Of a stretch of 32,477 nt of DNA, positions 1-32,477 are shown one piece after another; position 1 is the first letter of the stretch; every line of letters begins with the position of its first letter. Both the position numbers and the translations under genes were made by a program. Under the pieces are notes generated by a model. The model did not search any database. It saw only the letters and a program-made list of their open reading frames with translations, and was not told the DNA's origin. The stretch is from a virus: the IMG/VR virus record IMGVR_UViG_3300044631_001674, positions 1-32,477 of that record; one strand, given 5' to 3'.

Positions 1-834
1 CCCGGGGATCTCTTCGTTGTCTTCGACGATGCGGAACGTCCGCCAAATGGTCTGCCGCGCGAGGTCGCGATACTTCGAATCGACACCCATGAATGAGTCC
101 GGATCTTCGTTGGCCCAGCCACCAGGGGGCTTGTAGCTCAGCTCATTGATCGGTCGAATCCACTCGGTAGCGAACCGCTCATACCCGACCGCCTCCAACC
201 GCAGATCCCGCTGGAATCGAATCGGGGCACCCTGCACGCAAATCCACTCGGGAACTACTGGAGGCTCTTCGGTAAATGTCGCTTCCGCAACGCGTCGATC
301 GTTTGTTGGCGCCTGGATACCTTCGCCGATGCGGACAATCCGCGATCGATCATCCCAGCCCAGCACGATCTGCAAACCAACCGAATCGAGCAACTGCGTC
401 AGCGCATTGGCTGCGACTTCGCCCTCCCATGAGACCGGAGGAGTGATCTCCGGCACGAGCGACACATCGACGCCCACTTCCCCCATCGCCTCCAGGCAAT
501 CGCTGACCATCTCGCGGAGGGTTCGCCGAACTCCGTTCTGTACGTTGAACGCCCCGAATACCGTCCCATAGTGCCACCGCCACCGCCGGTCCTGCAATGA
601 CACCTCCCGCATCTTCGCAGGCCCAGGAGGGACCACGGAGCGAATCACGCGACAGTCAGATAGTCGGAGGTAGCCCGAGCCATAGAACACATCCAGGACG
701 CCGAATTGAGCCACTGGCGCCCCGAGGATGAACCGCAGGGTAATCAGCCCCGGCTGGACGCCTGCGGATCGGCCGATTGAGCATTGCCCGTCCGCCGCGA
801 ATCCGTTCCAACGAAAGATCCCCTGCAAGTCCAT
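1..834 (-). CDS. Phage tail-tip/minor tail protein, 3' end outside window
   Basis: An open frame runs from an ATG at 834 to the window edge without a stop, giving at least 278 residues; the C-terminus is missing. The start has a GAGGGC ribosome site 8 nt upstream and lies 10 nt after the preceding stop. The protein begins MDLQGIFRWNGFAADGQ. It is soluble-looking, beta-rich and tryptophan-containing, with no signal peptide or membrane segment. It follows the tape measure and two further tail genes in the same direction, so a tail-hub or tail-attachment role is inferred from position only. I do not recognise a named domain. Confidence 0.75.
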   Translation of the reverse strand, partial: MDLQGIFRWNGFAADGQCSIGRSAGVQPGLITLRFILGAPVAQFGVLDVFYGSGYLRLSDCRVIRSVVPPGPAKMREVSLQDRRWRWHYGTVFGAFNVQNGVRRTLREMVSDCLEAMGEVGVDVSLVPEITPPVSWEGEVAANALTQLLDSVGLQIVLGWDDRSRIVRIGEGIQAPTNDRRVAEATFTEEPPVVPEWICVQGAPIRFQRDLRLEAVGYERFATEWIRPINELSYKPPGGWANEDPDSFMGVDSKYRDLARQTIWRTFRIVEDNEEIPG

Positions 835-844
835 CGGCCAGCCC

Positions 845-1135
845 TCAAGATAGATCGACCACTTCGCCGATAGACACCTGCACCGACACATCCGGCCAGC
901 GGCGCCGGAACGTCACGATCCGCCCGAGGATCGCGTCCCCCGCCTGCTCGCCTTCTCCCAGGTCCAAAATGTAACAGATGGAGTCCTGACCGTCTGGGTT
1001 GTTACGGTTGCGAAATCGCATCGGAGGGATCGACGCGAGCCAGCTCATCGTCAGCGCGTGCTCCAGTTCCATCTGCGACTGAACCGCATCGATCGCCGGA
1101 CCGTTCCACCATGCCAGAACCGTAAGACGTTGCAT
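845..1135 (-). CDS. Small tail-module protein, 96 aa
   Basis: A 96-residue protein starting MQRLTVLAWWNGPAID and ending GEVVDLS. Its ATG is preceded by GGAG, which directly follows a copy of the 20-bp palindrome at 1146-1165. Upstream is the stop of a 412-aa tail protein and downstream the start of the tail-tip protein at 834, so it belongs to the same late operon. It has no membrane segment. No family is recognised with confidence; a tail-tip accessory role is inferred from its neighbours. Confidence 0.7.
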   Translation of the reverse strand: MQRLTVLAWWNGPAIDAVQSQMELEHALTMSWLASIPPMRFRNRNNPDGQDSICYILDLGEGEQAGDAILGRIVTFRRRWPDVSVQVSIGEVVDLS

Positions 1136-1145
1136 CGCTGCTCCA

Positions 1146-1165
1146 AAGGTCTCGCGCGTGACCTT
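1146..1165. repeat. 20-bp palindrome, copy 1
   Basis: Plus strand AAGGTCTCGCGCGTGACCTT, identical to copies 2 and 4. It differs from the perfect palindrome at one position. It overlaps the TAA stop of the 412-aa tail gene (1164-1166) and is followed on the minus strand by GGAG and the ATG at 1135. Confidence 0.9.
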
Positions 1166-2402
1166 ACGAAATCGTTACACCAAAGCCAAGATCCAGCGTC
1201 ACATCGGCAAGCCGCGCGCCGACCAGGACCACGCCGGTCGTCCAGGTGATCTTGTCGAGCGGATCGAGGATCGTTCCGCCAGCGTGAATGTCCGCCGCCG
1301 CGATCGTCTTGGTAGACGCGACGCGCCCGAAGTCGCAAGTCCCGCCGGGTTCCGCGGTCAGCTTGGTCGAAATCCCGCCGGAGGACTCCCAGTTGATCCG
1401 CGCCCTCGATCCCACCTTGACCGTCGGAGTCGCACTGGCCAGCCGGGTTGTGACCGTCGCCCCGTCCCTCGCGGTCAGAGTCGTTGCGTTCGATTCGAGC
1501 ACCAGTTCCCCGCCCATGCAAGTGATCGTCGTGACCGTCACCCTGGAAGAGACCGAAACGGAAGGACGCACCCTGGCCCCAGGTCGCTCGATGATGTTCA
1601 GCGCCGATACCGCCGCGCTCGATGGATCATCCAGCAGGATCGATCCGCCGTAGACGTTGACCACGGAGGAGGAGTCCAACCCAAAGAGTTGAATCGGGAA
1701 CCCTTCGAGCGTGTTAGCCGGCGATGCAAAGACGGTCACCGTGCCAGTTCCGTCGTTCAGGTCGATCAGGATCCGGCCAGCCCCAACCCCCGGACCGTCG
1801 CCGATGTTCACGACGAGAGTCCCCGAGCCATCGCCCAGCGTCAGGAACCGCGTCCGATATTCCGGATATCCCGCCGCGTTCGTTGGAGGAAGTCCGATCG
1901 CTCCGTTGTAGCTTGCCTTGATGGTCAGGCTGGCGTAGTTCGTCGTGTCCGTCAAACCATAAAGGACCGGCACCGATGAGTCTTCTAGCACGAGGTCATC
2001 GGCCGCGCTCGGTAGCGTACCGCCGGACCAGTTCGCCGCAAGGTTCCAAAAGTTCGGACCGCTCGCCGCGGTAATCTCGGTCACCGTCGCCGTTCCGCTG
2101 GACGCGCTCGCTGTGATCGTGTGAGGCACTCCGCCAGCCCGTGCCGTCAGTTGCAAGCCCACGAGCACCGTCGACTCGATCCGCTGCGCCGCGATGAGCT
2201 CCTGATGTTCCGGCTCGCTGGAAGCGTTCCAAGCCGCAATCAATCCATCGATGATCGTCGCAAGGCTGGAGGTGGTTGACACGTAGGAAACCGTCTTGCC
2301 GTTGATCGTCACGTTGTAGGTATGGGATCCGGTCGCGCTCCAAGTCACCTTCGTCACCTGTGCCACGCTTGCGGCCCGTCCGGTCCAGGTCTTCGTCGCC
2401 AT
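1164..2402 (-). CDS. Tail structural protein, 412 aa
   Basis: The ATG at 2402 overlaps the preceding stop as TGATG and gives MATKTWTGRAASVAQVTKV. About residues 1-110 contain a threonine- and serine-rich beta domain. From about residue 115 (NFWNLAANWSGGTLPSAADD) the sequence looks like repeated beta strands (VYGGSILLDDPSS), suggesting a beta-helix or beta-solenoid. Such folds are common in phage receptor-binding and tail-tip proteins, and the position after the tape measure fits. The stop codon lies in palindrome copy 1. Specific function is not established. Confidence 0.75.
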   Translation of the reverse strand: MATKTWTGRAASVAQVTKVTWSATGSHTYNVTINGKTVSYVSTTSSLATIIDGLIAAWNASSEPEHQELIAAQRIESTVLVGLQLTARAGGVPHTITASASSGTATVTEITAASGPNFWNLAANWSGGTLPSAADDLVLEDSSVPVLYGLTDTTNYASLTIKASYNGAIGLPPTNAAGYPEYRTRFLTLGDGSGTLVVNIGDGPGVGAGRILIDLNDGTGTVTVFASPANTLEGFPIQLFGLDSSSVVNVYGGSILLDDPSSAAVSALNIIERPGARVRPSVSVSSRVTVTTITCMGGELVLESNATTLTARDGATVTTRLASATPTVKVGSRARINWESSGGISTKLTAEPGGTCDFGRVASTKTIAAADIHAGGTILDPLDKITWTTGVVLVGARLADVTLDLGFGVTIS

Positions 2403-3121
2403 CAAACCCTCCGATGCGGGACGCCCCGCAACTCTTGGTGCCACTCAAACTCATAGGTCCAACTGATCTCGTACTCGGTATCGATCCGGCCAAGCACGCG
2501 CGGACTCGATCGCTCAATCCGCGGCTTGCGCATCTGAGCAAACGGCCAAATCGGTGGCGGTGGCTCTGGGTACCCAAACAGCCCGACGGCCCGCCCGCTC
2601 TGAGTGTACTGCCAAGGAGCGTTCTGCGTCCCGATCTGTCGTTCTGGGAAGTTCACCGACCCGCCAGCGTAGACGTACTCGAGACCCCCTGCGCCTTCCG
2701 TTAGCGACTCGGAGAACTCAAGCAAGCCATCCGTAGTTCCCAACTGCTCCGCCTCGTAAACGACGCGGTATCCCATACCCGTAGCGAAGACATCATTGGC
2801 TTGGTTCGGGAGGCTGGAATCGATGATGTACGGACCGAGAAGGCAATTCGATCTCAGCAATTGCATCACGGTCGGGGTGTCGGTGTCGTCCTCAAGGAAC
2901 ACCAAATCCAGATTGGGCTGGTAGATCCTCTGCCGGCGCAGAATCTCAGAGGTCATCTGCGACTGGGTGGCATTGGTCCCCTGGAGGACGATCCGCCCGG
3001 AGATGTCCCAACGCTCGCGCAACTTTGCGACACGTTTGGTCACGTCGTAGACGGGAGAATAGGTGATCGATGCGACGGCTTCGTTCTGCGGAAGCGTGTT
3101 CGGTCCGACTCGTAATCTCAT
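2402..3121 (-). CDS. Distal/minor tail protein, 239 aa
   Basis: A 239-residue protein starting MRLRVGPNTLPQNEAVASI. The ATG overlaps the tape-measure stop as ATGA, indicating translational coupling. It has mixed alpha/beta composition, a proline run near residue 200 (PEPPPPIWPF) and no membrane segment. The gene immediately after a tape measure in siphophages usually encodes the distal tail protein or a minor tail protein; that is inference from order, as I see no diagnostic motif. Confidence 0.7.
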   Translation of the reverse strand: MRLRVGPNTLPQNEAVASITYSPVYDVTKRVAKLRERWDISGRIVLQGTNATQSQMTSEILRRQRIYQPNLDLVFLEDDTDTPTVMQLLRSNCLLGPYIIDSSLPNQANDVFATGMGYRVVYEAEQLGTTDGLLEFSESLTEGAGGLEYVYAGGSVNFPERQIGTQNAPWQYTQSGRAVGLFGYPEPPPPIWPFAQMRKPRIERSSPRVLGRIDTEYEISWTYEFEWHQELRGVPHRRV

Positions 3122-5304
3122 CCTCCGTTCGCCCTCCGCTGGATCCGCGCGTCGATGTTCGCCACTTCTTTCGTCAGGTCAGCGACCCGCGTCGCGAGCG
3201 ATCCGATGTCCCGGTCGTACAGTTGTTTGATCTGCGCCGTCACCGCCTGCGCCGTCGCTTCTGCGTTACTCTGGATCTGCACGGAGAAATCGATCGACGA
3301 TTCCAGTTCAACCGAAAGCATCTCGCGCATCGACTCTAGGGCACCTTGCCGCCGCTCGGATGCCTGAGTAATCCCGAGCCGGTCGAACCCTGCCGCCTGA
3401 GCCCGACGCAACGCCTGTAGCTCGATCTCCGAGTCGATCTCCTGCGACAGCCCCCGCAATCGCCCGAGTTCCTGCGCGCTCAACTGCTGGCCCGCTGCAA
3501 GTCGCTCCCGCAGCATCACGATCTCTTGTTGGTTCGCCTCATCCATCAAACCAAATCGGACCGCCGCGGACTGTGTCGCTTCTTCCTCGGCCGCGATCCG
3601 CTGTTCGACCGTGCTCAGCGCTTCGCGGTTGGCCGCGATCATCTCCTGAGCCATTGTCCGCTGCTGGTCCGCGATCCGCTGGGAAAGGGTCAATTCCTGC
3701 TCACGCAACGACAGGATCCGAGCCGCTGCCGATTCGCTTCCCTTCGCCGCCGCGTTCTGCAGGGTAGCCGCTTCCAGGACGATCGATTCCAACTGCTCCT
3801 GATCGGATAGCCCGCGCCGCGATAGCTCCCACGTCTTCGCCGTGAGGTCGTACTGCTCGCGAATCCTCTCGTTAAGGCTCTGCTGTGATTCTTCCTTGCG
3901 TGCTTCGTCCTCTTGGTTCAGCGCGGAAATCTGCTGGAACCTTTGGAACTGCCGATCGATCTCTTTTGATCTCGCACGCTCAGCCGCCAACTGGCCCCCG
4001 GAGGCCATCCCGGAAAATGGATTGTAAGCACTCGCGCCGATCGACTCGACGAACCCGCCCGCCTGAGCACCGCCACCGAATCCGAACTGGCTCGCCTCCT
4101 GCAACGTCTTGAACGAAGACACTACCCCGAACGCAGCGCCGGCCAAAGCCGTGAGACCAGCCGCAGCAGTACCCGCAGCGCCGGCACCGACGCCCGCCAT
4201 TCCAACCGCACCCATCCGGCCAGCAAGCGCCGCAGCGCCGCCCATCATCGCCGCACCGCCACGCGCCGCCATCCCACCCAGTCCGGTGAGTTGTGCCGCA
4301 CCCTCGACAGAGGAAATTGTAGCCCCCTTGAGCCGTGCCGCGTTCAACGCCTCCTGAGCCGCAGTAGCCGCGATGGTGGCCGTGTTGAAAAGCCGCATCG
4401 CCTTTTCCATCCCCAACAGGAGCTTAGTACCGCCGACCGTTAGATCGATGGTCCCCTGCATGGTGAGGAGCGCGTCTTGCACCTTCTGCAGTTCGGTCTC
4501 GCCGGTGAGCCCGAAGAACACCATGCCGCGCGCGAGCTTCATCACCGATTCCGAAGTCTCAGCAAACGATTGGAGCAATTCCTGACCTGCTCCGTTCGCC
4601 CGGTCGATGTTCTTCTGGTACTCGCTGAGGGATCTCGCCTGCTGTTGCTCTCCCTGCTTTGCGATCCGCTGAGACTCGCGCGCCGCTTCCTGCTCCGAGC
4701 GCATTATCGCTCGATTGTTGGCCTCGGCGATACGGCTGTTTTCCTTTGAGATAGCCGCCAACTGTCGCTTGCGTTCAGCCTCTTCCCTGGCGAGTCGTTT
4801 CTGCTCGTTTGCCTCAGCGACCCTCATCGCCTTCGCTTCCGCCATCGACTGGCGACGATCTTCCGCCTCCTGGCGCGATAACTGTCGCTTGCCATCGGCG
4901 ACGCTCTTGTCGGTCTGCCGGATGATGTCGGCCGCACTCTTCTGAGCCGCCACTAGCTCGCTGAGGCTCTGCTGGCTTGCTGCTCCGCTCTCGCGCTCCT
5001 TTGCAACCTTGCTAAGCGCCTGCTCTAGCTGCTGAACGGATGCGATCCTCTTCGCGTCCAACTGCTGATCCAAGGAGAACCCAGAGCGCTTGAGGGCCTC
5101 AAGGTCGCGAGCGTGCTTGTTCTGGAGATTCCATAGCGTATCCGCACCTTTGATCTGCTGATCGATGACCTTCTGCGCGAGAGATTGCGAAGGACCATCG
5201 CTTACAGATTTCTGAGCGCGTGCGATCGACTGCCCGAAGTCGCGGATCACCTGCTGCGCCGCAGGGTCCGCTTTGGCCGTCAAGAGAAATTCGACTTCGC
5301 GCAT
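3118..5304 (-). CDS. Tape measure protein, 728 aa
   Basis: Sets tail length by spanning the tail tube and is ejected with the DNA. The N-terminal 250 or so residues are strongly charged coiled coil (EEAERKRQLAAISKENSR). An Ala/Gly-rich hydrophobic stretch at about residues 330-410 (GGAAMMGGAAALAGRMG, then GLTALAGAAFGVVSSF) is the usual membrane-interacting region. The C-terminal half is again coiled coil. The ATG at 5304 has GAGGAAG upstream and directly follows the frameshifted chaperone stop. Position and composition make this call strong. At 728 aa it predicts a tail of roughly 110 nm by the usual helix-rise rule. Confidence 0.92.
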   Translation of the reverse strand: MREVEFLLTAKADPAAQQVIRDFGQSIARAQKSVSDGPSQSLAQKVIDQQIKGADTLWNLQNKHARDLEALKRSGFSLDQQLDAKRIASVQQLEQALSKVAKERESGAASQQSLSELVAAQKSAADIIRQTDKSVADGKRQLSRQEAEDRRQSMAEAKAMRVAEANEQKRLAREEAERKRQLAAISKENSRIAEANNRAIMRSEQEAARESQRIAKQGEQQQARSLSEYQKNIDRANGAGQELLQSFAETSESVMKLARGMVFFGLTGETELQKVQDALLTMQGTIDLTVGGTKLLLGMEKAMRLFNTATIAATAAQEALNAARLKGATISSVEGAAQLTGLGGMAARGGAAMMGGAAALAGRMGAVGMAGVGAGAAGTAAAGLTALAGAAFGVVSSFKTLQEASQFGFGGGAQAGGFVESIGASAYNPFSGMASGGQLAAERARSKEIDRQFQRFQQISALNQEDEARKEESQQSLNERIREQYDLTAKTWELSRRGLSDQEQLESIVLEAATLQNAAAKGSESAAARILSLREQELTLSQRIADQQRTMAQEMIAANREALSTVEQRIAAEEEATQSAAVRFGLMDEANQQEIVMLRERLAAGQQLSAQELGRLRGLSQEIDSEIELQALRRAQAAGFDRLGITQASERRQGALESMREMLSVELESSIDFSVQIQSNAEATAQAVTAQIKQLYDRDIGSLATRVADLTKEVANIDARIQRRANGG

Positions 5305-5308
5305 CGCG

Positions 5309-5686
5309 TCACTTCCTCATGGTCACCAGTGCCAAGATCAGTTCGTCCTGCGATCGCTTGTCGATCCGCGCCTGCTGCTCTGATAGTGCCGCTATCGCCC
5401 CGGAGAGGAACGTATCGGCCCGCTCCGCGTCCGTCAGGTGCCCCGACTGCCAGAGACGCACCACCGCCTCCTCGCCCGCTATCAGATCCGGATTGTCCCG
5501 CCAGTGACCCTTCGGACAGCCGACCGAACATTCGCACGGAGTCAGCCCCGGACGAACGACCGGCAAGCCTACCCGGTCGACCATCACTTTTCCGGTTTCC
5601 TCGTCGAACATCCAGCGCCGGCAGTCGGAACACTTACGGAATGCGACTTTCGGATGGAGCGCGCGATTCCGGACGGCCGTCAGGAT
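5309..5686 (-). CDS. Tail assembly chaperone, -1 frameshift extension (gpT-like part)
   Basis: An open frame of 125 codons in the -1 frame relative to the upstream chaperone, beginning at the slippery heptamer at 5686-5692 and ending TLVTMRK-like just before the tape measure. The join reads CTG GGA AAA then, after slipping back one base, ATC CTG ACG. The fused product would be about 250 aa. The extension carries paired cysteines (KCSDCRRW, then TPCECSVGCPKGHW), suggesting a zinc-binding knuckle. An internal ATG at 5611 could start a separate 100-aa protein instead, but it has no clear ribosome site and the frame is open all the way back to the slip site. Confidence 0.75.
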   Translation of the reverse strand: MLTAVRNRALHPKVAFRKCSDCRRWMFDEETGKVMVDRVGLPVVRPGLTPCECSVGCPKGHWRDNPDLIAGEEAVVRLWQSGHLTDAERADTFLSGAIAALSEQQARIDKRSQDELILALVTMRK

Positions 5687-6060
5687 TTTCCCAGGATCTC
5701 GTCTCCGGTCTTCGGCTGTTCTAACGTGTCAGACGCCTTCTCGCCACGCATGATGTAGTACATGTCATAGAGCAGGGCCTTCTTGAGACAGAGCAGGATT
5801 TCCTTTGAGTGTGGAACATCCTCGCTCCAGTTGGTGAGATGCGACGCGACGATCTCGACGACCAGCTTGTAGCCGCGTTGTGGGTCCGCGAAGATCGCGT
5901 TCTTCACTTGAGCCGCATACCGCTCTGCATCAGCCCCGAGGATCGGACGAAACGCGAACCATAGATGACCGTGAATGCCTTCCTTCTCCGCGATGTATGC
6001 CGTCTGCTCCACTCCGTCGCGGATGATGTTCTGTCGCCAATCGCTGACCTGTCGTTCCAT
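5680..6060 (-). CDS. Tail assembly chaperone (gpG-like), 126 aa
   Basis: A 126-residue protein starting MERQVSDWRQNIIRDGVEQ, located between the tail tube and the tape measure, the canonical place for the short chaperone that coats the tape measure during tail assembly. Its last sense codons are CTG GGA AAA TCC TGA and contain a slippery G GGA AAA that allows a -1 shift into the next frame. The ATG has GGAGTGAGC upstream and lies just downstream of a strong terminator, so its transcripts come from readthrough or a local promoter that I cannot identify. Confidence 0.8.
   Translation of the reverse strand: MERQVSDWRQNIIRDGVEQTAYIAEKEGIHGHLWFAFRPILGADAERYAAQVKNAIFADPQRGYKLVVEIVASHLTNWSEDVPHSKEILLCLKKALLYDMYYIMRGEKASDTLEQPKTGDEILGKS
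5686..5692 (-). other. -1 ribosomal frameshift slippery site GGGAAAA
   Basis: On the minus strand the chaperone frame reads CT G GGA AAA TCC TGA. This is an X XXY YYZ heptamer, close to the lambda G/GT site GGGAAAG. It is two codons before the stop and in register with an open -1 frame of 125 codons. Confidence 0.8.
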
Positions 6061-6074
6061 TGCTCACTCCAAAC

Positions 6075-6101
6075 AAAAAAGGGGGAACCGAAGCTCCCCC
6101 C
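6075..6101 (-). terminator. Intrinsic terminator after tail tube gene
   Basis: On the minus strand GGGGGAGCTTCGGTTCCCCC forms an 8-bp stem closed by a C(TTCG)G tetraloop and is followed by TTTTTTG. It lies between the tail tube stop and the chaperone start. It probably lowers chaperone and tape-measure expression relative to the abundant tube protein. Confidence 0.9.
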
Positions 6102-6134
6102 TATCGTACCCGACTGCCTGCCGTGGGCAACTGA

Positions 6135-7040
6135 TTACGCCTTCCACATTCTCAGTTGTGCGTCTGATGCCGCAGGGCTGCTCATCGTCGAGGTGCGATA
6201 CGCCTCGAGTTGCACGGGGAAGGTAATCCGGCCACTCGCGGGAATCGTTGGCGCCGCGTTCGGGATCTTCGCGTTGCCGAATGCGAAAGTGTACGTTGTG
6301 GTCCCATCACTGATCGCAAGCGACGCCGCAGCACCAGCGAGAGCCGCGCGATACAGCGCGAGATTGTCCGAGTTGAACACGCACTCCAGATCGAGAGTCA
6401 CCGCGAGGTCTTGCGCTTCGAAGTCCGCCGGAGTGATGGCGTTCTGGAAGTTCTGATCGTCGACTACGTTATCGATATTCAGTCGGAATGACTTGATCTT
6501 GTAGGCAGTCGAATTGTAGGTGAACGTCGCGTCCGAGAACAGGAAAGCACTCTCGCAAGTGTAAGCCGTCGTCGGCCACGAGGAGCTATAGACCGTCTCC
6601 GCCTTGCCGGTGCAACTGAGATTCCAGTTGACGTACTGCTGTTCCGATCCGCTGATCTCAAGTGTAGTAGGCCAGACTTCGTAGAGGTACCTAGCGGCCA
6701 CCTTGTCGACCGCCGCGTAGAACTTGGTCAGGGCTTCTGCCGGTAGCCACGGATCGCCGGACGTTCCGGTGCCAGCCGACCCACCGACCGACCCAACGAC
6801 GCGCCCCAAGATCCAGTCAATCTCCGTCGGCCCGAAGTAGCCCGAGATTGATCCAGCGGAGGTGTCCGTGGCAATCCTTGCGCGACAGCTTCGACGCTGA
6901 CGGCTCCCTCGATGGCCGTCTTCGCGAAGGAATGTCCGGGATCCGGCCAGGGAACATTCCCGGAACGACAGAGCGACTGGATTAGTGGAAAGGGCAGCAT
7001 TGTCCGCGACGACGACGCGGGAGACGGAACTTTGGCTCAT
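6135..7040 (-). CDS. Major tail (tube) protein, 301 aa
   Basis: A 301-residue beta-rich protein starting MSQSSVSRVVVADNAAL, with a good GGAGGAC ribosome site. It is followed by a strong terminator, then the chaperone pair and tape measure, which is the standard siphophage order. The C-terminal part (SGRITFPVQLEAYRTS) reads like the strand-rich tube subunit seen in phage major tail proteins. The large size relative to simple 150-200 aa tube proteins suggests an extra domain. The role comes from context and composition, not from a diagnostic motif. Confidence 0.75.
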   Translation of the reverse strand: MSQSSVSRVVVADNAALSTNPVALSFRECSLAGSRTFLREDGHRGSRQRRSCRARIATDTSAGSISGYFGPTEIDWILGRVVGSVGGSAGTGTSGDPWLPAEALTKFYAAVDKVAARYLYEVWPTTLEISGSEQQYVNWNLSCTGKAETVYSSSWPTTAYTCESAFLFSDATFTYNSTAYKIKSFRLNIDNVVDDQNFQNAITPADFEAQDLAVTLDLECVFNSDNLALYRAALAGAAASLAISDGTTTYTFAFGNAKIPNAAPTIPASGRITFPVQLEAYRTSTMSSPAASDAQLRMWKA

Positions 7041-7070
7041 CGGTTGGTCCTCCGTCCCCCAATCATCCCG

Positions 7071-7352
7071 CTAGGCAATCACTTTACAAGGATCCCAGCC
7101 CTGCCGTCCGATTATCCCATCGATCCGCATCAAGTAGTCTTCGCCGGGTGTCGGGTACCGCGTCGCAGGCTCGACGACACCCCCGCCCAGGATCGACAGC
7201 GCTTCCTCTGCTGATCCAGCCGCGATCCAAATCGACAGGCCTCGATTGGTCCCCCAGTACCATCCGTCGATGACTGCCTTGGTTGCAGATTCTGCGACTC
7301 CTTCAAAGGTCTCGCGCGTGACCTTTGGAACCGTCGGGTCTTTCTTGTTCAT
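7071..7352 (-). CDS. Small tail-module protein, 93 aa, carrying a palindrome in frame
   Basis: A 93-residue protein starting MNKKDPTVPKVTRETFEGVA. The ATG overlaps the upstream stop as ATGA. Palindrome copy 2 lies inside the coding sequence and is read as KVTRETF at residues 10-16. No in-frame start downstream of the repeat looks usable, so the repeat is translated. Function is unknown; the position between the head-tail joining proteins and the tail tube is typical of a tail terminator or completion accessory. Confidence 0.7.
   Translation of the reverse strand: MNKKDPTVPKVTRETFEGVAESATKAVIDGWYWGTNRGLSIWIAAGSAEEALSILGGGVVEPATRYPTPGEDYLMRIDGIIGRQGWDPCKVIA
7306..7325. repeat. 20-bp palindrome, copy 2 (intragenic)
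   Basis: Plus strand AAGGTCTCGCGCGTGACCTT, identical to copies 1 and 4. It falls within the 93-aa gene near its start and encodes KVTRETF on the minus strand. The match extends to AAAGGT...ACCTTT on both sides. Confidence 0.9.
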
Positions 7353-7867
7353 GGTGCGGGTACTCCGAGTTGTGAGGAATCACGCGGCAGATAGGTGACG
7401 TACACGGTCACAACCACCGCCGAAACATCATATCCAGAATTGAACGGATCGTCGGGGAACTGCGGCCCCTGCTGAGCATCGACCCGCTGGAAGGTCATCG
7501 CGTCATCGCCGGATAGTGCCGTCGTCAGTTGGCGGAGCGGATAGGGAGCGTACCCGTGGGCCTTGTTCTTGAAGATCGCCATCACCCGCTCGGATACCGC
7601 AAGGTGGTTCTCCAGCCCGTCGGTCAGGTCGCTATCCTTCGGCTCGATGAAGACGACAACGCACTGCAAGCCCACTTCCTCGCGCCGATTCTCGAAGACA
7701 GGATCCGTCCGGGATCCAGGGACCACGAATAGCCCCGGCTCCCACCTAATTCCGCGGTTATAGGCTTTCTTCTGGATCTTCGGGTTGAACCCATCTAAAT
7801 CTGCGTCCGCTGCGAGTGTGTCGCGGATCGCGTTCAAGACTTCCCAATGGCGACTCATCAACGTCAT
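7349..7867 (-). CDS. Tail completion/terminator-like protein, 172 aa
   Basis: Begins MTLMSRHWEVLNAIRDTLAA; I chose the ATG at 7867 because AGGG lies 8 nt upstream, though 7858 and 7882 are also possible. It has alternating helices and strands (LQCVVVFIEPKDSDLTDGLE, then VSAVVVTVYVTYLPRD). The pattern of an N-terminal helix with later strands resembles tail terminator proteins that cap the tube, and the gene sits between a Mu gpG-like protein and the tail tube. The assignment is inferred from architecture and order. Confidence 0.7.
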   Translation of the reverse strand: MTLMSRHWEVLNAIRDTLAADADLDGFNPKIQKKAYNRGIRWEPGLFVVPGSRTDPVFENRREEVGLQCVVVFIEPKDSDLTDGLENHLAVSERVMAIFKNKAHGYAPYPLRQLTTALSGDDAMTFQRVDAQQGPQFPDDPFNSGYDVSAVVVTVYVTYLPRDSSQLGVPAP

Positions 7868-8090
7868 AGTCGTACCCTGCATCCCTCTCGTGAAACAACT
7901 GGATCCCGTTTTCGAATCGCCACGCCATCACCCGGATTTTCTCGTGGCTCCCAGGTCTCGCGTGCGTCGGATGCCCCTTCTTGCGTGGTGTTGGCGGCTC
8001 GTCCGGTTCCGGCTGATTGTCGCCAGTGACCGGCACGCCTTCCGACGGTCCGAACAGCTCATCGAGATTAACGCCCCACCAGGAACTCAA
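7758..8090 (-). CDS. Head-tail region protein, about 110 aa, start uncertain
   Basis: The frame is open from further upstream, but the nearest sensible start after the preceding gene is a TTG at 8090 with GAGGATC upstream, giving a protein containing NLDELFGPSEGVPVTGD, a proline/lysine linker (PEPDEPPTPRKKGHP) and SHEKIRVMAWRFENGIQLF. The C-terminal 35 or so codons overlap the next gene by about 110 bases, which is long; a shorter product or an overlap conserved by chance is possible. No family is recognised. Confidence 0.5.
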   Translation of the reverse strand: MSSWWGVNLDELFGPSEGVPVTGDNQPEPDEPPTPRKKGHPTHARPGSHEKIRVMAWRFENGIQLFHERDAGYDYDVDESPLGSLERDPRHTRSGRRFRWVQPEDPEESL

Positions 8091-8523
8091 AACATAGATC
8101 CTCAAACGGCTCGCGGATACTCTCCAACTTCTCTTCGTGGACGTAGTAGAACTCGCGAGCAGGGATGCGGCTAGTCCCGAACTGCTGGTATTTTGCGTAG
8201 GGAACCGTGAGCCCGAGTCGGAGGTCACGCGGCCCGATGTTCTCAGTCTGCCCATCGGCGCCTCGCGTGGTCGCTGCTCTGAGCATCTTGCCGGAGAGAA
8301 TCAAGAGCGGATGCGGCCCGTACTTCGCGACCGTGGCCGGCGCGTGAGGTGGCCAAATCTGGGAAGCGCTGTTGCGCGTCTGGATGAAGTTGTCCGCGAT
8401 CGCATCATGGATCCTAGGGACGATCTGATTGAAGACGCGATCCAACGGCGCGGACTCCATCGCGTCGGCAAAGTCGCCGAACACTTTCACCGCGTCCTCT
8501 GCCTTGAACCTCTTGGGGATCAT
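8068..8523 (-). CDS. Virion morphogenesis protein, Mu gpG/tail completion-like, 151 aa
   Basis: The start at 8523 overlaps the upstream stop as ATGA and gives MIPKRFKAEDAVKVFGDFAD. The middle and C-terminal part (PHPLLILSGKMLRAATT, then LTVPYAKYQQFGTSRIPARE) follows the known pattern of Mu-like virion morphogenesis/HK97 gp10-type proteins: an L-x-x-SG-x-L stretch, a YA-x-x-HQ/QFG-type segment and an IPAR-x-F motif. These proteins act at the head-tail joint or tail completion step. Neighbours are all tail-joining genes, which supports the call. Confidence 0.8.
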   Translation of the reverse strand: MIPKRFKAEDAVKVFGDFADAMESAPLDRVFNQIVPRIHDAIADNFIQTRNSASQIWPPHAPATVAKYGPHPLLILSGKMLRAATTRGADGQTENIGPRDLRLGLTVPYAKYQQFGTSRIPAREFYYVHEEKLESIREPFEDLCFEFLVGR

Positions 8524-9050
8524 CGGACCGCCTTTGCGGATCGCCTGCACAGGCATCGCCATTGGGAATAGTCGACCGTACGCTTGACCGACTTGATGAT
8601 CCAATCGACCTCCAACTTGAGGATGTCGGCTGGCAGTGGCTCGATCGGATCCGTTCCATCGTTCAGCGTTTCCGCCCAGATGACAAAGACCATATCCGTG
8701 ACGTCATACCCCACTGAGGTAGCCGCCGCAACGATCTTTTCGTCGTGCGTCGGATTACAGCGCAGAACCTTTACGCCTCCGCCCGGCGCCGTTGGCGTTG
8801 CTCCAGCGAACTCGCGATCAGGCCCAAACTCAAAGCCCGCATTCTCGACGCCGTCGATCCATTGCCAATCGTCCTCGAAGTCGACCGACAGCTTGTGCTC
8901 AAAGTCAACAGGCGATGGGATCGGCGTGATGCTCGCCGTCCCTTCGTAGTCAAGGAATAGCCCGTACACAACACCATCGGCCACCTCGCCCGGATCCGGG
9001 ATCCAGGTGACGGGACCAATGAACGAATAGGGAACGATCCGGATCGCCAT
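8520..9050 (-). CDS. Structural protein, 176 aa
   Basis: Starts MAIRIVPYSFIGPVTWIPD at an ATG overlapping the previous stop as TGATG, and ends overlapping the next start as ATGA, so it is tightly coupled in the late operon. It is acidic and aromatic-rich with no membrane segment (HKLSVDFEDDWQWIDGVENA). I do not recognise a family; the location suggests a head-tail joining or tail structural component. Confidence 0.65.
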   Translation of the reverse strand: MAIRIVPYSFIGPVTWIPDPGEVADGVVYGLFLDYEGTASITPIPSPVDFEHKLSVDFEDDWQWIDGVENAGFEFGPDREFAGATPTAPGGGVKVLRCNPTHDEKIVAAATSVGYDVTDMVFVIWAETLNDGTDPIEPLPADILKLEVDWIIKSVKRTVDYSQWRCLCRRSAKAVR

Positions 9051-10282
9051 CAGCTTACCCTCGTTCTCGCGCCACTCGTGTAGTTGTAAGTCACGGTCGC
9101 CAGGGTCGTGCTTCCGTTCGTGTCCTTAAAGACCAGCGTTGCGGTCCCGTTGCCGTTGTCGGTCACCTGCACGGATCCGGTCGCGCCGCTCGCCGCCAGC
9201 TTCTGCAGGACCAGCGCAGCGGCTAATTGGGAATCGAGGTTGTTCGTCGCAAGGCCCAGCGCGGATCGAATCGCATCGTCTGCCGACGCATCAGACCATA
9301 CCGCCGAAGAAATCGCCGCGATTGCGTGTACGTGGGTAGTCGGAATGATGATGAAGTTGTCGCCAACTTGCGGGGCCTGCGTAAACGCCTCCTCTACAGT
9401 GATCACCCCGTTGGCGTTCGTGTAGGTCAGGATCGGGCTGTTCTGCTCGGATAGGTTGCCATCGAGAAACAGCATCACAGCATGCTTGAACGCACCGGTC
9501 GGGTAGTTCACATTACTCGAAAAGCTCGTTGTGGTCGGTGTTGCGGCGGATGTCACCGTCCCATCGACAATGGTGTTACCCTTCTTGATGATCGAGATGT
9601 ACTTGGCAAGACTGTGAGCTACTCCATCATGGTCATCAACGCTTTCTTCTAGAACAGCGTCGGCAATGGCTCCCGCTGTCGGAATGTCACCAACTGCTGC
9701 CGGTTTAGCCGGGAGGTTGTCGGTCTTTGCTTTGATCGCCGCCACTTCTGTATCGATGTATCCAGCAATCGAAGACAGGTTGTTATTGACGGTTGCAAAA
9801 GATGCTGCGATGTCGCTTGCGTCTGCCGGATCGGATGGCAGATTGTCGGTCTTGGCTTTGATGGCCGCTATTTCAGTATCGATGTAGTCATCGATTGCAT
9901 CTATCTTCGTCTCAACGTCCGTTGCCGTTTTGATCGAGGTGCCGGATAGATTGACGGTGGAGGAAGCATTGGCGATCTTCGATTGATCGGTGCCAGCGTG
10001 CCCGAAGGAAGATGACGAGGTGAACACTACCTCCATGCTATTGGGGTAGCACGATGTCTTGTAAACAATGATTTGCAAAGCATCGCAGTCCGTCTCACCC
10101 TGCGTCGGTGTGTAACTCCAGACGCCCTCCTCAACGGCAAGCCCACCGGCACCAATCGCCCACGATTCAGCATCCTTGCGCACCTTGACCGAGACGCCGG
10201 TTGTCTGAACGGCACCATCACTAATCTGGACCACTGCGCCAATCGTGATCGGTCGCGGGCTGGCGTTGTTGCGTGCGTACAT
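9050..10282 (-). CDS. Fibre-like structural protein with internal repeats, 410 aa
   Basis: The ATG at 10282 overlaps the upstream stop as TAATG; the longer frame upstream is not needed. Residues 1-100 form a beta domain (RPITIGAVVQISDGAVQTTG). Residues 120-200 form a helical repeat with two near-identical copies of YIDTEVAAIKAKTDNLP at about 133-149 and 175-191. The C-terminal part is strand-rich. Short tandem helical repeats of this kind are common in trimeric phage fibre or needle shafts. It is followed by other structural genes. Exact location on the particle cannot be read from sequence. Confidence 0.7.
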   Translation of the reverse strand: MYARNNASPRPITIGAVVQISDGAVQTTGVSVKVRKDAESWAIGAGGLAVEEGVWSYTPTQGETDCDALQIIVYKTSCYPNSMEVVFTSSSSFGHAGTDQSKIANASSTVNLSGTSIKTATDVETKIDAIDDYIDTEIAAIKAKTDNLPSDPADASDIAASFATVNNNLSSIAGYIDTEVAAIKAKTDNLPAKPAAVGDIPTAGAIADAVLEESVDDHDGVAHSLAKYISIIKKGNTIVDGTVTSAATPTTTSFSSNVNYPTGAFKHAVMLFLDGNLSEQNSPILTYTNANGVITVEEAFTQAPQVGDNFIIIPTTHVHAIAAISSAVWSDASADDAIRSALGLATNNLDSQLAAALVLQKLAASGATGSVQVTDNGNGTATLVFKDTNGSTTLATVTYNYTSGARTRVS

Positions 10283-11115
10283 TATCGAATCCCCCCGCCA
10301 ATGATTGAACGTGATCGAGTCGCCCACGGTGCGCGAAATGCGGGAGCCTCTTCTGCGGCAATGCTGTAGCGTCTTTTCCGTCTTTGATATAAACCGCCTG
10401 GACCAAGTTGATAGATTTCGGCGGCTTCGTTTGCGGTTATGATCCCGCGAAAAACCATCTGCTCGAACCATTGAACCGTACTGCCAGTTCCCGAAACAAA
10501 GAATGTTCCGCGCTTGGCCCATGACCAATTTTGGCTGGGCGCTGTGTTTGATGTATAGGTTGTGGTCTGAGCGTTCGCACCGTTTACGAAAATCCCATGC
10601 GCCTTAGTTGTCTGCGAATCAGAAAACGTCTGAACAAAGCAGATTGCATCCGCTAGTGCGTTTGCGCTTGATCCGAAATCATGCGCCAACTGAGCAGTAG
10701 CAGAGCCCGCAATCCTTGACGCAATCTGACCCAAATTTCCACCGACGCCGTAAAGCAGCTCAACCCCAGACGCCCCGGTCGCATTGCTCGTGCTGTAGGG
10801 AAAATGAATCACTGCCGTCAAAACGCGAAACCACGAGACAATGGAAAAATCAGTACCACTGAAATCGTTTGATCCAAAATCAACCCAATCATCAACACCG
10901 TCATGTGACAAGCCAGTGTTGCCGCGAAAGGTGCCCCACTGAGTCGCTAGGTCGATGCCAGTTGTCAGGCCCCATCTGCTGTTGCGTGAGAAATCATAAA
11001 CCCTGCCGCCGGTTTGACCGAGAACGGGAGACCATGCACGAAGCACTCGATCCCAGTATCTTGGGAAAGCACTCTCGCCGTGGGTTCCGTAATCAGCTAG
11101 GCTGGGTCTAATCAT
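10282..11115 (-). CDS. LamG/concanavalin-like structural protein, 277 aa
   Basis: Starts MIRPSLADYGTHGESAFPRY. The pattern VLGQTGGRVYDFSRNS, then GLSHDGVDDWVDFGSNDFSG and FSIVSWFRV is the signature of a LamG-type jelly roll, where DFS.N is followed by a bounded strand pair and a WFR core strand. The remainder (HGIFVNGANAQTTTY, FRGIITANEAAEIYQ) also matches the end of such domains. LamG domains in phages bind surface glycans or decorate the particle. It overlaps the preceding gene by 8 nt and the next as TAATG. Confidence 0.75.
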   Translation of the reverse strand: MIRPSLADYGTHGESAFPRYWDRVLRAWSPVLGQTGGRVYDFSRNSRWGLTTGIDLATQWGTFRGNTGLSHDGVDDWVDFGSNDFSGTDFSIVSWFRVLTAVIHFPYSTSNATGASGVELLYGVGGNLGQIASRIAGSATAQLAHDFGSSANALADAICFVQTFSDSQTTKAHGIFVNGANAQTTTYTSNTAPSQNWSWAKRGTFFVSGTGSTVQWFEQMVFRGIITANEAAEIYQLGPGGLYQRRKRRYSIAAEEAPAFRAPWATRSRSIIGGGIR

Positions 11116-11638
11116 TCCTGACCAACCTACGCGGAACGATGGTTAGGCGCGAAAGATTGTCACTATTGGGGGTCCTGGCTCGCAGAGCTTGTCCTAAATT
11201 GTTGTCCACGATTGGCACAACGTATCGGCCCCGAGGTCGCCAGATAACGGGGAACTGCGTGATGACGGTATTGAGGTCAGCCGTCGCAATAAGACTCACA
11301 GTCGGAGGACCAGCTTGGCGAAGGTTCACATCATTCGACCCGAGCGTGTAACTACCTGCCGATCCAGTAACTTTCGCTGGCCATGTGGTATTGTCCCAAC
11401 TCGAAAGTAGATATGCCTCAATAGTCGTCTGCGGAGAGGGAGCGGTTCCGGTCTCGACAGAAAAGTACACCATGTACTCATCTTCCCAGTTCTCCGTCAG
11501 GTCGACCGATGCCCCCATGATCGCCGCGCCGTTGGCCAATCCGTTAAAGCTCAGCGTCGCCGTTACGCCCGGTGCTCCGGCCTCGCCCCAGACGATCGCC
11601 GCGCCCTGTGTGATCTGAATGTAATCTAGCAATGCCAT
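11108..11638 (-). CDS. Structural protein, 176 aa
   Basis: Starts MALLDYIQITQGAAIVWGE; its ATG touches the upstream stop. It is beta-rich with few charges (TATLSFNGLANGAAIMGAS, VNLRQAGPPTVSLIATADLN), like a small virion surface or tail protein. It is followed by the LamG-like and fibre-like genes, with which it probably forms a structural sub-cluster. No family is recognised. Confidence 0.65.
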   Translation of the reverse strand: MALLDYIQITQGAAIVWGEAGAPGVTATLSFNGLANGAAIMGASVDLTENWEDEYMVYFSVETGTAPSPQTTIEAYLLSSWDNTTWPAKVTGSAGSYTLGSNDVNLRQAGPPTVSLIATADLNTVITQFPVIWRPRGRYVVPIVDNNLGQALRARTPNSDNLSRLTIVPRRLVRND

Positions 11639-12072
11639 CAGCTATTCCTCCACGCTACTGCAACGTCTGCGGCTGTGATGTTTGGCTGTCTCTCTGCTGC
11701 TCGCAGCAGTGGCGCAGCTTGCTCGGCACTTAGCCCGACACCACCAGTCGCAATCGGCAGGGTGAGCAGATGCCGGATCTTCGGATCTCCTAAGTCTAAC
11801 CCAGGAGATGAAGGGTCTAAAAGCCACTTCAACGCACGTTTCACGATCGGGTTGGCCTGCGCAACTGCCTCGATCTGCTGGCAGACCACCTCACCATCAA
11901 CAGGATTGGCGAACATCCCAACGATGTTAATATCTGCAACGCGGTAACTTTCCAGGACCGGATCGGCAATCACTCGGCACCTAGCGGCGCACGTCTCATC
12001 GTCGCCCAGCTCTACTGCAGCTCTGGCAATCGGATCATCCTCGATCAGTGCCCGCAATTCACTCGGAGTCAT
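11638..12072 (-). CDS. Conserved-looking phage protein, 144 aa
   Basis: Starts MTPSELRALIEDDPIARAAV and is predominantly helical, with a proline-containing loop (LDPSSPGLDLGDPKIRHLL). Proteins beginning MTPxELKALI are common beside tail fibre or structural genes in phages, but their function is not established. It lies between a small helical protein and structural genes in the same operon and has no membrane segments. Confidence 0.65.
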   Translation of the reverse strand: MTPSELRALIEDDPIARAAVELGDDETCAARCRVIADPVLESYRVADINIVGMFANPVDGEVVCQQIEAVAQANPIVKRALKWLLDPSSPGLDLGDPKIRHLLTLPIATGGVGLSAEQAAPLLRAAERQPNITAADVAVAWRNS

Positions 12073-12079
12073 CGCACCC

Positions 12080-12349
12080 TCACGGAATCAGGTCGGTCGA
12101 AAGTTCAAAGGGCCCACCGTCGCCAGCGTTCATCGCCGCCTCAGTCTCAGCCGCTGCCCGGATCAATCCGTCGATCTCTCGCAACTCGCGATACAAAGCA
12201 TCCTTGTAGCCGACGTGATCTACAGTGGTCCCGCCGTCGGTGCTTGCGATGTTCGGCTTGCCGCCAGCCTTCGTCACGTTGAGCTGAGCCAACTCTGCCG
12301 CGATCGCATCGCGACGGGCTTTCAGATTCGCGAGGTAGGCGGATGTCAT
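12080..12349 (-). CDS. Small helical virion-region protein, 89 aa
   Basis: Starts MTSAYLANLKARRDAIAAEL, with the ATG overlapping the upstream stop as ATGA. An N-terminal helix pair precedes a G-rich loop and a second helix (YKDALYRELREIDGLIRAAA). This architecture resembles small gpW-like or neck-associated proteins that begin with a LxxLxxRRDAIAAEL helix, but I cannot confirm that. It follows the capsid genes and precedes tail structural genes. Confidence 0.65.
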   Translation of the reverse strand: MTSAYLANLKARRDAIAAELAQLNVTKAGGKPNIASTDGGTTVDHVGYKDALYRELREIDGLIRAAAETEAAMNAGDGGPFELSTDLIP

Positions 12350-12567
12350 CGCTTCTTCCGGCGCGGTGGCACGGGCTCCGGTGGTGGTGGTTCAGGTGCG
12401 ACGATCGGCTCAGGTTCTGCAAAGGTCGCGCGCGTGACCTTCTCGGCGGAAACCTCAAGAGCATCGCCGGAGTACTTCAGACGAGCCAATCGAATCGCCT
12501 CCGTCGAGTCCGGCGCATCCTCAGGAACATCAATCGTCACGCGGTCGAATCTTACTTTCCAGGCCAT
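12346..12567 (-). CDS. Small protein with Pro-rich tail and in-frame palindrome, 73 aa
   Basis: Starts MAWKVRFDRVTIDVPEDAPD at an ATG with AAAGGG upstream. Residues 1-45 form a compact beta/alpha unit; the rest is proline-rich and ends PPRRKKR. Palindrome copy 3 is translated as KVTRATF at the junction of the folded part and the Pro-rich tail. It sits directly after a terminator in the late operon. Function is unknown; a head-tail connector role is only a positional guess. Confidence 0.65.
   Translation of the reverse strand: MAWKVRFDRVTIDVPEDAPDSTEAIRLARLKYSGDALEVSAEKVTRATFAEPEPIVAPEPPPPEPVPPRRKKR
12422..12441. repeat. 20-bp palindrome, copy 3 (intragenic)
   Basis: Plus strand AAGGTCGCGCGCGTGACCTT, symmetric at the ends with two changes from the perfect palindrome. 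It lies within the 73-aa gene and encodes KVTRATF on the minus strand. Confidence 0.85.
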
Positions 12568-12588
12568 CACATAACCCTTTCATGAGTG

Positions 12589-12632
12589 AAAAAAATGGCG
12601 GGTCACCTCTGGAGATGGGTAGAGGCCCCGCC
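12589..12632 (-). terminator. Intrinsic terminator after 158-aa gene
   Basis: On the minus strand GGCGGG and CCTCT pair with AGAGG and CCCGCC across a short loop, followed by ATTTTTTTC. It closes the capsid block ahead of the connector genes. Confidence 0.85.
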
Positions 12633-12695
12633 TGCGGCTTTTCCACGGTTGCAGTCCGTCGGCAATACTCCGCCAATCCGAGAGGGATGCGACGC

Positions 12696-13172
12696 TCAGA
12701 GAAGCGTCACGCCTCGTTCCTCCATCCATCGTGTTTCTTCGTCAGTCAGTTGCCCGGTCTTCGCGAACTTGGCCCGCAAGGTCGCTTCCTTGTGAGCCTC
12801 ACGCAATGCCTCGGCGCGCTTCTCTGCCCCTCCGATAATCTCGACCTGTAGCGCAACCTTGACCGTATCGAGTGCCCTTCCGGGTCGCTCTGGGTCCTGA
12901 TGCGTCGCAGCATACCACCGCATCGCTTCCGACTCGTCGCAGGCTTCAATGTCCTCTGGCCGGAGAGTTGCGGCCCACTTCGGATCACGAGGACCGACGC
13001 GGAACTTGTAGCCGTTCCCGCGAAATGGAGCCCCGTCGACCACCACGCCTCCAGCCGCCCGAGCTTCCTTTTCCTTGATCGCGGCTTCCAGCTTCTCCAA
13101 CTGCGCCTGCTTCTCAGCGATCAGCCGGTCAGCGTCGCGCAGGTCTTCAATCGTGCCCTTCTTCTCAGCCAT
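12696..13172 (-). CDS. Capsid-region protein with N-terminal coiled coil, 158 aa
   Basis: Starts MAEKKGTIEDLRDADRLIAE with GAGGGGTGAGGA upstream. Residues 5-40 are a coiled coil (EKQAQLEKLEAAIKEKEAR); the centre holds a small folded segment (APFRGNGYKFRVGPRDPKWA), and the C-terminus is charged helices. It is bounded by a hairpin on the upstream side and a strong terminator downstream, so it is the last gene of the capsid transcript. No family is recognised; a capsid accessory role is inferred from position. Confidence 0.7.
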   Translation of the reverse strand: MAEKKGTIEDLRDADRLIAEKQAQLEKLEAAIKEKEARAAGGVVVDGAPFRGNGYKFRVGPRDPKWAATLRPEDIEACDESEAMRWYAATHQDPERPGRALDTVKVALQVEIIGGAEKRAEALREAHKEATLRAKFAKTGQLTDEETRWMEERGVTLL

Positions 13173-13191
13173 TCCTCACCCCTCAAACGAA

Positions 13192-13223
13192 ACTAGGATC
13201 CACCCCGAAAAATGGATCCTAGT
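13192..13223 (-). terminator. Hairpin after major capsid gene, possible terminator
   Basis: An 11-bp perfect inverted repeat (ACTAGGATCCA and TGGATCCTAGT) with a 10-nt loop lies between the capsid stop and the next start. On the minus strand it is followed by TTTCGTTT, a weak U-rich tract. It could be a partial terminator or an mRNA-stabilising 3' hairpin. Confidence 0.55.
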
Positions 13224-13254
13224 GTATCGCTTTTCAGTTTCCCTACGCAACGGA

Positions 13255-14412
13255 TCAGGCGGTACTCTTCGCCATGTAGAGACGATCCATCACAGCCGGA
13301 GCCCCACGCTCAGAGACCTTGAACCGTGCAACGATATCGCGCTCGAACGCTGCGGTGTCGCTCGGTGGCGCCTGCTCAACACGGAGAGGCCAATTCTCCA
13401 TGTAGGCAAAAGCCCGCTTCGGATCTCCGTAGAACCAGGTCGTGTCCGAACTGGTTCGGTTCTTCACGTAGGCGCCGCTGATGACGCTGAAGCGCTGATG
13501 CAACTGCGGCCCATTGGTCTCGGTCTCGATCGTGCTTCCGGTCGTCTGACGGACCAAGGTCGCATTGGCGATTCGCAGGGCGGTCATCTGCAGGGCCTGA
13601 GGCACCAGCAACACGTTCGGCATCACCGCGATCGGCTCGCCGGTCGTCGGATCGGTCAGCGCGTTGAACTTCTGGTCCACCGCGTCGATGTCCGTGTAAT
13701 CGGCCAGTGCGTTCGTCGTGGCGGTGTTGTCGCTCTGGTAGGTCGCGACAGCCGCTCCACCGTTGCGACGGTAGATCGTCGAGATTCCGCACACCGCATC
13801 GAGAATCCGTTTCTCACGATTGACGGCCACTTCTTCACCGAGCCGCTGAGCCCGTTGCAGAACAATGCCAGTCCGATCGAAGAACAGAATCTCCTTCGTG
13901 ATGTCGAGGATCAAACCGCGCTTGATCGTCGCTGGAGTCTCGACGTACTCTTCGAGGAAGGTCGCTTGAGGGTATGGGTTGCCGTCGTTGACCACCTCGA
14001 CAGCATCACCGACGCGGCCGGCGCCAGGGATCTTCTCTCCGCTGAACTGAGTCGGGATCACCGTGACCAACTGATCGCCGATCAATCCCGGTTGCTCATA
14101 GCCGGAAAGAGTCTGAGTAAAGGCCAACTGCTGCATCAGGACGGAGAACGCCGCAGTATCAACCGCGTTTGCGGCTTCCTGAAAGTTCGACACTTCCGCA
14201 CCGGGTCGGCAGTAAGTATCGATGTACTCTCGGCCCGACTCGACGAAGTTTTCGAACAGGTGGCGGATCGACCACCGGTGCCCCAGCTCGCTCCGGTCAC
14301 GCGCGAAAGTCTGCTTCACGTCCTCAACAAACCGACCAACGCACCCATCCCGGCGAGCGGCTTCATACAACCGCCGCAGCTCCTGGTGCCGATTTCGAAT
14401 CGCACTGCTCAT
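13255..14412 (-). CDS. Major capsid protein, HK97-fold, 385 aa
   Basis: Starts MSSAIRNRHQELRRLYEAAR. It has an N-terminal helical arm (to about residue 60), a central region (IKRGLILDITKEILFFDRTG) and a C-terminal mixed domain (FSVISGAYVKNRTSSDTTWF, then DPKRAFAYMENWPLRVEQAP). The length and the motif order match major capsid proteins of Mu-like and other HK97-fold phages, where the fold builds the icosahedral shell. It is preceded by a protease-scaffold and decoration-like gene, as expected, and followed by a hairpin. The assignment rests on order and overall pattern. Confidence 0.85.
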   Translation of the reverse strand: MSSAIRNRHQELRRLYEAARRDGCVGRFVEDVKQTFARDRSELGHRWSIRHLFENFVESGREYIDTYCRPGAEVSNFQEAANAVDTAAFSVLMQQLAFTQTLSGYEQPGLIGDQLVTVIPTQFSGEKIPGAGRVGDAVEVVNDGNPYPQATFLEEYVETPATIKRGLILDITKEILFFDRTGIVLQRAQRLGEEVAVNREKRILDAVCGISTIYRRNGGAAVATYQSDNTATTNALADYTDIDAVDQKFNALTDPTTGEPIAVMPNVLLVPQALQMTALRIANATLVRQTTGSTIETETNGPQLHQRFSVISGAYVKNRTSSDTTWFYGDPKRAFAYMENWPLRVEQAPPSDTAAFERDIVARFKVSERGAPAVMDRLYMAKSTA

Positions 14413-14466
14413 CTGGTATTCCTTTCAAACCACAATCAAAAAACCGACACCAAGTACGGGGAAGGA

Positions 14467-15186
14467 TCAGCGCTTTTGAGCGCTGACGTGAAGATCGACG
14501 TTCAGAGTCTCCTGGTTCGCGCCGCCGTTCTTCAGCGCGTAGACGGCGCTCATCTCGGTTGCACTCGTGAAGGTCTTGCCCTTCATCGTGTAGACCGCGA
14601 CGCCATCGATGTAGAAGAACACATCGCACAGAGCAGAGGTCGTCGGGACCACTTCGATCTCGAGCAACTGGTAGGCTGCGCCGCCGGCCGTCTGAGCGCT
14701 TTTGGTCAGGCTCGCGGCAGCGTTCAGCTCGACCTTCTCCTGAGTCGACCCAAGCGAGAAGATCACGTTCCAGTTGGTGCCACCGTCGACCTTGTAGAAG
14801 CCAACACCGGAGAACGACGCAGCAGGCCCGCCCCCATTATCCTGGAGGAAGTTCGCAGCGATGCCCGATCCGAAACCGACGAACACGTTCGCGTCATCGG
14901 TGCTGGCTTCGGTGAACTGGACGCGATGCTTGCCGTAGAGCGGCTTGCCGGCAGCGAACAGGTAGACCTCCTTCGTCAGCAAGTAAATCTCGTCATTGTC
15001 CGCAACGGTGCCATCCGATGGCTGGAGAGCCACAACACCGCCGGCCGAATCGCCGACGGTGGACGTCCCGCTATCGGTCGCGGTCGTGGTCCACACGTTG
15101 GTGTCTTCTGCGTAGAAATCGTCGACAATCGAATGAGTGTAGATCACCTGATGGATCCGATCGTCCAGGTTCAGTCCCTTCGGCAT
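14467..15186 (-). CDS. Putative capsid decoration/head protein, jelly-roll-like, 239 aa
   Basis: Starts MPKGLNLDDRIHQVIYTHSI with GAAGGAACAG upstream. It is strand-rich with alternating hydrophobic residues (GKHRVQFTEASTDDANVFVG, FFYIDGVAVYTMKGKTFTSA), a pattern compatible with a concanavalin-like jelly roll. It lies between the protease-scaffold and major capsid genes, the usual place of the decoration protein. The stop codon is part of a short inverted repeat at 14468-14487. The role is inferred; I cannot name a family. Confidence 0.7.
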   Translation of the reverse strand: MPKGLNLDDRIHQVIYTHSIVDDFYAEDTNVWTTTATDSGTSTVGDSAGGVVALQPSDGTVADNDEIYLLTKEVYLFAAGKPLYGKHRVQFTEASTDDANVFVGFGSGIAANFLQDNGGGPAASFSGVGFYKVDGGTNWNVIFSLGSTQEKVELNAAASLTKSAQTAGGAAYQLLEIEVVPTTSALCDVFFYIDGVAVYTMKGKTFTSATEMSAVYALKNGGANQETLNVDLHVSAQKR

Positions 15187-15234
15187 GTTCTCTGTTCCTT
15201 CTAAAAAACCCTTGAATCACTTGGAAAAACAGGC

Positions 15235-16284
15235 TCAGCCGATCGAACGGATGAACTCTTGGAAACTGGATGGATACTTTTCGGCTCCCTCCTGCAACTT
15301 GCCAGGACTCGCGGCCGGTCGCTTGGCCGGATTGACCCCGACCTCGGATCGTGCGGTCCAGCTTTCGACCAGCGACTTCCGGAGCGGCTCACCAACGGCC
15401 ATCAGCGCGGCCAATCGGGGAGCGGTGCATTCGCGGTCGAGCGATTCGAGCAACTGGCGACAGGTCGCCTCCGTCTGGATCTTCTCCAGGGATTCCTTCA
15501 TCGCCTTGTTTTCTTCCTTGAGCTTGTCCATCTCTTCGGCTACCGCCGCGTCGGGTTCCGCGCTCTGTTGCATCGCGGCTTCCATTGCGAGCACCTTGCG
15601 GAACTTCTCCAGCTTCTGCTCCATCGATAGTGACTTGTCGCCGATGATCTTCTGAACCATCATCGACAGCGCCATGTCGAGATGAGCTTCCGGAGTGTCC
15701 TCCATCGGCTCGATCTCCATCGACGCCATATCGTCATAGCCTTCGTTCTCAAGCAGGCGAGCCAGGACCGGCGCCAACACCGAACCAGCGACAGCCTCCA
15801 CCAATTTCTTGCTCATTGCGTACCCCTCGAATAGTCCCTTGTTGGTCGCTGGATCTGACACCAAGTCGACGGAATGAACGGCGACGATCTCAGTCACCAC
15901 CGACACCCCGTTCTGCATCCTGTCTTCGCCGTCCGCGTTGTGACTCAGCCCGAAGGAATCCGGGAACCGCTCGATCGATTCCAAGATCATCTCCGTCTGC
16001 GGATGGCTCTTGAGGTATTCAAGGTCGCCCCACAGCTCCCCGTTGTCATCCGCGCGGACGTTCGTGAGCGTTCCCCAGCGATCCTTAAATGATCGCTCGC
16101 CATTCTTCCGGTCGTGGTCGATGAAGACCTTCGCCCCTTCGTACAGTGGGATCGCCTTCCGGACGGCTTCCTTCAAGTATCGCCGACGGTTCCGCGACTC
16201 GAGGCCCAAGACCTTGACCCCGCGAATCACTCCAGCCTCACGGTCGACCTTGCCACCGCTGTAGGCTTCTTCCCATCGTGCCAT
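15235..16284 (-). CDS. Prohead protease fused to scaffold, 349 aa
   Basis: Starts MARWEEAYSGGKVDREAGVI. Residues 1-155 look like a head maturation protease: KVFIDHD at 52-58, FGLSHNADG at 111-119 and VTEIVAVHSVDLVSDPATN at 130-148, where the His and Ser residues are the likely catalytic ones. Residues 190-290 are charged coiled coil (KLEKFRKVLAMEAAMQQSAE), typical of an internal scaffold, and the C-terminal tail (FQEFIRSIG) may bind the shell. One gene thus supplies scaffold and protease. The ATG has GGAGGG upstream, and it precedes the decoration and capsid genes. Confidence 0.85.
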   Translation of the reverse strand: MARWEEAYSGGKVDREAGVIRGVKVLGLESRNRRRYLKEAVRKAIPLYEGAKVFIDHDRKNGERSFKDRWGTLTNVRADDNGELWGDLEYLKSHPQTEMILESIERFPDSFGLSHNADGEDRMQNGVSVVTEIVAVHSVDLVSDPATNKGLFEGYAMSKKLVEAVAGSVLAPVLARLLENEGYDDMASMEIEPMEDTPEAHLDMALSMMVQKIIGDKSLSMEQKLEKFRKVLAMEAAMQQSAEPDAAVAEEMDKLKEENKAMKESLEKIQTEATCRQLLESLDRECTAPRLAALMAVGEPLRKSLVESWTARSEVGVNPAKRPAASPGKLQEGAEKYPSSFQEFIRSIG

Positions 16285-16346
16285 ATCAAAGACCCTCCGT
16301 TCCGCATGAGGTTACGGCGGAGGTAATCACTTTGGCGGAAGGTCGC

Positions 16347-16967
16347 CTATTGAGTTGCGACGGTCGCGGCATAGACAAGGAAGCATCGGCAGTTCGGATG
16401 CGCCGGAGGTGGCCCCATCGACCCCCAGCGAGAGCGCGGCCGATTGTGCATCGGACCGCAGACCGGACAGACCCGCTCATCCAACTGAGTGATCCACCGC
16501 GGCTCCGTGTCGATCCCGATCCCTTCGAGGATGTCCTGCCCTTCGGCTTCCGCTTCGCTCACCGCCGTCGTGGTCTCAGTCACTCCCACCGTATCGGCCC
16601 GCGATGGCGCCAAGACCCGATCCTCCAGCGTCCGCGCGAAGTCGTCCGAGTCGGCCAGCCATCCGCGCGAGGTCGCCGCCATGTCGCGCCCGAGTCGTTC
16701 GGCTTGAGCCTTCGCCCCTGCGTCGATGGATCGCTGATTGCGCTTGAGCAATTCCGCGATCGCCTGATCGTCGGCCGCGATGAGGATCAGCATCGCGATC
16801 AGTGCCCGCTGCCGGATCTCCTGGATTGTCTCCAGGGTTGCCGCTGCGATCTCACGGCCAAACCGGTCCGCATCGAATCGGTTCCGGTCGCGGAACCGTC
16901 CGAAGACCTCGCGCACGTCCGACGCAAGGGCCCGCTCATAGGTCGATCGTTCAGCTAGATCCGGCAT
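16347..16967 (-). CDS. Mu gpF/SPP1 gp7-like head morphogenesis protein, 206 aa
   Basis: Residues 1-130 are helical (REIAAATLETIQEIRQRALI). The C-terminal motif WITQLDERVCPVCGPMHN (158-175) followed by GPPPAHPNCRC (185-195) is the signature of the Mu gpF/SPP1 gp7 minor head family, with paired cysteines and histidines that probably bind zinc. Members bind the portal and are packaged in low copy. It lies directly after the portal, as usual. The ATG is preceded by CGGAGA, immediately downstream of palindrome copy 4. Confidence 0.9.
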   Translation of the reverse strand: MPDLAERSTYERALASDVREVFGRFRDRNRFDADRFGREIAAATLETIQEIRQRALIAMLILIAADDQAIAELLKRNQRSIDAGAKAQAERLGRDMAATSRGWLADSDDFARTLEDRVLAPSRADTVGVTETTTAVSEAEAEGQDILEGIGIDTEPRWITQLDERVCPVCGPMHNRPRSRWGSMGPPPAHPNCRCFLVYAATVATQ

Positions 16968-16977
16968 CGCATCTCCG

Positions 16978-16997
16978 AAGGTCTCGCGCGTGACCTT
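16978..16997. repeat. 20-bp palindrome, copy 4
   Basis: Plus strand AAGGTCTCGCGCGTGACCTT, identical to copies 1 and 2. It lies in the short gap between the portal stop at 17005 and the gp7-like start at 16967, directly next to the ribosome site. Confidence 0.9.
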
Positions 16998-17004
16998 TCA
17001 AAAC

Positions 17005-19341
17005 TCAAGGATATTTGCCCCATGACTCCAGGATCGCCACTTGCCGCGCGGTCGATTCTTCCAGGTTCCCGGATGCAGATTCGACCGACTCCCGAGCGAC
17101 GATCTCGCTCGCCCAGTTCACCCCAGTATCACCGCCCCAGCCCAACCACGCGACGTACCCAGCATCCCGCCAGGGTTCGTCCTTGTACTGCGGATCAACC
17201 TCGGCGTTCTTGCGATGGCGCCCGAATGCGGCCATCCGGCCGACGGTCTCGCGCGATAGATTCTCGCCGCTCGCCAACTGGTTCGCCCGAGTCCAGCCGA
17301 CGCGAGTCATCCCCTTCACCGCGTCGCCGTGCTTCTCTCGCCATGCCAGGACCTTCTTCGCGTTGCCCTGAGCTCCTTCGGGTGGCTTGTAGGTCTTGGT
17401 CGATTCCTCCAACTCGACGGACTCAGAAGGACCCAAGAGCTTGTCGACGTTTGCCGGCGCGATCCCCAGCAGTCCGAGCATCACACCCGCCGCGGATCGA
17501 TCGATGTCCCCCTGCTTGAACTCGCTGACGATATCTGCGATCGCCTTCCGGTTCCGGTTCCACTGCTGGCGCGAGAGTCCGGCATACTCGCCGGATGGCC
17601 CCGACTCGTCGACCTCTTCCGTTGTCCCCTGGTCCGCCTGGGGAACTGGTGCCACGGCAACCGTCGTCCCGGTCGGAACGAAGTCGGCAGTCCCGGCCGT
17701 CGCCATCACCGCCTCCGCCTGATCCTGCGACAGTTGGAAGAACATCACCAACTGCGCAACGCCCGACGCTCGCGGTAGAACGCCCGCAGCGACCTTCTCC
17801 ACTATCTGAGACGCGGCTTGCACTTGCGCCCCGTTTAACGCGGTATCTGCCACCTTCTCGGTCGAAATTGGCTCAGGGGTTGCGGCTAGTGCGGCCCCGA
17901 CGTCCACCGGCGCCTGCGGTCCGTCCTGTCTCTGGTTCAGCTCCTGCTCGTAATCGCGGCCCAATTCCGTGATGGCCGTCTGATCGGTCACCCAGCCTTG
18001 CGACTTCTCAACCGCGAGCGACTGCGCCAACTGCAATCGATCGATCGGAATGACCTTCGGCTGGACGATGTTCACTTCCAACCCCTGATCCATATCGCTC
18101 ATGTAGTGGATCCCGAATCGCCGGAACTTGCCAGCATCGATCGCCAGATGGAGCACCTTCCGGATCATCTCTCGCATCTCCTGCGCCCGGATGGCCTGTT
18201 CGGCCAATCGACCTTGAACGAAAGGGCTTTGCGCGACGATCGCAGAGGCGTAGTTGTTGTTCGCGTAGTCCCCAGTCAGCATCCCCTCCGGAAACGCTTT
18301 GATCGATCCGGCCAACCTCAGCGCCGCACTCATCACCGCGACGTAGTTCTGGCTGTTGTTTGTCCCGGCCAATGGTCCCGCGTGGTACTTCTGACCGTTT
18401 CTCACGTCGAGCCGCTGAGCCCCCTGCATCGGCAGGACTCGCTGAGAGGCACCGGTAACCGGGTTCTGACCGACCACCCGAGCCATCTGCGTCAGCGCCG
18501 CTGCCTGCGTCGCCGTGACGTTCGGAGCGTGCTCGACGATGTACGCGATCGCTGCTTGCACAGCCGTCCCTTCCGCCGTGTTCGCAAGTATCTTGTCGCC
18601 CCGGCTCAAATACTGATGCGGCGTGTAGAAGTCGCTGACGCCCCGCTTTGCACCCGACCGGACGTTCCGCTTCCAGTGAAGGACACGCTTCGCCGGCGCG
18701 AAGTTCCAGTCGCTCCCCGCCTCATCCCGCACGAAGTGATACCCGAGAGGAACCGACGGCCGATCAGGGCGCGTCATCACACCGAATGACCAGGAAGGCT
18801 CAAAGTCCGCCAGGACGTACTGATCGAGTCGCCCGAGCGGTTCCGACAGTTCATCGGCTTCCCGCACGACCAGCCCAGGCGCGCCATCCCAGACCAGCTC
18901 TCCGAGGAACTCCCCGTCCTCGATCGATCGCGCAAACGACTCACGCTCCAGCCCAGGAGACCAGCCGCAGGAGACCATGAAGTCATCGATCAGCCGGTTC
19001 GCGTAGGCTTTTATCTCCGGCGACGGATGCGACACGCTCCAGTCGAATCCGGCCCCGATCGTGTAATCGGTCAGCCGCTCCACCCAGGCCCGCGCCATCG
19101 GCACTCTGGCGACCAACAGCCAGCTCATGGCCCGGATGATCTGCAGGTCGATCTCCGTCTCGTAGACCGGACGATAGCGGCCGTCCTGTCGATCCCAAAG
19201 GGTCGTCGCGTATAATCCACGGCGGAGACGGTAGCCCCAGCCGGGCTGATCCCAGAACGAGTCGGCAACGTCCACCACGTCGCCGTAGGCTTCCTGGATC
19301 GCCCCGGAACCACCCACTGCCTCAGTCATCGCATTGTCCAT
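17005..19341 (-). CDS. Portal protein with extra C-terminal domain, 778 aa
   Basis: Starts MDNAMTEAVGGSGAIQEAYG at 19341; a longer frame upstream would overlap the plus-strand gene and is unlikely. The N-terminal 480 or so residues have the portal pattern (ARAWVERLTDYTIGAGFDWS, GAPGLVVREADELSEPLGRL, KRVLHWKRNVRSGAKRG), which forms the ring at the packaging vertex. A Gln/Ala/Val linker follows, and the last 130 residues (from about 649) are a separate domain (NAKKVLAWREKHGDAVKGMT, WRDAGYVAWLGWGGDTGVNW). At 778 aa it is longer than typical 450-550 aa portals because of that domain. Next come the gp7-like protein and protease. Confidence 0.9.
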   Translation of the reverse strand: MDNAMTEAVGGSGAIQEAYGDVVDVADSFWDQPGWGYRLRRGLYATTLWDRQDGRYRPVYETEIDLQIIRAMSWLLVARVPMARAWVERLTDYTIGAGFDWSVSHPSPEIKAYANRLIDDFMVSCGWSPGLERESFARSIEDGEFLGELVWDGAPGLVVREADELSEPLGRLDQYVLADFEPSWSFGVMTRPDRPSVPLGYHFVRDEAGSDWNFAPAKRVLHWKRNVRSGAKRGVSDFYTPHQYLSRGDKILANTAEGTAVQAAIAYIVEHAPNVTATQAAALTQMARVVGQNPVTGASQRVLPMQGAQRLDVRNGQKYHAGPLAGTNNSQNYVAVMSAALRLAGSIKAFPEGMLTGDYANNNYASAIVAQSPFVQGRLAEQAIRAQEMREMIRKVLHLAIDAGKFRRFGIHYMSDMDQGLEVNIVQPKVIPIDRLQLAQSLAVEKSQGWVTDQTAITELGRDYEQELNQRQDGPQAPVDVGAALAATPEPISTEKVADTALNGAQVQAASQIVEKVAAGVLPRASGVAQLVMFFQLSQDQAEAVMATAGTADFVPTGTTVAVAPVPQADQGTTEEVDESGPSGEYAGLSRQQWNRNRKAIADIVSEFKQGDIDRSAAGVMLGLLGIAPANVDKLLGPSESVELEESTKTYKPPEGAQGNAKKVLAWREKHGDAVKGMTRVGWTRANQLASGENLSRETVGRMAAFGRHRKNAEVDPQYKDEPWRDAGYVAWLGWGGDTGVNWASEIVARESVESASGNLEESTARQVAILESWGKYP

Positions 19342-19404
19342 TTCCCGGCCCCCTTGCCCCGACAGTACCCGACCCAATTCACTTTGGCCACCCAGGAGAA
19401 CACC

Positions 19405-20061
19405 ATGCCCCGGCAGATGATCGGAACCGAAAAGATCATGCGAATCTATCGGCTCCGGCAGATGGGACTGAATTTCAGCGACATTTCGAAACGCGTCGGA
19501 TGCGCCATGAATACCGTCCGCGCTCACCTATCCGGCGAGTATCTCTACCCTCCAGCCCTTGCGTCGAAGCTCGACCGGCTCGCCCCGGCCCTGCATCTTA
19601 TCACACCGGACGATCACATATCACTTGCGGAAGCGTCCTTCCTGATCCCCACGCGGCCATCATCCAGGACGCTGGCGCGGTTCTGCCTCGACGGTTACTT
19701 GCGGTCCGCGATCATCGATAGGCGGTACTGGACCCGCTCGGAGTGGGTCGAAGAGTTCGTCCGCGCGAGATGGCCCGATGCACCGACCGGGCTTTGGGTG
19801 CATGTTTCGGCGGTGCCATACATGCTTTCGAAGAGACCTTGCGACGGATTCCGCAAGGCCCTTTCGCCGAAGATCATTTGCGGTCAGCGGGTCGTGTTCG
19901 TGCCCGATGTTCGGGCTGTTGGTCAGATGCTCGGCAATCCCATCCGGTCCGATCGGTCGATCGTTTCTGTTGCGATCGACCTGCTAGAACGTTGTAGAGG
20001 CAGAGTCATCCTGCGCCGGACAGACTTCACTCGATGCCGGATACAGTCTGCTTTTGACTAG
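19405..20061 (+). CDS. Multi-HTH putative regulator, only plus-strand gene, 218 aa
   Basis: The ATG at 19405 has CCAGGAGAACACC upstream; the 17 extra codons further up lack a ribosome site. Residues 13-45 form an HTH (LRQMGLNFSDISKRVGCAMN, then TVRAHLSG) of the resolvase/homeodomain-like type. Residues 70-118 (ISLAEASFLIPTRPSSRTLA, RFCLDGYLRSAIIDRRYWTR) resemble a MerR/excisionase-type winged HTH, and residues 130-176 may repeat that shape. It opposes every neighbour: divergent from the portal, and tail-to-tail with the gene to its right, the two stop codons overlapping in CTAG. A regulatory role is inferred. No clear promoter is visible. Confidence 0.8.
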   Translation: MPRQMIGTEKIMRIYRLRQMGLNFSDISKRVGCAMNTVRAHLSGEYLYPPALASKLDRLAPALHLITPDDHISLAEASFLIPTRPSSRTLARFCLDGYLRSAIIDRRYWTRSEWVEEFVRARWPDAPTGLWVHVSAVPYMLSKRPCDGFRKALSPKIICGQRVVFVPDVRAVGQMLGNPIRSDRSIVSVAIDLLERCRGRVILRRTDFTRCRIQSAFD

Positions 20062-21110
20062 GACTCCTTCTTGATGCGGGCGTAGCGATAAGAATCGCGG
20101 GCGCTTTCCAAATTGAAGGTGTTGAGATTCGCCCTCCACCCAATCAACTCGTCTTCCTCCCAAGATATTGAATCGTCGGAAAACTCACACGGTTTCCCGC
20201 AATCTCCAGGCAATACCGGCTGCCGGTATTCCGGCTCGGCTGGCTTGGCCGGCTCTGGCTCCTTCGCTGGTGGTTCGGCAGGAGATAGCCAGTCGCGGTG
20301 AAAAACAAATCGCAGTCCATGCCAAGCAAATCCGCAAATGTGGAAGCGGCCTTCCCGCTCGCTTTCAATCTTGCCGACCTTTCCGTCGAACTGGTGCATC
20401 TGCGGCGCCCAGTATGGATGATCCCACTCCTCCCAATCGCTTGGCCTCGTCACCCGCACCCAGTCGCCAACCTTCGGCTCCCATGCTGGCTTGGGCGTCT
20501 CGATCTTGATTCGGGCAAAACGCCATTGCATGGGACGATAGAATCCGACGTGCCCGCAAAGGAATCCGTAGGGGCGGTCCCAGTCTATCGCGAGCAAAGT
20601 ACACTCCCTCCACGGATCTGCTGTAGAGTTTTGGACCTCGACTATCTTTCCAATGTCGCCGTCATTTACCAGCCTGTAGCCTTCGCCCGGGGCTGGCTTT
20701 GGATCTGCCGGATGCTCTGGCTCCTTCGCTGGCTCATCGACAACCGGACGAGCGAAAACGCAAAAATCATCTTTGCGAACCGTCATCCCAGCAGAGATTT
20801 TGACAGGGCGCCATCCTAAGCCGTCTGGCGGATCGCTGGGCGGGCTTGCTTTCCCTTTCACCCGATCGCTAGAACACACAACCTCTCCCGGCTCAAGGAT
20901 TCGCCACTTCTTCGGCGGCTCGTCGGCTACCATTTTGTTGTCGCCGGCAAAATGGTCTGCCTGATGCTCACCAGAATCCTCCAGCATTTCATGCAACTGG
21001 ATTTCTCGCGCGGGCCTCTCGCCAATCTCGATCAGCCGATCCATCTTGTCGCTCATCACATGCAACACCGCACCGATGTGACGCAAGAGCTCATTGGTAT
21101 CCACTTCCAT
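20058..21110 (-). CDS. Modular repeat protein, 350 aa
   Basis: Starts MEVDTNELLRHIGAVLHVMS. After an N-terminal helix, several related modules follow, each of the form YR.L..GD.GK.VEF, a W-rich centre and a closing YARIK or FARIK. Clear examples are GEGYRLVNDGDIGKIVEVQN closing with MQWRFARIKIE, and YRQPVLPGDCGKPCEFSDDS closing with DSYRYARIKKE. Modules are joined by proline/lysine/glutamate linkers (PAKEPEPAKPAEPE). The repeats look like small beta folds duplicated in the phage. Function is unknown; it may bind nucleic acid or a host partner. It converges on the plus-strand regulator. Confidence 0.75.
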   Translation of the reverse strand: MEVDTNELLRHIGAVLHVMSDKMDRLIEIGERPAREIQLHEMLEDSGEHQADHFAGDNKMVADEPPKKWRILEPGEVVCSSDRVKGKASPPSDPPDGLGWRPVKISAGMTVRKDDFCVFARPVVDEPAKEPEHPADPKPAPGEGYRLVNDGDIGKIVEVQNSTADPWRECTLLAIDWDRPYGFLCGHVGFYRPMQWRFARIKIETPKPAWEPKVGDWVRVTRPSDWEEWDHPYWAPQMHQFDGKVGKIESEREGRFHICGFAWHGLRFVFHRDWLSPAEPPAKEPEPAKPAEPEYRQPVLPGDCGKPCEFSDDSISWEEDELIGWRANLNTFNLESARDSYRYARIKKES

Positions 21111-21161
21111 CACTCAACCCTCCAGTTCACCAGTAACAAAGTTCAGTCAACGCTCACGCAA

Positions 21162-21590
21162 CTACCGACCCACCTCCCAGATACACTCCCGCTCGTCAAA
21201 CCCACGGCAATCAGGACACCCAAGAAGCTCGGCCATCACTTCGCGAATCGGCTTGCCTCCGTCACTGCACCTGGATTCCGAATGCACCCAGCCACCGAAG
21301 TTCCCAGTGTGGCAAGGACGACCCGACCACCACCACCAACCTCCCGTAATGCCCCAAGTCAGCCAGCCCTTCTTCAGCTTCGGAGGCTTCCAGTCGGGCT
21401 TAAGCTGCCTGACTGGCTTAGGCGGTTCCGTGGCAATCGGGCGCCAAATCAACCGGATATTCTCGCCGTACAATGTTTCGCAAAGATGTTTCACTACGAC
21501 GTCACCCTCTGCGACTTCCCCAATGACAAGCCGGAATCCGTCCTTGATGAATCCCCTCGGCACCTGAACCTGAACCCATTCGCATTCCAT
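21162..21590 (-). CDS. Trp-rich accessory protein, 142 aa
   Basis: Starts MECEWVQVQVPRGFIKDGFR. A basic proline/lysine segment (KPDWKPPKLKKGWLTWGI) is followed by an unusual tryptophan run (GGWWWWSGRPCHTGNFGGW) and a cysteine pair near the end (LLGCPDCRGF), suggesting a small zinc-containing fold. The ATG has GAGGTGTGGTG upstream. The first half resembles the modules of the downstream 350-aa protein only loosely. Function is unknown. Confidence 0.65.
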   Translation of the reverse strand: MECEWVQVQVPRGFIKDGFRLVIGEVAEGDVVVKHLCETLYGENIRLIWRPIATEPPKPVRQLKPDWKPPKLKKGWLTWGITGGWWWWSGRPCHTGNFGGWVHSESRCSDGGKPIREVMAELLGCPDCRGFDERECIWEVGR

Positions 21591-21622
21591 CACCACACCT
21601 CACTAGAAAAAAAGTTCGTTAC

Positions 21623-21642
21623 AAGGTCTCGCGCAAGACCTT
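21623..21642. repeat. 20-bp palindrome, copy 5
   Basis: Plus strand AAGGTCTCGCGCAAGACCTT, one change from the perfect palindrome. It lies just downstream of the HTH gene at 21649-21876 and, with copy 6, brackets that gene. Confidence 0.9.
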
Positions 21643-21648
21643 CCAAAA

Positions 21649-21876
21649 TCAACGACCGTCCCGGTACTCATCGTCGATCGGAGCACGGCAAACCAAGTCC
21701 GGCGGACGTCCGATTGGCTCGCACGTCCACTCGCTCATCTGCGTCGCCGACACCCCGGCACACTGAGCAAAGGCCCGCAACGTCATCCCGTGGCTCTGCC
21801 GGAGATTCCGCCGCAAGACCTTCATCGCCTCGACCAGCCGGTCACGCTCCAGCCGGATCGCCATCTCTTGTTCCAT
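21649..21876 (-). CDS. XRE-type HTH protein, 75 aa
   Basis: Starts MEQEMAIRLERDRLVEAMKV at the ATG 21876, with AAGGAGACAG upstream; the longer frame would translate the palindrome. Residues 24-48 (LRQSHGMTLRAFAQCAGVSA, then TQMSEWT) match the helix 2-helix 3 part of an XRE/Cro-type HTH, the recognition helix being SATQMSEW. The C-terminus is short and acidic. It is a small DNA-binding protein flanked on both sides by the palindrome, 7 nt downstream of its stop and 22 nt upstream of its start, making it the best local candidate for the protein that reads that site. Confidence 0.8.
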   Translation of the reverse strand: MEQEMAIRLERDRLVEAMKVLRRNLRQSHGMTLRAFAQCAGVSATQMSEWTCEPIGRPPDLVCRAPIDDEYRDGR

Positions 21877-21897
21877 CGCTGTCTCCTTGTTCAATGC

Positions 21898-21917
21898 AAG
21901 GTCTCGCGTGAGACCTT
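21898..21917. repeat. 20-bp palindrome, copy 6
   Basis: Plus strand AAGGTCTCGCGTGAGACCTT, one change from perfect. It overlaps the TAA stop of ssb (21917-21919) and lies 21 nt upstream of the HTH gene start. Confidence 0.9.
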
Positions 21918-22300
21918 TAGAAAAGGGTGTAGTCATCGAACGGATCGACGGGCTCGGACTTCGGGGCCGATCGCTCGCCCTTGCCCTTGAGCAACTGGAC
22001 GGACAGGACCAGGATCTTTGTCTTGGTCCGCTTCTCCCCGTCCTTCTCCCATGAGTCCGTCTTGAGCTTCCCGGTCACCATCAACGGGTCGCCCTTTGCG
22101 GCGTAGTTGTTGACCACGTCCGCGAGCTTGCCCCATGCGACGCACTCGGCGAAGAACGGATCGTCAATCCACTCGTCGCCCTTCTTGCGCCTCTCGTTGA
22201 TCGCTAGGGCGAAGTTGCAGACCTGCGACTCACCGACCGATCGCAGCTCCGGATCCCGCGTGAGATTCCCGACCAGAATGACTTGATTGAATGCCGCCAC
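21917..22300 (-). CDS. ssb: Single-stranded DNA-binding protein, 127 aa
   Basis: Binds and protects single-stranded DNA during replication and recombination. A GTG start at 22300 has AGGAG upstream and gives an N-terminus AAFNQVILVGNLTRDPELR, the classical SSB OB-fold opening. CNFALAINERRKKGDEWIDD and FFAECVAWGKLADVVNNYAA continue the fold, and KGDPLMVTGKLKTDSWEKDG is the L45-loop region. The usual C-terminal DDIPF tip is changed to DDYTLF, which keeps the acidic-hydrophobic character that recruits partners. It lies directly after a tRNA-like element; its stop overlaps palindrome copy 6. Confidence 0.95.
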   Translation of the reverse strand: MAAFNQVILVGNLTRDPELRSVGESQVCNFALAINERRKKGDEWIDDPFFAECVAWGKLADVVNNYAAKGDPLMVTGKLKTDSWEKDGEKRTKTKILVLSVQLLKGKGERSAPKSEPVDPFDDYTLF

Positions 22301-22338
22301 AGTTGATCTCCTGAAAAAAACTAGAACACCTAACCCAT

Positions 22339-22412
22339 TCCCGCCTGCCGGATTTGAACCGGCAATTCCCAGCGTTGCCGCTGGTCGTGTTTCCTGCATA
22401 CACCACGGCGGG
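22339..22412 (-). tRNA. Degenerate tRNA-like element, possible tRNA-Cys(GCA)
   Basis: A 7-bp acceptor stem with one mismatch (CCCGCCG/AGGCGGG), a D-arm (GTGT/ACAC) with a normal AxxxAGGAA-type loop, and a perfect T-arm (GCCGG TTCAAAT CCGGC) are visible with total length near 74 nt. In the standard register the anticodon loop would be CGGCAAC with GCA in positions 34-36, but base 33 is G rather than T, and the anticodon stem pairs best when shifted by one. CCA is not encoded. It may be a decayed tRNA, a tRNA mimic or an attachment-site remnant. Confidence 0.45.
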
Positions 22413-22418
22413 AGCCGA

Positions 22419-22598
22419 CTACTCAACCTTTGGAGGCGTCACGTCGCCTGTGACCCACTCGGCGGCTTCCTCAAACGGATTGCCGATGTTCTGATCGACC
22501 CAAGTTCCAACGCCACCGCCAAACACAAACGCTCCAAAGATCGCAAAAAACAGAACCAAGTCAGCCAAACCGCGTCGATTTCTTTTGTCACGTCGCAC
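22419..22598 (-). CDS. Small membrane protein, 59 aa
   Basis: A GTG start at 22598 with AAGGAG upstream gives a basic N-terminus (RRDKRNRRGL) followed by one strongly hydrophobic helix (ADLVLFFAIFGAFVFGGGVG) and an acidic tail ending TPPKVE, which predicts a single-pass protein with the N-terminus inside. It is immediately upstream of the tRNA-like element. Function is unknown. Confidence 0.6.
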   Translation of the reverse strand: MRRDKRNRRGLADLVLFFAIFGAFVFGGGVGTWVDQNIGNPFEEAAEWVTGDVTPPKVE

Positions 22599-22622
22599 AA
22601 TCAAACTCCTTGTTCGTCGTAC

Positions 22623-22835
22623 CTAATCCGCGATCACCAACGCAGTGAGGCGTTCCAACTTTGCAAACAACTTCTCGCTTGGTCGCTTGCCTGTCTTGTA
22701 GCACGCAATGTATTCGTCCTTTGCCGCGACAAGATCTCGGAGAAAATCACGCTCCATCACCAGCATTCGCCCTTGCTCGCTGTCGTTCGCAATCTCCGCT
22801 GCTTCTAACTCTGAAATCCGTCTGAACTTGCTCAT
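22623..22835 (-). CDS. Small helical protein, 70 aa
   Basis: Starts MSKFRRISELEAAEIANDSE with AAAGGAT upstream and is almost entirely helical with mixed charge (RDFLRDLVAAKDEYIACYKT). No membrane segment or motif is recognised. It overlaps the end of the preceding zinc-ribbon gene by 89 nt. Part of the accessory block; function unknown. Confidence 0.6.
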   Translation of the reverse strand: MSKFRRISELEAAEIANDSEQGRMLVMERDFLRDLVAAKDEYIACYKTGKRPSEKLFAKLERLTALVIAD

Positions 22836-23037
22836 TGCTTTTGTATCCTTTGAACCAATACCAAACTCGCTCAAACCAAAACGGTCGCCCGCAATCTCGG
22901 CAAATCAACCTGTCGTGCGGATTGCCGCGCCAACCAACGATCTCTGACCCCCAAAAGAATCCGTATCCGTCGCACTTGCAGACAGGACGACGAACAATCG
23001 AATCCACCGAAGTCCTACTTGCGGCTTTTTCTGACAT
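22747..23037 (-). CDS. Zinc-ribbon-like small protein, 96 aa
   Basis: Starts MSEKAASRTSVDSIVRRPVC with AAAGGAAAAG upstream. Cysteines in CKCDGYGFFWGSE and LICRDCGRPFWFERVWYWF form a CxC/CxxC pair typical of a small zinc ribbon, followed by aromatic residues. The last 30 or so codons overlap the next gene by 89 nt in a different frame and look less protein-like (RVRSSGDCERQRARANAG), so the conserved part probably ends near the next start. Confidence 0.6.
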   Translation of the reverse strand: MSEKAASRTSVDSIVRRPVCKCDGYGFFWGSEIVGWRGNPHDRLICRDCGRPFWFERVWYWFKGYKSNEQVQTDFRVRSSGDCERQRARANAGDGA

Positions 23038-23088
23038 GGATGCTTTTCCTTTACGGACTCGGTGATTCGTAGCGTTAAAAATTACAAA

Positions 23089-23319
23089 TCACCCAACACG
23101 AACTAGCCGCACCTTGCCGCCAGATGTCAAAAGATCGATCGAAAGCAACCCATGAACATCATCAAACGTGGCTGGGATGCATCTCTGCCCCGATTCCGTC
23201 GTCAATTCCTTGCATCCTTCAACATGCCCGACCGTGCCATCAAGCCTTTTGTGATGAATCTCTTCGGTTGATTCATGCACCCTAACCCGGATTCCCGTCT
23301 CTGCATGTTGAAAAATCAT
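23089..23319 (-). CDS. Small accessory protein, 76 aa
   Basis: Starts MIFQHAETGIRVRVHESTEE with GGAGGCAGAC upstream; upstream in-frame methionines lack a comparable site. It is a small beta-rich protein (HKRLDGTVGHVEGCKELTTE, DDVHGLLSIDLLTSGGKVRL) without membrane segments. It follows a 190-bp stretch with no convincing gene. Function is unknown. Confidence 0.6.
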   Translation of the reverse strand: MIFQHAETGIRVRVHESTEEIHHKRLDGTVGHVEGCKELTTESGQRCIPATFDDVHGLLSIDLLTSGGKVRLVRVG

Positions 23320-23507
23320 GTCTGCCTCCATCGCCATCAAAACCAAAAACCAAAAGGATCGGGCAGGGTTCGACACCTGCTTGCGTTGCCCGCCGGCCTC
23401 GCCATCTACTCGCGGGTGCTTGTCTCGTCAGGACAAATATGCGGACTCCCCGAGCGCCACCGCCATCACCCTGCGTGGTTCCCGCCACGCCGCCGATCCA
23501 GTCTCCG
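23320..23507. other. Low-confidence stretch without a clear gene
   Basis: Only a poorly coding open frame (Arg/Gly-rich, 23282-23551) and 12-22 codon frames cross this interval. It holds a 5-bp hairpin with a 7-nt loop (TTGTC/GACAA on the minus strand) that looks like an anticodon arm, but no matching acceptor or T-arm is present. I call no gene here. Confidence 0.5.
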
Positions 23508-23858
23508 TCAAATGTTCTTGCTGTGTTTCTCGTTCTCTCCATGCTTTCCAAAAGCCATCGGGTAGTAATGGAAAGAACCGTTGCCGTCGTCCTCGATTGC
23601 TCCCATCACGCAATCGGCCCAGTAAACCTCTAGCTTTCCCTCAAGCCCAATGTCGTGATGGCCTGTGTTTTGAGGCCAACTGTGCAGGAACTCAAGCAGA
23701 TCCGCGACGGCTTTGCACTCAACTTCGTTGTGCTGAAAACGAGCGTTAGCACACGCATCGTTGAATCGCTCCTCCCATCCGTCCTGCAACTTCTTGACGC
23801 AATCTAGGCACCACCCGGTATCGCTGTGGTCGCAGTTCTGCAAGTGTGGCATTGTCAT
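23508..23858 (-). CDS. Cys/His-containing accessory protein, 116 aa
   Basis: Starts MTMPHLQNCDHSDTGWCLDC; the ATG overlaps the stop of the 24-aa ORF upstream as ATGA. The first 25 residues contain C..H.....C..C, suggesting a metal-binding tip, followed by a helical segment (QDGWEERFNDACANARFQHN) and another mixed segment (GLEGKLEVYWADCVMGAIED). The HSDTGWCLDC pattern occurs in small phage proteins of unknown role. Confidence 0.65.
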   Translation of the reverse strand: MTMPHLQNCDHSDTGWCLDCVKKLQDGWEERFNDACANARFQHNEVECKAVADLLEFLHSWPQNTGHHDIGLEGKLEVYWADCVMGAIEDDGNGSFHYYPMAFGKHGENEKHSKNI

Positions 23859-23929
23859 TGTTTGTGGCCCTCGCTCTTTTGATACCAAAAACCGACTCCG
23901 AATCCGATCCAGTATCCGTCAATCGCCAT
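23855..23929 (-). CDS. Tiny ORF, 24 aa
   Basis: A 24-codon frame MAIDGYWIGFGVGFWYQKSE with an AAGAGG ribosome site, aromatic and glycine-rich. It overlaps both neighbours by a few bases, so translation coupling is likely. It may be a membrane peptide or only a coupling frame; its length makes certainty impossible. Confidence 0.35.
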   Translation of the reverse strand: MAIDGYWIGFGVGFWYQKSEGHKQ

Positions 23930-24014
23930 ACCTCTTTTCAAACAACACACCAAGAAGAAAGCCGACCCAATACGCCGTCACAACCAGTCCAGCTAAACTT
24001 GCGATGTCCAACAT
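23919..24014 (-). CDS. Tiny membrane protein, 31 aa
   Basis: MLDIASLAGLVVTAYWVGFL and LGVLFEKRYGD: one hydrophobic helix with a basic C-terminal anchor. The ATG overlaps the upstream stop in the junction motif GGTGAGTGATG shared by several neighbours. Its overlaps on both sides suggest a translated, coupled gene. Confidence 0.45.
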   Translation of the reverse strand: MLDIASLAGLVVTAYWVGFLLGVLFEKRYGD

Positions 24015-24190
24015 CACTCACCCTCCACGGCTGGCGGCTGGGGCAACTTGTTGCAAGCAACAGGCTCTTTTAGTCGCTCTAAAAAATCAATCAACGGCTG
24101 AAAACTGAGGCCATCCTGCATTTCTGCGATCCATTGATTCCATTCCGATTGGCCATCATCAAGGCCAACTGCTTCCCTCGTCGCGTCCAT
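24014..24190 (-). CDS. Small accessory protein, 58 aa
   Basis: A 58-residue frame too short for routine calling: MDATREAVGLDDGQSEWNQW, with a helical middle and ending PAVEGE. The ATG overlaps the upstream stop as TGATG with GGTGAGTG acting as ribosome site, the same junction as its neighbours. No family is recognised. Confidence 0.55.
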   Translation of the reverse strand: MDATREAVGLDDGQSEWNQWIAEMQDGLSFQPLIDFLERLKEPVACNKLPQPPAVEGE

Positions 24191-24570
24191 CACTCACCCC
24201 CTTCTGTTGCTGGCGGCTTGGGGATCGGCTCAACCAATTTGATTTTTGTGTACCCAATCCGATCCGCCCATTTCGTTTGCCCAACCATAACGCATGACGA
24301 ACTACCCCAAATCTCCGTCCCAATTAGCCCCGCCAATACGTTAGGGTCGACCGTTGGCGGATTTAAGATCGTCAGCACTCTTTGACCGGCAACGCATCCT
24401 GGCTCTCTAGGCTCTAGCTTGAGTCGCACCGCTGGATTGTCTTTTGTCGCACCGTGGCACGTAGGGCAGTCGTCCCACGAATTCGCCTGATCCTTTCCAG
24501 TCATGTTGCACGTTCCGCAATGACTTGGAGCGACCACAGTCACGGCTGCGATTCTTGCGTCAATCGCCAT
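24190..24570 (-). CDS. DnaJ-like Cys-motif protein, 126 aa
   Basis: Starts MAIDARIAAVTVVAPSHCGT. The N-terminal half holds two CxxC knuckles (CGTCNMTG, then DDCPTCHG), a DnaJ-type zinc motif common in small phage proteins. The rest is strand-rich (QRVLTILNPPTVDPNVLAGL, DRIGYTKIKLVEPIPKPPAT). It begins at a GGTGAGTGATG junction and ends in another. Its role is unknown; nucleic-acid or protein binding is plausible. Confidence 0.7.
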   Translation of the reverse strand: MAIDARIAAVTVVAPSHCGTCNMTGKDQANSWDDCPTCHGATKDNPAVRLKLEPREPGCVAGQRVLTILNPPTVDPNVLAGLIGTEIWGSSSCVMVGQTKWADRIGYTKIKLVEPIPKPPATEGGE

Positions 24571-24971
24571 CACTCACCCACCATCGAAAAGTTCGGTTTA
24601 CAGTGTTGCCTCAGCCAGATCGCTTGGCGTTCCCTCGCCGCATCCCACGCCGCAGCCCGTGCCGCAGACCACGCAGCCCGCGCCGCATCCCGCGCCGCTG
24701 ATCGCGCACAATCCCACGCCTCATCCCGTGCCGCAGACCACGCAGCCCGCGCCGCATCCCGCGCATCCCACGCCGCTGATCGCGCACAACCCACGGAAAA
24801 CAATCGCAGCGTTCGATCGTCCAGCACGCCCGGCCTAGTCGCCACCCAGACCAGCCACTCCGGGCGAGCAGTCGCCCACACGTCCGCCATCGTCTTACAG
24901 TTCGCAACCGCCCAGTCGCGGTCATCGAGGCAAGCATGGTGCCGCTCGCAAAAGTCCTCAATCGAAATCAT
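24570..24971 (-). CDS. Ala/Arg-rich repeat protein, 133 aa
   Basis: Starts MISIEDFCERHHACLDDRDW. The first half (VWATARPEWLVWVATRPGVL, then DDRTLRLFSVGCAR) resembles the N-terminus of a widespread family of short proteins sometimes called putative immunity proteins, with a W-rich PEW start and a RLF...CAR segment. The second half is a tandem Ala/Arg repeat (DAARAAWSAAR), encoded by a 40-bp exact DNA repeat. It is linked by overlapping junctions to its neighbours. Function is unknown. Confidence 0.65.
   Translation of the reverse strand: MISIEDFCERHHACLDDRDWAVANCKTMADVWATARPEWLVWVATRPGVLDDRTLRLFSVGCARSAAWDARDAARAAWSAARDEAWDCARSAARDAARAAWSAARAAAWDAARERQAIWLRQHCKPNFSMVGE
24656..24764. repeat. 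Direct repeat inside Ala/Arg-rich gene
   Basis: Two exact 40-bp copies (24656-24695 and 24725-24764) with a 69-bp period, followed by a shared GCCGCTGATCGCGCACAA segment after each. They encode the repeated DAARAAWSAAR unit and indicate recent in-frame expansion. Confidence 0.85.
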
Positions 24972-25060
24972 CACTCACCCCCCATCAACTGAACCGCCAG
25001 AATCAGCACGAACACCGCAACGATGCCGACTAGATCGGCAAGGGATAGATCACTCGCCAT
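24971..25060 (-). CDS. Tiny membrane protein, 29 aa
   Basis: MASDLSLADLVGIVAVFVLI and LAVQLMGGE: a single hydrophobic helix. The start overlaps the methyltransferase stop. The first 18 bases ATGGCGAGTGATCTATCC are identical to the start of the methyltransferase gene, so this start region looks duplicated. Confidence 0.5.
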   Translation of the reverse strand: MASDLSLADLVGIVAVFVLILAVQLMGGE

Positions 25061-25877
25061 CTAAAATATCTTTCGTCATTCTTGCCACAACCTCAGCCAC
25101 CTGTGGAACGATCGCATTGCCTAAGCATCTAAGTCGGTCCACCCTTCTGGGAATCCCATAAGCCACTCGACCCATTGCGGGTTCAATTGCCCAATGGACT
25201 GCTCCTCTTGTACGACAAACCCTTTCAAGTTGCCTTTTTGGTGATCGTGCATAGCCGACCTGCTCCCCGCTGGCCCGCTCCCCTTGGAGTCGGATGCCCG
25301 CGGTGTCGGCCACATCTTCACCGCACCAGGCAAACCATTTCGCAGGTTCGTCGGGTCTATCTCGCCCCGCTTCTCTGCGTCGTTCGCCCGAGGAGTGGGC
25401 CACGATCCATACCCTGTCCCGCCTGTGAGGGGCACCAACGGAGGAAGCTGGAATACAATGCCATTCCGCATCGTACCCGACCTCGGCCAGCGTCCCGAGA
25501 ACTCTATCCAGCCCCCTGTTAAGCAACGCTGCCACGTTCTCCAACACAACCGCTCTGGGTCGCAATTCTCGAACCAAGCGAACGGCCTCGAAAAACAATC
25601 CGCTCCGCTCTCCATCCAATCCTGCCCCTCGTCCGGCGAAGGAAATATCTTGGCACGGAAAGCCTCCGATGATGCAATCGACTCGCTCAAGGTTGCTTGC
25701 ATTGCACTCTCGGATGTCTCTTTGACGGTGGACTTTTGGCCAATGCTTTTCGAGGATCTTCGTTGCATAATCATCGATCTCCACTTGCCAACGGCAAACA
25801 AAACCAGCGCGTTCAAAACCGAGATCAAACCCACCGATGCCAGCAAATAGACTGCCAAAGGATAGATCACTCGCCAT
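25050..25877 (-). CDS. DNA cytosine-C5 methyltransferase, 275 aa
   Basis: Transfers a methyl group from SAM to carbon 5 of cytosine in a specific DNA site. Conserved motifs appear in order: motif I FAGIGGFDLG (11-20), motif IV GGFPCQDISF (71-80) with catalytic Cys75, motif VI ENV (113-115), motif VIII RRDRVW (152-157) and the C-terminal RVDRLRCLGNAIVPQ with motif X near 253. The target-recognition region between VIII and IX is short, so at 275 aa it is smaller than most relatives. The ATG has AGGAGACG upstream. No partner endonuclease is visible, so an orphan protective role is likely. A second ORF overprints it. Confidence 0.93.
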   Translation of the reverse strand: MASDLSFGSLFAGIGGFDLGFERAGFVCRWQVEIDDYATKILEKHWPKVHRQRDIRECNASNLERVDCIIGGFPCQDISFAGRGAGLDGERSGLFFEAVRLVRELRPRAVVLENVAALLNRGLDRVLGTLAEVGYDAEWHCIPASSVGAPHRRDRVWIVAHSSGERRREAGRDRPDEPAKWFAWCGEDVADTAGIRLQGERASGEQVGYARSPKRQLERVCRTRGAVHWAIEPAMGRVAYGIPRRVDRLRCLGNAIVPQVAEVVARMTKDILDGE

Positions 25878-25939
25878 CGTCGCGTCTCCTGTTCCTCGTT
25901 CGTTCGAGTTCCTTTGTCGCGGTCACCTTGCCGCGTCAT
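25121..25939 (-). CDS. Overprinted ORF of the WPTPRASD/LMGFPxGWT family, 272 aa
   Basis: This frame covers almost the whole methyltransferase in another frame. From about residue 92 it follows a family I know from other phages, usually next to C5 methyltransferases: FRAKIFPSP, CDPERLCWRT, FSGRWPRSGTMRNGIVFQLP, two copies of WPTPRA(N/S)D (180-187, 210-217) and QLNPQWVEWLMGFPEGWTDL. The N-terminal hydrophobic stretch (25-52) mirrors methyltransferase motif I and may not be part of the product. The ATG at 25939 lies at the predicted transcription start, so the mRNA could be leaderless; later starts (25774) are possible. Expression is unproven. Confidence 0.5.
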   Translation of the reverse strand: MTRQGDRDKGTRTNEEQETRRWRVIYPLAVYLLASVGLISVLNALVLFAVGKWRSMIMQRRSSKSIGQKSTVKETSESAMQATLSESIASSEAFRAKIFPSPDEGQDWMESGADCFSRPFAWFENCDPERLCWRTWQRCLTGGWIEFSGRWPRSGTMRNGIVFQLPPLVPLTGGTGYGSWPTPRANDAEKRGEIDPTNLRNGLPGAVKMWPTPRASDSKGSGPAGSRSAMHDHQKGNLKGFVVQEEQSIGQLNPQWVEWLMGFPEGWTDLDA

Positions 25940-25945
25940 GCCCTA

Positions 25946-25973
25946 ATTATATACCCTACATCGGCCAGGACAA
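25946..25973 (-). promoter_or_regulatory. sigma70-like promoter upstream of methyltransferase
   Basis: On the minus strand TTGTCC (25973-25968), a 16-bp spacer and TATAAT (25951-25946, within TATATAAT) form a near-consensus promoter. The predicted start is close to 25940. It drives the accessory block and lies next to the repeated module downstream of terL. Confidence 0.75.
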
Positions 25974-26059
25974 CCCCAGCCGTTCAGTTTTTCGGAAAAA
26001 TTCCGGAAAAATTCCGGCCCAGTTTTCCCTGGGTTTCCAAAGGTCTCACGCGAGACCTT
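25959..26059. repeat. Regulatory module copy A (palindrome + A/T element)
   Basis: Runs from the terL stop to the promoter. It shares with copy B (31463-31577), in the same order, CATCGGCCAG, ACCCCAG, a 24-nt identical element (25988-26011) made of CCGGAATTTTT direct repeats, TTCCCTGG, GTTTCC and a palindrome. CCCAG/CTGGG inside it can pair. Confidence 0.8.
26040..26059. repeat. 20-bp palindrome, copy 7
   Basis: Plus strand AAGGTCTCACGCGAGACCTT, one change from perfect and the reverse complement of copy 6. It overlaps the end of terL: the last codons and TGA stop (26046-26048) are inside it. Confidence 0.9.
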
Positions 26060-27467
26060 GCCACGGATCGCTCCATTCCGGCCCCTGGTCGGCCACCGCT
26101 CCAGCCGCCTCGGTCAGCACCCGGATCGCCATCTCCAGCGCGTCCGGCCCGTCGTCGTGCTTGCCCCCCGGGAACTCGCGGAGTTGACGCACCAGCAGCT
26201 CGTTCGACGCGGTCCTCCGGAAGACGATCTCCCGTCGCTCCAGCCACGTCCCCAGCCGCTCGATCCGTAGCACCTTGTTCGTGCTGTTCTGCAGTAGGAT
26301 CGGATCCGGTGCGATGTACCCGATCGCCTCAGTCGCATCGCACCAGTCACGCGCCAGCAGCTCCTGGAATGCGTTCCCCTCGATCGCCACGAGTGCGGGC
26401 AGACGGTCCGCGCAGAACCGCGCAACGGTTCGCATCATCGCAGGCACCGGCTCGCGATCGATCTTCGAATCCACCCACAGCTTGCCCCCGGAGTATCCCA
26501 CAAAAACACACCCGTAATAGTCGCCCCTCTTGGCGTCGCGTCCCTTTGATGGATCGAGAGCCACGGACGATAGATGGAACCGTTCCGGCCAATCATCCGT
26601 CCAGATGTTCGCGAAGTAGTGCGCCGGAAACTCCGCCGCCTCGCTGTCGCCTGGTCGCCCCTGGTACAGACTATTCCACCATCGCGCCGGTAGCGTCCGC
26701 TTGAGCTTGGCGAGCTTCTCGAACGGCCATCGCTCCGGCCACAATGCCTCCCCGATATCTCGCTGCAGTGGATCGATCTTCTGGTCTTCGCAGAGACCCT
26801 GGAGCGTCACGCATCGGATGGAGAAGCCCAGGTCGGCACGGCGCGCGAGCAGTCGCCCGATCAGGTCGTCCTCGTGCCACTGCGTCGAAAGAATCACGAC
26901 CTTGCCAGTCGGACTCAACCGCGTCGATACTGTCGAGGTGAACCAGTTCCAGACGTCGTCCCGGTCCCGTTCGCTCGACGCTTGCTTCGGTCCTCGAACG
27001 TAGTCGTCGATCAAGAACAGGTCGGCACCGTACCCGACGATCGACCCACCAACACCCGCCGCAATCATCCCGCCAGCCTTGCCGTCGATGTTCCAGTTGT
27101 TCGCTGAGGAGTGCGCCGCGTCGACCCCCTTGAGACCAACGAGGGGCCCGAGCTCGTGGACCTTGTCGCGGACCCATCTGGAATGATCCCTAGCAAGTCC
27201 CGCCGTGTGAGTCGCTCCGATCACTCGCTTGTGCGGGTTCCGCAGCAGGAACCACGCTGGAGCCCACTTGCCAAGGAACTCCGATTTCCCGTGCCTCGGA
27301 GGAGCCTTGACGATCAAAACTTCGCGATCGCTTTTCAGATGCGCTCGGAACTCATGGTCGATCACGTCCAAATGGCGCGCTCGCTGCCAGTCGCCCATCG
27401 AGTAGGTGACCGCAAGGTTCGCCGGACTCAGTAGCGCCAGCGCTCGCTGGTCATTCGGCGTAGTCAT
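26046..27467 (-). CDS. terL: Terminase large subunit, 473 aa
   Basis: ATP-driven DNA-packaging motor and nuclease. I start it at the ATG 27467 (MTTPNDQRALALLSPANLAV), which overlaps the small-subunit gene by 17 nt. Walker A is VKAPPRHGKSEF (53-64), Walker B is YGADLFLIDD (146-155) and the coupling motif is LSTQWHED (193-200). The nuclease domain shows SSVALDPSKGRDAKRGDYYG, a central VAIEGNAFQELL and HDDGPDALEMAIRVL, supplying the acidic residues. The last residues WQGLA and the stop are written in palindrome copy 7. Confidence 0.96.
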   Translation of the reverse strand: MTTPNDQRALALLSPANLAVTYSMGDWQRARHLDVIDHEFRAHLKSDREVLIVKAPPRHGKSEFLGKWAPAWFLLRNPHKRVIGATHTAGLARDHSRWVRDKVHELGPLVGLKGVDAAHSSANNWNIDGKAGGMIAAGVGGSIVGYGADLFLIDDYVRGPKQASSERDRDDVWNWFTSTVSTRLSPTGKVVILSTQWHEDDLIGRLLARRADLGFSIRCVTLQGLCEDQKIDPLQRDIGEALWPERWPFEKLAKLKRTLPARWWNSLYQGRPGDSEAAEFPAHYFANIWTDDWPERFHLSSVALDPSKGRDAKRGDYYGCVFVGYSGGKLWVDSKIDREPVPAMMRTVARFCADRLPALVAIEGNAFQELLARDWCDATEAIGYIAPDPILLQNSTNKVLRIERLGTWLERREIVFRRTASNELLVRQLREFPGGKHDDGPDALEMAIRVLTEAAGAVADQGPEWSDPWQGLA

Positions 27468-27945
27468 CCGGCGCCCCCGGATCAGGCCTGAACTCTCGCG
27501 CGTCGAGCAATCGATCCAATCGCGGATCCGCCTCGACCGTCTTGAGGAAGTCGTTGACATTGACGGCGTAGGTGTTCTGCTGGATGTTCACGGTCACTTG
27601 GTCCGGCAATTGTGCTACGTTGTTGGCGTGGTCCATCGCTACCAGGATCTTCTGAGCCGCAAGCCGGTACCGGATGTCCTTCGTCGGATCCAATGCGATC
27701 ATCCCTGCATCGTAGACCATCCGCTCACGGAGACCCTTGGGGACCGGCCAGCGCTGATTGACCGCGCGAAGTTCTAGCCGCTGATCCTTGATCCTTGCGA
27801 GCTTCGCCAGCATCGCTGGATTACCTGCATCCGCTGCGGCTTTCGACTTGGCCACCACGTCCGGCGCGAACTCCGGCCACCATGGGGAAGGCTCCATTCC
27901 CTCTTCGATCTTTGGTAGTGGCTGTTTCTTCTTGCGTGGCATCAT
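27451..27945 (-). CDS. Terminase small subunit, 164 aa
   Basis: Starts MMPRKKKQPLPKIEEGMEPS with the ATG overlapping the upstream stop as TAATG. Helical (DRLDARE-type C-terminus, RLAAQKILVAMDHANNVAQL in the centre), it lacks an obvious HTH but lies immediately upstream of terL and overlaps it, the normal place for the DNA-recognition subunit of the packaging machine. The basic N-terminal segment could contact DNA. The assignment rests on position and size. Confidence 0.75.
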   Translation of the reverse strand: MMPRKKKQPLPKIEEGMEPSPWWPEFAPDVVAKSKAAADAGNPAMLAKLARIKDQRLELRAVNQRWPVPKGLRERMVYDAGMIALDPTKDIRYRLAAQKILVAMDHANNVAQLPDQVTVNIQQNTYAVNVNDFLKTVEADPRLDRLLDAREFRPDPGAPDDYAE

Positions 27946-28112
27946 TAAAGCGTCCGGGTCGGATTCGCACCGCCTTCTTCCGGCTGGATGCCGGACGTGT
28001 CACTATCAACACTTCGAACGCGCTTTGGGTATGGCTTGCGTAGTGGCTCGATCTTGCGACGCATTTCATCATCGAGTGGCATGAGGTATCGATGCTTGCC
28101 GACTACTGACAC
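27945..28112 (-). CDS. Small basic protein, 55 aa
   Basis: A GTG start at 28112 with GCGGAGAAA upstream gives VSVVGKHRYLMPLDDEMRRK, then IEPLRKPYPKRVRSVDSDTS and a tail ending GGANPTRTL. The stop overlaps the terminase start as TAATGATG. It is basic in the middle and likely soluble. Its place before the terminase genes hints at a packaging or regulatory accessory, but no family is recognised. Confidence 0.6.
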   Translation of the reverse strand: MSVVGKHRYLMPLDDEMRRKIEPLRKPYPKRVRSVDSDTSGIQPEEGGANPTRTL

Positions 28113-28162
28113 TTTCTCCGCACCAACTGGTACGGCCTTTCGCGCACCAGTCCATCCTCAGT

Positions 28163-28687
28163 TTAGGGCGTGAACTCATGGCCACACTCCGGACAGGAGA
28201 TTTTCGACTTTTCATCCAGCCGACTTTGATCGTCCTCCGTCGCTGGCTGGAAATCAGGCGACACGATCCCCAAATCCTGAGCCCATTCGGTCAGCATGTC
28301 GGCAATCGCCTGCTCCCCGGTATGGACATCCCGCATCAGCGTTTCGAATGCGTCATCGTCGACGGTCGCCAACTCGCTGGACTTGTCCAGGATCAGCAAA
28401 GCTAGCTTCTCTTGCGCCTCGGATAGTTCGACGTACTCAACGTCGACCAAGGTTTCCTCTCCGTGCTGCAGGGCTTGCATGATCCGTTCGTGGCCATCTA
28501 CCACGTAGCCGGTAGTCTTGTTGACTAGCACGGACTTCAAGAACCCCAATTCCCGGATCGAACCTTCCACCACGTCGCGCTGCTGCTGCGGATGCCTGCG
28601 GTGGTTGAACGGATTCGCCAGCAGTTGTCCGGCAGGCACCCGATCATGGCCGACGATCTTCGATTTCCATTCCCACTTTTTCGCCAT
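28163..28687 (-). CDS. ParB/sulfiredoxin-fold nuclease-like protein, 174 aa
   Basis: Starts MAKKWEWKSKIVGHDRVPAG. Residues 16-75 match the ParB N-terminal (Srx-like) fold: LLANPFNHRRHPQQQRDVVE with box I, then LGFLKSVLVNKTTGYVVDGH and ERIMQALQHGEE, the VVDGHERIMQA block being the ParB box. There is no HTH behind it, unlike plasmid ParB, but a C-terminal CPECGHEF may be a small zinc finger. Phage homologues without HTH often accompany DNA modification genes. Palindrome copy 8 lies directly upstream, in place of a clear ribosome site. Confidence 0.85.
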   Translation of the reverse strand: MAKKWEWKSKIVGHDRVPAGQLLANPFNHRRHPQQQRDVVEGSIRELGFLKSVLVNKTTGYVVDGHERIMQALQHGEETLVDVEYVELSEAQEKLALLILDKSSELATVDDDAFETLMRDVHTGEQAIADMLTEWAQDLGIVSPDFQPATEDDQSRLDEKSKISCPECGHEFTP

Positions 28688-28693
28688 AGCTCA

Positions 28694-28713
28694 AAGGTCT
28701 CTCGCGTGACCTT
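28694..28713. repeat. 20-bp palindrome, copy 8
   Basis: Plus strand AAGGTCTCTCGCGTGACCTT, two changes from perfect. It lies between the two-helix membrane gene stop and the start of the ParB-like gene, 6 nt upstream of the ATG at 28687. Confidence 0.88.
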
Positions 28714-28910
28714 CACTCCTCATCGTACATCTCATCGGCAACGATTGCCGAAACGATCCACCACAGGACCACCCAGACGGCCGCGAACAGCGCCGCACCG
28801 ATCCGGGTTGTCCACGTTCCATCATAGGTCGCCGCGATCGCCAATGGAATCACCGCCAGCAACGCCGTCGAACAAAACGACTTCCACTGACACTCAACCC
28901 AACGCATCAT
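28713..28910 (-). CDS. Two-helix membrane protein, 65 aa
   Basis: Starts MMRWVECQWKSFCSTALLAV with GGAGGC upstream. Two hydrophobic helices (FCSTALLAVIPLAIAA and RIGAALFAAVWVVLWWIVSA) with a short acidic tail (DEMYDEE) suggest a small inner-membrane protein with a turn. Holin-like shapes look similar, but there is no lysis context here, so I make no functional call. It overlaps the preceding gene by 17 nt. Confidence 0.65.
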   Translation of the reverse strand: MMRWVECQWKSFCSTALLAVIPLAIAATYDGTWTTRIGAALFAAVWVVLWWIVSAIVADEMYDEE

Positions 28911-29112
28911 GCCTCCGGCTGTTTCGCTTTGGTCGCTCGGACTTTCGCGACCGGATCCGCTCCCGATCGACCATCTCGGCCATTCGATAGTCTAGCGCGT
29001 CATCCGAATGAAACACGCTGTACCCGCTCCGTGCCCGCTGGCGCATTACCTCGATCTTACCGGCGCTCCCCGGCAAGTGCTCGGTCGCTGGTAACAAATC
29101 GCCGTACCTCAT
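28894..29112 (-). CDS. Small basic protein, 72 aa
   Basis: Starts MRYGDLLPATEHLPGSAGKI at an ATG overlapping the GNAT stop as ATGA. The second half is rich in arginine and lysine (RERIRSRKSERPKRNSRRHD), suggesting nucleic-acid binding. Function is unknown. Confidence 0.55.
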   Translation of the reverse strand: MRYGDLLPATEHLPGSAGKIEVMRQRARSGYSVFHSDDALDYRMAEMVDRERIRSRKSERPKRNSRRHDALG

Positions 29113-29576
29113 AGCCACCTCAACCAAAGATCCGCCTGTCGTCCGTCCTGCGAAATCATCGGGTTAGGGCTCCGCTCCATGCCCCAATGCTCGCAGATTT
29201 TAGCCGCATCCGAGTACCTGAAACAAGGGACCGTCACATGAGAAAGCCGATTGAGCTTCCCCAAATGCTCGGCCCAGGCCATTAGCATCGTCCCGACTCC
29301 CAGGCCCCGGAACGCCGGATCTACCACCATCGCCGACACCCAAACCCGCGAGCGGTCATAGACCACGCTGGCGCACCCCAGGATCTCACCATCGAGTTCG
29401 GCCACCCAGTGCACCCGCTGCGACCCAGGACAGCCCGCGTAACGTCGCGAGTCGTCCTCATGCGGTTGATCCTCCGGGTAGCCTTCGATGAGCGCCGTTG
29501 CCCGTGCAAAGTCCTCCGGAGTCGACGCCTCCCGGATCACGAGGTCGTCCGCTATCCGATCATCCAGAGTACCCAT
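29109..29576 (-). CDS. GNAT N-acetyltransferase, 155 aa
   Basis: Transfers an acetyl group from acetyl-CoA to an unidentified amine. I start it at 29576 (MGTLDDRIADDLVIREASTP) with GGGGGAT upstream. Motif A is VVDPAFRGLGVGTMLMAWAE (R-x-x-G-x-G, the acetyl-CoA loop), preceded by a beta strand (WVSAMV) and followed by an alpha helix and VTVPCFRYSDAAKICEHWGM. Such enzymes in phages often modify proteins or small molecules. It overlaps the 38-aa membrane gene upstream. Confidence 0.9.
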   Translation of the reverse strand: MGTLDDRIADDLVIREASTPEDFARATALIEGYPEDQPHEDDSRRYAGCPGSQRVHWVAELDGEILGCASVVYDRSRVWVSAMVVDPAFRGLGVGTMLMAWAEHLGKLNRLSHVTVPCFRYSDAAKICEHWGMERSPNPMISQDGRQADLWLRWL

Positions 29577-29668
29577 CGCGAAATCCCCCATGCCACACCG
29601 ACCAACGTAGCACACGCGAGCAGGCACAACACCCGCCCATCTTCCTCAGGCTCTTTGTACTGCTGCAT
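29552..29668 (-). CDS. Tiny membrane protein, 38 aa
   Basis: A GGGAG ribosome site precedes the ATG at 29668. MQQYKEPEEDGRVLCLLACA and TLVGVAWGISRWVLWMIG predict one transmembrane helix. It overlaps the ends of both neighbours. Confidence 0.5.
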   Translation of the reverse strand: MQQYKEPEEDGRVLCLLACATLVGVAWGISRWVLWMIG

Positions 29669-29939
29669 CGAATCGCTCCCAAATGATAGTAATTGAACCT
29701 TCCGGCAAGTCAGCATGAGCCGTGACCATCGCTAGGCAAATCCGCCCAGATTGCGTCAGGGTAAATCCGCCGTACTTCGCCGGACTCAAAAACACCCGGC
29801 GACGATTGAACCGCATCGCCAACTTGACGCCTCGCGCCGCCTGCGGAACCTCATCCGCCGGAATCCTCAGATGCCACACCCGGAACTTCTTCCCCTGCCG
29901 GATCTTTGTCACCATGCTTGCCGTCGCTTCCCGAATCAT
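29646..29939 (-). CDS. Small basic accessory protein, 97 aa
   Basis: Starts MIREATASMVTKIRQGKKFR with GAGGAGATCGA upstream. It has a basic helix then strand-rich segments (HLRIPADEVPQAARGVKLAM, RFNRRRVFLSPAKYGGFTLT), suggesting a small nucleic-acid-binding or capping protein. It overlaps the preceding gene by 89 nt. Confidence 0.6.
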   Translation of the reverse strand: MIREATASMVTKIRQGKKFRVWHLRIPADEVPQAARGVKLAMRFNRRRVFLSPAKYGGFTLTQSGRICLAMVTAHADLPEGSITIIWERFDAAVQRA

Positions 29940-30330
29940 TCGATCTCCTCACTATGACAAAACACTCGACCAGCCCCGGGAGGCTACGCGCCTGCCGGGT
30001 TCCCTGGTCCAAACACTCCTCGCCAGCCTTCGGTCGTCGCCACTCCAACGACTCGCCCGGCTGCAGCAATCCATCCGGCACCACCGCCTCGACGATGGCA
30101 TGCTCCACACGTCCGCGCCGATAGATCAACTCATCCCAACCAAGGATTATCACCCCGCCGGAGACCTGGAGCGATATCCGAACGGCAAGGTTCGCGTGAG
30201 CCGGTCGCGGCTTGCCAGTCGGTAGCCGGAGCGTAATCCGGCTCACACGAGTCCAGACCAGCGAGCTAGCGCCGACTGACACCAGATCGCCAACGCGGAT
30301 CCGACTGGCTGGCACATGCTCCATGATCAT
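29851..30330 (-). CDS. Accessory protein, 159 aa
   Basis: The start at 30330 (MIMEHVPASRIRVGDLVSVG) overlaps the upstream stop as ATGA. It is strand-rich (LVWTRVSRITLRLPTGKPRP, LAVRISLQVSGGVIILGWDE), with a charged C-terminal tail (SNDSGSDGKHGDKDPAGEEV) that overlaps the next gene by 89 nt and may be non-essential. No family is recognised. Confidence 0.55.
   Translation of the reverse strand: MIMEHVPASRIRVGDLVSVGASSLVWTRVSRITLRLPTGKPRPAHANLAVRISLQVSGGVIILGWDELIYRRGRVEHAIVEAVVPDGLLQPGESLEWRRPKAGEECLDQGTRQARSLPGLVECFVIVRRSNDSGSDGKHGDKDPAGEEVPGVASEDSGG

Positions 30331-32477: not shown

Follow-up and report, generated by a model that had tools for sequence, protein, structure and literature searches.

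Whether a stretch of DNA in which two long open frames share the same bases encodes one protein or two, and what the second protein would contribute, is the question raised by IMG/VR virus record IMGVR_UViG_3300044631_001674. The record was analysed over its whole length of 32,477 bases (referred to as the window). On its minus strand, a C5-cytosine methyltransferase frame (frame A) is overlapped in +1 by a second frame (frame B), and the features of both are collected in Table 1. An earlier note, made from the sequence alone, had described two informative frames on these bases. This description was confirmed, and every peptide quoted for the second frame was located in B. The correspondence between the frames also held, with EPAMGRVAYGIPRRVDRL lying exactly over NPQWVEWLMGFPEGWTDL and EWHCIPASSVGAPHRR over MRNGIVFQLPPLVPLTG; one detail had to be corrected, in that ENVAAL overlies WRTWQRC of B rather than MRNG.

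Table 1. Positions of the features of frames A and B in the window
Feature	Position	Strand	Basis or remark
Frame A, putative catalytic subunit of a C5-cytosine methyltransferase, 275 aa	25050..25877	-	own Shine-Dalgarno AGGAG at 25886-25890
Motifs I-VIII within frame A	25380..25862	-	PF00145 match; catalytic P-C-Q at 25650-25658
Frame A between VIII and X, probably translated through and mostly a shadow of B	25125..25379	-	in homologous loci, A position 1 is fastest here
Motif X (LGNAIVPQ) in frame A	25101..25124	-	alignment; profile alignment to motif X of single-chain enzymes
Frame B, open frame of 272 aa, +1 to A	25121-25939 (upstream ATG at 25939)	-	
Frame B, likely CDS with leader, WPTP boxes and motif IX, from ATG 25774, 217 aa	25121..25774	-	
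GGAG, 4 bases 5' of the likely ATG of B, within A codons	25779..25782	-	GTGGAGATCG then ATG
WPTPRAND box in B	25379..25402	-	TP at least 90% conserved, 90 sequences
WPTPRASD box in B	25289..25312	-	conservation from the same 90-sequence set
LNPQWVEWLMGFPEGWTDL in B, assigned to motif IX	25130..25186	-	M and G invariant, 90 sequences

Frame A was identified by its alignment to Pfam PF00145 (residues 6-166, E 2.5e-51) and to M.HhaI (residues 4-161, E 1.6e-23), both of which cover motifs I-VIII. Judged on A alone, membership of PF00145 was borne out by motifs I-VIII with the catalytic PC and by motif X, and the C-terminal profile of A aligned to motif X alone in a profile alignment with single-chain enzymes. 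The target-recognition region and motif IX were absent from A, the Pfam and M.HhaI alignments both ending at motif VIII. A shares I-VIII and X with the single-chain PF00145 enzymes M.HhaI and M.HaeIII but, unlike them, is without motif IX and a target-recognition region. The statement that A carries all of the C5-methyltransferase motifs was consequently too broad by motif IX.

The database search that the earlier note had suggested for B returned phrog_1008 ('DNA methyltransferase', 329 positions) at 1.4e-28, and no match was found in Pfam, NCBIfam, PADLOC, or PDB. Although phrog_1008 is named a methyltransferase, B alone contains none of the catalytic motifs I-VIII. Its LNPQWVEWLMGFPEGWTDL sits at the place expected for motif IX. 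The underlying block, LNPxWVEWLMGFPxGWTDL, aligned weakly to motif IX of single-chain phage enzymes (KLTPKECWRLQGFPDWAF, RKLTPKECWRLQGFPDWAF; P 0.0025, probability 11.7%) and strongly to RLAAAFPEWMMGWPAGWV of in-frame actinobacteriophage chains (P 2.4e-11), so that motif IX was found in the second, small chain by a match that is weak against classical enzymes and strong against in-frame relatives. In two such relatives, Gordonia phage Stultus gp4 and Mycobacterium phage Deb65 gp64, motifs I-VIII are followed by WPTP-type boxes, the motif IX block and motif X in one chain. A model of an in-frame single chain (L364, pLDDT 72.6) was superimposed on M.HhaI with a Z of 21.2 and an rmsd of 3.7 over 254 residues (model residues 1-359). 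Folded alone, B gave a poor model (pLDDT 59, pTM 0.21), which would fit a subunit and proves nothing.

Relatives with other arrangements were also found, including the relatives without a full A frame that the earlier note had proposed to align. In Toaka, FoulBall, L083, L120, and L133, A stops after motif VIII and the B reading extends into motif X; in L005, L008, L083, L120, and L133, A ends early and B goes on to carry a GN(A/G/S) motif X. The second ORF of EagleEye and Flux (with motif X) is annotated as a separate methyltransferase gene, and separate-gene forms of B adjoin a gene for motifs I-VIII (L263, L266). Second ORFs of mycobacteriophages matched phrog_1008 at 3.3e-96 and 1.1e-81. 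Free-standing homologues, the lack of which had been named as a mark of a shadow frame, therefore exist, and they are methyltransferase halves. The related suggestion of a frame-shadow that later became a free-standing gene was not supported, as the C-terminal part of B is the target-recognition and motif IX part, which stands in frame with motifs I-VIII in single-chain relatives. At two further loci (L092, L113), the frame of motifs I-VIII is interrupted and continues as a single ORF in the frame of B, which is either a natural fusion or a sequencing frameshift.

These arrangements bear on whether B could be an independent product, such as an anti-restriction factor or a regulator, with no part in the enzyme and nothing but its DNA in common with A. 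Such a protein would be compatible with B travelling with A, with a leader without known fold, and with a +1 ORF that also overlaps apparently complete enzymes. We nevertheless consider it very unlikely, given that the late part of B lies in frame inside single-chain C5 methyltransferases, that B extends into motif X at the loci with an early end of A, and that motif IX is missing from A.

The explanation preferred here, and a probable one on the sequence comparisons, is that A and B would be the two subunits of one C5-cytosine DNA methyltransferase, the gene for the catalytic half enclosing that for the specificity half. From A would come motif X and the core (I-VIII) for AdoMet binding and catalysis, and A would be translated through in the 'wrong' frame between VIII and X. 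B would start inside A at its own Shine-Dalgarno/ATG upstream of A's motif IV, cross a leader under weak constraint in +1, go on through the WPTP boxes of the target-recognition region to motif IX, and end as motif X begins. The two chains would associate into a complete enzyme, which would most likely protect phage DNA from host restriction. Translation of B, the association of A with B, specificity, activity, and biological role are what we infer from the comparisons described here.

In order to follow the pairing of the frames, phage records were searched with tblastn, which returned 110 of 50,697 records with B and 1,748 with A. Among the eight phage records first examined, most list A alone or part of A and three list both. 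A scan with the B profile was then taken up for the best 80 viral and best 80 genome loci among the matches listed. Of 181 loci in hand from the matches listed, 177 had B in the +1 frame of A, either with A open through B (172) or with A ending inside B (5). Two of the remaining loci look fused, one is cut by a contig end, and one, the window's own (L181), gave no match, probably because of its opposite orientation. No B without an I-VIII neighbour was seen among the 181 loci except in L077, which is cut by a contig end. Because choice by B would bias the sample, loci were also fetched by A alone, as the 80 best matches to A's alignment; this set samples the subfamily rather than all C5 methyltransferases, and some of its contigs are also in the B-selected set. 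A B match in the +1 frame was present in 80 of these 80 A-selected viral loci.

Within bacteria, a threshold of E <= 1e-20 left 6 of 185 gammaproteobacterial genomes with the pair, a count that includes the seed genome. Most of a phage query in which B is open over almost all of A (L379) was found in 4 of 5,426 E. coli RefSeq genomes, where it is annotated as a DNA cytosine methyltransferase and no second methyltransferase chain is annotated under the match. The Roseovarius chromosome OX638333.1 holds five loci of the pair (L174, L175, L176, L178, L179), whose match values are identical. The open-licence papers searched gave no account of the pair in phages. The A/B overlap is not discussed in the examined parts of PMC6070908 and PMC3091744, and the corresponding part of PMC11855218 describes a different overlap, in which a mycobacteriophage methylase has an insertion that carries an HNH gene.

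Stop codons were counted in the alternative frames and compared with expectations from a codon permutation that preserves the protein of A. At 80 non-redundant B-selected loci (80 of 82 representatives, drawn from 179 loci), the +1 frame contained 0 stops against 242 expected and the +2 frame 777 against 730; the zero is partly a product of choice, because the stretches came from open frames. At the A-selected loci, 30 stops were counted in +1 from about motif IV to X against 268 expected, many of the 30 lying at B's own end, and 685 in +2 against 643. Before motif IV, the +1 frame was unremarkable (130 against 145). Frequent stops in relatives, a sign by which the earlier note would have recognised a shadow ORF, were thus replaced by a depletion in loci that had been chosen through A. 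For the counts by region, 78/80, 157/179, 70/79, and 25/33 loci were usable and were reduced to 50, 61, 12, and 7 representatives below 75% identity, excluding a locus with a 100% match to the window's B (L009). Between motifs IV and VIII, +1 stops numbered 8 against 90 (50 A-selected representatives) and 0 against 96 (61 B-selected); between VIII and X they numbered 15 against 84 and 20 against 96, respectively, with +2 stops as expected.

Substitutions at the codon positions of A were subsequently compared in aligned pairs, which are not independent of one another. The ratio of third to first positions (A3/A1) was 2.36 before motif IV, 1.67 between IV and VIII, 0.55 between VIII and X, and 2.54 at X, the values underlying the VIII-X region being 0.311 (A1), 0.141 (A2), and 0.172 (A3). 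In comparison enzymes, the VIII-X ratio was 1.76 and 2.15. A1, the third position of B, is the fastest between VIII and X, so that there the protein under constraint is B, with A read through; constraint passes to the frame of B directly behind motif VIII and returns to that of A at X. Four-fold sites of A also differed less in this region, with 0.139 between VIII and X versus 0.252 before motif IV in the closest pairs.

The motif IX region was also examined by resampling codons with one protein held fixed, for which 28 of 91 blocks (less than 60% identity) were kept. When A was the fixed protein, B's motif IX block scored a mean of 78 bits above resampled codons, with z > 2 in 28/28 loci, which exceeds the conservation that the constraint on A predicts. 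With B fixed, the block of A around motif IX scored 31 bits above resampled codons, with z > 2 in 24/28 loci. Near motif IX both frames are constrained, B more than A. Because these 31 bits of extra constraint remain given B, the VIII-X stretch of A is not a pure shadow, and its excess constraint falls chiefly on arginines and on the RL that directly precedes motif X. As the block of B is more constrained than that of A, the 'EPAMGRVAYGIPRRVDRL' of A is largely NPxWVEWLMGFPxGWTDL read one base out of frame. Where a shadow had been suspected in the second frame, then, it is mostly the stretch of A within the overlap that acts as one. The N-terminal leader of B, which overlies motifs IV-VIII of A, is weakly constrained.

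A mere shadow, in which B would be an open frame forced by the conserved amino acids of A, might account for the weak constraint on the early part of B over A's IV-VIII (the A3/A1 of 1.67 given above) and for the finding that even a single-chain enzyme (L265) has a +1 frame to which the B profile matches, at 48.8 bits. It is at odds with the depletion of stops at A-selected loci with the protein of A fixed, with the switch of the constrained frame between VIII and X, with the motif IX test in all 28 loci, and with the five loci in which B outlives the frame of A. B as a pure shadow was rejected on the stop depletion, the frame switch, and the motif IX resampling, and we regard the idea as exceedingly improbable. 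As judged by these codon statistics, B is under selection as a protein.

A candidate start for B was found inside A. In the window, the ATG at 25774 follows four bases after GGAG. Upstream of about motif IV, a +1-frame ATG or GTG with a Shine-Dalgarno word was present in 28 of 50 loci (7.7 expected) and in 31 of 61 (10.7 expected), and the same count in the +2 frame, used as a control, gave 7 (9.1 expected) and 9 (11.3 expected). Across 95 non-redundant loci, 64 had an internal start with a Shine-Dalgarno word, 15 an ATG without such a word, and 6 had the starts of A and B four bases apart; no obvious start of B was seen in the other 10. Start codons four bases apart (e.g. ATGAATG) were noted in L004, L134, L157, L170, L177, and L259, where one Shine-Dalgarno word could serve both frames.

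The flip of the constrained frame right after motif VIII and back at X is also what would be expected of one chain produced by programmed ribosomal frameshifting, from A into +1 after VIII and back before X. This route would need two shifts per molecule, and it leaves unexplained both the openness of the +1 frame between IV and VIII (8 against 90 and 0 against 96 stops) and the enrichment of Shine-Dalgarno words and starts; we consider it unlikely. A second start is favoured over frameshifting because start sites are enriched and B is open upstream of motif VIII. The first of the two options offered by the earlier note, that both proteins are made, is supported by the stop depletion, the codon-position rates, and the start-site enrichment.

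The +1 frame was not confined to loci of the window's type. In the apparently complete Streptococcus-phage enzymes (L267-L345), which have motifs IX and X in frame, a +1 ORF was open in 70/70 usable loci, and from IV to VIII 0 stops were counted where 29 were expected. Between VIII and X, 126 stops were counted against 137 expected, the behaviour of a single frame apart from the first ~20 codons after VIII, which evolve in the +1 frame. This group failed as a clean negative control in the IV-VIII region and was kept as a control for VIII-X only. Its +1 ORF (e.g. L267:1646-2071) is ~140-200 aa long with SLSDILEEEVPEKYFLS near the end and matches a family of its own, phrog_16143; a PDB search with these ORFs returned a single row (E 0.54), which was not informative. 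In mycobacteriophage single chains, evolution in the +1 frame extends over the first ~60 codons behind VIII. Mycobacteriophage single chains L346-L372 were observed to have a +1 ORF around motif VIII with PTP boxes, and their later PTP boxes are in the main frame. The supply of motif IX by B fits the window's type and not all types, because the Streptococcus-phage and mycobacteriophage chains also evolve in +1 for a stretch after motif VIII.

A wider reading, which we put forward tentatively and hold to be somewhat less than an even chance, is a continuum in which the functional frame would leave A right after motif VIII and return at a lineage-specific point; such a rule would account for all of these types. 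The return would fall ~20 codons on in the Streptococcus-phage enzymes, ~60 codons on in the mycobacteriophage single chains, and after motif IX in the window's type, whereas AquI-like splits would have no return at all. On this view, even enzymes that look 'complete' would have their core complemented by a +1 partner protein of ancient origin, and the exchange of this nested partner would let phages and bacteria alter their specificity.

For M.EcoHK31I, too, the small chain comes from a different frame within the gene of the large chain. M.AquI and M.EcoHK31I are two-polypeptide C5 methyltransferases and, in the part of PMC3404938 consulted, M.EcoHK31I is described with motifs I-VIII, X, and a predicted target-recognition domain in the larger chain and with motif IX only in the smaller chain, and M.AquI as split into I-VIII and IX-X. 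On that description, M.EcoHK31I (YGGCCR) resembles the window in the layout of its motifs, with IX on the small chain and I-VIII together with X on the large one. It differs in that target recognition is predicted in its larger chain, whereas the VIII-X region of the window's type is constrained in B and not in A. The I-VIII / IX-X split of M.AquI (CYCGRG, alpha/beta), as described there, is resembled by L005, L008, L083, L120, and L133; in the window, by contrast, B lies inside A, which retains motif X.

Should the two-subunit reading hold, what is annotated in phages and bacteria as a single cytosine methyltransferase gene would in many cases be half of a two-chain enzyme with a hidden partner in the other frame. 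Without that partner, expression clones would show no activity or be misjudged, and predictions of methylomes would seek specificity in the wrong frame. The locus would represent a long same-strand overlap (~200 codons) in which the constrained frame switches and switches back, widespread enough for the origin and persistence of overlapping genes to be studied. Naturally split methyltransferases, which are used for targeted methylation, would also be easy to find.

Two further observations were made around the locus. A 31-base direct repeat (87% identity) at 25031-25061 and 25848-25878 of the window places the same start-codon region (GATGGCGAGTGATCTATCC, minus strand) at the start and at the end of A, and a small ORF, MASDLSLADLVGIVAVFVLILAVQLMGG, begins at the repeat copy by A's end; the repeat may be a mark of cassette exchange. 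At 24570-24974 of the window, the minus strand carries an ORF of 134 aa with Ala/Arg/Trp-rich repeats.
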